This document shows, in pieces, positions 1 to 35,347 of a DNA stretch of 35,347 nt (within the stretch, counting starts at the first letter, position 1; each line of letters starts with the position of its first letter). A program made the translations under genes and the position numbers. A model generated the notes under the pieces. It saw nothing but the letters and a program-made list of their open reading frames with translations, made no database searches and was not told where the DNA came from. This stretch comes from a virus: positions 1 to 35,347 of IMG/VR virus record IMGVR_UViG_3300012920_000119. One strand, 5' to 3'.

Positions 1-146
1 ATACTCCACATGATAAGTTTACCATTGAAGTTTGTTGCCGCTAGTTTGATTGCAAGTATCTCATTACCAAAAAATCTAAGCATTAGTTCGAATTCATTTT
101 CATCATTTCTTAATTCGATAGTCTTTTTCTTGTTATCATCTGCCAC
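1..146 (-). CDS. Conserved phage protein of unknown function, partial (3' end outside window)
   Basis: An open frame starts with GTG at 146 and runs off the left edge after 48 codons. It begins MADDNKKKTIELRNDENEF and then reads a hydrophobic-charged stretch (FGNEILAIKLAA). The GTG is chosen because an AAGAGA element lies about 7 bases upstream and no ATG fits better. The gap to the upstream gene is 12 bases, so it is probably translated from the same message. I recognise no domain. The polar, Lys/Asp/Glu-rich start followed by an amphipathic segment suggests a small cytoplasmic protein. Its full length cannot be judged. Confidence 0.6.
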   Translation of the reverse strand, partial: MADDNKKKTIELRNDENEFELMLRFFGNEILAIKLAATNFNGKLIMWS

Positions 147-158
147 TTTAGTCTCTTT

Positions 159-359
159 CTAGACCGTAGGGTCTGGGTTGTTCTTCTTGTCTTGCACTGC
201 TTTACGCTGTGCCTGACACCACTTTTGCAAGTCGCTCATATGCTTTCTTGCTCTTGTGCCTGCAGACTTATTACCTTTTTCATAGAAAGTCTGTGTCTCT
301 AATTTGATTAAACGAACTATATCATCTAGTTCAAAGATTGCATCTTGCCATTCACTCAT
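159..359 (-). CDS. Small basic histone H1-like phage protein
   Basis: A 66-residue protein beginning MSEWQDAIFELDD. The start is the ATG at 359, whose frame overlaps the end of the upstream gene by 8 bases; an in-frame start 13 codons upstream lies deeper in that gene and has no ribosome site. The second half holds AGTRARKHMSDLQKW and a Lys-rich tail. From memory, a similar GTRARKxLxxL segment occurs in small proteins of T4-like marine phages that are sometimes labelled histone H1/Hc1-like. A nucleic-acid-binding role is an inference from that resemblance and the basic composition. No catalytic motif is visible. It belongs to the last operon of the window, downstream of a late-type promoter. 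Confidence 0.7.
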   Translation of the reverse strand: MSEWQDAIFELDDIVRLIKLETQTFYEKGNKSAGTRARKHMSDLQKWCQAQRKAVQDKKNNPDPTV

Positions 360-819
360 TATTGTCTTCCTTTTTGCTGAATTGATTTGGTTGTACATCA
401 GTCAATAGATTAGGGAATGCTTTACGAACTATCTCTCTTGTGACGTTTGGGTACAACTCGCTTATGTCTTTGTCTTTAGCGGCGCATACTAAGTCTGCTT
501 CTTCCCAATGTATACCCTCTAGAATTTGTACGAAAACCATCTCTTTTCGCATCTTCGGTAGTGGGTCGCTAGTGGCGCATCGTGCCAAGCGTCTACTCTC
601 TGTATACAATGAGGCGCTAGACATGCCGACAGGTTCTCTTGTGTCTCTTTTGAACGGTGGCGCCCCTTCGGGTAGGTCTAGTGTGATGTTCTTATCAAAC
701 GCTAGTGCTAAAATGTTGCGTAGCGGTCTTAGGTTATGTGCCTGTAGAATGCGAATTCGCTCTGCCTTACTAGGCGCATCATTACATTCTTTCAAAATCT
801 CAGGTATATGTTTTCTCAT
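352..819 (-). CDS. DUF6433-like conserved T4-type phage protein
   Basis: A 155-residue protein beginning MRKHIPEILKECNDAPSKAE. It contains LPEGAPPFKRDT, a run with SLYTESRRL, a KEMVFVQILEGIHWEEADLV segment and an ending near RKAFPNLL. This arrangement matches what I remember of the DUF6433 family of T4-like marine phages, where no function is known. The start ATG has GGAG about 7 bases upstream. It is the first gene after a perfect TATAAATA box, so it is probably expressed late. The mostly helical, charged sequence has no signal peptide or membrane segment. A structural or assembly role is possible from the timing, but nothing in the sequence proves it. Confidence 0.75.
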   Translation of the reverse strand: MRKHIPEILKECNDAPSKAERIRILQAHNLRPLRNILALAFDKNITLDLPEGAPPFKRDTREPVGMSSASLYTESRRLARCATSDPLPKMRKEMVFVQILEGIHWEEADLVCAAKDKDISELYPNVTREIVRKAFPNLLTDVQPNQFSKKEDNNE

Positions 820-843
820 GATATCTCCATGTTATGCTATATC

Positions 844-851
844 TATTTATA
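844..851 (-). promoter_or_regulatory. T4-type late promoter box TATAAATA
   Basis: On the minus strand this reads TATAAATA, an exact match to the T4 late -10 element. It overlaps the stop codon of the oxygenase gene and lies 25 bases before the ATG at 819. The expected start site near 838 gives a leader of about 19 bases that includes GGAG. T4 late promoters need only this box, recognised by gp55 and gp33-type factors, which are not in this window. Confidence 0.65.
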
Positions 852-1488
852 CGATATTGACGTTGCCTGCTACGCTAATTCTTTCTGCATCTTCTGTGAA
901 TGCATAGACTTGGTGTTCTAACCATCCCGGAAAGACTACAATATCACCTCTTTTAGGAAAGTGTAGCATACGATTAGGTGAGCATTGATGCTGTTCTCCG
1001 TATCGCCATTCAATCATACCCGATACAGGATCATTTACACTTCTATCTTCATATACATGACCTATTGTAGGGTCTGTTAATTCATTCTTTACATATATTA
1101 CAAAAGAAAAATTTGCATCCTCGTGCGTATGATGCCCTATTGGTTGATTAGCATGTTGTATATTCATCCACATGTTAGTTAAATGTAGTTCATCTGCATC
1201 GTAGTGGTCTCTTGGATTTAAACCTCTTGTAAATTCGCATACATGACGCATGACTTCTGAGAGTGATATATAATGTTCTTTATTCTTAGGGTCAAACTCC
1301 AGTCTATTATTCGCTGTAGTATTATGACACAACAAGTGCTTCACGCTCTCTTGTGATTCCTGCACCATCTGTTCAATAGTACTTAAAGTATCAGCATGTA
1401 CTGTGCTTTTGTATATAGGCGGACCAAAGTATCTGTTACATCCTTCTTGTAGGAGAGGTCTTTCGTATTGTCTTAGTTTTTGCTCCAT
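847..1488 (-). CDS. 2OG-Fe(II) oxygenase (2OG-FeII_Oxy_5-like)
   Basis: A 213-residue protein predicted to use 2-oxoglutarate and O2 to hydroxylate a substrate. Residues 105-133 carry NMWMNIQ...IGHHTHEDANFSF, with H120 and H122 (or E123/D124) as likely first iron ligands. FPGWLEH supplies the distal His (192), and ERIS supplies Arg203, which would bind 2-oxoglutarate. This order fits the PF13759-type family. The ATG at 1488 lies inside the 3' end of the carbamoyltransferase gene (16-base overlap) with AAAGG just upstream, so the two are translationally coupled. The coupling suggests one pathway: hydroxylation here could make the hydroxyl that the carbamoyltransferase modifies. The substrate is unknown; protein, nucleotide or sugar are all open. 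Confidence 0.85.
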   Translation of the reverse strand: MEQKLRQYERPLLQEGCNRYFGPPIYKSTVHADTLSTIEQMVQESQESVKHLLCHNTTANNRLEFDPKNKEHYISLSEVMRHVCEFTRGLNPRDHYDADELHLTNMWMNIQHANQPIGHHTHEDANFSFVIYVKNELTDPTIGHVYEDRSVNDPVSGMIEWRYGEQHQCSPNRMLHFPKRGDIVVFPGWLEHQVYAFTEDAERISVAGNVNIV

Positions 1489-3176
1489 TTTGTACCTTTC
1501 ATGTTTGTTAAGAATACTTCATCACCAAGTACCAGCGCATCTGGACCGTATTCTTCAGTAAACTGCAAAGCATCTGCTTTTGTATGACACATAGGTTTGC
1601 CATGTGCGTTCATTGACGTATTTACAATAGCGGCAGGTTGATTTGCATCTCTCAACTGTCGTAATAGTTTAGCATACGGACCGTCATTCACTGTTTGATA
1701 TCTCACTGTGTTGTCTGTATGTATAACACCTTCTAATGCGCTTTCACCGTAAGGTGTTGGTTTTGCAGTGTGTAACATGTAAGGCGATTTAGTCTTTGTG
1801 TGTAGCAAATTCGATAGTTCTTCTTCTAATACGATGATACCATATGGACGCCACCATTCTCTGTTTTTCAATTGACGCTCATTGAAGTAGTGTGCCGCAT
1901 ACTTCTTATTGGTTGCATATATGAGAGAGCGATTACCTAATGCTCTTGGACCTACATGACTTTCACCTTGACACACTGCTACGATTTTACCTGCTAATAT
2001 TAAGTCTTTTACTATGCTTACAGTCTCATCATTCATCGTAGGTATTTCTTCTGCTTGCCAATTTGTCATCGGACATTTAGGTGCTTCCATACTCATCATG
2101 TCGAGATACGCAAACATAGAACCCATTGAGTGACCTTCATCACCAATTGTAGGTGGTATCATCATGTTATTAAACTTTTTATTCAGTGCTTCATTGATAA
2201 TTACATTGTGTGCTACACCACCTGTATAACTGAACTTATCATCATCAGCAAACGCTTCTGAAAATAACTCTTCTAACTTTTCAGTCAATACTATCTGCCA
2301 TGTGTGCATCCAATCCAGATGCCATGCATTTACATAAGGATGACCATCTTTGTGATGCCATACCATTGCATGAGGATATATATCTGCTTCTGCTGACCTG
2401 TGGCGTTTATTTTTCGATATAGCATCAATGTCAAATCCAGCAAGATACTCTGGTCCTACATCACTCTTAGATATAAAGGTATGTCTATTCATTGCTTGCC
2501 CAACAAAATCTTGAAATGAAAATGACCGTAGATATTCTGCATATTTGTGATTGTATCTACCGTAAGAAATAAGACCCATCAGGTTACCACTGCGGTCAGA
2601 AAAAGAGTTCTGCCACTGTTTATGATTACCTCTACCTAGCATATCACCTGCTGTATCAAAATACAAATCACCAATTGAACACATGTCTCTTTGTGTGTAA
2701 CCTAATATACGCTTATTATTTTCGAATAAACTAATATGATAACCATAGTCACCACAACCATCTATAACGATACCTTTGTTCATTCGACCAAACATCCACT
2801 CAGCGACCATATAGTGTGCAAAGTGATGTTCGCATCTATAGTACTTTTTTGCACGATACGGAACAGTCTGAAATATGTGTTCGTATGTTTTTTCTGATAT
2901 TTCTACTATCAGTTTATCTTCTTTGTATTGCCAATTCAGTTCTTTGTCTGTATCTAGGTCTGATATCTCTTCTCCTATTGTTACGATGATAGCATCTAAC
3001 TCTAAAGGAATATTCATGCCTCGTAGGTCGTCTGTTAATTTAGGAAAGTTCCACTTGTAGTAGTGATACTTCTTGATACCTTTTACACGCTCAAGATTTA
3101 GATAAGTTGCTTTGTCGCCATCGTAGTATGTCACGTTGGCGTCATGATTGATAAGGTGTAGTGCTAGTGCTTTCAT
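1473..3176 (-). CDS. Carbamoyltransferase, NodU/CmcH family
   Basis: A 567-residue enzyme of the family that moves a carbamoyl group from carbamoyl phosphate, through carbamoyl-adenylate, to a hydroxyl. Visible family marks are HHFAH at 117-121, VIDGCGDYG near 137-145, YTGGVAHN at 317-324, QGESHVGPRALGNRS at 403-417, WWRPYG near 441-446 and NTSMNAHGKPM at 519-529. The first part is the Kae1/YrdC-like catalytic region, and the GPRALGNRS block is the carbamoyltransferase C-terminal domain. The length is typical. It starts with a TAATG overlap on the RNase H gene and overlaps the oxygenase downstream. Substrates in this family include antibiotics and Nod factors, and a phage member acting on hydroxymethylated cytosine has been reported. 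Whether DNA, a nucleotide or a surface sugar is the target here is not shown. Confidence 0.93.
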   Translation of the reverse strand: MKALALHLINHDANVTYYDGDKATYLNLERVKGIKKYHYYKWNFPKLTDDLRGMNIPLELDAIIVTIGEEISDLDTDKELNWQYKEDKLIVEISEKTYEHIFQTVPYRAKKYYRCEHHFAHYMVAEWMFGRMNKGIVIDGCGDYGYHISLFENNKRILGYTQRDMCSIGDLYFDTAGDMLGRGNHKQWQNSFSDRSGNLMGLISYGRYNHKYAEYLRSFSFQDFVGQAMNRHTFISKSDVGPEYLAGFDIDAISKNKRHRSAEADIYPHAMVWHHKDGHPYVNAWHLDWMHTWQIVLTEKLEELFSEAFADDDKFSYTGGVAHNVIINEALNKKFNNMMIPPTIGDEGHSMGSMFAYLDMMSMEAPKCPMTNWQAEEIPTMNDETVSIVKDLILAGKIVAVCQGESHVGPRALGNRSLIYATNKKYAAHYFNERQLKNREWWRPYGIIVLEEELSNLLHTKTKSPYMLHTAKPTPYGESALEGVIHTDNTVRYQTVNDGPYAKLLRQLRDANQPAAIVNTSMNAHGKPMCHTKADALQFTEEYGPDALVLGDEVFLTNMKGTKWSKN

Positions 3177-4009
3177 TAAAATTCTTCAATCACCTCAATA
3201 AGCAGTTTCATACGTTTAGCAATAAACAAATCAAGCAGTTTTCTTTTACTGCCTGTTATGGCACTATTTAGTTGCTTCAGAACATCTAGTTTCATATGCT
3301 CTGGCGTTTGCTTGAGGTCAACAAGAATAGCATTCTCTTTGAAACGTGCATAGTCCATAGGTGGGTTAGACATGAACTCACCAAACTTCTTCTTGCTCAT
3401 AGGTTTCTGACGCTGACCTGTGACGAATACATCACCAGCAGATAGCACATTTGGTATGCCATCGCCTCTATCACCTTTGAGAATATGCTCTAGCAAGTAA
3501 CCTTGAGGGTCGTTGCACTTTATGAACTTTTTGAGTATAGGTGAGTATTGCTCAATATTTGCATATTCTTGAAGTTGCTGAAAGTCTTTGTCACCAGACA
3601 AAATCAGAATAGGGTCACCCCCTAAATCACGACCATTTGCGTGACAGATTGTGCCGATGATATCATCTGCTTCTGCATGTTCTACTTGTATGACTTTATA
3701 AGGTGCGTTTTCTCGTATCTCATCACGAATATTATTGAGTGCAGTAAAGATTTCATTCCAATCATACTGTGACTTCTCACGGTCACTCTTACGACTTGCT
3801 TTGTAGTATGGGAACACTTCTTTACGCCAGTAGTTCTTATCATCACAACATATGACCATCTCGCCATACTTGTTACTGAACTTCTTATTGTACATACGCA
3901 AACTGTTGAACACCATGTGGCGTACAAGGTCTTCGTCTACAGATGATGCACCTTGTATATGCATCATCAGATTTGAAATCATAACTTGGTTTAAGTCAAC
4001 TAGTATCAT
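3176..4009 (-). CDS. rnh: RNase H / 5'-3' FLAP-type exonuclease (T4 Rnh-like)
   Basis: A 277-residue nuclease of the T4 RNase H family, which removes RNA primers and nearby DNA from lagging-strand fragments. Acidic metal-site motifs are in order: MILVDLNQVM at the N terminus, EHAEADDIIGTI in the middle, SGDKDFQQL and then KGDRGDGIPN, the helix-hairpin region typical of FEN-like nucleases. T4 Rnh is about 305 residues, so the length is close. The start ATG follows GTGAG. It lies 14 bases after the upstream unknown gene and shares TAATG with the carbamoyltransferase. It should act with gp43, gp41 and gp61, which are all encoded in this window. Confidence 0.93.
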   Translation of the reverse strand: MILVDLNQVMISNLMMHIQGASSVDEDLVRHMVFNSLRMYNKKFSNKYGEMVICCDDKNYWRKEVFPYYKASRKSDREKSQYDWNEIFTALNNIRDEIRENAPYKVIQVEHAEADDIIGTICHANGRDLGGDPILILSGDKDFQQLQEYANIEQYSPILKKFIKCNDPQGYLLEHILKGDRGDGIPNVLSAGDVFVTGQRQKPMSKKKFGEFMSNPPMDYARFKENAILVDLKQTPEHMKLDVLKQLNSAITGSKRKLLDLFIAKRMKLLIEVIEEF

Positions 4010-4023
4010 AATAATCTCACTGT

Positions 4024-4434
4024 TTAATCGTCTGACAGGTCGTCTTCAAGTTCATCTAACATTAACTGCAGACCAACTTGTGATATCTCTCCTGCTCGGT
4101 TTTTGATGACACGAAACTTGCAGTATCTATCTACTAAGTCTTGCATCTCATGGTGTACATTACCATGTCTCATAAGACAACTACGCAATGCTTCTAATGC
4201 AAATGCATAGTCTTTAAGAAACTCTGGGTCATGAACATCTACGCCATGACTGACCATCTCTTTAGCACCTGCCATCAGAATGCTTTCTGCGAGATAGTTA
4301 CTCATGTCACTTGCTTTTGTCTTCTGCATATCTTCAATCATATTAGCGGCCGCTTCTGCTTCACGCTCTCTGATATTGATATCTACAATCTTGCTTTTCA
4401 CTTTTGGAAACTCGATTATGTTATCCTCGGACAT
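4024..4434 (-). CDS. Conserved phage protein of unknown function
   Basis: A 136-residue, mostly helical acidic protein beginning MSEDNIIEFPKVKSKIVD and ending in an Asp-rich tail (LEDDLSDD). The FPKVK element followed by a long charged helix (about residues 22-42) recalls small T4-type phage proteins that I cannot name. It has one Cys in RSCLMRHG and one in RYCKFRV, with no metal-site spacing. The start has GAGGG about 10 bases upstream and overlaps the previous gene by 14 bases. No membrane segment is seen. Its place between an unknown gene and RNase H suggests early or middle expression, which is inference only. Confidence 0.7.
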   Translation of the reverse strand: MSEDNIIEFPKVKSKIVDINIREREAEAAANMIEDMQKTKASDMSNYLAESILMAGAKEMVSHGVDVHDPEFLKDYAFALEALRSCLMRHGNVHHEMQDLVDRYCKFRVIKNRAGEISQVGLQLMLDELEDDLSDD

Positions 4435-4960
4435 ATTTGTATTTCCCTCTGACTAAAACAGTTCTGCTTTTAGTCTGCTTTTCGTAGATGATATTTTGCA
4501 GTGACACCAAGTGTGCAATTCTTCTACTTATGGCAACGCCCACATTCTTAGGAAGATATTCTTTTATCTCTTCATCTTCTAACAATGCGTTGCGTACTGC
4601 CGCAATGACTAGTCTTTTCTTAGCATGTTTCAGAGTATCCATTGCTTTGAATATCTGTCTATCTATAGTACTATGTATATCACGGCGTTTAGGGGTTCTT
4701 TTCGTTTGAGGCATAACCCATTTACGTTCTATGCCACTACTTAGGGAATCTTTAGAATAAACTTTTCTACCATCTTCATATAGTCTGTGACTGCCTTCGA
4801 CTTCTTGATACATATAAACCTTTGTACCATCTGGTCTAGTGTTTATGTACTTCTCTTCAAACTTAGCAGGCACCCACTTATATTTCTTACCTTGGTCATC
4901 GACCTGATTGTCTGCAAGGCGTCTTAGTAACTCAGGTATTTCAAGAATATCTTCATTCAA
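4421..4960 (-). CDS. Hypothetical basic protein, TTG start
   Basis: A 179-residue protein starting NEDILEIPELLRRLADNQVD after a TTG codon. The TTG at 4960 is preferred because GAGAGGG lies about 9 bases upstream and no ATG occurs in frame before residue 50. The middle holds a Trp-Val-Pro element (KWVPAKFEEKY) that is repeated loosely as KWVMPQTKRTPKRRD. The second half is Lys/Arg-rich (KHAKKRLVIAAVRNAL and TKSRTVLVRGKYKYVRG), as in nucleic-acid-binding proteins. No catalytic motif is recognised. It overlaps the next gene by 14 bases and the one before by 4. Confidence 0.7.
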   Translation of the reverse strand: MNEDILEIPELLRRLADNQVDDQGKKYKWVPAKFEEKYINTRPDGTKVYMYQEVEGSHRLYEDGRKVYSKDSLSSGIERKWVMPQTKRTPKRRDIHSTIDRQIFKAMDTLKHAKKRLVIAAVRNALLEDEEIKEYLPKNVGVAISRRIAHLVSLQNIIYEKQTKSRTVLVRGKYKYVRG

Positions 4961-5280
4961 TTTGTAAGTCCCTCTCTTACTTCTGCTTCAATGTCCTCTG
5001 CATATACATGAATATCTGCATCATCATCTAGATATGCAAGTTTAACACTATCCCAGCGAAAACTACGCCAAGCATTTTTTTCTACATCCCACACTGCACA
5101 GACTTCATCATTACGTTTATTCGATGTCGCATTCTTTTCGACTTTCTCTGCCTCGATTTTAGGTAGATAATCTTCGACTAGAGTACACTTCATAACACGT
5201 TCTGTACCGTCTTTCTTTGTGAATGTTACTTTGCATATACCTTTATGCAAGTCTTCTAAGATTTCTTCTTTCACAATCAT
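4957..5280 (-). CDS. WYL_2/DUF2693-like small beta-barrel protein
   Basis: A 107-residue protein beginning MIVKEEILEDLHKGICKVTF. The strand-rich stretch KVTFTKKDGTERVMKCTLV near residues 16-35 is what I remember of a T4-type phage family named DUF2693 or WYL_2 (Sm-like SH3 barrel). The second part has VWDVEKNAWRSFRWDSVK and an acidic tail. The start at 5280 is chosen over an upstream ATG at 5313 because AAGGAG lies 7 bases before it. It sits between glutaredoxin and a basic unknown protein. A role in binding nucleic acid or a host protein is only inferred from the barrel-like fold. Confidence 0.7.
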   Translation of the reverse strand: MIVKEEILEDLHKGICKVTFTKKDGTERVMKCTLVEDYLPKIEAEKVEKNATSNKRNDEVCAVWDVEKNAWRSFRWDSVKLAYLDDDADIHVYAEDIEAEVREGLTN

Positions 5281-5287
5281 ATTCTCC

Positions 5288-5509
5288 TTACTGTAATCGT
5301 TTATTGAGTTCATTATACCCTCCTATGTACTCATTGTCAATCACTATGATGGGAAAAGTTCTTGCTGTAGGGAATTTCGCCACCACATCTTCACGTTCAA
5401 AATCTTCACCTAGCATTTCTGCGGTGTACTCAAGACCTTTCTGGTCTAATAATCTCTTTGCCATGTCACAGTATGGACACTGCGGTTTACTCCAAATCTT
5501 GATGTTCAT
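5288..5509 (-). CDS. Glutaredoxin
   Basis: A 73-residue thiol-disulfide protein with the CPYC active site at residues 11-14, the cis-Pro element TFPIIVI and the glutathione-side GGYNEL motif near the C terminus. This is the classic glutaredoxin layout at minimal length. In T4-like phages the equivalent (NrdC) reduces class I ribonucleotide reductase, and this window also encodes NrdA and NrdB about 6 kb upstream. The start ATG overlaps the preceding stop as ATGA. The tandem arrangement suggests co-expression with the small-gene operon rather than with nrdAB. Confidence 0.93.
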   Translation of the reverse strand: MNIKIWSKPQCPYCDMAKRLLDQKGLEYTAEMLGEDFEREDVVAKFPTARTFPIIVIDNEYIGGYNELNKRLQ

Positions 5510-6219
5510 GCTTGTCCTTTATTCTCTATAATCTTTACACGATTGATGAATGTCTCACGCAATTTGCTATACCTGTTCAGTTCATGCTTGCGTACATATG
5601 CATCTAAGTCAATACAGTCATTGACATTGAACTCCCACGCCTCATGCTTATCATATGTAACCCATGTCTTGATTAAATTCTTGTTGCGGTCAATGAAAGT
5701 ATATATCCAACTCTCATGGTCAATCATGTGATGCTTATGAATTAGTTTGATGAAGAAGTTTCTGCGCTTACCTGCAACGCCAACATAATCGCTGTCTTTA
5801 TACTCTTCGTTGAACTGGTCACGCTCTTTACTTTTGTTGTATGTCGGCACCATTGCAACGACATAACCGATAAACTTTTTGTCAATCATGTCTTCTTCTG
5901 ATAATGACAGTGCAATACATGTATTGATGAATTCATTGTTTGATGGTTTCATAGTCTTGAAATGCATCAGAATATTATCTGCTTTTTCTTTCAGTGCTTC
6001 TCTGTCTGCAGGCATAACATATGAGTTTACAGAGAAGTCGTTATCTTCTCTACGCTTCACCCACTCTGCGACTTTATCTTTTGTAGACTGATAACCAGGA
6101 TTGTCACCACGAAATCCAGTCTGTGAGTTACCCATAAAGCAACCATCTTGCTCTATCTGAAATAACGCACGACTGATAATATCAACAAGTTTAATTTTGG
6201 AATTGTTGTCCGTAGTCAT
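5506..6219 (-). CDS. Conserved phage protein of unknown function
   Basis: A 237-residue soluble protein beginning MTTDNNSKIKLVDIIS. The C-terminal half contains YVGVAGKRRNFFIKLIHKH, then ESWIYTFIDRNKNLIKTW. This GxxGKRxxF pattern followed by an aromatic, Trp-ending strand resembles small beta-barrel modules seen at the ends of phage recombination and exonuclease proteins, but I cannot assign the family. The N-terminal half (to about residue 100) is helical, with GFRGDNPGYQSTKDKV. It overlaps the upstream gene by 29 bases and is coupled to glutaredoxin by ATGA. A DNA-metabolism role is inference from that motif and its location. Confidence 0.7.
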   Translation of the reverse strand: MTTDNNSKIKLVDIISRALFQIEQDGCFMGNSQTGFRGDNPGYQSTKDKVAEWVKRREDNDFSVNSYVMPADREALKEKADNILMHFKTMKPSNNEFINTCIALSLSEEDMIDKKFIGYVVAMVPTYNKSKERDQFNEEYKDSDYVGVAGKRRNFFIKLIHKHHMIDHESWIYTFIDRNKNLIKTWVTYDKHEAWEFNVNDCIDLDAYVRKHELNRYSKLRETFINRVKIIENKGQA

Positions 6220-6376
6220 TGTCTAGAAATCCATCTTCGTTGTAACCATCATCACCATTTTGTACCTGTTCCCAAATATCTACTTGGTTGATACCGTGTT
6301 CTTTGATGAACTCTTCTTTGGTCATCCAAGTAGCGTCTTCTTGCATACCTAGGACCCATTGACCTGTCTTACTCAT
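6191..6376 (-). CDS. Small acidic hypothetical protein
   Basis: A 61-residue protein beginning MSKTGQWVLGMQEDATWMTKEEF and ending in a Gly/Asp/Asn-rich tail (NGDDGYNEDGFLDNDYGQQFQN). The start at 6376 makes an ATGA overlap with the gene before and has GGGG about 10 bases upstream; the earlier in-frame start at 6415 lies well inside that gene. The segment WMTKEEFIKEHGINQVDIW looks like a small helical module. No known domain is recognised. It overlaps the next gene by 29 bases. Confidence 0.6.
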   Translation of the reverse strand: MSKTGQWVLGMQEDATWMTKEEFIKEHGINQVDIWEQVQNGDDGYNEDGFLDNDYGQQFQN

Positions 6377-6576
6377 ATACTTAACCCCCTTTCCATTTGA
6401 TTTTGTGCATCCCACTTCGCCGCCTGTTCATCTGCCCACCTGTCGTATTTCTCAATGAACAGTTGTAACTTCGCCATACGACCGATAATAGTTGTCCATT
6501 CTTTCGACCCGTATGGTATATGCTTGAGTACACCATTTAACTCTTCAAGAATGTCAACTGCTTCACAATAGTCCAT
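6373..6576 (-). CDS. Small hypothetical helical protein
   Basis: A 67-residue protein beginning MDYCEAVDILEELNGVLKHI, with a second amphipathic helix near residues 29-57 ending in WDAQNQMERG. It is the first gene after a strong sigma70-like promoter at 6602-6630. Its ATG has AGAGGT about 8 bases upstream, so it should be an early, well-translated product. I recognise no family. Short helical proteins in this position of T4-like phages often act on host targets, but nothing here identifies one. Confidence 0.65.
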   Translation of the reverse strand: MDYCEAVDILEELNGVLKHIPYGSKEWTTIIGRMAKLQLFIEKYDRWADEQAAKWDAQNQMERGLSI

Positions 6577-6601
6577 AACTTACCTCTTTCATTATATTAT
6601 C

Positions 6602-6630
6602 AGTATAGACTATAGAAACTGCTTTGTCAA
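6602..6630 (-). promoter_or_regulatory. Sigma70-type promoter, TTGACA-17-TATACT
   Basis: On the minus strand TTGACA (6630-6625) is followed by a 17-base spacer and TATACT (6607-6602). The predicted start near 6595 gives a leader of about 19 bases with AGAGGT before the ATG at 6576. The -35 overlaps the last codons of the upstream gene. It probably drives the operon running down to glutaredoxin and perhaps beyond. Confidence 0.8.
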
Positions 6631-6830
6631 GCAATTTCTTCGATTGTGATGCGATATTTTTTTGCATTCATATCACACAAATCGATAGTCTTTTTTGTTG
6701 AATTAAATGCACCATTCTTATCTAAGTCCCATTTGATAGGGTCAATCAGACCGATGATGCCGTCTGGATCGTGCTTCAGTAGTGCTTTGCGTACTACATC
6801 GGCGATTTTATCACAATATGCTAAATTCAT
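6627..6830 (-). CDS. Small hypothetical protein
   Basis: A 67-residue protein beginning MNLAYCDKIADVVRKALLKH. The ATG at 6830 overlaps the upstream stop as ATGA; an in-frame ATG at 6842 is possible but would lie further inside that gene. It has a helical first half and a strand-like second half with DLCDMNAKKYRITIEEIA. The two Cys are far apart, so no zinc site is obvious. No homologue is recognised. Its last bases overlap the -35 of the next promoter. Confidence 0.6.
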   Translation of the reverse strand: MNLAYCDKIADVVRKALLKHDPDGIIGLIDPIKWDLDKNGAFNSTKKTIDLCDMNAKKYRITIEEIA

Positions 6831-7021
6831 GCTTTCACCCATGTTTCATAATTAACGCCAGACCAACGATAACCTTGGTCTTGCTTGTAAACTTCGTATG
6901 CTTGGAGAACTTTGAGGGTTTCATCGAACCCAGAATCTATCCATTCGATTAGTGTCTCTACAGTAGTACCGTAGAACTCTGCACGTTTATTCAGGATAGT
7001 CATTGCACCTTTTATCTTCAT
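6827..7021 (-). CDS. Small hypothetical protein, first gene of an early operon
   Basis: A 64-residue protein beginning MKIKGAMTILNKRAEFYG. It contains a helix (TVETLIEWIDSGFDETLKVL) and an aromatic ending (YRWSGVNYETWVKA). It follows a consensus promoter at 7057-7085, and AAGAGG lies about 9 bases before the ATG. The first half could be a small helix-turn-helix-like unit (AEFYGTTVETLIEWI), but the match is too short to call. No membrane segment is seen. It is coupled to the next gene by ATGA. Confidence 0.65.
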   Translation of the reverse strand: MKIKGAMTILNKRAEFYGTTVETLIEWIDSGFDETLKVLQAYEVYKQDQGYRWSGVNYETWVKA

Positions 7022-7056
7022 AACAAATACCTCTTTTCAACTCATCTTACATATAT

Positions 7057-7085
7057 AATATACGCTAAAATGAGGTAAATGTCAA
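7057..7085 (-). promoter_or_regulatory. Sigma70-type promoter, TTGACA-17-TATATT
   Basis: On the minus strand TTGACA (7085-7080) is followed by a 17-base spacer and TATATT (7062-7057). The start is expected near 7050, giving a leader of about 29 bases with AAGAGG before the ATG at 7021. The intergenic stretch 7022-7108 holds this promoter and nothing else I can see. Confidence 0.82.
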
Positions 7086-7108
7086 GTAAAAAATGGGTAA
7101 AAATGCAA

Positions 7109-7426
7109 TTATTTTGTAGTTGCGACAGTCATATGGTGCATTTTTGTCGCAATCGGCGATACTGACCTAGGTGTCTGTAGTTGCACTTCAACCCTAGGTT
7201 CTGGTATGATGTAGTGACACTTGTAGTCATCATTTTCCCACTTCCAGTACTCATCATATTTTAGCACTGTAGTTGTCATACCTTCTGTAAAGTCATGAAA
7301 AGAGACTGTAAGTGTCTCTTCACTCATGTCATCAGAAAATCTGCTAGGCGAAATACGAACTTCTGCATACAATTTCTTATCATCACTTTTTCTGATTAAA
7401 TCTACTAATCGTTTATTCAGCGACAT
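7109..7426 (-). CDS. Hypothetical protein
   Basis: A 105-residue protein beginning MSLNKRLVDLIRKSDDKKLY. It is strand-rich from about residue 20 on (YAEVRISPSRF, LTVSFHDFTEG, TTVLKYDEYWKW), which suggests a beta-sheet fold. The tail VSPIATKMHHMTVATTK is polar. It overlaps the thermonuclease gene by 14 bases and has GAGAGGG about 9 bases before its ATG. It is the last gene before the promoter at 7057-7085. I recognise no family. Confidence 0.65.
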   Translation of the reverse strand: MSLNKRLVDLIRKSDDKKLYAEVRISPSRFSDDMSEETLTVSFHDFTEGMTTTVLKYDEYWKWENDDYKCHYIIPEPRVEVQLQTPRSVSPIATKMHHMTVATTK

Positions 7427-7853
7427 ATCCTAACCCTCTCTCTGTGAGTACTTTATAATTTGCTTTGTGTGCTTGCTGTACGTCTTCTTTTGACTGACCT
7501 TTGTATGGCACTGCATAGCATTGTGCAATCATCATGTCGTTGATTGAATTACCCATGCTGTCAACTAACTCACCAAGTATACGACCAAACTTACCTGTTC
7601 CGTCTTTATATGTTCTTAGCGTGAATGTTTCACCTATAGGAAATCTATCTTCGATGTATTGTGATGCTAGTTTACCGTAGTGCTTTTCTTCTAAGTCTCT
7701 TGTGCGACTTTCAGGCGTATCGATGCCATGCAATCGTACACGCTGTTTGCGTAACCATACGCCGAAACCTAAGTCAATGTCAACATCTACTGTGTCACCA
7801 TCAACCACTCTTAACATCGTTGCTTTGTACTCAAACACCGTTTGGTTTCCCAT
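7413..7853 (-). CDS. Thermonuclease-like (SNase/TNase) nuclease
   Basis: A 146-residue nuclease of the staphylococcal nuclease fold, which cuts DNA or RNA with calcium. It shows RVVDGDTVDVDI near residues 15-26, RVRLHGIDTPESR (holding the Arg, Asp and Glu equivalent to R35, D40 and E43 of the S. aureus enzyme) and GKFGRILGEL (the R87-equivalent Arg). All key residues are present, so it should be active. The ATG at 7853 begins MGNQTVFEY; a TTG four codons upstream was rejected. It overlaps the preceding small gene by 23 bases. There is no obvious signal peptide, so it probably acts in the cytoplasm, perhaps on host DNA or RNA. Confidence 0.92.
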   Translation of the reverse strand: MGNQTVFEYKATMLRVVDGDTVDVDIDLGFGVWLRKQRVRLHGIDTPESRTRDLEEKHYGKLASQYIEDRFPIGETFTLRTYKDGTGKFGRILGELVDSMGNSINDMMIAQCYAVPYKGQSKEDVQQAHKANYKVLTERGLGYVAE

Positions 7854-8076
7854 CTGGAAATCCAATAATACGATTGTCTTCGTCTACTTCTACATTCAAC
7901 TTCTTACATGCTAGTCTCATAGTACCTTTATATTCTGTTGCATGAGGTGACCTGACGTTACGCTCAATCGTTCTCTTTGCTTTAAGACATTCGCTTAGTC
8001 CTTCTCTCACTGTATATTCTTGTAGTGATACTGGACTACCGAAAAACATTAATAAAACTATTGCTTCTTTAACCAT
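7831..8076 (-). CDS. Small Cys-containing, possibly exported protein
   Basis: An 81-residue protein beginning MVKEAIVLLMFFGSPVSLQEY. The first 17 residues are hydrophobic with one Lys near the start, as in a short signal peptide or anchor. Two Cys follow (in SECLKAKRTI and RLACKKLNV), which could form a disulfide in the periplasm. AAAGGA lies about 6 bases before the ATG. It overlaps the neighbours on both sides and shares a layout (hydrophobic start, two Cys, polar end) with the gene just upstream. Function unknown. Confidence 0.65.
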   Translation of the reverse strand: MVKEAIVLLMFFGSPVSLQEYTVREGLSECLKAKRTIERNVRSPHATEYKGTMRLACKKLNVEVDEDNRIIGFPDGKPNGV

Positions 8077-8275
8077 GATTGTGTCCTTTCATATCATGAC
8101 CTTCGTGGTTCATGAATTCTTTTGGGTTACCACACATTACATGGTCGTCTTCTGTAAACATTTGTTCTGCCACTGGTAGTGCTTTCATGCACTCGTCCAT
8201 AGTCTTATACTCGCCTAATTCGATTATACTATGATTTGCTTTCATAACAAAAAGAATTATTGCTAGTGTTTCCAT
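8069..8275 (-). CDS. Small His-tailed, possibly exported protein
   Basis: A 68-residue protein beginning METLAIILFVMKANHS. The hydrophobic start could be a weak signal peptide. Two Cys occur (DECMKAL and VMCGNP), and the C terminus is rich in His and Gly (MNHEGHDMKGHNHG), a pattern that can bind nickel, copper or zinc. It starts with a TAATG overlap on the gene before, which itself ends in HEGH. The pairing with a Cys/Met/His-rich neighbour suggests a metal or envelope role, but no family is recognised. Confidence 0.65.
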   Translation of the reverse strand: METLAIILFVMKANHSIIELGEYKTMDECMKALPVAEQMFTEDDHVMCGNPKEFMNHEGHDMKGHNHG

Positions 8276-8742
8276 TAATGCCCCTCATGTGCGTTTGCTG
8301 ATGGCGTTCTGATATTACTATTTGAATGTATCAAATCCATGATATCGTTTCTTATCTTCTCATGCGTTTGCTCTAAGTTTTCAATTCTCTTCATCATGAA
8401 CTCAATTTGAAGTTTCTGTTGTTGGTCAAATGGTGCCTGTCCGCTCTCTATTTCTGAAGTTAATTTTTCTATTTCTTCTGCTAAGTGTTCAATTAACATA
8501 AACTGTTCACTATCGGCGGGTAGACTTCCCATTTCCCCTCTCGGCCACTTGATACGAAACTCGGTGTTCATTTCAAGGTCTGACTTCATCATGGTTTGAG
8601 ATGTTTCTATTTGGTTTAATCTTTCGACTATCCCGAAATATGCCCACGTTGCGATTGCCGCACCAGCAATTAGACTGATGAGGTTACGCAATGGTAGTGC
8701 TACATTTGTATCGTCCGATACTTGTGATATTTTGTTTGCCAT
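8275..8742 (-). CDS. Membrane-anchored coiled-coil protein
   Basis: A 155-residue protein with one membrane segment near residues 20-38 (LISLIAGAAIATWAYFGIV) followed by a long charged, heptad-like region to about residue 140. It ends in SANAHEGH. The ATG at 8742 (MANKISQV) has GAGG about 12 bases upstream. A second in-frame ATG at 8760 has no ribosome site and is less likely. The layout (short cytoplasmic start, one membrane helix, coiled coil) resembles an inner-membrane spanin or a structural membrane protein, but no partner lipoprotein lies next to it. Function unknown. Confidence 0.7.
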   Translation of the reverse strand: MANKISQVSDDTNVALPLRNLISLIAGAAIATWAYFGIVERLNQIETSQTMMKSDLEMNTEFRIKWPRGEMGSLPADSEQFMLIEHLAEEIEKLTSEIESGQAPFDQQQKLQIEFMMKRIENLEQTHEKIRNDIMDLIHSNSNIRTPSANAHEGH

Positions 8743-8763
8743 ATAAGTATTTATCCTCATTCA

Positions 8764-8771
8764 TATTTATG
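8764..8771 (-). promoter_or_regulatory. Possible late promoter variant CATAAATA
   Basis: The minus strand reads CATAAATA, seven of eight bases of the T4 late box, in the short gap before the gene at 8742. The predicted start near 8758 leaves about 16 bases of leader with GAGG. Because the genome is AT-rich and one base differs, this is a weak call. Confidence 0.35.
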
Positions 8772-8786
8772 CAATTATCATGCTAT

Positions 8787-9845
8787 TTACTTCTTATTGT
8801 TGTCTTCTACCCTTCTGTTTTCTTCTATGTACTCATGATGCACGATGCCACTATTTGGTACTTTCCACTCTCTTCTTTCTTTGTGCTTTTCCCATAGTGT
8901 ATCTTCATCTTCGTTTACAATTTTTTTGACCTGCTCTGTCTCATCCGTTCTTTCTGCTTCCTCAGAGACGGTACGAACCTCTTTAGTTTCTGGGACGCTC
9001 TCTTCAGTCTCTTCGGCATCAACGGTCCCTGGTACTTGAACAGCATGTGCATCTACCTCCGTGAAATCTGCTATGTCTTCATTCTTTACTTTTACAAGTC
9101 TCGCATCTCTTAACGACTGATTTGCGGCGATTAATAGCAATACTGCCAATGGGTCAAACACAAAAATCAACAGTAAGATAACCCATCTCACTGCTTCATC
9201 AAAGTGGTCTTTTGCTTCATCACCGTATATCAGTTCTGCGATATACTTCAGAGGTCCTACCTCTGCTTCTAATTCAATCTGTTCTTTACTCAATACAAGT
9301 TTTTCTTGATTGAGAATTGCTATTCTATCTGACGCATCATCAATGATTGCGTTCAGTTCTGCACGTTCTTCTTTCTGCTTTTCTCTAGTTGCTATAGCAC
9401 CTGTATCGCCTCTTACTCTGTCGTAGTCAATCAGTACTTGAACTGCTTTGTCTAACTGCGAGATAACTAGGTCAGCATCTTTGATACGTTTTTGCTCTCT
9501 TTCAATACGAGTTTCTATCTGTGCGATTTCTAGTGAATTATCACCAACAGATATGGTCTGGTCCAGATGTGCTTTTGATAGAAATCCAAAGATACCCATC
9601 GATGTGATGAATACTAACACGATAACTGCGAAAGATAGGTACGATTTGAGTAGTATTGGTGTTCTTTTCCAGTTCTGATATAACCATGATGCTGTAACTA
9701 GTTTACCTACTTCTAGTACACCACCCATGAGAAGAACTGGTATCTTTGCCGCACTGAAGATAGCGGCAAGACCTAGTAAAGAATACAGTGCGGCGATTGA
9801 TGATATAGACAATGCCGACAATAAAGTAATTATTGCTAGTGTCAT
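8787..9845 (-). CDS. Multi-pass membrane protein with coiled coil and acidic tail
   Basis: A 352-residue protein. Hydrophobic segments lie near residues 3-32, 36-54 and 67-90. A charged coiled-coil region follows (about 100-200), then another membrane segment at 221-241 (WVILLLIFVFDPLAVLLLIA). The last 110 residues are soluble and rich in Glu, Thr and Val (SEEAERTDETEQVKK). It starts with an ATGA overlap on the RuvC-like gene. Proteins of this shape occur in marine T4-like phages, as far as I remember, without a known role. It could sit in the host inner membrane, or it could belong to a defence or lysis-timing function. Confidence 0.75.
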   Translation of the reverse strand: MTLAIITLLSALSISSIAALYSLLGLAAIFSAAKIPVLLMGGVLEVGKLVTASWLYQNWKRTPILLKSYLSFAVIVLVFITSMGIFGFLSKAHLDQTISVGDNSLEIAQIETRIEREQKRIKDADLVISQLDKAVQVLIDYDRVRGDTGAIATREKQKEERAELNAIIDDASDRIAILNQEKLVLSKEQIELEAEVGPLKYIAELIYGDEAKDHFDEAVRWVILLLIFVFDPLAVLLLIAANQSLRDARLVKVKNEDIADFTEVDAHAVQVPGTVDAEETEESVPETKEVRTVSEEAERTDETEQVKKIVNEDEDTLWEKHKERREWKVPNSGIVHHEYIEENRRVEDNNKK

Positions 9846-10405
9846 ATGCGTTCTATTCCTGCTTTACAGATATAATAAGCATCGATAATGTCTGTCACTG
9901 GCGAATCCAGCGTATCTTGTCCCATTATATCTTTTAGTTCTAACACATATTTATGCTGTTCAAGAAACGCTTTATACATCGCTTCTTTATTAGCATTACC
10001 TTTACCTGTAGCATACTTCTTAACTTCAGATGGCGATATAGTGCTATAACTCATCTGATTGCGATATAAACGCATCTTCAAAGCACCACCATTCTCACCT
10101 ATATGAAATACACGACCTTTTGCACCCATAGCATAATCTTCTATGAAAACATGGTCTATTGCTTGTAGACCAAACTGAGCATCTTGCTTACTCATGCAAC
10201 TCATCGCCCAACTAGAAATGTTATGATATCTTTCTTCTGCGCTATCCCATGGTTTATGAGGGTCGCCATAGATGTTGTTCCATGTACCCTCATATTTCTT
10301 TTTGCTTGTTAAAAAGTAAAACTTACAGGTAAAGAATGAACACTTATCATCTGACGATATGCATATCGCCGGACTACTTAGTGAATAATCTATACCTACA
10401 TACAT
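9842..10405 (-). CDS. RuvC-like Holliday junction resolvase
   Basis: A 187-residue protein of the RNase H fold. It begins MYVGIDYSLSSPAI, with Asp6 as first metal ligand. FIEDYAMGAKG supplies the second acidic residue, and VTDIIDAYYICKAGI at the end supplies the last Asp pair. PSEVKKYATGKGNANKEAM resembles the segment before the last motif in RuvC-type enzymes. It would cut four-way DNA junctions in recombination and before packaging, the job that endonuclease VII (gp49) does in T4. The ATG at 10405 forms TAATG with the gene before; a TTG two codons upstream was rejected. Confidence 0.85.
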   Translation of the reverse strand: MYVGIDYSLSSPAICISSDDKCSFFTCKFYFLTSKKKYEGTWNNIYGDPHKPWDSAEERYHNISSWAMSCMSKQDAQFGLQAIDHVFIEDYAMGAKGRVFHIGENGGALKMRLYRNQMSYSTISPSEVKKYATGKGNANKEAMYKAFLEQHKYVLELKDIMGQDTLDSPVTDIIDAYYICKAGIERI

Positions 10406-10563
10406 TACCAATACCCTAAATTATGTCCATTGTGGACAATGATAAACATACATGCAACAATATGTATGACTACCCAACCTGTTCTTAATATTGCTACGAT
10501 ATCAGACTTACGCTTGCTATCGTATGCTTTGGTCCCAATTGTCTTGCACCAAATATCCCACAT
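10405..10563 (-). CDS. Small membrane protein (52 residues)
   Basis: A 52-residue protein beginning MWDIWCKTIGTKAYDSKRKS. It has a basic stretch and then a membrane helix near residues 22-44 (IVAILRTGWVVIHIVACMFI) and ends HNLGYW. ATG at 10563 follows the upstream stop by one base, with AGAAG just before. It ends in a TAATG overlap with the resolvase gene, so it fills what would otherwise be a 159-base gap. I remember a similar MWDIWCKTIG small protein in T4-like marine phages; its function is not known. A membrane location is likely. Confidence 0.8.
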   Translation of the reverse strand: MWDIWCKTIGTKAYDSKRKSDIVAILRTGWVVIHIVACMFIIVHNGHNLGYW

Positions 10564-10564
10564 A

Positions 10565-10978
10565 TTACTTCTGGAATCTTAGTGTATACTGTTTGCCGTT
10601 GTATTCAAATGTCACAATAGAATGACTATAAACTGTCTGTCTTTGCTCATCATATCTTGTTTCTACTGAACACACTCTTCTTGTGCCGCCTACTGCTTTG
10701 CTATTGTTATGACCTAGAATACCACCGATGACTGCACCAACTGCGGCACCGTTGTCTACATTCTTTGTCACGTTATTACCAATTAGACCACCGATGATTG
10801 CACCTTTCAGTGTATCACCTGTCTTATCGCCTGATACTGTTCTATCTGTACAAACTTCGACTTGATATGGTTTCTTCATAATCACTTCTTTACTTACATC
10901 ACTGACAATCACGCCAGCGTTTGCATAGTTACACGCACCAAGTGCCAATAGTGCAATAGTTGCTAATAGTACTTTCAT
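10565..10978 (-). CDS. Glycine-zipper outer-membrane lipoprotein
   Basis: A 137-residue exported protein. Residues 1-16 are a lipoprotein signal peptide with LGAC ending at Cys16; cleavage after ANA (about residue 21) by signal peptidase I is an alternative. Residues 58-91 hold a Gly-rich zipper (GAIIGGLIGNN and GAAVGAVIGGILGH), as in the 17 kDa surface antigen/2TM family of Gram-negative outer membranes. The C terminus has strand-like segments. The family is bacterial and envelope-located, so this may be a captured host gene that alters the cell surface. It starts with a TAATG overlap on mazG. Confidence 0.85.
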   Translation of the reverse strand: MKVLLATIALLALGACNYANAGVIVSDVSKEVIMKKPYQVEVCTDRTVSGDKTGDTLKGAIIGGLIGNNVTKNVDNGAAVGAVIGGILGHNNSKAVGGTRRVCSVETRYDEQRQTVYSHSIVTFEYNGKQYTLRFQK

Positions 10979-11376
10979 TATAAGTCTCCTTGTTTCCTGT
11001 TTTCACTAAAATATGCATCAAACTTGCCGCCAGGATATCGACTTTCTAGTTTGAATACGTTCTCTTTAATTACCTCGTTAGGGTCAATATCCAACGCTCT
11101 GCAAGAATTAACCCAATACCAAATAATATCCCCAAGTTCTCGCTTGAGATGATATTTAGTCTCGTCATCAAGTGGTTTACCTTGAAACAATACTTTCTTA
11201 ACGATTTCTGCAAATTCGCCTCCTTCACTGTTTATACCCATTGCACCTGTTAAAAGCAATGGTATGTTCATTTCATCAATGTCTAGTAAAGACATTCTTC
11301 TAGTCAAACTAGACAAGTTTTGACTTTCATTAGATGTTACTGTACTAACAAATTCACTGTAATCTTTTAAGTCCAT
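10978..11376 (-). CDS. mazG: MazG-like nucleotide pyrophosphohydrolase
   Basis: A 132-residue all-alpha NTP pyrophosphohydrolase. The metal motif is EFAE at 54-57 and ELGD at 80-83, the ExxE...ExxD pair of the MazG fold. FKLESRYPGGKF near the end is also typical of phage members. It would hydrolyse nucleoside triphosphates, perhaps unusual dNTPs or alarmone-related nucleotides, in the cytoplasm. It directly follows nrdA, nrdB and the zinc-ribbon gene and shares TAATG with the latter, which places it in nucleotide metabolism. MazG genes are common in marine T4-like phages. Confidence 0.9.
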   Translation of the reverse strand: MDLKDYSEFVSTVTSNESQNLSSLTRRMSLLDIDEMNIPLLLTGAMGINSEGGEFAEIVKKVLFQGKPLDDETKYHLKRELGDIIWYWVNSCRALDIDPNEVIKENVFKLESRYPGGKFDAYFSENRKQGDL

Positions 11377-11525
11377 TATTCTTCGTCCTCTTCAAAATCT
11401 AATTCACCTTCTACTTCGCCCCCACAAAAAGGACATGTCTGCACTTCATAATAATCTTCATCCATGTTATGTGATATCTTGAACTCGGCATCACAATGGG
11501 TACAGAAAAAAGTTTTTCCTCTCAT
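11376..11525 (-). CDS. Small zinc-ribbon protein (49 residues)
   Basis: A 49-residue protein beginning MRGKTFFCTHCDAEF, with a second pair in TCPFCGGEVEG. The CxxC...CxxC arrangement (Cys 8, 11, 31 and 34) is a zinc ribbon, followed by an acidic tail (DFEEDEE). ATG at 11525 has GGAG about 6 bases upstream. It lies just after nrdB and overlaps mazG by one base. Such ribbons often bind DNA, RNA or RNA polymerase. Its place between nrdB and mazG suggests co-expression with nucleotide genes, but no partner is known. Confidence 0.85.
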   Translation of the reverse strand: MRGKTFFCTHCDAEFKISHNMDEDYYEVQTCPFCGGEVEGELDFEEDEE

Positions 11526-11533
11526 AGAAACTC

Positions 11534-12634
11534 CTACAGTTTGAAGTCTTTGAATGTATCGTCTGATACATCTTGCTTAATACCTCCAATAACATAGGAC
11601 TCTATTTCAGTTTCTTGAGGTGCGTTCTGTAGTCCAGAACTATTTAACCAGTGCAATGTCCACGGTAGTGGGTTGTCACCTGGTTTGATGCTGAAGATAG
11701 GGTCAAGACCAATCGCTTTCATACGCTTGTTTGCTACCCATTCAACGTAGTCTGCCAGCAACTTTTCATTTAGTCCAATCATTGAACCATCTTTGAATAG
11801 ATACTGCGCCCAACGCTTTTCTTCGTCTACTGCATCACGATATGCTTCATACATCCACTCTTCTTCTTCTTTGATAACGTCAAGCATTTCTTTATCATTC
11901 TCGCCTTTCTTGAAGTTCTTAATGATATGCTGTGTGATAGCAAGATGTTGACTTTCATCTCTCGCAATGAAAGAGATAATTTTTGCTGAACCTTCCATCA
12001 GTTTTAACTCACCGAATGCAAACGTACAAGCAAAAGACACATAGAAACGAATACCCTCTAGAATATTCACAGTGACTAATGCACGCCATAATTTACGTTT
12101 CAATTCTTTTGTCGAACCTTTACCTGTTACTTCATACTTTCTTGCATAGTTCATGAAGTCATCATAACACTTTGTAATGCTATCTGCACGTTCCATGATA
12201 CGCTTGTCATCAATTACTGTGTCAAAAATTTCAGCAGGGTCAGCATACAAGTTCTTAATCATATATGTGTAACTGCGACTGTGAATTGTCTCCATGAAGT
12301 CCCATGTGATGATACAACCTTCTAGTTCTGGTATCGAACAGTGAGGTAAAAATGCTAGTGCAGGACCTCTACCTTGAACACTATCAAGCAAAATCTGATA
12401 CTTTAGATTAGATGTGAAGATATGCTTTTGTTCAGGTCGCAACTCATTATAGTCGTTTCTGTCTTTCTGCAAAGATATCTCTTCTGGTCGCCAAAAGAAA
12501 CCTAATTGCTTCTGTGTAAGTTTGTCAAAGATAGGATACTTGAATTCATCGTATCTTTGCATACCTTGGTCCTCACCAAAGAACATTGATTGCTTAGTGA
12601 AGTCTACTTTATTCTGATTAAATACGCTTGCCAT
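11534..12634 (-). CDS. nrdB: Ribonucleotide reductase class I, small subunit (NrdB)
   Basis: A 366-residue ferritin-like subunit that holds the di-iron centre and tyrosyl radical for ribonucleotide reduction. Iron-site motifs are ITWDFMETIHSRSYTY (Glu, His and the radical Tyr in RSYT) and, later, ARDESQHLAITQHI (Glu and His). The C terminus (DTFKDFKL) is the tail that docks on NrdA. T4 NrdB is 388 residues, so the length fits. AGGAG lies 6 bases before the ATG. It follows nrdA by 9 bases. Substrate NDPs are converted to dNDPs for phage DNA synthesis. Confidence 0.96.
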   Translation of the reverse strand: MASVFNQNKVDFTKQSMFFGEDQGMQRYDEFKYPIFDKLTQKQLGFFWRPEEISLQKDRNDYNELRPEQKHIFTSNLKYQILLDSVQGRGPALAFLPHCSIPELEGCIITWDFMETIHSRSYTYMIKNLYADPAEIFDTVIDDKRIMERADSITKCYDDFMNYARKYEVTGKGSTKELKRKLWRALVTVNILEGIRFYVSFACTFAFGELKLMEGSAKIISFIARDESQHLAITQHIIKNFKKGENDKEMLDVIKEEEEWMYEAYRDAVDEEKRWAQYLFKDGSMIGLNEKLLADYVEWVANKRMKAIGLDPIFSIKPGDNPLPWTLHWLNSSGLQNAPQETEIESYVIGGIKQDVSDDTFKDFKL

Positions 12635-12643
12635 TTCTTTCTC

Positions 12644-14962
12644 CTATATTGCACACGCATCACACGTTTCATCATCGTCAGATGACTGCAGTGTAGCAGG
12701 TTGCGTTTCTGGTTGATTATCATGCCACCCGATTGAGTGTGCCGGTTCATCATCATCTTTCTTACCATCGTATGTGTTTTGATAGTAAGATGTCTTCCAC
12801 CCATACTTATATGTTGTCAACAAATCTTGTGCCATAACAGACACAGGTACTTCGTTGTTGTCATAGTTCTCTGGATTATACGACCAGTTACCACTGATTG
12901 CTTGGTCGAAATACTTTTGCATCATTGCTACAACTTTGATATACCCTTCATTGCTATTCATATCCCATAGCAATGTATAAGCATTCTTCAGTGTAGAATA
13001 TTGTGGAACAATCTGTTTAAGAGTCCCTTTCTTTGACTTTTTAACGGACAAGTAGTCTCGTGGAGGTTCAATTCCATTTGTTTCTCCTGACACAACGGAA
13101 CTGCTCTCTGATGGCATCTGTGCGGACAGAGTTGAGTTCCTGAGTCCATATGCCTTGATATCTGCCCGTAGAGATTCCCAATCACGACTTAACTTTCTGT
13201 TGCATATTTCATCTACTTCTTTCTTGTAAGTGTCGATAGGCAGAATACCATCTGCATATTTTGTTCTATCGTAATAGTCACACTTACCTTTTTCTTGTGC
13301 AACCTTATTAGATGCTTTCAGCAAGAAATACTGAAAACTCTCTGATAGTTCATCTACAAGTTCCCATGCTTTTGGGTCATCATATTTGACTTTGTGTCTT
13401 GCAAGATAATGTGCTAGACCTATATATCCAACTCCTAAACTACGTCTTGCTCTCGTTGATACTTCAGCGGCGAGTACAGGATACTTCTGATAGTCAATAA
13501 TCTCATCAAGTGAGCGAACTGCTAAGTCGCACAACTCTTCTAAATCATCAATGTCACGCAACTGACCCACATTGATTGCAGATAAAATACACAATGCAAT
13601 CTCACCTGCTTCATCATCTATATGCTGAATAGGTTTAGTAGGCAGTGTAATCTCTTGACATAGATTAGACATATAAACTCGGTCTTTGAATGAACTGTGA
13701 CTGTTACAATGGTCAATGTTCATCAGATAGATACGACCTGTCTCTGCACGTTCTTTGAGCATGTCGATAATAAGTTCTCTAGCACTTACTTTTTTCTTCG
13801 GTATGCTAGTTGCTCTCTCATACTTTTCGTACATCTCATCAAATTCTTCTGTACCAAATGCATCATATAGACCAGGTACATCATGAGGTGAGAACAGAGT
13901 GATATCTTCATTTTTTAGAAAACGCTCATAGAACAACTTCGACAACTGAATAGAGTAGTCAAGTTTACGCACACGATTATCTTCTGAACCTTTATTGTTC
14001 TTCAATACAATGATATCTTCAATCTCTTTGTGCCAGATTGGAAAGTGAGTTGTAGCAGAACCACCACGCACACCATTCTGTGTACAACAACGTACAGTTG
14101 CTTCAAACTTCTTTAAGAATGGAATGACACCAGTATGTTGTACTTCTCCACCTCTAATTTTTGAATTAATACCTCTAATGCGTCCTGCATTGATACCAAT
14201 ACCTGCTCGTTGAGATACATAATATCCGATAGCACTATCAGAATTAAAAATAGAGTTAAGAGTATCATCAACATCAACAAGCACACAACTAGCAAACTGA
14301 CGGATGGGAGTACGAACTCCCGCCATGACCGGCGTTGGTATGTTAATCTTGAACTGTGATATTGCATTGTAATATCTCCTTACATATTGAAGTCTAGTAT
14401 CTCTAGGATATTGTGCAAACAAAGTGGCGGCAATAAGAATATACATAAACTGAGGTGTCTCATAGATATCACCACTGCTTCTGTCTTGTACTAGATATTT
14501 GTCAACGACTTGTTGCAGACCAGCATAAGTAAAGTTTAAGTCACGGTCATGCTTCAACATCTTATTAAGATAATCCCATTCAGTATCGTTGTAGTATGTC
14601 AACAAGTCTTTGTCATATACACCTCGGTCGATGTTATGCTTGACATGGTCGAGTAAATCAGGATAGTCAAAATGACCGAACACGTTCTTTCGTAGTCCGT
14701 ACAACAATAGTCGTGCGGCAACATATTCATAGTTCGGTGCTTCAAGTGAAATCAAATCAGATGCAGACTTTACTAGAATTTTTTGAATGTCCGAAGTTTC
14801 AATGCCATCATAGAACTGAATACCAGAATTCATTTCGACCTGTGATGGTGATACACCATGCAGACCATCACATGCTTCCTGTGTGATTTTCTGAACTTTA
14901 CGAACATCTAAAGTTTCTTTTCTGCCATCAGTTTTAATGACATGAATATCTTCGTTGACCAT
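12644..14962 (-). CDS. nrdA: Ribonucleotide reductase class I, large subunit (NrdA)
   Basis: A 772-residue catalytic subunit. An N-terminal ATP-cone-like segment is visible (HVIKTDGRKETLDVRKVQKI). The active-site Cys pair lies in QFASCVLVDV and ALCILSAINVG, and the radical Cys and its Glu lie in SNLCQEITLP. The C-terminal shuttle pair is CDAC at 767-770, which glutaredoxin or thioredoxin reduces. The C-terminal tail PSESSSVVSGETNGIEPPR is also typical. All residues needed for activity are present. T4 NrdA is about 754 residues. AAGGAGAG lies 5 bases before the ATG. It is encoded 5' of nrdB as an operon. Confidence 0.97.
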   Translation of the reverse strand: MVNEDIHVIKTDGRKETLDVRKVQKITQEACDGLHGVSPSQVEMNSGIQFYDGIETSDIQKILVKSASDLISLEAPNYEYVAARLLLYGLRKNVFGHFDYPDLLDHVKHNIDRGVYDKDLLTYYNDTEWDYLNKMLKHDRDLNFTYAGLQQVVDKYLVQDRSSGDIYETPQFMYILIAATLFAQYPRDTRLQYVRRYYNAISQFKINIPTPVMAGVRTPIRQFASCVLVDVDDTLNSIFNSDSAIGYYVSQRAGIGINAGRIRGINSKIRGGEVQHTGVIPFLKKFEATVRCCTQNGVRGGSATTHFPIWHKEIEDIIVLKNNKGSEDNRVRKLDYSIQLSKLFYERFLKNEDITLFSPHDVPGLYDAFGTEEFDEMYEKYERATSIPKKKVSARELIIDMLKERAETGRIYLMNIDHCNSHSSFKDRVYMSNLCQEITLPTKPIQHIDDEAGEIALCILSAINVGQLRDIDDLEELCDLAVRSLDEIIDYQKYPVLAAEVSTRARRSLGVGYIGLAHYLARHKVKYDDPKAWELVDELSESFQYFLLKASNKVAQEKGKCDYYDRTKYADGILPIDTYKKEVDEICNRKLSRDWESLRADIKAYGLRNSTLSAQMPSESSSVVSGETNGIEPPRDYLSVKKSKKGTLKQIVPQYSTLKNAYTLLWDMNSNEGYIKVVAMMQKYFDQAISGNWSYNPENYDNNEVPVSVMAQDLLTTYKYGWKTSYYQNTYDGKKDDDEPAHSIGWHDNQPETQPATLQSSDDDETCDACAI

Positions 14963-14971
14963 GCTCTCTCC

Positions 14972-15466
14972 TTATCTAATTCTAAATTGTAAATATACTA
15001 AAGGGTACTTTGCTTTAATATTTGGTTGCGTAATCTTACACCAAGGTGTGCCTTTTGATACATAAATTCTACCAGGATATGATGCAACTACATCTTCTGG
15101 TTCACAGTCATGATATGTAATATACTCACCACCCCAATTCTTTGACCATGCTTTAGCAAAACAAACACTGATTACATAACCATCTGCTGGTCCGTGAAAT
15201 GGTGTAGGATAATCATCGTAAGTATATGTGTGTACGGTTGGATATAAAATATCTGCATTCATATATCTACGCATCTCTGGGTTATGGGTACAAATTTCTT
15301 TCAAGATTTCTTTACAAGTATCGATAATATCTTCATCCTTCATTTCATACAAATCTATTTTCTCTGTATCCATTTGTGTTACCATGTTATCATAAAAACA
15401 TAGTTCTGGATCTGTTTTTGTCTTATCGTACAAGTGGTCTGCTTGTACTGTATGTTGAAGTGCCAT
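14972..15466 (-). CDS. Dioxygenase-fold protein, apparently lacking iron ligands
   Basis: A 164-residue protein that resembles 2OG-Fe(II) oxygenases in its second half: VHTYTYDDYPTPFHGPADG, then WSKNWGGEYITYHDCEPED, GRIYVSKGTPWCK and a final strand ending FRIR. The WGGE element and the strand order fit the jelly roll. However, the usual HxD is HGPAD (H91, D95) with wrong spacing, and the distal His is replaced by Cys-Lys (143-144). It may be a catalytically dead relative, or the ligands may sit elsewhere. It follows a second oxygenase by only 3 bases and precedes nrdA by 9. ACGGAG lies before the ATG. Confidence 0.7.
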   Translation of the reverse strand: MALQHTVQADHLYDKTKTDPELCFYDNMVTQMDTEKIDLYEMKDEDIIDTCKEILKEICTHNPEMRRYMNADILYPTVHTYTYDDYPTPFHGPADGYVISVCFAKAWSKNWGGEYITYHDCEPEDVVASYPGRIYVSKGTPWCKITQPNIKAKYPLVYLQFRIR

Positions 15467-15469
15467 AAT

Positions 15470-16057
15470 TTATTCTCCGTAACTACTAGCGAGTTTTGCG
15501 CCATGCTTTATTGCATACTCTTCATCGCCATCAACTGTTAATTTATAAGCGAGTGTATATCGATAGTCATGCTGATACAAGCGATTGAAAGAACCTGCTT
15601 TGTGTAGCATCCAACCATTGAAAAACACTGCTCGACCTGCTTTAGGTGAGACTGCGCCAATCACATCTTCGTTATTATCATAGAACAAAGTTTCACCGCC
15701 GTACTTAATATCATAATCACGATTGCAATATATTATACATGTTGTGTGACCCCCATCATGGTGAGGTAAACTTACATCATCACATTTCCATGCATTCATA
15801 TATGCTCTCATTATATCATACTCTTTATCAACAAGTGATTTTGCTTGACTAATAATTTTATTGTCAAGTATGTTTCTCCACTTATCAGATAAATCCGCTG
15901 ACATCCCAGACAAAACTCGTTGCTGTTTGTAAATGTCAGTTTCAAATGGGTTCCATTCGAACTGTTTTAAGTCTCTTCTCAGTTCAACTAACTCATTAGG
16001 TAGCATGAAATCATCTACAATATCAATTCTGTAATCATCTACTCGCATTTCTTCCAT
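15470..16057 (-). CDS. 2OG-Fe(II) oxygenase
   Basis: A 195-residue oxygenase of the prolyl-hydroxylase-like jelly-roll type. The iron ligands are in LPHHDGG (H99 with D101) and GWMLHKAG (H152), and RYTLAYKL supplies Arg166 for 2-oxoglutarate. KYGGETLFY and KAGRAVFFNGW are the expected strand signatures. All key residues are present, so activity is likely; the substrate is unknown. Marine T4-like phages carry many such genes. The ATG at 16057 overlaps primase by 19 bases and has GAGG about 8 bases upstream; the ATG at 16048 lacks a well-spaced site. Confidence 0.9.
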   Translation of the reverse strand: MEEMRVDDYRIDIVDDFMLPNELVELRRDLKQFEWNPFETDIYKQQRVLSGMSADLSDKWRNILDNKIISQAKSLVDKEYDIMRAYMNAWKCDDVSLPHHDGGHTTCIIYCNRDYDIKYGGETLFYDNNEDVIGAVSPKAGRAVFFNGWMLHKAGSFNRLYQHDYRYTLAYKLTVDGDEEYAIKHGAKLASSYGE

Positions 16058-17040
16058 TCTGTAAACCTCATCTTTGCACTTAGATTTTTATGTGTGCTTT
16101 TACTTATAATGTCTAATATCTCTAACTTGCTTTTTCCTGCGATAATCATATCGTTAATATCTTTTTCACCGACATTATCAGGCCATATCACAACAGTATC
16201 ATTATTGTCAATATGCTTTTGCATACGCTTTACAATCTCAGGATTGCGTGGTTCATTATCATACACAAATACATAGTCACCATTGCTAGGTAACTTAGTC
16301 GCATCTGCACCTGCCATAGCAATACTATTATCTATAAACATGGAATCGATAGGACCCTCTACAACGTAAATCTTTTCGGTAAGATTGACTTTATCTAACC
16401 CATAAAGTTTAGGTGCAGTCTCATCAAGCATGATAGTGATGTACTTAGGTTTCTCACTACCGAATGCTCGACCTTGAAACCCTGTCAGTTTACCAGTCTT
16501 GTCATAGAAAGGTATGATAAGTCTAGGGTGGTCTTCTTCTACTCTAGGAAACTTATTAGGTATTAATCTGTTGACAAATGTATAGAACTTGTTGACTAGT
16601 CTTAGTTCATCCCATCGCTCTTCAGGTATCTTTCGCATCTGCATATACTTTCGTACTGGATGCTCAGAAGATAGTCTAGAAACGGTTTTAACGGTGTCTA
16701 GGAGGGTTGTTTCTTTAATTACGACTGATTGATACTCAGGTTCATCATGTATTGTGTGCTTACTTTCTCCACTACTATATCTTGCAAGTACATATCTCTT
16801 ATATACTTCTGCATCGACACGCTCTAGTAATTTACCGAAAGTTGTAGATAGACCACAGTTATGGCAACGGTAAAGCATCATGTCTTTGACACGATACAAG
16901 TACCCTCTTGCTTTGGTCTTTTTCTTTTGACTATCGCCACAAACAGGACAACTGAAGTTATAAAGGTAGTCTTTTTTCTTCTTAAAGTTGCGTAGTTTGT
17001 GTGATATGGAATGAATATAATCTAAATCTGTCAACAACAT
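16039..17040 (-). CDS. 61: DNA primase (T4 gp61-like)
   Basis: A 333-residue primase close in length to T4 gp61 (342). An N-terminal zinc-binding domain has CPVC at 31-34 and CHNC at 59-62. A Toprim domain follows, with EGPIDS at 228-233, GADATKLP and VYDNEPRN at 259-266. It synthesises RNA primers on the lagging strand together with gp41 helicase. The ATG at 17040 is the first in frame; a TGA lies two codons upstream. No ribosome binding site precedes it and the promoter -10 box ends only 7 bases away, so the message may be leaderless. It overlaps the oxygenase downstream by 19 bases. Confidence 0.94.
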   Translation of the reverse strand: MLLTDLDYIHSISHKLRNFKKKKDYLYNFSCPVCGDSQKKKTKARGYLYRVKDMMLYRCHNCGLSTTFGKLLERVDAEVYKRYVLARYSSGESKHTIHDEPEYQSVVIKETTLLDTVKTVSRLSSEHPVRKYMQMRKIPEERWDELRLVNKFYTFVNRLIPNKFPRVEEDHPRLIIPFYDKTGKLTGFQGRAFGSEKPKYITIMLDETAPKLYGLDKVNLTEKIYVVEGPIDSMFIDNSIAMAGADATKLPSNGDYVFVYDNEPRNPEIVKRMQKHIDNNDTVVIWPDNVGEKDINDMIIAGKSKLEILDIISKSTHKNLSAKMRFTEWKKCE

Positions 17041-17047
17041 GTTTCAT

Positions 17048-17076
17048 AATATACATTAGTGAGTTTATAATGTCAA
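17048..17076 (-). promoter_or_regulatory. Sigma70-type promoter, TTGACA-17-TATATT, very close to the primase start
   Basis: On the minus strand TTGACA (17076-17071) is followed by a 17-base spacer and TATATT (17053-17048). Only 7 bases separate the -10 from the primase ATG, so the expected transcription start is at or next to the ATG. No Shine-Dalgarno element can fit, which predicts leaderless translation. Confidence 0.78.
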
Positions 17077-17077
17077 G

Positions 17078-17497
17078 TTAAAAAAGGTCTGTCCACGGTA
17101 TATTTGCCAGCACATAACCAACAACTGCCGCACCACCAATCATCAACCAACGCCATTGTTCTAATGCAGTTAGTCTTTCTGTTACCAGTTGATGGTGAAG
17201 TTGCTGGTCCTCTCTTAACTTGCGAATTTCATCCATAATCACTCTATGTGATTTTTCGATTTCCACAGTTACCTCGTCCCGGTGCTTTTCTATTCTTTCA
17301 TGAATTATTTCCACATTATGTCCTATGCTTTGTTCTGTTTGTTCAATTCTTGTCTCTTGCACCGCTATCATAGTATTAATTGACGTTGCTACTTCAGATA
17401 ACTTTTCAATCGCCGTATCGAGTTTGCCAATGACCTTGTTAAGTTGGTCAATGTCTTTCTTTACTATTGCGAGTTCTGTTTGAATATTATCTGCCAT
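17078..17497 (-). CDS. Coiled-coil protein with C-terminal membrane anchor
   Basis: A 139-residue protein with a long heptad-like coiled coil from about residue 5 to 110 and a membrane helix near residues 116-133 (WLMIGGAAVVGYVLANI). This shape resembles XhlA-type proteins that assist holins and also other tail-anchored phage proteins, but I cannot assign it. AAGGG lies about 8 bases before the ATG. It ends just before the primase promoter and follows the DUF1353 gene by 14 bases, so it may belong to the preceding envelope group. Location is likely the host inner membrane with the coil facing the cytoplasm. Confidence 0.7.
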   Translation of the reverse strand: MADNIQTELAIVKKDIDQLNKVIGKLDTAIEKLSEVATSINTMIAVQETRIEQTEQSIGHNVEIIHERIEKHRDEVTVEIEKSHRVIMDEIRKLREDQQLHHQLVTERLTALEQWRWLMIGGAAVVGYVLANIPWTDLF

Positions 17498-17511
17498 AAT
17501 CGCCCTTATTA

Positions 17512-18105
17512 TTATTTATTCAGTTCAGGCGTTTCGTTTCTTTTTCTGTGTCCATTCCATGCGACAAAACCACCAAGTCTTAATGCCCAATATGCTAAGT
17601 AGTTTAGAAAATGAAAACCATTCTGTTCGATGTTGATATCTCTAAATATCTCATCTGCACGTTTTTGAGTAATCTTACCCATTGTTTCTTTCTGACCAGA
17701 TTTAAGTAAAGTTTCATACTTATAAGCATAGTCATGCACCAGTCCACCCATGAGAAGAACACCTGTAGGTGATAACCATGTGTGTAAGAACTTAGGAATA
17801 GATGCACCGTCAAATCTGAAACCTTGCGGTATGATATACTTCTCACCTTCGATAGTAAATGACCAATCATCAGCAACTTCCCAATGGCGAGTGCCTGTTA
17901 TCCACATCCAGATTGCACCCCAAAATCCTTTACCTGCTGTCGGTATTGCAATTGGTCTTAGTTGAGGCATGACGTTGTACTCAAAACCAATTCTTTCTTC
18001 TTTGTTATCAACACCAAACATGTTGATAATAAAACCTATCACAATTAGTATACCAACTACAGTGAACTGCCACCAAGTGACTGCTAAATCAATTATCATC
18101 TGCAT
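17512..18105 (-). CDS. DUF1353-containing membrane protein
   Basis: A 197-residue protein with an N-terminal membrane segment (about residues 10-30, WWQFTVVGILIVIGFIINMF). A DUF1353-like core follows: IIPQGFRFDGASIPKFLH near 91-108 and GGLVHDYAYKYE near 120-131. The conserved Asp of DGASIP and the HDYAY motif are typical of that family, which is found in many phages and has no agreed function. Family members are often 100-150 residues without an anchor, so the anchor is notable. GAAGGAG lies before the ATG. It overlaps the lipoprotein gene by 17 bases and may work in the envelope with it. Confidence 0.8.
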   Translation of the reverse strand: MQMIIDLAVTWWQFTVVGILIVIGFIINMFGVDNKEERIGFEYNVMPQLRPIAIPTAGKGFWGAIWMWITGTRHWEVADDWSFTIEGEKYIIPQGFRFDGASIPKFLHTWLSPTGVLLMGGLVHDYAYKYETLLKSGQKETMGKITQKRADEIFRDINIEQNGFHFLNYLAYWALRLGGFVAWNGHRKRNETPELNK

Positions 18106-18460
18106 CTTTCTCTCCTTCGTAGTAATCTCGGTACTGTATTATTATTTCTTTTTGCGTACCCATATATGTTTTTATGTCTGCAATATTCATGCTAAGTGCC
18201 TCGTATCCGTCGGCAGTTAATGCGAACAATGCAACTGGTTGTCCTTTTGCTTCAAGTTCTTCAAATATCTTATCAGCATTTTCTTGTGTGACAACAATAA
18301 ACTTTTGCTCTCGTAATTTCAGAGGTTCAGGATTAGGTAAGTTCAAAGCAGGTTTAGATACTTCTACTTTTACTGTCTCTATCTGTTTAACTGGTGTGCC
18401 TAATAACGCACAACCTGATAAAAAGACTGCGCTACTCAGCAGTAAGATTTTCAATATCAT
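18089..18460 (-). CDS. Lipoprotein, candidate outer-membrane spanin
   Basis: A 123-residue protein with a lipoprotein signal peptide: KILLLSSAVFLSGCALLG, with Cys17 in the LSGC lipobox. The mature part begins with a Pro-containing stretch (SKPALNLPNPEPLK) and continues with ALTADGYEALSMNIADI and an acidic end. Its start lies inside the 3' end of the upstream membrane coiled-coil gene (29-base overlap), the arrangement seen for Rz/Rz1-type spanin pairs. At about 106 mature residues it is longer than most Rz1 proteins. A spanin role is inference from signal, overlap and partner. GGATGT lies before the ATG. Confidence 0.75.
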   Translation of the reverse strand: MILKILLLSSAVFLSGCALLGTPVKQIETVKVEVSKPALNLPNPEPLKLREQKFIVVTQENADKIFEELEAKGQPVALFALTADGYEALSMNIADIKTYMGTQKEIIIQYRDYYEGEKDADDN

Positions 18461-18815
18461 TTAACACATCCTTTGTACCTTTATTTACGATACGTTCTAT
18501 TAATCCTGGTTTTTGAACTGCAAGATAGTTGATGTCGTGGTCTGAAAGTTTTTTCTGTAATTCTGCTTTCGCACCATTCAACTCTTTTACTTTTGAAGAT
18601 AGTTCATTGTTTGCAACCATAATCTTTTCATAAGATTCCTTTTGCATCGCAATAACTTCTTTTTGTTCAGTGATACTTTCTTCAAGTTTCACTTGATTGA
18701 CTTTAAGCAAATCGTTTTCATGTTGTAGTTTCTTGACGTAATAAAGTCCTCCACCAGCAACGGCGAGGACTGCAACTATCATGACTACTTTTGCGCCACT
18801 AAATATTCCTATCAT
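18432..18815 (-). CDS. Membrane-anchored coiled-coil protein, candidate inner-membrane spanin
   Basis: A 127-residue protein with one membrane helix near residues 8-26 (AKVVMIVAVLAVAGGGLYYV) and a charged coiled coil from about 28 to 95 (ENDLLKVNQVKLEESITEQK and following). A short globular end follows. This N-in, coil-out layout is that of Rz-type inner-membrane spanins, which disrupt the outer membrane at lysis together with an outer lipoprotein. The lipoprotein gene overlaps its 3' end. GAGAG lies about 7 bases before the ATG, and the gene overlaps the one before by 17 bases. No endolysin is visible in this window, so the assignment stays tentative. Confidence 0.75.
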   Translation of the reverse strand: MIGIFSGAKVVMIVAVLAVAGGGLYYVKKLQHENDLLKVNQVKLEESITEQKEVIAMQKESYEKIMVANNELSSKVKELNGAKAELQKKLSDHDINYLAVQKPGLIERIVNKGTKDVLNDIENLTAE

Positions 18816-19554
18816 CTATAAACTCTCTTAATGAAGCATTCTTTCTTTGTATCTTTCCCCACGAACCACCACCATTGGGGTTGTAGCGAATACCTTTTTG
18901 ATTTCCTGTATCTTGACACTGCAAAATAATCATACCGTGTGGATTTTTTCTTGCAAAACTATAGATGCTTGCTTCTGCTTCATCTTCTATGTTTAGATAC
19001 TTGTTCCAGCGTTCAAACTTCTTCTTACCTTTTGAAAATCTAGCAAACACCTCAGGTGTAACTTTGAAGATTGCAGTCTTACGTTTTTTCTTCTTAACTA
19101 CAACCGTGTCGCTATCTTCGCCTGTTCCTGCTACTGCTGGACCCGTAGAATTTGCGGCGGCATCCTCCCACGCTTTTCTCACTTGCTGTTCTGCTAGATA
19201 AAATCCAGGTCGGTGTTCTGCGGCATCTAGTTTTTCTAGAAGCATATCGTCTGTTTCCCAAAACTCTTCCTCTTTTACAATCTTCTCACGAATAAGCAGT
19301 AGAGCGGCGGCATAGTTTGCAAGTCTTGACTTTACAAATGGCACCTTCTCTAGCAACCCACGCAATCTAAACACAAGTCTATGAAGAAGTGTGTATGCGT
19401 TTGACTGATTTGATGTAGTGAAATTTCTCATCTTGATAATTTGTTCACCTTTGTCGTTGATGATACCGAGTTTATATGCTTCGGTGTCTTCATACTTGAC
19501 AGTGAACAATCTCAGCATTCTGAGGGTGATTAGATTGTCTACTAGTTTACTCAT
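18799..19554 (-). CDS. Conserved phage protein, possibly virion-associated
   Basis: A 251-residue protein beginning MSKLVDNLITLRMLRLFTVK. The first 130 residues look mainly helical with a Trp/Phe-rich region. A flexible Ala/Gly/Asp stretch follows, then a basic block (VVKKKKRKTAIF near 151-162). The C-terminal half has strand-like segments (HGMIILQCQDTGNQKG and NPNGGGSWGKIQR). I have a memory of this start in T4-like marine phages without an assigned function. It is coupled to the gene before by ATGA and overlaps the membrane gene downstream. The basic linker hints at nucleic acid contact, but this is speculative. Confidence 0.7.
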   Translation of the reverse strand: MSKLVDNLITLRMLRLFTVKYEDTEAYKLGIINDKGEQIIKMRNFTTSNQSNAYTLLHRLVFRLRGLLEKVPFVKSRLANYAAALLLIREKIVKEEEFWETDDMLLEKLDAAEHRPGFYLAEQQVRKAWEDAAANSTGPAVAGTGEDSDTVVVKKKKRKTAIFKVTPEVFARFSKGKKKFERWNKYLNIEDEAEASIYSFARKNPHGMIILQCQDTGNQKGIRYNPNGGGSWGKIQRKNASLREFIDDRNI

Positions 19555-19913
19555 TCGTTTCTAAGTTCCTGTACTATTCTATTGTCTAACGAGACATTCA
19601 CCAATTCATCATCTCTCATATAGTTCAAGAACACTAGAAATGTTTTCAAGCAAGGCAACATATCAGTTTCTACCTTGAAAAAAAGCATCTTTTTAGTTGC
19701 TTCTGGACCAAATACATTCGACAAGACTACCATATGATTTATCACCAGTCTTGCTCTCAGTTGACCAGTTTCAAGATATTTCTTGAACAGTCTCTTTATA
19801 TACTTTATACGTTTCAAATCTTCTTGAAACTCTTCAAGGTCCATACAATGAGGGTTATTATACGCTTTCATTGCATAGACCAAGAAGTTCTTTTCTGTCA
19901 ACTCACCATTCAT
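19551..19913 (-). CDS. Conserved phage protein of unknown function
   Basis: A 120-residue, probably all-helical protein beginning MNGELTEKNFLVYAMKAYNN and containing a Lys/Arg-rich helix (DLKRIKYIKRLFKKYLETG), then RARLVINHMVVLSNVFGPEA. The last third is acidic and ends IVQELRNE. No ribosome site precedes the ATG; an AT-rich late-like box lies 8 bases before it, so a very short leader is possible. It ends in an ATGA overlap with the next gene. I recall similar sequences in T4-like marine phages but no function is known. Confidence 0.72.
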   Translation of the reverse strand: MNGELTEKNFLVYAMKAYNNPHCMDLEEFQEDLKRIKYIKRLFKKYLETGQLRARLVINHMVVLSNVFGPEATKKMLFFKVETDMLPCLKTFLVFLNYMRDDELVNVSLDNRIVQELRNE

Positions 19914-19921
19914 AATATAAT

Positions 19922-19929
19922 AATTTATA
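19922..19929 (-). promoter_or_regulatory. Possible late promoter variant TATAAATT
   Basis: The minus strand reads TATAAATT, seven of eight bases of the T4 late box. It lies 8 bases before the ATG at 19913, so the expected start would leave only a few bases of leader. It sits in the short gap after the gene that ends at 19938. The AT-rich setting makes a chance match possible. Confidence 0.4.
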
Positions 19930-19937
19930 ATAGTTCG

Positions 19938-20864
19938 TTAGACGATTTTAGCGTAGACTGTCGTACATCCTGTTTGATGAGTTTCGTAATCAAACTGAAT
20001 GCTCATGCCTTCTGCTGGATTCTCATCATCTAACTGGTCGATAGCAGTTGTTACACTTTTACCTGTGATACCACCAAACTGTGTCAAAGGTGCTGATACA
20101 GTACCTTTTGTTTCAGTCATAGCAGGAATATCAAACGTCAGACCAATCGTTGCAAGTTTACCTTGTAGTTGCAACAATGCTCCTTTAGGGTTGATATATT
20201 CACGCTTGCCAATCATACCCACATGTGCATTCAACTGTTGCAGTACATCTGGATTCTTGATATCTACCAATGCCAAGTCTGTACCATCACCAGTTGGGTT
20301 CTGTGAGTACCCATCTTCTGATAGAACATCTGTAATTGTATCTACAATATTTCTATGCTCTTTCATTTCTGGTTTGTCGTGTACATAACCCATTTTGTCC
20401 ATTTTTAAATGGGCGTCAAATGTTTTTGCCATATAACCTTTACCTGTTTTAGGGTCATACATCATGTGAGGTTTGAAGTTATCTTTTGTCACCTCTTCGT
20501 ATGATGCAGTCACAGGTTTTTTAGGTGCGGCAGGTTTCGCTGGTTCTCTTTCTTTAGCGATATCTGCTTTTGCTTTTGCAAGTCTTGCTTTATCTGCTTT
20601 CTTCTTTTGAATTTTAGCGAGTTTTGCTTGTGCGGCATCTGCACGTCCAGAAGTTGACATTCTGTTTGCAACTTTCTTAACGCCTGATACTGCACCTTTT
20701 GCTACCTTCGCTACTCCTCGACCGATTGCACCTACAATACCTTCTTCAAGTTCATTGAGGTCTTTGTCTGATAGATTGTCAATGTAAGCATCGAACAACT
20801 CATCATTCATCTCAAGAACTGATACGAGTTTGCTTTCGGTGAGATGTGTCTTAAATGATTTCAT
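19938..20864 (-). CDS. Lys/Ala-rich protein with capsid-targeting-like leader
   Basis: A 308-residue protein beginning MKSFKTHLTESKL. The first ten residues closely resemble the T4 internal-protein capsid-targeting leader (MKxxxxxIAE), and LTE fits the gp21 protease site LxE. Residues about 45-117 are Gly, Ala and Lys-rich (GVAKVAKGAVSGVKKVANRM and following), as in DNA-binding or internal head proteins. The C-terminal part is strand-rich, with LVDIKNPDVLQQLNAHVG and YETHQTGCTTVYAKIV. GGGAGAG lies before the ATG. It follows two probable virion proteins, so a head-internal or structural role is plausible. No enzyme motif is seen. Confidence 0.75.
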   Translation of the reverse strand: MKSFKTHLTESKLVSVLEMNDELFDAYIDNLSDKDLNELEEGIVGAIGRGVAKVAKGAVSGVKKVANRMSTSGRADAAQAKLAKIQKKKADKARLAKAKADIAKEREPAKPAAPKKPVTASYEEVTKDNFKPHMMYDPKTGKGYMAKTFDAHLKMDKMGYVHDKPEMKEHRNIVDTITDVLSEDGYSQNPTGDGTDLALVDIKNPDVLQQLNAHVGMIGKREYINPKGALLQLQGKLATIGLTFDIPAMTETKGTVSAPLTQFGGITGKSVTTAIDQLDDENPAEGMSIQFDYETHQTGCTTVYAKIV

Positions 20865-20879
20865 TACACTCTCCCTTTA

Positions 20880-21347
20880 TTATGTTCCGATTGTGCAACC
20901 AGTATTTGACAAGATTTGCCACTTCGAATTATTAAACATCAATGTGATATTATCACCTGCATCTTCCATGGTGATAGATAATCCGTTTGCAAAGTTTGCA
21001 GGATTAATTTGAACATCACCACCATCTGTAATGAGAGTGATATTTTTAATTTGTCCTTGTACACCATCAGCAAAAGTCAATGCATTACCAGAAGTAGTTA
21101 CTGCAGTTGATGTAATATTAGTGATTGCTGTTGTTACACTGACAGCGGCAGTTGAACCCGCCGCCGTGATTGCTTCTGCAGTTCCATCAAATGCTAGAAA
21201 ACCATCTAGTTTGATATTACCTGCAATATTCTCCAACAGATTTTGTACTGTTAGTTTTTTATTCGAACCACCTTGTACGATGTGAAGCAAGTCTGCGGAT
21301 GCACCTGAACTTGCGGCGGTCAATTCACTTATTTTTTGGTCTGCCAT
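20880..21347 (-). CDS. Probable virion structural protein
   Basis: A 155-residue protein beginning MADQKISELTAASSGASADL, a start I associate with phage fibre or decoration proteins of the MADxKISELT type. The rest is strand-rich and low in charge, with Thr/Ala/Val repeats (TTAITNITSTAVTTSGNAL) and NGLSITMEDAGDNITLMFNN. The sequence suggests a beta-structured surface protein that forms oligomers. AGGAG lies about 8 bases before the ATG. It lies downstream of another structural gene, separated by a GC-rich hairpin. Head decoration, neck or fibre are all possible. Confidence 0.75.
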   Translation of the reverse strand: MADQKISELTAASSGASADLLHIVQGGSNKKLTVQNLLENIAGNIKLDGFLAFDGTAEAITAAGSTAAVSVTTAITNITSTAVTTSGNALTFADGVQGQIKNITLITDGGDVQINPANFANGLSITMEDAGDNITLMFNNSKWQILSNTGCTIGT

Positions 21348-21411
21348 ATTAGTCTCCTATTTTGCAGTTTATTCACTCTATGCTTTGTTACAAGACATAG
21401 ACTTTTCTAGG

Positions 21412-21435
21412 TGGGCGCAACTTCAATGGCGCCCA
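21412..21435 (-). other. GC-rich hairpin between two structural genes
   Basis: The minus strand reads GGGCGC, a 10-base loop, then GCGCCC (21434-21429 with 21418-21413). One flanking T-A pair extends the stem to 7. It stands out in an AT-rich genome and lies 7 bases after the stop codon at 21441. No run of T follows, so it is not a clear rho-independent terminator; it may protect or weakly terminate the message of the gene before. Confidence 0.6.
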
Positions 21436-21440
21436 ATTCA

Positions 21441-21998
21441 TTATGCTGATACAGTCAGCGTATCCGTTACACTAGCGATTGCTACTGCGGCATTGACCGC
21501 TTCGCCATCAACCAAAGTACCACTGTTCAATGCAATGTTCTGGTTAGCAATCGACAATACATCGTTCTCTGCTACACCACCATTACCAGCGGCATAAGTC
21601 TTACGGAATGTAAGTTTGTTAGTTCCTGTTCCAGACTGGTAAGCGGCAGTAAATGTCGCATCTGTACCTGAACCTGCTTGTGAGTTAGTTACTGTGATGG
21701 TTGGTGTACCACCAGAAGTATTTACTGTAATCTTTTCGTTGTAGACAACAGTTACATCGATGTTACCACCTGCCGCTTCGCCAAATGATGTAGTAGCGAA
21801 AACTACAGAACTAACATCTGCAATGTTAAGTTTAGCGGCACTTGACAATTCGCCAATTGCTACAATAACTTCTTCTAGACCTGTATTAGGGTCTTTATAA
21901 ATCCAACCTTTAGAGGTTGCATATGTATCTCTCTTTTGTGCAGTAGTCAAAAACTTAGGTTTTGCTTCGTCTGCATCTGTTGCGCCCCATGAAGACAT
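21441..21998 (-). CDS. Probable virion structural protein
   Basis: A 185-residue protein beginning MSSWGATDADEAKPKFLTTA, a start found, as I remember, in structural proteins of marine T4-like phages. The middle has GWIYKDPNTGLEEVIVAIG. The second half is a strand-rich, Thr/Gly/Ser-rich region with IDVTVVYNEKITVNTSGG and TFTAAYQSGTGTNKLTF, typical of Ig-like or fibre surface domains. A perfect TATAAATA late box lies upstream and AAAGGAG precedes the ATG, so expression should be strong and late. The hairpin after the stop fits a highly expressed transcript. The exact place in the particle is unknown. Confidence 0.82.
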   Translation of the reverse strand: MSSWGATDADEAKPKFLTTAQKRDTYATSKGWIYKDPNTGLEEVIVAIGELSSAAKLNIADVSSVVFATTSFGEAAGGNIDVTVVYNEKITVNTSGGTPTITVTNSQAGSGTDATFTAAYQSGTGTNKLTFRKTYAAGNGGVAENDVLSIANQNIALNSGTLVDGEAVNAAVAIASVTDTLTVSA

Positions 21999-22022
21999 AG
22001 TATTTTCTCCTTTAATTTTTTA

Positions 22023-22544
22023 TCAGAAACCGTGTTTCTTCAAAGTATTTATAGTTTTCCTTGCGTCAGTGTGCCATATACCGATGCCACCTGCCGATTC
22101 CCATTCTCTAATATTTTTGATGTAATCATCAATCAATATGTTTTGTATACCATCAGTCACCGCATAATCTTTCTTTTCTTGTCTCAATACAAGATTTATG
22201 CGTTGCTTCGGCATCATAAGATGTCTCTTTATCCAAGACTTCTTACCATCTTTACAATTCTTATCCCATTGTGCATAAGCAGAGAGAATATAAGGATGAC
22301 TTGACTTTACATATCTGAACAATTCTTTACCGCCTGGCATCCAATCAAGAGTGTGCCAAAACGATGGATTCTTTTCAATCTGTGCTTTGATTTTACCTTT
22401 TGCGCCTTTAGATATATCTGGTGATGTAAAATCTTCACCTGTCGTATCTTTTACGCCTTTGATAAAATCACAAAGAACTCCATCCATATCTAAAAATATT
22501 TTCGCTTGCCCTCTTTGTTCAAATTGTTTTAGTGTTATAGTCAT
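22023..22544 (-). CDS. HAD-superfamily phosphatase (deoxynucleotidase-like)
   Basis: A 173-residue enzyme with the HAD nucleophile motif DMDGVLCD at 19-26. A Thr/Ser motif follows in YILSAY (85-90), a Lys-rich segment near 98-107, and an acidic metal motif at IDDYIKN (138-144, Asp139/Asp140). The compact size is like 5'(3')-deoxyribonucleotidases and nucleic-acid 3'-phosphatases. It would remove phosphate from a nucleotide or polynucleotide end. It starts directly after the stop of the gene before. Its place among NTase and ligase-like genes suggests nucleotide or nucleic acid repair, but the substrate cannot be read from the sequence. Confidence 0.85.
   Translation of the reverse strand: MTITLKQFEQRGQAKIFLDMDGVLCDFIKGVKDTTGEDFTSPDISKGAKGKIKAQIEKNPSFWHTLDWMPGGKELFRYVKSSHPYILSAYAQWDKNCKDGKKSWIKRHLMMPKQRINLVLRQEKKDYAVTDGIQNILIDDYIKNIREWESAGGIGIWHTDARKTINTLKKHGF
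22046..22053 (-). promoter_or_regulatory. T4-type late promoter box TATAAATA
   Basis: An exact TATAAATA on the minus strand, inside the 3' end of the HAD phosphatase gene and 47 bases before the ATG at 21998. The expected start near 22040 gives a leader of about 42 bases with AAAGGAG. It probably drives the two structural genes downstream. Confidence 0.72.
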
Positions 22545-22793
22545 TTACTCATCTTCTTCTTTTGGTTTTTCTTTTACGTTGTGCGTGACTTTCATAGTCG
22601 TTTCTCTGTTAGCATCTACGAATACCAGTTGCAATCGATTTGTTATCTCATGGTCTGGTGTCTCTTTTAACTTCAAGTCTATTGTAACATCTTTATCACA
22701 AAAGTCAAGACCTAAATCACGAACTTTCTTAATAAAATTAAACCACAAATCCTCTACCTTGGGAACATCGTCCCTTGTAAATTGCTTTGCCAT
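22545..22793 (-). CDS. Small hypothetical protein
   Basis: An 82-residue protein beginning MAKQFTRDDVPKVEDLWFNF. A helical first part is followed by strand-like segments (KDVTIDLKLKETPDHEIT, RLQLVFVDANRET) and a Lys/Glu/Pro tail (KEKPKEEDE). No family is recognised. The ATG has only a weak AAAG upstream. The stop is immediately followed by the HAD phosphatase start, so the two are probably co-translated. Confidence 0.65.
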   Translation of the reverse strand: MAKQFTRDDVPKVEDLWFNFIKKVRDLGLDFCDKDVTIDLKLKETPDHEITNRLQLVFVDANRETTMKVTHNVKEKPKEEDE

Positions 22794-22820
22794 CGTACTA
22801 ACTTTCGTGCGAGTGAACCC

Positions 22821-23042
22821 TTAGTCGGATTCTTTATCGCCTTTCCAATTAGCATCAATGTAGTCAAAAAATTTCTTCTTATCTCCGTCTGACAATTCTG
22901 AAGGTGACTTAACGCCACGCTTTTTTAACTCTTTAGCAAAGAACTTCTGATATGCACTTTGGTCTTCAGTTTTAGTGCTATCAATCTCTTCTCTACTTCT
23001 TTCTTTCAGATTGAACGGATTATTGATTCCTAATCCAAACAT
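22821..23042 (-). CDS. Small phage protein with charged C-terminal motif
   Basis: A 73-residue protein beginning MFGLGINNPFNLKERSREE. The second half (FFAKELKKRGVKSPSELSDG and FFDYIDANW) is a helical motif that I remember from several proteins of marine T4-like phages, where it often sits at the C terminus of proteins of unknown role. It shares a TAATG overlap with the gene before. Function is unknown; the motif might mediate binding to a shared partner such as the head. Confidence 0.7.
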   Translation of the reverse strand: MFGLGINNPFNLKERSREEIDSTKTEDQSAYQKFFAKELKKRGVKSPSELSDGDKKKFFDYIDANWKGDKESD

Positions 23043-23575
23043 TATTTGCTCTCCTTTGTTTCTACTTTAGTGTCTAGATAATCCGCAGAACCATCTAGTT
23101 TATCTACTGCTACTGCGACTTTATTAGTCCACCAAGTAGGTAGTTCGTCTTCATCACTTAATTTATCTAGTTCAGTTTGCATCTTCTGTAGTGCAGACAT
23201 AGCAATCTGTACTTGATTTTTTGCAGATGCTACATCAGTGTGTCCGTCTTCTTTTACAAACTCTTCACTCTTACCTCTGACTTTAGCGGCAAGGTCTGCA
23301 TCTGCTTTACCCCATGTACCTGACGATTTGGTCACGAAAGAATTTACTCTTGCGAGTCCCCATTGCTGTGGGTTTGTTCCAGGTCTATGACCACCCTTCC
23401 ATGCGGCAACGCCTCGCTTAAATACTTGCTTCAATATACCAAGCGGCATACCAGATTTTTCTGCTTTCTTCTTTAGTGCGGCATCATTCTCATCAAGCAA
23501 TCTTTCTTCTAAGTTTGCTTCAACTTGAGATACTTCTGCTAGTACTTGTGCCATTGTTTTTCTATAATGTGTCAT
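23042..23575 (-). CDS. DUF5824-like protein with leader resembling capsid-targeting sequence
   Basis: A 177-residue protein beginning MTHYRKTMAQVLAEVSQVEA; LAE near residues 12-14 could be a gp21-type cleavage site. The central segment holds SGMPLGILKQVFKRGVAAWK, then GHRPGTNPQQWGLARVNSF, which I associate with the DUF5824 family of marine phages. A coiled-coil-like, Asp/Lys-rich tail follows. ATG at 23575 forms ATGA with the cupin gene, and GGGAAGAG lies just upstream; the in-frame codon at 23587 was rejected. Possible head-associated protein of unknown role. Confidence 0.75.
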   Translation of the reverse strand: MTHYRKTMAQVLAEVSQVEANLEERLLDENDAALKKKAEKSGMPLGILKQVFKRGVAAWKGGHRPGTNPQQWGLARVNSFVTKSSGTWGKADADLAAKVRGKSEEFVKEDGHTDVASAKNQVQIAMSALQKMQTELDKLSDEDELPTWWTNKVAVAVDKLDGSADYLDTKVETKESK

Positions 23576-23844
23576 CGCTCTTCCCAAATCTTTATTTTAA
23601 GATTTCCTTTTCCTTTTATTACTCTATGATACTGCAATGCAGGTATCTTATAAATTCTTCCTCTCTCAAGTGTCACTGGTAATTCATTATCTAACTGTAA
23701 CTGCCAATCTACACCTTCAAGAATTGTTATCTCTCTATTGTATTTATCCCTATGCCAAATCAACTCTGCATCTTCAACATCTTCGCTGAAAATACGTTCA
23801 TCGCCTCTATCAGTATATGGATTACCAGAAGAAGTTTCCGCCAC
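23572..23844 (-). CDS. Cupin-like small protein
   Basis: A 90-residue protein starting at a GTG (23844) with AGGA about 8 bases upstream. It has a polar start and then a strand-rich segment (REITILEGVDWQLQLDNELP) and RGRIYKIPALQYHRVIKGKG, which looks like the second half of a cupin barrel with one His in YHRV. There is no full set of metal-binding His residues, so it is more likely a binding or structural cupin than an enzyme. It overlaps the end of the 1006-residue gene by 23 bases and is coupled to the DUF5824-like gene. Confidence 0.65.
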   Translation of the reverse strand: MAETSSGNPYTDRGDERIFSEDVEDAELIWHRDKYNREITILEGVDWQLQLDNELPVTLERGRIYKIPALQYHRVIKGKGNLKIKIWEER

Positions 23845-26842
23845 CAGATAATCCTAACTGTTTTGCATAATAAGGCATTCTACACGCCCAATAACCAGGT
23901 TTTGTTTTGTCTTTCTTTGCTGGACAATTATGTCTAGCAGAAAATGATTTTCTTGCTTCTGGATCATTGAGTTTGATTTTCAAACCAGTAGTGTCGCCCC
24001 AACTGACTTTTTTTACATTACCAGATTTAGGGTCTTTCACATACACATAATACTTCTTAGGTCCACCTGCTTTCGGTTTATTCAACTCAGGTTGCTTTTC
24101 TTCTTCAATCATAGGACAATCAAGTGGTACATGATTACCTTCGTACATTGCAAATGAACCAATGTCAGTCTCTAATAATTCTTTATCAAAGTAATCTAAG
24201 TTAGTTCTGTCTATTGTTTTCTTCCAGTCATTGAATGTTTCATAGTACATTTCAGAACCCACACGATAGATGTTACTTTCTATCAATCTGGACTCTTGCT
24301 TGTTCATATTCTTTAGACGTTCTTGTTCTAATTTCTTGAGTTTTGGTCTTAGTCTCATCGCAATACGATTAATCAATGCACCTTTACCTTGCAGTCTTTT
24401 TTCGATTGCTTGCTTTTCTGCAAAACTCAAATCGTTGTAATTCTTTCCTTTGATGTATCTCTTACGCATTAGATTTCTTGCATGACGTTGCGCCCTCTTC
24501 TGCAACTTCTCAGGTGAAGATGGTCTCTTGAGAGATATTGCTCTTGCTCTTGCAATCTTACCTTTCAGTCTACGCATTTGCTGACTACGCTTAAATCTCT
24601 GCGCTGGTGTCAATACTTCATCGACCCAACTATAATTATCGTCAATGACTGTTCTCTGCATACCATCATCACTAGACATGTTTGACCAGTCTTCATCGTC
24701 ATGGTCACCATCTCCGTCTAGGTCTGGATAGATATCTTCTACATCTTCTAGTTCATCATAACCATCGATGACACCTTCTAAATCTGTTGCAAGTTCTTCA
24801 TCATTGTCGATATCTACTTCTTCTTCTAAAAAGATATCGATATTCCAGTCATCACGCAAATCATCTTCTTCGTCATGTGAGATATACGAAAAATCTTCAC
24901 TTGCCGCTTTTGCTCTCGCCATCTGGTCAGGTGTAGGTGCGCCCTTGTCACCAACTTTTCTCATCTTCTCACCAGAACCTTTTTCAATTCGTTCTCTTTT
25001 CTTGCGAATATTATCCCAGAGACTTTCGCCTTTCGCCATCTTTGTTATAGTCGCATAGTAGACAGATGGTCCTTCTTTCTCACCGTATCTGTCGATGAAG
25101 TCTTGCTTGTCTATATCTTTTTCATACTTCTTCATCTTTTCTTTTTCTGCAGGTGTCAGTGTTCGTTCATCTATCTCAAACTCATCTTTGAATGGTTTGT
25201 CACCTTTTTTAATAATTCTACCTGACTTTTTGGTCACAGGCACTTTTAAGTTCTTCAGTGTTTTATGTCTTCTTAAATATGTCTTCTCGCCTACAGATTG
25301 CCCTGGCGTTACCTCTTTCGTATGGTCAGCATAGTCTTTACCTATTTCATATGCTTCGTATTTGTCAGATTTTCTTTTCGTGCCATCTGCTCTCGGAATA
25401 AGTCCTTTTGCTTTAAGATGTGCTATATCTGTGAATCCTGCTTTACCTGACTTGTATCGTGCCATCGCATCTTTTGTATTAGGTGCGTCTTCATTCATCT
25501 CTTTTGTTTTTTTCTTCATCTTATTGATGTAAGCACGATATACATCTGCAGGTCCAGTCTTACCCATAACTCTTGCACGTTGCTCCATTGCAATCGCCGC
25601 TTGAATTTTATGTGCATGTTTTCTACCAGAACCCTCTATCTTCTTCACACTTGCTTTTGCATCTTCTACAGTAGCAAACTTCAGACCATGAATAGTTCCT
25701 TTTGGATTTTCATCAGTATATAAATCAGAGTGTTTGTCGCTATTAGCAGGTTGACCTTTTTTTCTTGCTATTCTCGGATTATCTTCTTCATCTGTCGATA
25801 CTTCTCCAAACATTTGCTTGAATTTCTTCGTGTGTTTTGAAGGTTTTGTTTTTGCTGTAGCATCTCCAGGTGCTGGTTCGTAAGCACTTGGGTCGTCATC
25901 TGATTTCTTTGCACCTTTCTTGAAATGTGCATCTCTGGCAGATTTGGTAGACTTGGACTTGATTCCCTTATAGTATTTTGCTGGTTGTGTACCGGACTTA
26001 TCTGCGATATCTTTGTCTTGTCGGACAGTGGATCTATCTTCGTCATCTTTCTTTTTCTTCTCGGATAGGTCAAACAACCACTTTGTATAAACATTACCAT
26101 CTTCTCCTTTGCAATACACAAAGTTTGGACCTTGTTCTATGATTTCATATTCTGTTTCTTCATTCATGTCATAGACGATATCGCCTACATTGAAGAACTC
26201 ACCCATGAGATATGCTTCACGGAGTTCATCTCTGTCAAACATAACATCATCGCTGATAGAATATACTTTGCGAATTTGATTGTAAATTGCAGTCTTTTCT
26301 CTGTCTGATAGTTTAGATGCAAGTACTTCTTTGAACTTATCAAGTTTACCAGTCTTTGCAAGTTCACGCAACTTAGTACCAGAGATACCTTCGACACCTT
26401 TTGCTTTCGGGTCACGCTTACCAGCGGACACTGAATTGATAGAGTTAAAGTTAAAGTCTTTGCCGTTATATCTCTTAATGAGATTGACCATCTCAGCATC
26501 ACGGTCTTCACCAAATACTAATGTGATATCTGTGTAACCGTCTGCTTCTAATTCTTTTGCAACTTCAATGATTGTTCTTGCTCTTGACTTTTTGAAAATA
26601 CCAAATGCTTTCTTAGCATATTTTGCTTTTTCATTATATGTCAGAGGGTCTTTTTCTTTGTTGCTTGTATGTGACAAGTAAAGACGGGCATCTGCGCCTC
26701 TCGCCTTTGCTTCTGATTTGATTTTATTTACGAGTTTCTCATGCCCGATAGTAGGCGGGTTCATTCTGCCGAATGAGAATACAATTTTCTTTTCTTGTGC
26801 TTCCTTCAGTCTTTGCTGAAGGTCTGTAAACTTTAACGTCAT
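23822..26842 (-). CDS. Large multidomain protein with N-terminal nucleotidyltransferase domain
   Basis: A 1006-residue protein. Residues about 18-165 form an adenylyl/cytidylyltransferase domain: FSFGRMNPPTIGH (TxGH motif near 31-34) and ISGTKLRE (153-160), the two nucleotide-binding marks of the NMNAT/CTP-transferase fold. A long charged, low-complexity region follows, with an acidic block (DLDGDGDHDDEDW) and then a basic block (LTPAQRFKRSQQMRRLKGK). The end resembles the DUF5872 domain (ARHNCPAKKDKTKPGYWACR, then YAKQLGLSGGG). The first 14 residues (MTLKFTDLQQRLKE) could be a capsid-targeting leader. The ATG at 26842 forms ATGA with the gene before; a TTG four codons upstream was rejected. 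NAD-type metabolism is one possible role. Confidence 0.85.
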   Translation of the reverse strand: MTLKFTDLQQRLKEAQEKKIVFSFGRMNPPTIGHEKLVNKIKSEAKARGADARLYLSHTSNKEKDPLTYNEKAKYAKKAFGIFKKSRARTIIEVAKELEADGYTDITLVFGEDRDAEMVNLIKRYNGKDFNFNSINSVSAGKRDPKAKGVEGISGTKLRELAKTGKLDKFKEVLASKLSDREKTAIYNQIRKVYSISDDVMFDRDELREAYLMGEFFNVGDIVYDMNEETEYEIIEQGPNFVYCKGEDGNVYTKWLFDLSEKKKKDDEDRSTVRQDKDIADKSGTQPAKYYKGIKSKSTKSARDAHFKKGAKKSDDDPSAYEPAPGDATAKTKPSKHTKKFKQMFGEVSTDEEDNPRIARKKGQPANSDKHSDLYTDENPKGTIHGLKFATVEDAKASVKKIEGSGRKHAHKIQAAIAMEQRARVMGKTGPADVYRAYINKMKKKTKEMNEDAPNTKDAMARYKSGKAGFTDIAHLKAKGLIPRADGTKRKSDKYEAYEIGKDYADHTKEVTPGQSVGEKTYLRRHKTLKNLKVPVTKKSGRIIKKGDKPFKDEFEIDERTLTPAEKEKMKKYEKDIDKQDFIDRYGEKEGPSVYYATITKMAKGESLWDNIRKKRERIEKGSGEKMRKVGDKGAPTPDQMARAKAASEDFSYISHDEEDDLRDDWNIDIFLEEEVDIDNDEELATDLEGVIDGYDELEDVEDIYPDLDGDGDHDDEDWSNMSSDDGMQRTVIDDNYSWVDEVLTPAQRFKRSQQMRRLKGKIARARAISLKRPSSPEKLQKRAQRHARNLMRKRYIKGKNYNDLSFAEKQAIEKRLQGKGALINRIAMRLRPKLKKLEQERLKNMNKQESRLIESNIYRVGSEMYYETFNDWKKTIDRTNLDYFDKELLETDIGSFAMYEGNHVPLDCPMIEEEKQPELNKPKAGGPKKYYVYVKDPKSGNVKKVSWGDTTGLKIKLNDPEARKSFSARHNCPAKKDKTKPGYWACRMPYYAKQLGLSGGGNFFW

Positions 26843-28083
26843 TTTTTCACCCAATTTTTTGCGGCAGTGAAGTTAGCACGACTGAACTCTAAACGGTTCA
26901 CAAGTTTAACTGCATTACCTTTTAATCTGTCCACTGCCACAAACCCCTCAGGTTCTGTGGTCTTCAATCCATCATCTGTTCTCAGAAATGTCCCAATAGA
27001 TTTAACTTTTGACAATTTCTGCACCAATACATTCTTAGCGTCCATAATATAGTTGTATAACTGTGTAGCATTCTGCAAGTCTGCAGATTGCTGTTCAATC
27101 TTATTTAGTCCATCTTTCTTTATTTCAGTATACTTTTGTTTACCTGCTTCAGATTTTACACTCTCAATCTTCTTGTCTAGTTTAGTAATCCAGTAGTTCT
27201 TGAAATCAGAAACCATTGTATTACTATCAGGTAAATCATCAGTACTTCTAAAATACGAGTTCAGATGAACCTTAAAATTAGTTGGGATAGCGAATTGGTT
27301 CTTTTCATCAAAGTTATCTGCCATCTGGTCTAAGTACTTAGACACTTTAGGTAGAAGACTTTCAATCCGTTCGATATAACCATTGAGAAGTTCGGTTTCA
27401 TCTTTAGTCAGTGTAACTGTGCCTGAAACATCTTTATATGAGGCATCATCGAACCAGACCGTCTTCTGCTTTCTCAACTTACTAATATTTATATTAAATG
27501 ATGCTTTCATAGTGTCTAATGTGCGACCTTTATATTCTGTGTGAAATATGATACCCATCTTAGTTTTTTGTACAAATTTACCAAGAGGTCCATTCGCAGG
27601 TATCGCATAGACAATAGTGTTAGGTTGAAAGATAATGTAATCTTCACCATCAATTGTTTTCTTTTGCAAGTCAGATTTCGTATACATCATATCGCCTTGT
27701 ATGACGCCTTTGATGCCTAACTTTGATAATTCGTTTAGTGCTACAGTCAACTTCTCAACAAGACCACCAGTATGGTTCTTGCGAATGTCTGCAACTGTTT
27801 TGTTTAGTTTAGGGTTAACATTAAATACTGATTTAGTAGCAACAAAGAACTTACCATCTGACGGATCAATACCACAGAAAATAGCAGGTGCGCCATCCCA
27901 TTTAGTAGTGATGTTTACACCAGTACGAACATTACTTGATAGCATGTTACGAACTTCTTTGAGAAAGTTAATAGCATTCTCTGCACCGCTAGAACCATCA
28001 GTAATAATGGTTTCTTCGATATGTGTCAGATGTGTATTGCGGTTTTCTGACAGTTCTTCTGTGTGTTTCTTAAAACTTAACAT
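26839..28083 (-). CDS. Ligase-like nucleotidyltransferase (DUF6267-like)
   Basis: A 414-residue protein with an adenylation-type motif, TTKWDGAPAIFCG (Lys61 in KWDG), followed by KSVF, VIQGDMMY near 128-134 and GIIFHTEYKG near 177-186. The order resembles motifs I, III and IV of the DNA/RNA ligase and capping superfamily. The second half is helical and shows no clear OB-fold domain. I associate this with the DUF6267 family of T4-like phages. It begins MLSFKKHTEELSEN, a possible capsid-targeting leader with LSE. The ATG has no ribosome site, and a consensus promoter lies 6 bases upstream. End joining or covalent nucleotide transfer is the inferred chemistry. Confidence 0.75.
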   Translation of the reverse strand: MLSFKKHTEELSENRNTHLTHIEETIITDGSSGAENAINFLKEVRNMLSSNVRTGVNITTKWDGAPAIFCGIDPSDGKFFVATKSVFNVNPKLNKTVADIRKNHTGGLVEKLTVALNELSKLGIKGVIQGDMMYTKSDLQKKTIDGEDYIIFQPNTIVYAIPANGPLGKFVQKTKMGIIFHTEYKGRTLDTMKASFNINISKLRKQKTVWFDDASYKDVSGTVTLTKDETELLNGYIERIESLLPKVSKYLDQMADNFDEKNQFAIPTNFKVHLNSYFRSTDDLPDSNTMVSDFKNYWITKLDKKIESVKSEAGKQKYTEIKKDGLNKIEQQSADLQNATQLYNYIMDAKNVLVQKLSKVKSIGTFLRTDDGLKTTEPEGFVAVDRLKGNAVKLVNRLEFSRANFTAAKNWVKK

Positions 28084-28089
28084 AGTACT

Positions 28090-28117
28090 ATAATACCATA
28101 CTTTCCCTATTTGTCAA
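28090..28117 (-). promoter_or_regulatory. Sigma70-type promoter, TTGACA-16-TATTAT, abutting a start codon
   Basis: On the minus strand TTGACA (28117-28112), a 16-base spacer and TATTAT (28095-28090). Only 6 bases lie between the -10 and the ATG at 28083, so transcription should start at the ATG itself and the message would be leaderless. The rest of the 91-base gap (28118-28174) shows no clear terminator. Confidence 0.75.
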
Positions 28118-28174
28118 CACTAAAATGCATTTATGGCAAACTTTTTTCACTAGTGTTGTATTTTTGCAACAGTA

Positions 28175-29368
28175 TCATCTAATCGTTGTCTTATTTAGTC
28201 CAGATTTACTCTTGTAGTCCATCATCAGATGAGATGGATATACACCTGATTGTTTGTTTCTTATATTTAGTTTGAAATCAAAGTATGAATTACCAAACTT
28301 CATATCTATTCTTTTTGCACGACCATCGTTCCCGGCGTAGATAAGTTCGATGTTACCTACGATAGTTGCCATCGCATCATTTTTAGCAGGGTCCATGAAC
28401 CAGAAGTCTACTGACCCATTCTCTTTTCCATGTACCATGTAATAGTTTGAACCGATTGCTGTTGATATAAGTGCTTTCAATTGCTGTCTGTCTACAGTTC
28501 TTGAAGCATCAACTTTATTTTCTTTTAGTGCTACTGCAGAACCATAGTTGTTGAACACATTACAGAACTTAGAGTTATCGATACCAAGTGCCTTGAGAAG
28601 ATTAACACCCATTACGTTAGTCACTTGACCTGTCTTAATTTCTTCTTCTGGAAATGCTTTACCTCTTGCTTTGACACCAGTATTAACAAATGTCAATGTG
28701 CCACCATGCTTGAGTGATAAGTGAGACTTCTGTCCATTTGCATGTGTGATATCTACGTCAGTCAATTTAGCACCATGGTCTTGATGTCGAGGCGGCATCA
28801 CTACAATCTTACCACCACTATAACCAAATGGTCTACTTTCATTTGCACCACCAAGTTGTTCGACACTGACTGCAGGTGACCTCATATTCTTTGAAGTCAA
28901 GTCAATGATATATCTTGCATGTGCTTTCATTGGGTGGTCAGTATCTTCACCTCTTAGCAATTCAGCAATCGCATTTGTGAAGTCTCGTTCAAACTTCAGA
29001 CCTTTATTTTCTTTTGCGCCGCCTGCTGGTTGACCACCGAACTCTTCAGACTTTTCAATCTTAGAAATAGGCAGTGTTACTTTTCTATCACTACCTGTCA
29101 TTTTACCACTTAACTCAAGCGTCACATTACGCTGACCTTTTAGTGCAAGTATCTTACTCGCAAGCATTTGCGTATGTGCTTCATTCGAATATTGTGGAGA
29201 GTATTTGTAGAGTTCGCCTTGAATGTTTATTTCATCAGCATAGAACAAACCATTATCTGTCATGAAGTTGTTTGTCTTTCCTCTTACAAGAAATATTTTT
29301 TCGACTAACAACTCTGACCGATACTCTTTACTCTCTCTAGTGATTTCATTAACACTGAGATTTGCCAC
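28175..29368 (-). CDS. Unknown protein with PD-(D/E)xK-like nuclease signature
   Basis: A 397-residue soluble protein starting with GTG directly after the stop of the SprT-like gene; GGGG lies about 9 bases before it. KGLKFERDF (Glu127) and then GAKLTDVDITHANGQKSHLS followed by LK (204-220) resemble the restriction-endonuclease-like pattern with TDV as first acidic site and SxK as last. This spacing occurs in some type II enzymes, but Ser replaces the usual Glu. The N-terminal 100 residues are strand-rich, and the C terminus is basic (YKSKSGLNKTTIR). I do not recognise the family. A nuclease for host DNA or packaging is possible, not proved. Confidence 0.6.
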   Translation of the reverse strand: MANLSVNEITRESKEYRSELLVEKIFLVRGKTNNFMTDNGLFYADEINIQGELYKYSPQYSNEAHTQMLASKILALKGQRNVTLELSGKMTGSDRKVTLPISKIEKSEEFGGQPAGGAKENKGLKFERDFTNAIAELLRGEDTDHPMKAHARYIIDLTSKNMRSPAVSVEQLGGANESRPFGYSGGKIVVMPPRHQDHGAKLTDVDITHANGQKSHLSLKHGGTLTFVNTGVKARGKAFPEEEIKTGQVTNVMGVNLLKALGIDNSKFCNVFNNYGSAVALKENKVDASRTVDRQQLKALISTAIGSNYYMVHGKENGSVDFWFMDPAKNDAMATIVGNIELIYAGNDGRAKRIDMKFGNSYFDFKLNIRNKQSGVYPSHLMMDYKSKSGLNKTTIR

Positions 29369-29794
29369 TTAGAAGACCCCTTTATCCCAACATGACTTTG
29401 CTAGTTTTGCTTGCATTTGATATGCTTCTTTTTCCCACGGTAAATCGTAGTACTTAGTTTTGGCAGGAACAGTTGACCTTTTCCAACGTGCATCAGTCAC
29501 GCCATTCCAGTCATCCATCTCTCTACGAAAGTATTGCTTGACATGAACCATTTCATGACAGACTGTCATAACAAAATCTTTGATGTTTAAATCTTTACAT
29601 ATATCTATCTGATAAGTACGTCTATTGTCAGTCATCATAGCATAACCGACTGCATCATCGTTCATTTTGCATAGGCGACACTCAATATCGATGCTACGAA
29701 CTCGTGGCATCAACTTTTTGAGCATGTGGTAGATAACATTCTCAGCGATTTTTCGCTGTGTCTTGTTACCCCCTACAACGTCAACAACTAGCAT
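29369..29794 (-). CDS. SprT-like zinc metalloprotein
   Basis: A 141-residue protein with the zinc-protease motif HEMVHVKQ (HExxH) in the middle and PWEKEAYQMQ near the C terminus, where a Glu or its neighbour often acts as the third ligand. This is the SprT/WLM-type gluzincin layout at minimal length. Bacterial and eukaryotic relatives cleave proteins bound to DNA, so removal of protein obstacles during phage replication is a reasonable inference. ATG at 29794 is preferred (GAGAGG 6 bases upstream) over an in-frame ATG two codons earlier. It follows a strong promoter and is the first gene of its operon. Confidence 0.85.
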   Translation of the reverse strand: MLVVDVVGGNKTQRKIAENVIYHMLKKLMPRVRSIDIECRLCKMNDDAVGYAMMTDNRRTYQIDICKDLNIKDFVMTVCHEMVHVKQYFRREMDDWNGVTDARWKRSTVPAKTKYYDLPWEKEAYQMQAKLAKSCWDKGVF

Positions 29795-29823
29795 AAACAC
29801 CTCTCATTTCTCAGTATAGTTAT

Positions 29824-29852
29824 ATTGTACTATACTTTATTGTGCTTGTCAA
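29824..29852 (-). promoter_or_regulatory. Sigma70-type promoter, TTGACA-17-TACAAT
   Basis: On the minus strand TTGACA (29852-29847) is followed by a 17-base spacer and TACAAT (29829-29824). The start near 29817 leaves a leader of about 23 bases with GAGAGG before the ATG at 29794. A late-like CATAAATA lies just upstream, so the gene may be read at two times. Confidence 0.8.
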
Positions 29853-29856
29853 CTAG

Positions 29857-29864
29857 TATTTATG
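29857..29864 (-). promoter_or_regulatory. Possible late promoter variant CATAAATA
   Basis: Seven of eight bases of the T4 late box, overlapping the stop codon of the small gene after gp41 and 5 bases upstream of the sigma70 -35. It could give late transcription of the SprT-like gene, with a leader of about 57 bases. A chance match is possible. Confidence 0.35.
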
Positions 29865-30081
29865 CTTTTTCGTAACTTTTATGTAGGTGTTTTGGTATCT
29901 GCCAATCTTCGAAAGCACCACCAGAGTTGAGATTATTGATTATATCTTGCGATTTTTTTCGGTTTGAAGACAGTTCAATTATGTCTTTATATTTACCATC
30001 ATGTGCAGTCCACACATTATTCTCACCATCAAATACTAACTTAAACCTTAAATGACGAGAAGTCTTTGTACTTTTTTTCAT
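29860..30081 (-). CDS. Small basic hypothetical protein
   Basis: A 73-residue protein beginning MKKSTKTSRHLRFKLVFDGE. Strand-like segments (RFKLVFDGENNVWTAHDGKY) are followed by a helix (KKSQDIINNLNSGGAFEDW) and a basic end. AAAGGAGC lies about 6 bases before the ATG, which lies inside the 3' end of gp41 (41-base overlap). The basic N terminus might bind nucleic acid. It is probably made with gp41 and may assist it, but no family is recognised. Confidence 0.65.
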   Translation of the reverse strand: MKKSTKTSRHLRFKLVFDGENNVWTAHDGKYKDIIELSSNRKKSQDIINNLNSGGAFEDWQIPKHLHKSYEKA

Positions 30082-31471
30082 TTCGTTGCTCCTTTAACTT
30101 ATCAAACGTACTTGCTTCTACTACTTGTACCCCTTGTGGTACAGATTTTGGTACCATGTTCTCTACAAGTTCTTCTTGTGCAGAGTCCTCAACATCGTAC
30201 AACTGCATCTTTGCTCTATCAATACCCAATACAAAACGCTTGTATTTCGTAGGGTCATTGTATCTGTTCTTCAACTGCTTCACTAGAACTTGATTGTGTT
30301 CTTCTAGTTCTTCATTTGAGATAAGTGCAAACATGAAGTCTACTGTTGCTGGTAGACCAAAACTTTCTGAAGTATCTTCAAGACCAATATCGGTACTTGA
30401 AAAACCTTGTCTTGTCGTTTGAGTTGCAGAGATAAGTGGCACATTATGCTCTACTGCAAGACCACGCAATTCTTCTGCAATCGACTTAACAAGTGTGTAT
30501 GAATTGATATTAGCACCTGCACGAAATCTTTGTGATGCACAGATATTGAGATAATCAATAAAGATAGCATCAGGTTTGAAAGACTTCTTCAGTGCTAGTT
30601 CGTTGAGCAACGCATCAAAATGACCACGGTGTGCAGATGCAGTCGGATATTCTTTGACTATCAACTTACCATGTGTCTCACGTTGAATTGAAGCAATCTT
30701 CTTATCGAACATTTGCTTCGGCATCTCTTCTAGAGATTGTATATCTAAGTTCATCAGATTAGCATCGATACGTTCAGCGATACGTTCTTCTGCCATCTCT
30801 AATGTTATGTACAAAACATTCTTTCCATGCATTAGAAAGTTGGCGGCGAGGTGACACATAAAAAGTGACTTACCTACACCAGTACCTGCTAGTGCTACAT
30901 TGAGTGTTTTGTTTGGTAGACCACCTTTCGTAATCAAGTCAAAATACTTGAGATTAAAAGGTATCTTTTCTTCTTTTGTGTGATAGAAATCATATCTATC
31001 TGTTGACTGTTCGAAATAGTCATGACCTACTCGGTTATCAAACGAAACGGATAGGGCATCAGATAAAAGAGAGGGTAAAGCATCAGGTGTGAACTTCTTG
31101 TCTTTACCTTCAATTATCTGAATACCCTGTGCTACGGCATTGTAGATTGCTTTGTCTTTACAAAACTTTTCAGTTGCATCTGTCAACCATTCTACGTCTG
31201 CATGTGACGTATCTAGACTATTAATAATCTCGACAGATGATTTGAATTCTGGTTCTGGTACATTGTATGCTTCGTTCAGAGTGATTATGAGTTGTTCTGA
31301 AGTTGGTGGTTTGTTGTACTTATCAAACGCATCAGTGATTGTTTTGAATACTAACTTTTCTGAACCATCATGAAAGTAGTCAGACTGTAGAAATGGCAAT
31401 ACATTTCTAGCATAGTCTTCGTTGTTCATTAAGTTCGATAGAATAGTTCTTTCAATCCGTGCCGTTTGCAT
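30041..31471 (-). CDS. 41: Replicative DNA helicase (T4 gp41, DnaB-like)
   Basis: A 476-residue hexameric helicase that unwinds DNA 5'-3' on the lagging strand and recruits primase. An N-terminal helical domain comes first, then the RecA-type core with Walker A AGTGVGKS at about 195-202, ITLEMAEERIAERID, and Walker B DAIFIDYLNI. SATQTTRQGF and a late RAKMQLY motif follow, as in DnaB enzymes. T4 gp41 is 475 residues. ATG at 31471 ([11 protein letters not shown]) has AAGG about 12 bases upstream; a GTG four codons earlier is less likely. It overlaps the small gene before it by 20 bases. No gp59 loader is in this window. Confidence 0.95.
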   Translation of the reverse strand: MQTARIERTILSNLMNNEDYARNVLPFLQSDYFHDGSEKLVFKTITDAFDKYNKPPTSEQLIITLNEAYNVPEPEFKSSVEIINSLDTSHADVEWLTDATEKFCKDKAIYNAVAQGIQIIEGKDKKFTPDALPSLLSDALSVSFDNRVGHDYFEQSTDRYDFYHTKEEKIPFNLKYFDLITKGGLPNKTLNVALAGTGVGKSLFMCHLAANFLMHGKNVLYITLEMAEERIAERIDANLMNLDIQSLEEMPKQMFDKKIASIQRETHGKLIVKEYPTASAHRGHFDALLNELALKKSFKPDAIFIDYLNICASQRFRAGANINSYTLVKSIAEELRGLAVEHNVPLISATQTTRQGFSSTDIGLEDTSESFGLPATVDFMFALISNEELEEHNQVLVKQLKNRYNDPTKYKRFVLGIDRAKMQLYDVEDSAQEELVENMVPKSVPQGVQVVEASTFDKLKEQRNEKKYKDFSSFKV

Positions 31472-31733
31472 ATACCATTTCACCTTTTTCTATTTTTTCT
31501 TCAATCTGTTGTACGATGATATCACCTATAATACTTGTGATATCATTTAGTATTTCTACTTCATTAGGGTTTTCTAAGATTTGATACTTAAATCGCATTG
31601 CTCTGTGACCAGTCTCATCTGGTTGAGCAAACTGAATACGACCAACTTGGTATACAATATCTTTATAATACCCCTCAGTTATTCTTGTTGCAATCACATC
31701 TTCTTTGTGAACGTAACTAAATTTCACCGCCAT
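31452..31733 (-). CDS. Small hypothetical protein between uvsX and gene 41
   Basis: A 93-residue protein beginning [21 protein letters not shown] strand-rich first half ([20 protein letters not shown]) and a helical second half ([20 protein letters not shown]) are seen. The ATG at 31733 has AGAGAAG about 7 bases upstream and overlaps the end of uvsX by 17 bases; an ATG nine codons earlier lies deeper in uvsX. It sits where T4-like phages of marine origin carry a small conserved gene. No function is known; a part in replication is suggested only by place. Confidence 0.7.
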
Positions 31734-32739
31734 AACTAAACTTCTCTTTCGCATGTTCATCTAACTGCTTCATGATATCTTCTGTGAAGAACTGCTCTGG
31801 ATTGTGCAAGATTTCTTTACCATAACGCTTTGACCCGTCAGGTAGTTCAAATCTTGTAGCGACTTTCTTAAAGATACCAGCATCTTCTGCTAGTTCAAGT
31901 AGACCATAGTATCTGTTTAGACCACCTTTGTATCTTAGTGATACATCGACCATAGAGTTTTCTTTAGTCAATCGTGACTTGTTCAGTTTACAGTGAATGA
32001 TGTTACCTACAACTTCTGTGCCGTCTTTGTCTTTTTTCTTAGACAAGAATACAATTGAAGATGCGGCATACTGAAGACCAGAACCACCACCCATAACTTT
32101 CTGTGGGAACATGACGCCCATCTGGTCGTAAGTGTGATTAGTGACAATCATAGGTACTTTTGCTTTACCTAGTTTCAGTGTCAATACTCTGAATGCCGCT
32201 TTAACTAGTTGCGACCTTGTCATATCTCTAGTCTCTTTACCATCTGCAGTATCTTCGATTTCTTTTGTTGTCGATAGCATACCTAGACTGTCTAGAACAA
32301 ACATGATAGGTTGTCTATCTTCTTCTTTCTGTTCTAGATATTTGTCGATGATACGAATTGCTTGTGTACGAAATTCTTGTACAGTTGTTACTGGCATCAT
32401 GACCATACGCTTCGTATCAATACCACGCTCATCAATCATATCTTTCGTCAATGCACTTTCAGTTTCGAAATATACAACACCTGCATTTGGATTAGTATCT
32501 AAGAAATGCTTACATAATCCAAGTGCAAAGAAGGTCTTACCAGTTGCGGACTCACCAGCAATCGCTGTAATCTTGTTCGCAGGAAGACCTCCATAGATGC
32601 TACCACTTAATAGTGCGTTGAAGACATATGAACCAGTGTCAATGAAACCTTGAACGTCACCTGCTTCTACGCCATCTGCGACAACGCCAGCAAACTCGTT
32701 CTTACTCTCTTTGACAATATCATTTAGAAAATTATTCAT
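31717..32739 (-). CDS. uvsX: RecA-like recombinase UvsX
   Basis: A 340-residue strand-exchange protein. Walker A is GESATGKT at 62-69, the catalytic region has [10 protein letters not shown], and Walker B is [20 protein letters not shown] and [19 protein letters not shown] are typical RecA-family blocks. It promotes recombination-dependent replication and repair on single-stranded DNA. T4 UvsX is about 390 residues, so this is a slightly short version. GGAG lies about 8 bases before the ATG, and a consensus promoter lies upstream. It lies between gene 43 and gene 41, as in marine T4-like phages. Confidence 0.95.
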
Positions 32740-32762
32740 ATTATATCTCCAGTGTTTTGATG

Positions 32763-32791
32763 ACTATACACTATACAAATGTATTTGTCAA
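32763..32791 (-). promoter_or_regulatory. Sigma70-type promoter, TTGACA-17-TATAGT
   Basis: On the minus strand TTGACA (32791-32786), a 17-base spacer and TATAGT (32768-32763). The start near 32756 leaves about 17 bases of leader with GGAG before the uvsX ATG at 32739. The -35 overlaps the stop codon of the gene before. A second TATAGT occurs inside the spacer. Confidence 0.82.
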
Positions 32792-33027
32792 GGCAATTTT
32801 GCATACGGATGTGCAGGGTCAAGATATCTATCAATCATCTCAATCTGGTCATGATATTTTGCCATGTGTTCCAGTTCAAGTTCAATAGTTTCGATAATAT
32901 CTGAGTGTTCTCCGATACCTACTGTTTGGTTCATATAGACCATCACATTTGCTTTGTGCTTTTCAATATGACCTTCAGCATGTTTTCTTACTGCCTTCAG
33001 CAGTTGTTCTGCTTGTTTTTCTGACAT
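32788..33027 (-). CDS. Small conserved gene between gene 43 and uvsX
   Basis: A 79-residue, mostly helical protein beginning MSEKQAEQLLKAVRKHAEGH. Many His and Glu residues are spread through it (HIEKHKANVMVYMNQTVGIG, ELELEHMAKYHDQIEMIDRY), but no fixed metal motif is seen. AGGAG lies 6 bases before the ATG, 9 bases after the polymerase stop. I recall a small gene in this same place in marine T4-like phages. Function unknown; co-expression with polymerase suggests a replication role. Confidence 0.75.
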   Translation of the reverse strand: MSEKQAEQLLKAVRKHAEGHIEKHKANVMVYMNQTVGIGEHSDIIETIELELEHMAKYHDQIEMIDRYLDPAHPYAKLP

Positions 33028-33036
33028 ATTTAACTC

Positions 33037-35347
33037 CTATCCGAAAAATTCTTCTAGAGTAGCAATCTTTTCTAGTTGCCACCCTATGCTTTCTGCAATG
33101 AACCTAAGTGGTTCAAGAAATGCTTTCGTAAACTGCATATCATAATCAATATACTTATGCAATTCAAACTCATCAGGAAGAGTACCAAGAAATGAAATGA
33201 TATTCTCACCTATAGTGTTTGGCATCTTGAGATGCACAAACTTGATTTTCTCACCGTCTTTTATTTGTGGATATCTTTGCGATATCTTCTTATTCTTTAC
33301 AAGTTCATTATACATAAGCGCACCACGCACATGCATTGGTGTACCCTTTGTGTATACTTTAATATCAGACTTGTACTTCTCAACACCGTTCACACTACGA
33401 GGAAAAGCAATCTCTTCTGGTGGCAGTGTATTGAATTCTTCTCTTGTCTTATCTATAAACTCAAGCAAGTCATCGTTACTACCATTCACAATAACTTTAA
33501 TAGCATCTTTTAACATGACACGCACAGGTGCAGGAGTTGAAGACTTGACAACTTCTAGACCCATAATCTTGAGTTTAGGTTCTGAATACTGCACACCTTC
33601 AGAGTTGTGTACATTCAGAACATATCTTTTCTTTGCAGTCCAGATGCCTCTGTCAGCGATAACTTCTCGCTTCATAAACATCTTTTGTGCATATGCATTC
33701 ATATAGTCAGCAAGATTTTGATAATTCTTATCGATAAAAGGTTCAATCTTCTCATTAGCAACTCTGTCAAGAAACTTAACAATTCGTGCTTTTGATACGC
33801 CACCCTCGTTCTCTGGTAGTTTCGCTCTCTCGCCAAACACTTCATCAACCAGTCCACTAAGATTAATGTAAACTGAATCCGTATCGCTTGCAATGACATA
33901 GTTTTCTCCATCAGTCTTTAGAAGTTTGTTGAAATATTTATTCAACGCTTCTTCAATCCATCTAATCGACAACTGACCAGACAATGTAATACCCTCTGCT
34001 TGTCGAATATCAAAGTATCTGAAGTACTGATTACCTAGCGCACCATAAGCAGAGTTCAATGCAATCTTCTTTGCAAGTTGAATATTACCATATCGTGCAA
34101 TATCTTTTTGTAGTTCTTCATTCTTTGTGACTTGATACTCTTGTTCAGCATCAAGCATCTTCTTCTTGTAAAACTTTCTACTCTCGTATAGTTCTTCCAT
34201 CATCGCAGGCAGAAACCCTTGAAAGTCTTTTCTGAAACACTGACCATTCGCCGCCATCGTTAGATTGCTTGCTTGTAAATGTGTCGTATCAAGTTTCTGT
34301 TCAAGTAGTTCATCAACCGAACATTGAATACGCTCATCAACAATAGTATCAGGTGAGATATTATATTGCATAATCAAGTGAGGGTAGAGTGAGTTCAAGT
34401 CAAATGATAGTACCCAATCATGCTGACCGACTGTAGGGTCTTTCACATATGCACCAGCATATGCTGTATCTTTGTGAGACATTTTCTTAGGCGGAATCAC
34501 AATACCTTTTCTACGCAAGTGATTGTACACAAGCATATCCCAACATCGAACTTGAGAGAATACATCTTCGTAGTTTACACGAAAGTCATATGCCATCATC
34601 AACTGCAATTCAATCAGACCAAGTTTGTCTTCTAGTTGTGCAACAAGTTCAACGTCACGAATATTATAGTCTACGAACTTTGTCCAGTCATTCTTGTAGA
34701 AGTCTGCAAAAGATTGATATTCAGAGTGGTCAAGTTTCTCTGCGCCAAGTTCAACATTTGCAATGTGACCTAGTGCGAAACTTTCATAACCGATACCACG
34801 ATACTTACGAAACAATTCAAGATAGTCAATGCCAGCGATACCAAAGATATCATAATACTGTTGCTCTCTACCTTGCACAGTGACTTTACTACCTTTGACA
34901 ATCTTCCAAGGTGAGATAAGACGAACTTTCTCTTCACCAAGAAGTCTTTCAATACGATTTACGATGTAAGGTATATCAAAGAAACGACTGTTCCAACCAG
35001 TGATAACATCTGGTTTGTACTCATTGAGAAATTGAATGAAGTCACTTAATAGTTCACGCTCATCAGTGAAACATCTATAATCAACTTCTTTGTTTTTACC
35101 GTGATATTCTTGAAGACCCCATGTGGTCAACTTCTTAGTCAAACTATCTCGCACAGTGATGAGCAAGATTTGTTCGTTAGCAGTTTCAATGTTTGGAAAA
35201 CCATACTCTGCACCAGTCTCAATATCAAGTGACAGAATAGATATTTGACTTGTATCAAACTCAATCTCATCTCTATCAACAAAGTTGTCAGATATCCACT
35301 GATAGAGATATTGTGTTTGACCGTAAATCTTGAAGTTCTCTACATCA
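33037..35347 (-). CDS. 43: DNA polymerase gp43 (family B), partial at 5' end
   Basis: The frame is open to the right edge and gives 769 residues; the N terminus lies outside. The 3'-5' exonuclease motifs are SLDIETGAEY (Exo I), TGWNSRFFDIPYI (Exo II) and YNIRDVELVAQ (Exo III). Polymerase motifs are FDLNSLYPHLIMQ (A), KKIALNSAYGALGN (B) and ASDTDSVYI (C). All catalytic acids are present, so both activities are expected. T4 gp43 is 898 residues, so about 130 may be missing. The apparent start at 35166 is an internal TTG and is not used, because the Exo I motif lies upstream of it in the same frame. It copies the phage genome with gp41, gp61 and UvsX. Confidence 0.96.
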   Translation of the reverse strand, partial: DVENFKIYGQTQYLYQWISDNFVDRDEIEFDTSQISILSLDIETGAEYGFPNIETANEQILLITVRDSLTKKLTTWGLQEYHGKNKEVDYRCFTDERELLSDFIQFLNEYKPDVITGWNSRFFDIPYIVNRIERLLGEEKVRLISPWKIVKGSKVTVQGREQQYYDIFGIAGIDYLELFRKYRGIGYESFALGHIANVELGAEKLDHSEYQSFADFYKNDWTKFVDYNIRDVELVAQLEDKLGLIELQLMMAYDFRVNYEDVFSQVRCWDMLVYNHLRRKGIVIPPKKMSHKDTAYAGAYVKDPTVGQHDWVLSFDLNSLYPHLIMQYNISPDTIVDERIQCSVDELLEQKLDTTHLQASNLTMAANGQCFRKDFQGFLPAMMEELYESRKFYKKKMLDAEQEYQVTKNEELQKDIARYGNIQLAKKIALNSAYGALGNQYFRYFDIRQAEGITLSGQLSIRWIEEALNKYFNKLLKTDGENYVIASDTDSVYINLSGLVDEVFGERAKLPENEGGVSKARIVKFLDRVANEKIEPFIDKNYQNLADYMNAYAQKMFMKREVIADRGIWTAKKRYVLNVHNSEGVQYSEPKLKIMGLEVVKSSTPAPVRVMLKDAIKVIVNGSNDDLLEFIDKTREEFNTLPPEEIAFPRSVNGVEKYKSDIKVYTKGTPMHVRGALMYNELVKNKKISQRYPQIKDGEKIKFVHLKMPNTIGENIISFLGTLPDEFELHKYIDYDMQFTKAFLEPLRFIAESIGWQLEKIATLEEFFG

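Follow-up and report, generated by a model that had tools for sequence, protein, structure and literature searches.

Results

A block of four leader-bearing genes follows gp41

The window (the whole stretch of DNA analysed, a virus record of 35,347 bases) contains no tRNAs and carries genes for DNA polymerase, UvsX, gp41, gp61 and NrdA/B. From this gene content and from synteny, it was grouped with the T4-like Kyanoviridae-type phages. A near-identical phage, G001 (IMGVR_UViG_3300017909_001085; 125,860 bases), matched the window at 98.7% over 9.5 kb and at 93.7% over 11.2 kb, and we used it as a proxy for the rest of the window phage's genome. The block under study (19.5-29.4 kb) comes after gp41, as it does in Pelagibacter phage HTVC008M, Methylophilales phage Melnitz and cyanophages.

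The initial annotation had claimed that four proteins of this block begin with a short leader ending in an LxE triplet. All four N-termini were confirmed exactly as it had written them, each at the first ATG of its frame on the minus strand. The 308-aa protein (19938..20864) starts with MKSFKTHLTE followed by S (20835..20864), which has the exact T4 spacing. The sequence and a family alignment indicated that this leader is followed by a basic region and a conserved C-terminal domain of unknown function; no family could be assigned to the protein, and its structural model was of low confidence (pLDDT 64, pTM 0.30). The 177-aa DUF5824 protein (23042..23575, minus strand) starts with MTHYRKTMAQVLAE followed by V (23534..23575); its relatives have MTRYNKTMSEALSE (Melnitz) and MKSFNDILIE (L139), and the DUF5824 module is also found at the C-terminus of relatives' cytidyltransferases. 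The 1006-aa nucleotidyltransferase fusion (CDS 23822..26842, minus strand) starts with MTLKFTDLQQRLKE followed by A (26801..26842), and the 414-aa DUF6267 protein (26839..28083, minus strand) with MLSFKKHTEELSE followed by N (28045..28083); both leaders were judged from the N-terminus and from relatives.

Three further minus-strand genes lie in or beside the block. The 397-aa protein (phrog_8438; 28175..29368) has no leader at its start and holds the position of HTVC008M gp126. The 5'-deoxyribonucleotidase (NT5C; 22023..22544) is without a leader in the window, and the 185-aa protein of the phrog_11617 family (21441..21998) showed weak similarity to a virion-annotated S-SCSM1 protein.

An L/I-x-E end on an N-terminal leader of about 10-20 residues was present in all four proteins. 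The T4 spacing was exact only in MKSFKTHLTE, the other three leaders being 3-4 residues longer. An aromatic residue occupied position 4 in three leaders (F, F, Y), and the fusion protein had F at position 5. Position 7 was H, H, T and D in the window leaders and F, Y, L or I in many homologues. Proteins of one phage that are otherwise unrelated share the leader.

The leaders are conserved in relatives but optional

Leader starts were conserved across relatives in all four families; the letters drifted and the pattern was kept. Near-copies of the T4 tag were found (MKTFVEFLTE and MKKFSAFLNE). DUF6267 homologues started with MKTFVEFLTE followed by D, MKKFGTYLNE followed by S, MKSFLSYLTE followed by T, or MRRFESFLIE followed by Q. 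In the alignment of the 308-aa family, M1, K2 and F4 belonged to the small set of invariant columns, even with identities between members as low as 25%. The Melnitz block starts include MTRYNKTMSEALSE, MKKFSELTSE and MKNFKNHIAE.

In pelagiphage-like DUF6267 proteins only the leader end was left (MYNDLLVE followed by D, the shortened form in HTVC008M, and MELLNE followed by D), and cyanophage DUF6267 proteins began directly at the domain (MSKNTHLEHLED and MAKNTHLEHLED). Some cytidyltransferases also had no leader. These leaderless members indicated that the leader is an optional extension. The HTVC008M cytidyltransferase kept MKTLKELL without an LxE. A T4 leader with Asp at position 10 is targeted but not cut (PMC9026906); by analogy with such T4 mutants, the HTVC008M enzyme may be targeted and remain uncut.

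The leaders occur more often than expected by chance

Under a loose rule (an aromatic residue at positions 3-5 and [LI]xE ending at positions 9-16), 5 of the 51 N-termini of the window matched, compared with 1.9% of internal Met positions. Among distinct N-termini of relatives, matches were found in 24/60 DUF6267, 25/69 cytidyltransferase, 9/30 DUF5824 and 13/16 308-aa family members. The rule found nothing in 13 of the 14 block or core families examined besides these; the exception was UvsX (9/24), and because UvsX of some relatives matches, the loose rule was judged not specific.

We then used a strict pattern, built on the T4 tag and on T4 mutant data, in which targeting depends on residues 4 and 7 and cutting on residues 8 and 10 (PMC9026906). 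It was scored on 2086 distinct N-termini of relatives, with the window excluded. The pattern matched 23 of these N-termini versus 2 of 10615 internal Met positions (Fisher 2e-16). Shuffling gave 0.33 matches when done within each N-terminus and 0.81 when done by column, with a maximum of 3 or 5 in 1000 shuffles. At least 19 of the 23 matches fell in the flagged families (11 DUF6267, 4 308-aa family, 3 cytidyltransferase and 1 DUF5824), and the remaining four include one HAD-type phosphatase and Melnitz gp16. As a positive control, a strict scan of T4 60-109 kb picked exactly ipII and ipIII. Two caveats apply to the strict counts: N-termini of homologues cannot be treated as independent, and MKSFKTHLTE of the window was already known when the pattern was drawn up (H was permitted at position 7 and T at position 8).

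Several other tagged or tag-like proteins were seen in relatives. HAD-type phosphatases with tags are encoded at G004 157426-158043 and L097 3523-4143 (MIRFKEYLAE and MKRFREYIEE); in G004, the gene lies next to DUF6267. Tag-like starts were also seen on P-loop kinase-like proteins encoded at G001 111870-112577 and Melnitz 64603-65271 (MTKRFSDIKDDIIIEQIKELNEGVYDPGIF and MKTFAELQEGVYDPNIF); in L139 and L123, a protein opening with that kinase-like stretch carries modules of the cytidyltransferase protein.

The leaders precede enzyme-like domains and basic modules

The claim of a 1006-residue nucleotidyltransferase fusion held, as judged by family searches, the PF01467 family and a module comparison. 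Directly behind the leader, a cytidylyltransferase/NMNAT-like catalytic domain (26243..26800, minus strand) contains FGRxNPPTxGH, GxDR and SGTKLR, of which the first and last represent the HxGH-type loop and the SxxxxR motif of the NMNAT/cytidylyltransferase superfamily. The family signatures FGR-x-x-P-x-x-x-GH, G-x-DR and S-x-x-x-x-R are conserved. PF01467 matched 23 of 24 cytidyltransferase members; the window protein itself fell below the cut-off. When the cytidyltransferase domain was searched against PDB as a single sequence, nothing usable was returned, and a PDB profile search gave weak matches to this enzyme class only.

The rest of the protein is a chain of small, mostly basic modules (23825..26017, minus strand), several of which occur elsewhere as separate small proteins. 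Residues 735-860 stand alone as Melnitz gp16 (MKKFSELTSE) and HTVC008M gp142 (MRTYRAF), both with tag-like starts; residues 346-450 correspond to a 108-aa protein in G003, and residues 925-1006 to HTVC008M gp131. The G001 counterpart (15031-17610) has 859 aa and is otherwise nearly identical; it lacks residues 346-450 of the 1006-aa protein. From sequence alone, we infer that a module was gained or lost between these near-identical phages, and the data would fit a cargo built by module fusion behind a single tag.

The 414-aa protein had been described as a ligase-like nucleotidyltransferase, which held only in part. The DUF6267 family has 42 invariant columns, including K61-x-D63-G64 (KxDG), and the window protein also carries EGxV and KLxxR, which resemble the ligase superfamily by motif only. 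In a PDB fold search with its model (pLDDT 77), no match was found below 0.001, and ligase adenylation domains appeared only at E above 0.6; a DUF6267 profile search of PDB found nothing. Because the fold comparison was not significant, 'ligase-like' is kept as a motif-level inference.

A gp21-type protease and a gp23-type site are present in the same phage type

No gp21-type protease gene is present in the 35-kb window fragment. Peptidase_S77 (gp21 type) and the gp23 capsid protein were both found in 6/6 relatives tested, the near-identical G001 included. The G001 capsid protein reads GMLNE/AIPTN at the site where T4 gp23 reads FLTE/AEIGG; the corresponding sites are ILTE/A in S-SZBM1 and LLTE/A in S-CREM2. 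The cut position in these capsid proteins was placed by comparison with T4 and was not measured.

Large proteins starting with MSVTFTQL or MSVTFTQV are encoded at G001 54251-56590 and G002 33979-35568. The gene for the G001 MSVTFTQL protein neighbours the protease gene within the head genes. These large proteins are possibly core or cargo proteins.

Tagged homologues are detected in cyanophage virions

Published proteomics detected homologues of the 1006-aa enzyme in virions of four cyanophages: S-SM1 T4-GC190 (PMC3037559), S-SZBM1_140 (PMC9146016), S-CREM2 gp154 (PMC10665884) and S-SCSM1_91 (PMC9602691; also the record annotation). We read their N-termini as MKKFSAFLNE (S-SM1), MRFRQFIIE (S-SZBM1), MKNFSSFLTE (S-CREM2) and MKSFLQFLKE (S-SCSM1), each followed by A, so that all 4/4 mass-spectrometry-detected cyanophage homologues with readable N-termini carried the tag. 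Virion content was not measured for the window phage: these data come from cyanophage homologues, none are available for the window phage or its near relatives, and there are no N-terminal peptide data for any homologue.

Across the whole S-CREM2 genome, 4 of 219 annotated proteins were tagged; all four were among the 52 virion-detected proteins, versus 0/167 of the undetected ones (p = 0.003). They are a SAM hydrolase, gp13 (78 aa), an APH-like kinase and the cytidylyltransferase, and all fit the strict pattern, which had been fixed before the S-CREM2 genome was read. The S-SZBM1 dataset is shallower, with 30 proteins, and includes one of the three tagged proteins of that phage (0/2 under the strict pattern alone). 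When the two phages were pooled under the strict pattern, 4/6 tagged proteins versus 78/431 others were detected (p = 0.013). A scan of about 196 kb of S-SCSM1 found leaders on two proteins, of which the NMNAT was detected in virions and the other, a small protein, was not. S-SZBM1 also offered a natural control: its leaderless DUF6267 protein is missing from the virion list, and its neighbours 139 and 140 are listed. Many virion-detected block proteins had no strict tag, indicating that other packaging routes exist.

We made several further observations in these genomes. S-CREM2 gp12-gp15 (OR473000.1 1-16000, 7704-13331) are a Cas9-like protein, an unknown protein, an APH-like kinase and another unknown protein, each of which was detected in the virion. 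The tags of gp13 and gp14 are strict, and that of gp15 (MNFSEFNESLQNPLFE) is loose. The Cas9-like gp12 was considered and rejected as a tagged protein, as its LRFASFMAE followed by A starts at residue 17, at a CTG codon inside the annotated frame; it is only a lead. Three small tagged proteins are not reported from virions: SSZBM1_191, SSZBM1_192 and SSCSM1_30 (MKSFKSFLSE, MKTFKQYITE and MKTFKQFMSE). The first two (OL473597.1 42311-43125) adjoin the virion protein SSZBM1_190, and the third lies at MK867354.2 19215-19535. Virion-annotated S-SCSM1_93 (69 aa; L206 16626-16835) has a tag-like stretch, KKRTFKEFLEYIE, at its C-terminus.

Promoter matches leave the timing of expression unresolved

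The T4-type late-promoter motif TATAAATA was found at 22046..22053 (minus strand), upstream of the 185-aa structural-type gene, with the 308-aa gene downstream on the same strand. Overall, the motif was not commoner than chance (24 versus 23.3 expected); it lay upstream of 17 G001 genes, including capsid, scaffold and sheath (binomial 1e-13, with the upstream share approximated at 8.4%). A copy of TATAAATA also lies 39 nt upstream of the G001 P-loop kinase gene, whose product has the tag-like start MTKRFSDIKDDIIIE.

Immediately before the DUF6267-cytidyltransferase pair, we found a sigma-70-like match rather than a late-promoter match (TTGACA-16-TATTAT; 28090..28117, minus strand). It agrees at 11/12 positions and is a consensus match only; late expression of the pair is not thereby excluded. 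With the late motif before some genes and a sigma-70-like match before others, the timing is mixed or unresolved. The sigma-70-like match (window 28083-28117) ends 7 nt before the DUF6267 ATG and no Shine-Dalgarno sequence is visible near the start; a leaderless DUF6267 message would be implied if this promoter is real.

Discussion

The leaders are probably T4-type capsid-targeting sequences on injected cargo, and they probably function as packaging tags in the window phage; we are less confident that all four proteins are cut. The evidence in hand comprises the leaders and their conservation, the finding of both the protease and the capsid-protein site in this type of phage, and the detection of tagged cytidyltransferase homologues in virions. 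The initial annotation's proposal of T4-like targeting and packaging is supported by these results. Points that count against it are the detection of only 1 of 3 tagged proteins in S-SZBM1, the extra length of three of the four window leaders, the degraded leaders of HTVC008M and the sigma-70-like match in place of a late promoter before the DUF6267 pair. Cleavage, injection and action before phage gene expression are still inferred. For the window phage, it is likewise an inference that the 414-, 177- and 308-aa proteins are packaged.

In the proposed mechanism, the leader would dock each protein into the prohead core during head assembly. The gp21-type prohead protease would then remove the leader by cutting after L-x-E, leaving the mature enzyme in the head with the DNA, to be ejected together with it. 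T4 internal proteins follow the same route of docking, cutting and ejection (PMC3012670). The predicted cargo is an NMNAT/cytidylyltransferase-like enzyme and the DUF6267 protein, together with small basic modules that are either part of the same polypeptide or separate; separate polypeptides tend to carry their own tag. What the cargo might do is a guess; the best fit to the domains is that NAD-type nucleotides are raised and incoming DNA ends are repaired or protected at time zero.

The main rival, which remains possible, is that the tagged proteins are prohead core parts with a structural job, such as scaffolding, DNA condensation by the basic modules or portal-region assembly. The enzyme domains would then be secondary or serve assembly only, and injection would bring no gain. 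The modules are indeed short, basic and shuffled between proteins, the G001 head genes include, beside the protease, one for a 779-aa protein that begins in a similar way (MSVTFTQL), and T4 core proteins also bear such leaders. However, the catalytic signatures of the cytidyltransferase are invariant, DUF6267 keeps its 42 invariant columns including KxDG, and an unrelated SAM hydrolase and APH-like kinase carry the same tag in S-CREM2 virions, so that cargo fits better. It also cannot be ruled out that only part of the set is cargo, with the 308-aa protein and the cytidyltransferase packaged and MTHYRKTMAQVLAE and MLSFKKHTEELSE being relics or chance. The restriction of T4 spacing to MKSFKTHLTE and the shortened or absent DUF6267 leaders in pelagiphages and cyanophages favour this view, whereas the 11/23 strict matches contributed by DUF6267 homologues and the three Melnitz block starts given above speak against it.

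A third possibility, that virion detection reflects carry-over of abundant late cytoplasmic proteins and that the leaders are unrelated N-terminal helices, seems remote. Carry-over was left open for S-SCSM1 by the authors of PMC9602691, and no cleavage has been reported for these proteins. Against it, every tagged S-CREM2 protein was detected and no undetected one was tagged, detection was repeated in four phages, and the leaderless DUF6267 went undetected beside detected neighbours.

Returning to the cargo reading, a bolder form of it is that Kyanoviridae-type marine phages own one general tag, exchangeable between proteins, by which a whole kit of enzymes is loaded into the head. The kit would hold the NAD-type nucleotidyltransferase and the ligase-like enzyme and, elsewhere, a P-loop kinase, an HAD phosphatase, a SAM hydrolase and an APH-like kinase. 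We lean slightly against this form at present. If it were true, basic modules would be fused behind one tag, and injected metabolism and DNA repair would start infection before any transcription.

Cyanophage papers have repeatedly detected the NMNAT-like enzyme in virions and could not tell a carried protein from a contaminant; the tag supplies a mechanism and a sequence rule. With this rule, one can predict which of the many unknown proteins in abundant ocean phages would be injected, and enzyme injection becomes testable. Both the T4 tag and the presence of the NMNAT-like enzyme in virions, with carry-over left open, were already known. In the literature searched, which excluded most subscription papers, we found no work linking capsid-targeting sequences to cyanophage or pelagiphage enzymes. 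Within that literature, the tag-NMNAT link, its extension to DUF6267, DUF5824 and the 308-aa family, and module fusion behind one tag appear to be new.

Comparison with known systems

The leaders resemble those of T4 IPII/IPIII (MKTYQEFIAE), IPI and Alt in having a basic residue 2, an L/I-x-E end and, in three of the four window leaders, an aromatic residue 4. At residue 7, many homologues are aromatic or hydrophobic as in T4, but the window leaders are not uniformly so. Further shared features are a gp21-type protease and unrelated proteins that share the leader alone. In contrast to T4, several leaders have 13-14 residues and cleavage is not shown; the T4 cargo consists of small inhibitors or the ADP-ribosyltransferase Alt, whereas that of the window would consist of nucleotidyltransferases and multi-module basic proteins.

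A close match among virion proteins is the cyanophage NMNAT-like T4-GC190, whose catalytic domain is 30-35% identical (S-SZBM1, S-SM1, S-CREM2), whose leader is of the same type and whose gene neighbourhood is the same in most. The window protein, whose own virion content is unmeasured, differs in adding a long chain of extra modules. The HTVC008M gp126-gp143 and Melnitz gp14-gp26 blocks share with the window their gene order after gp41, and their proteins are homologous. Unlike the window, HTVC008M has a cytidyltransferase without LxE and encodes several of the modules as proteins of their own; Melnitz has kept leaders in at least five block proteins.
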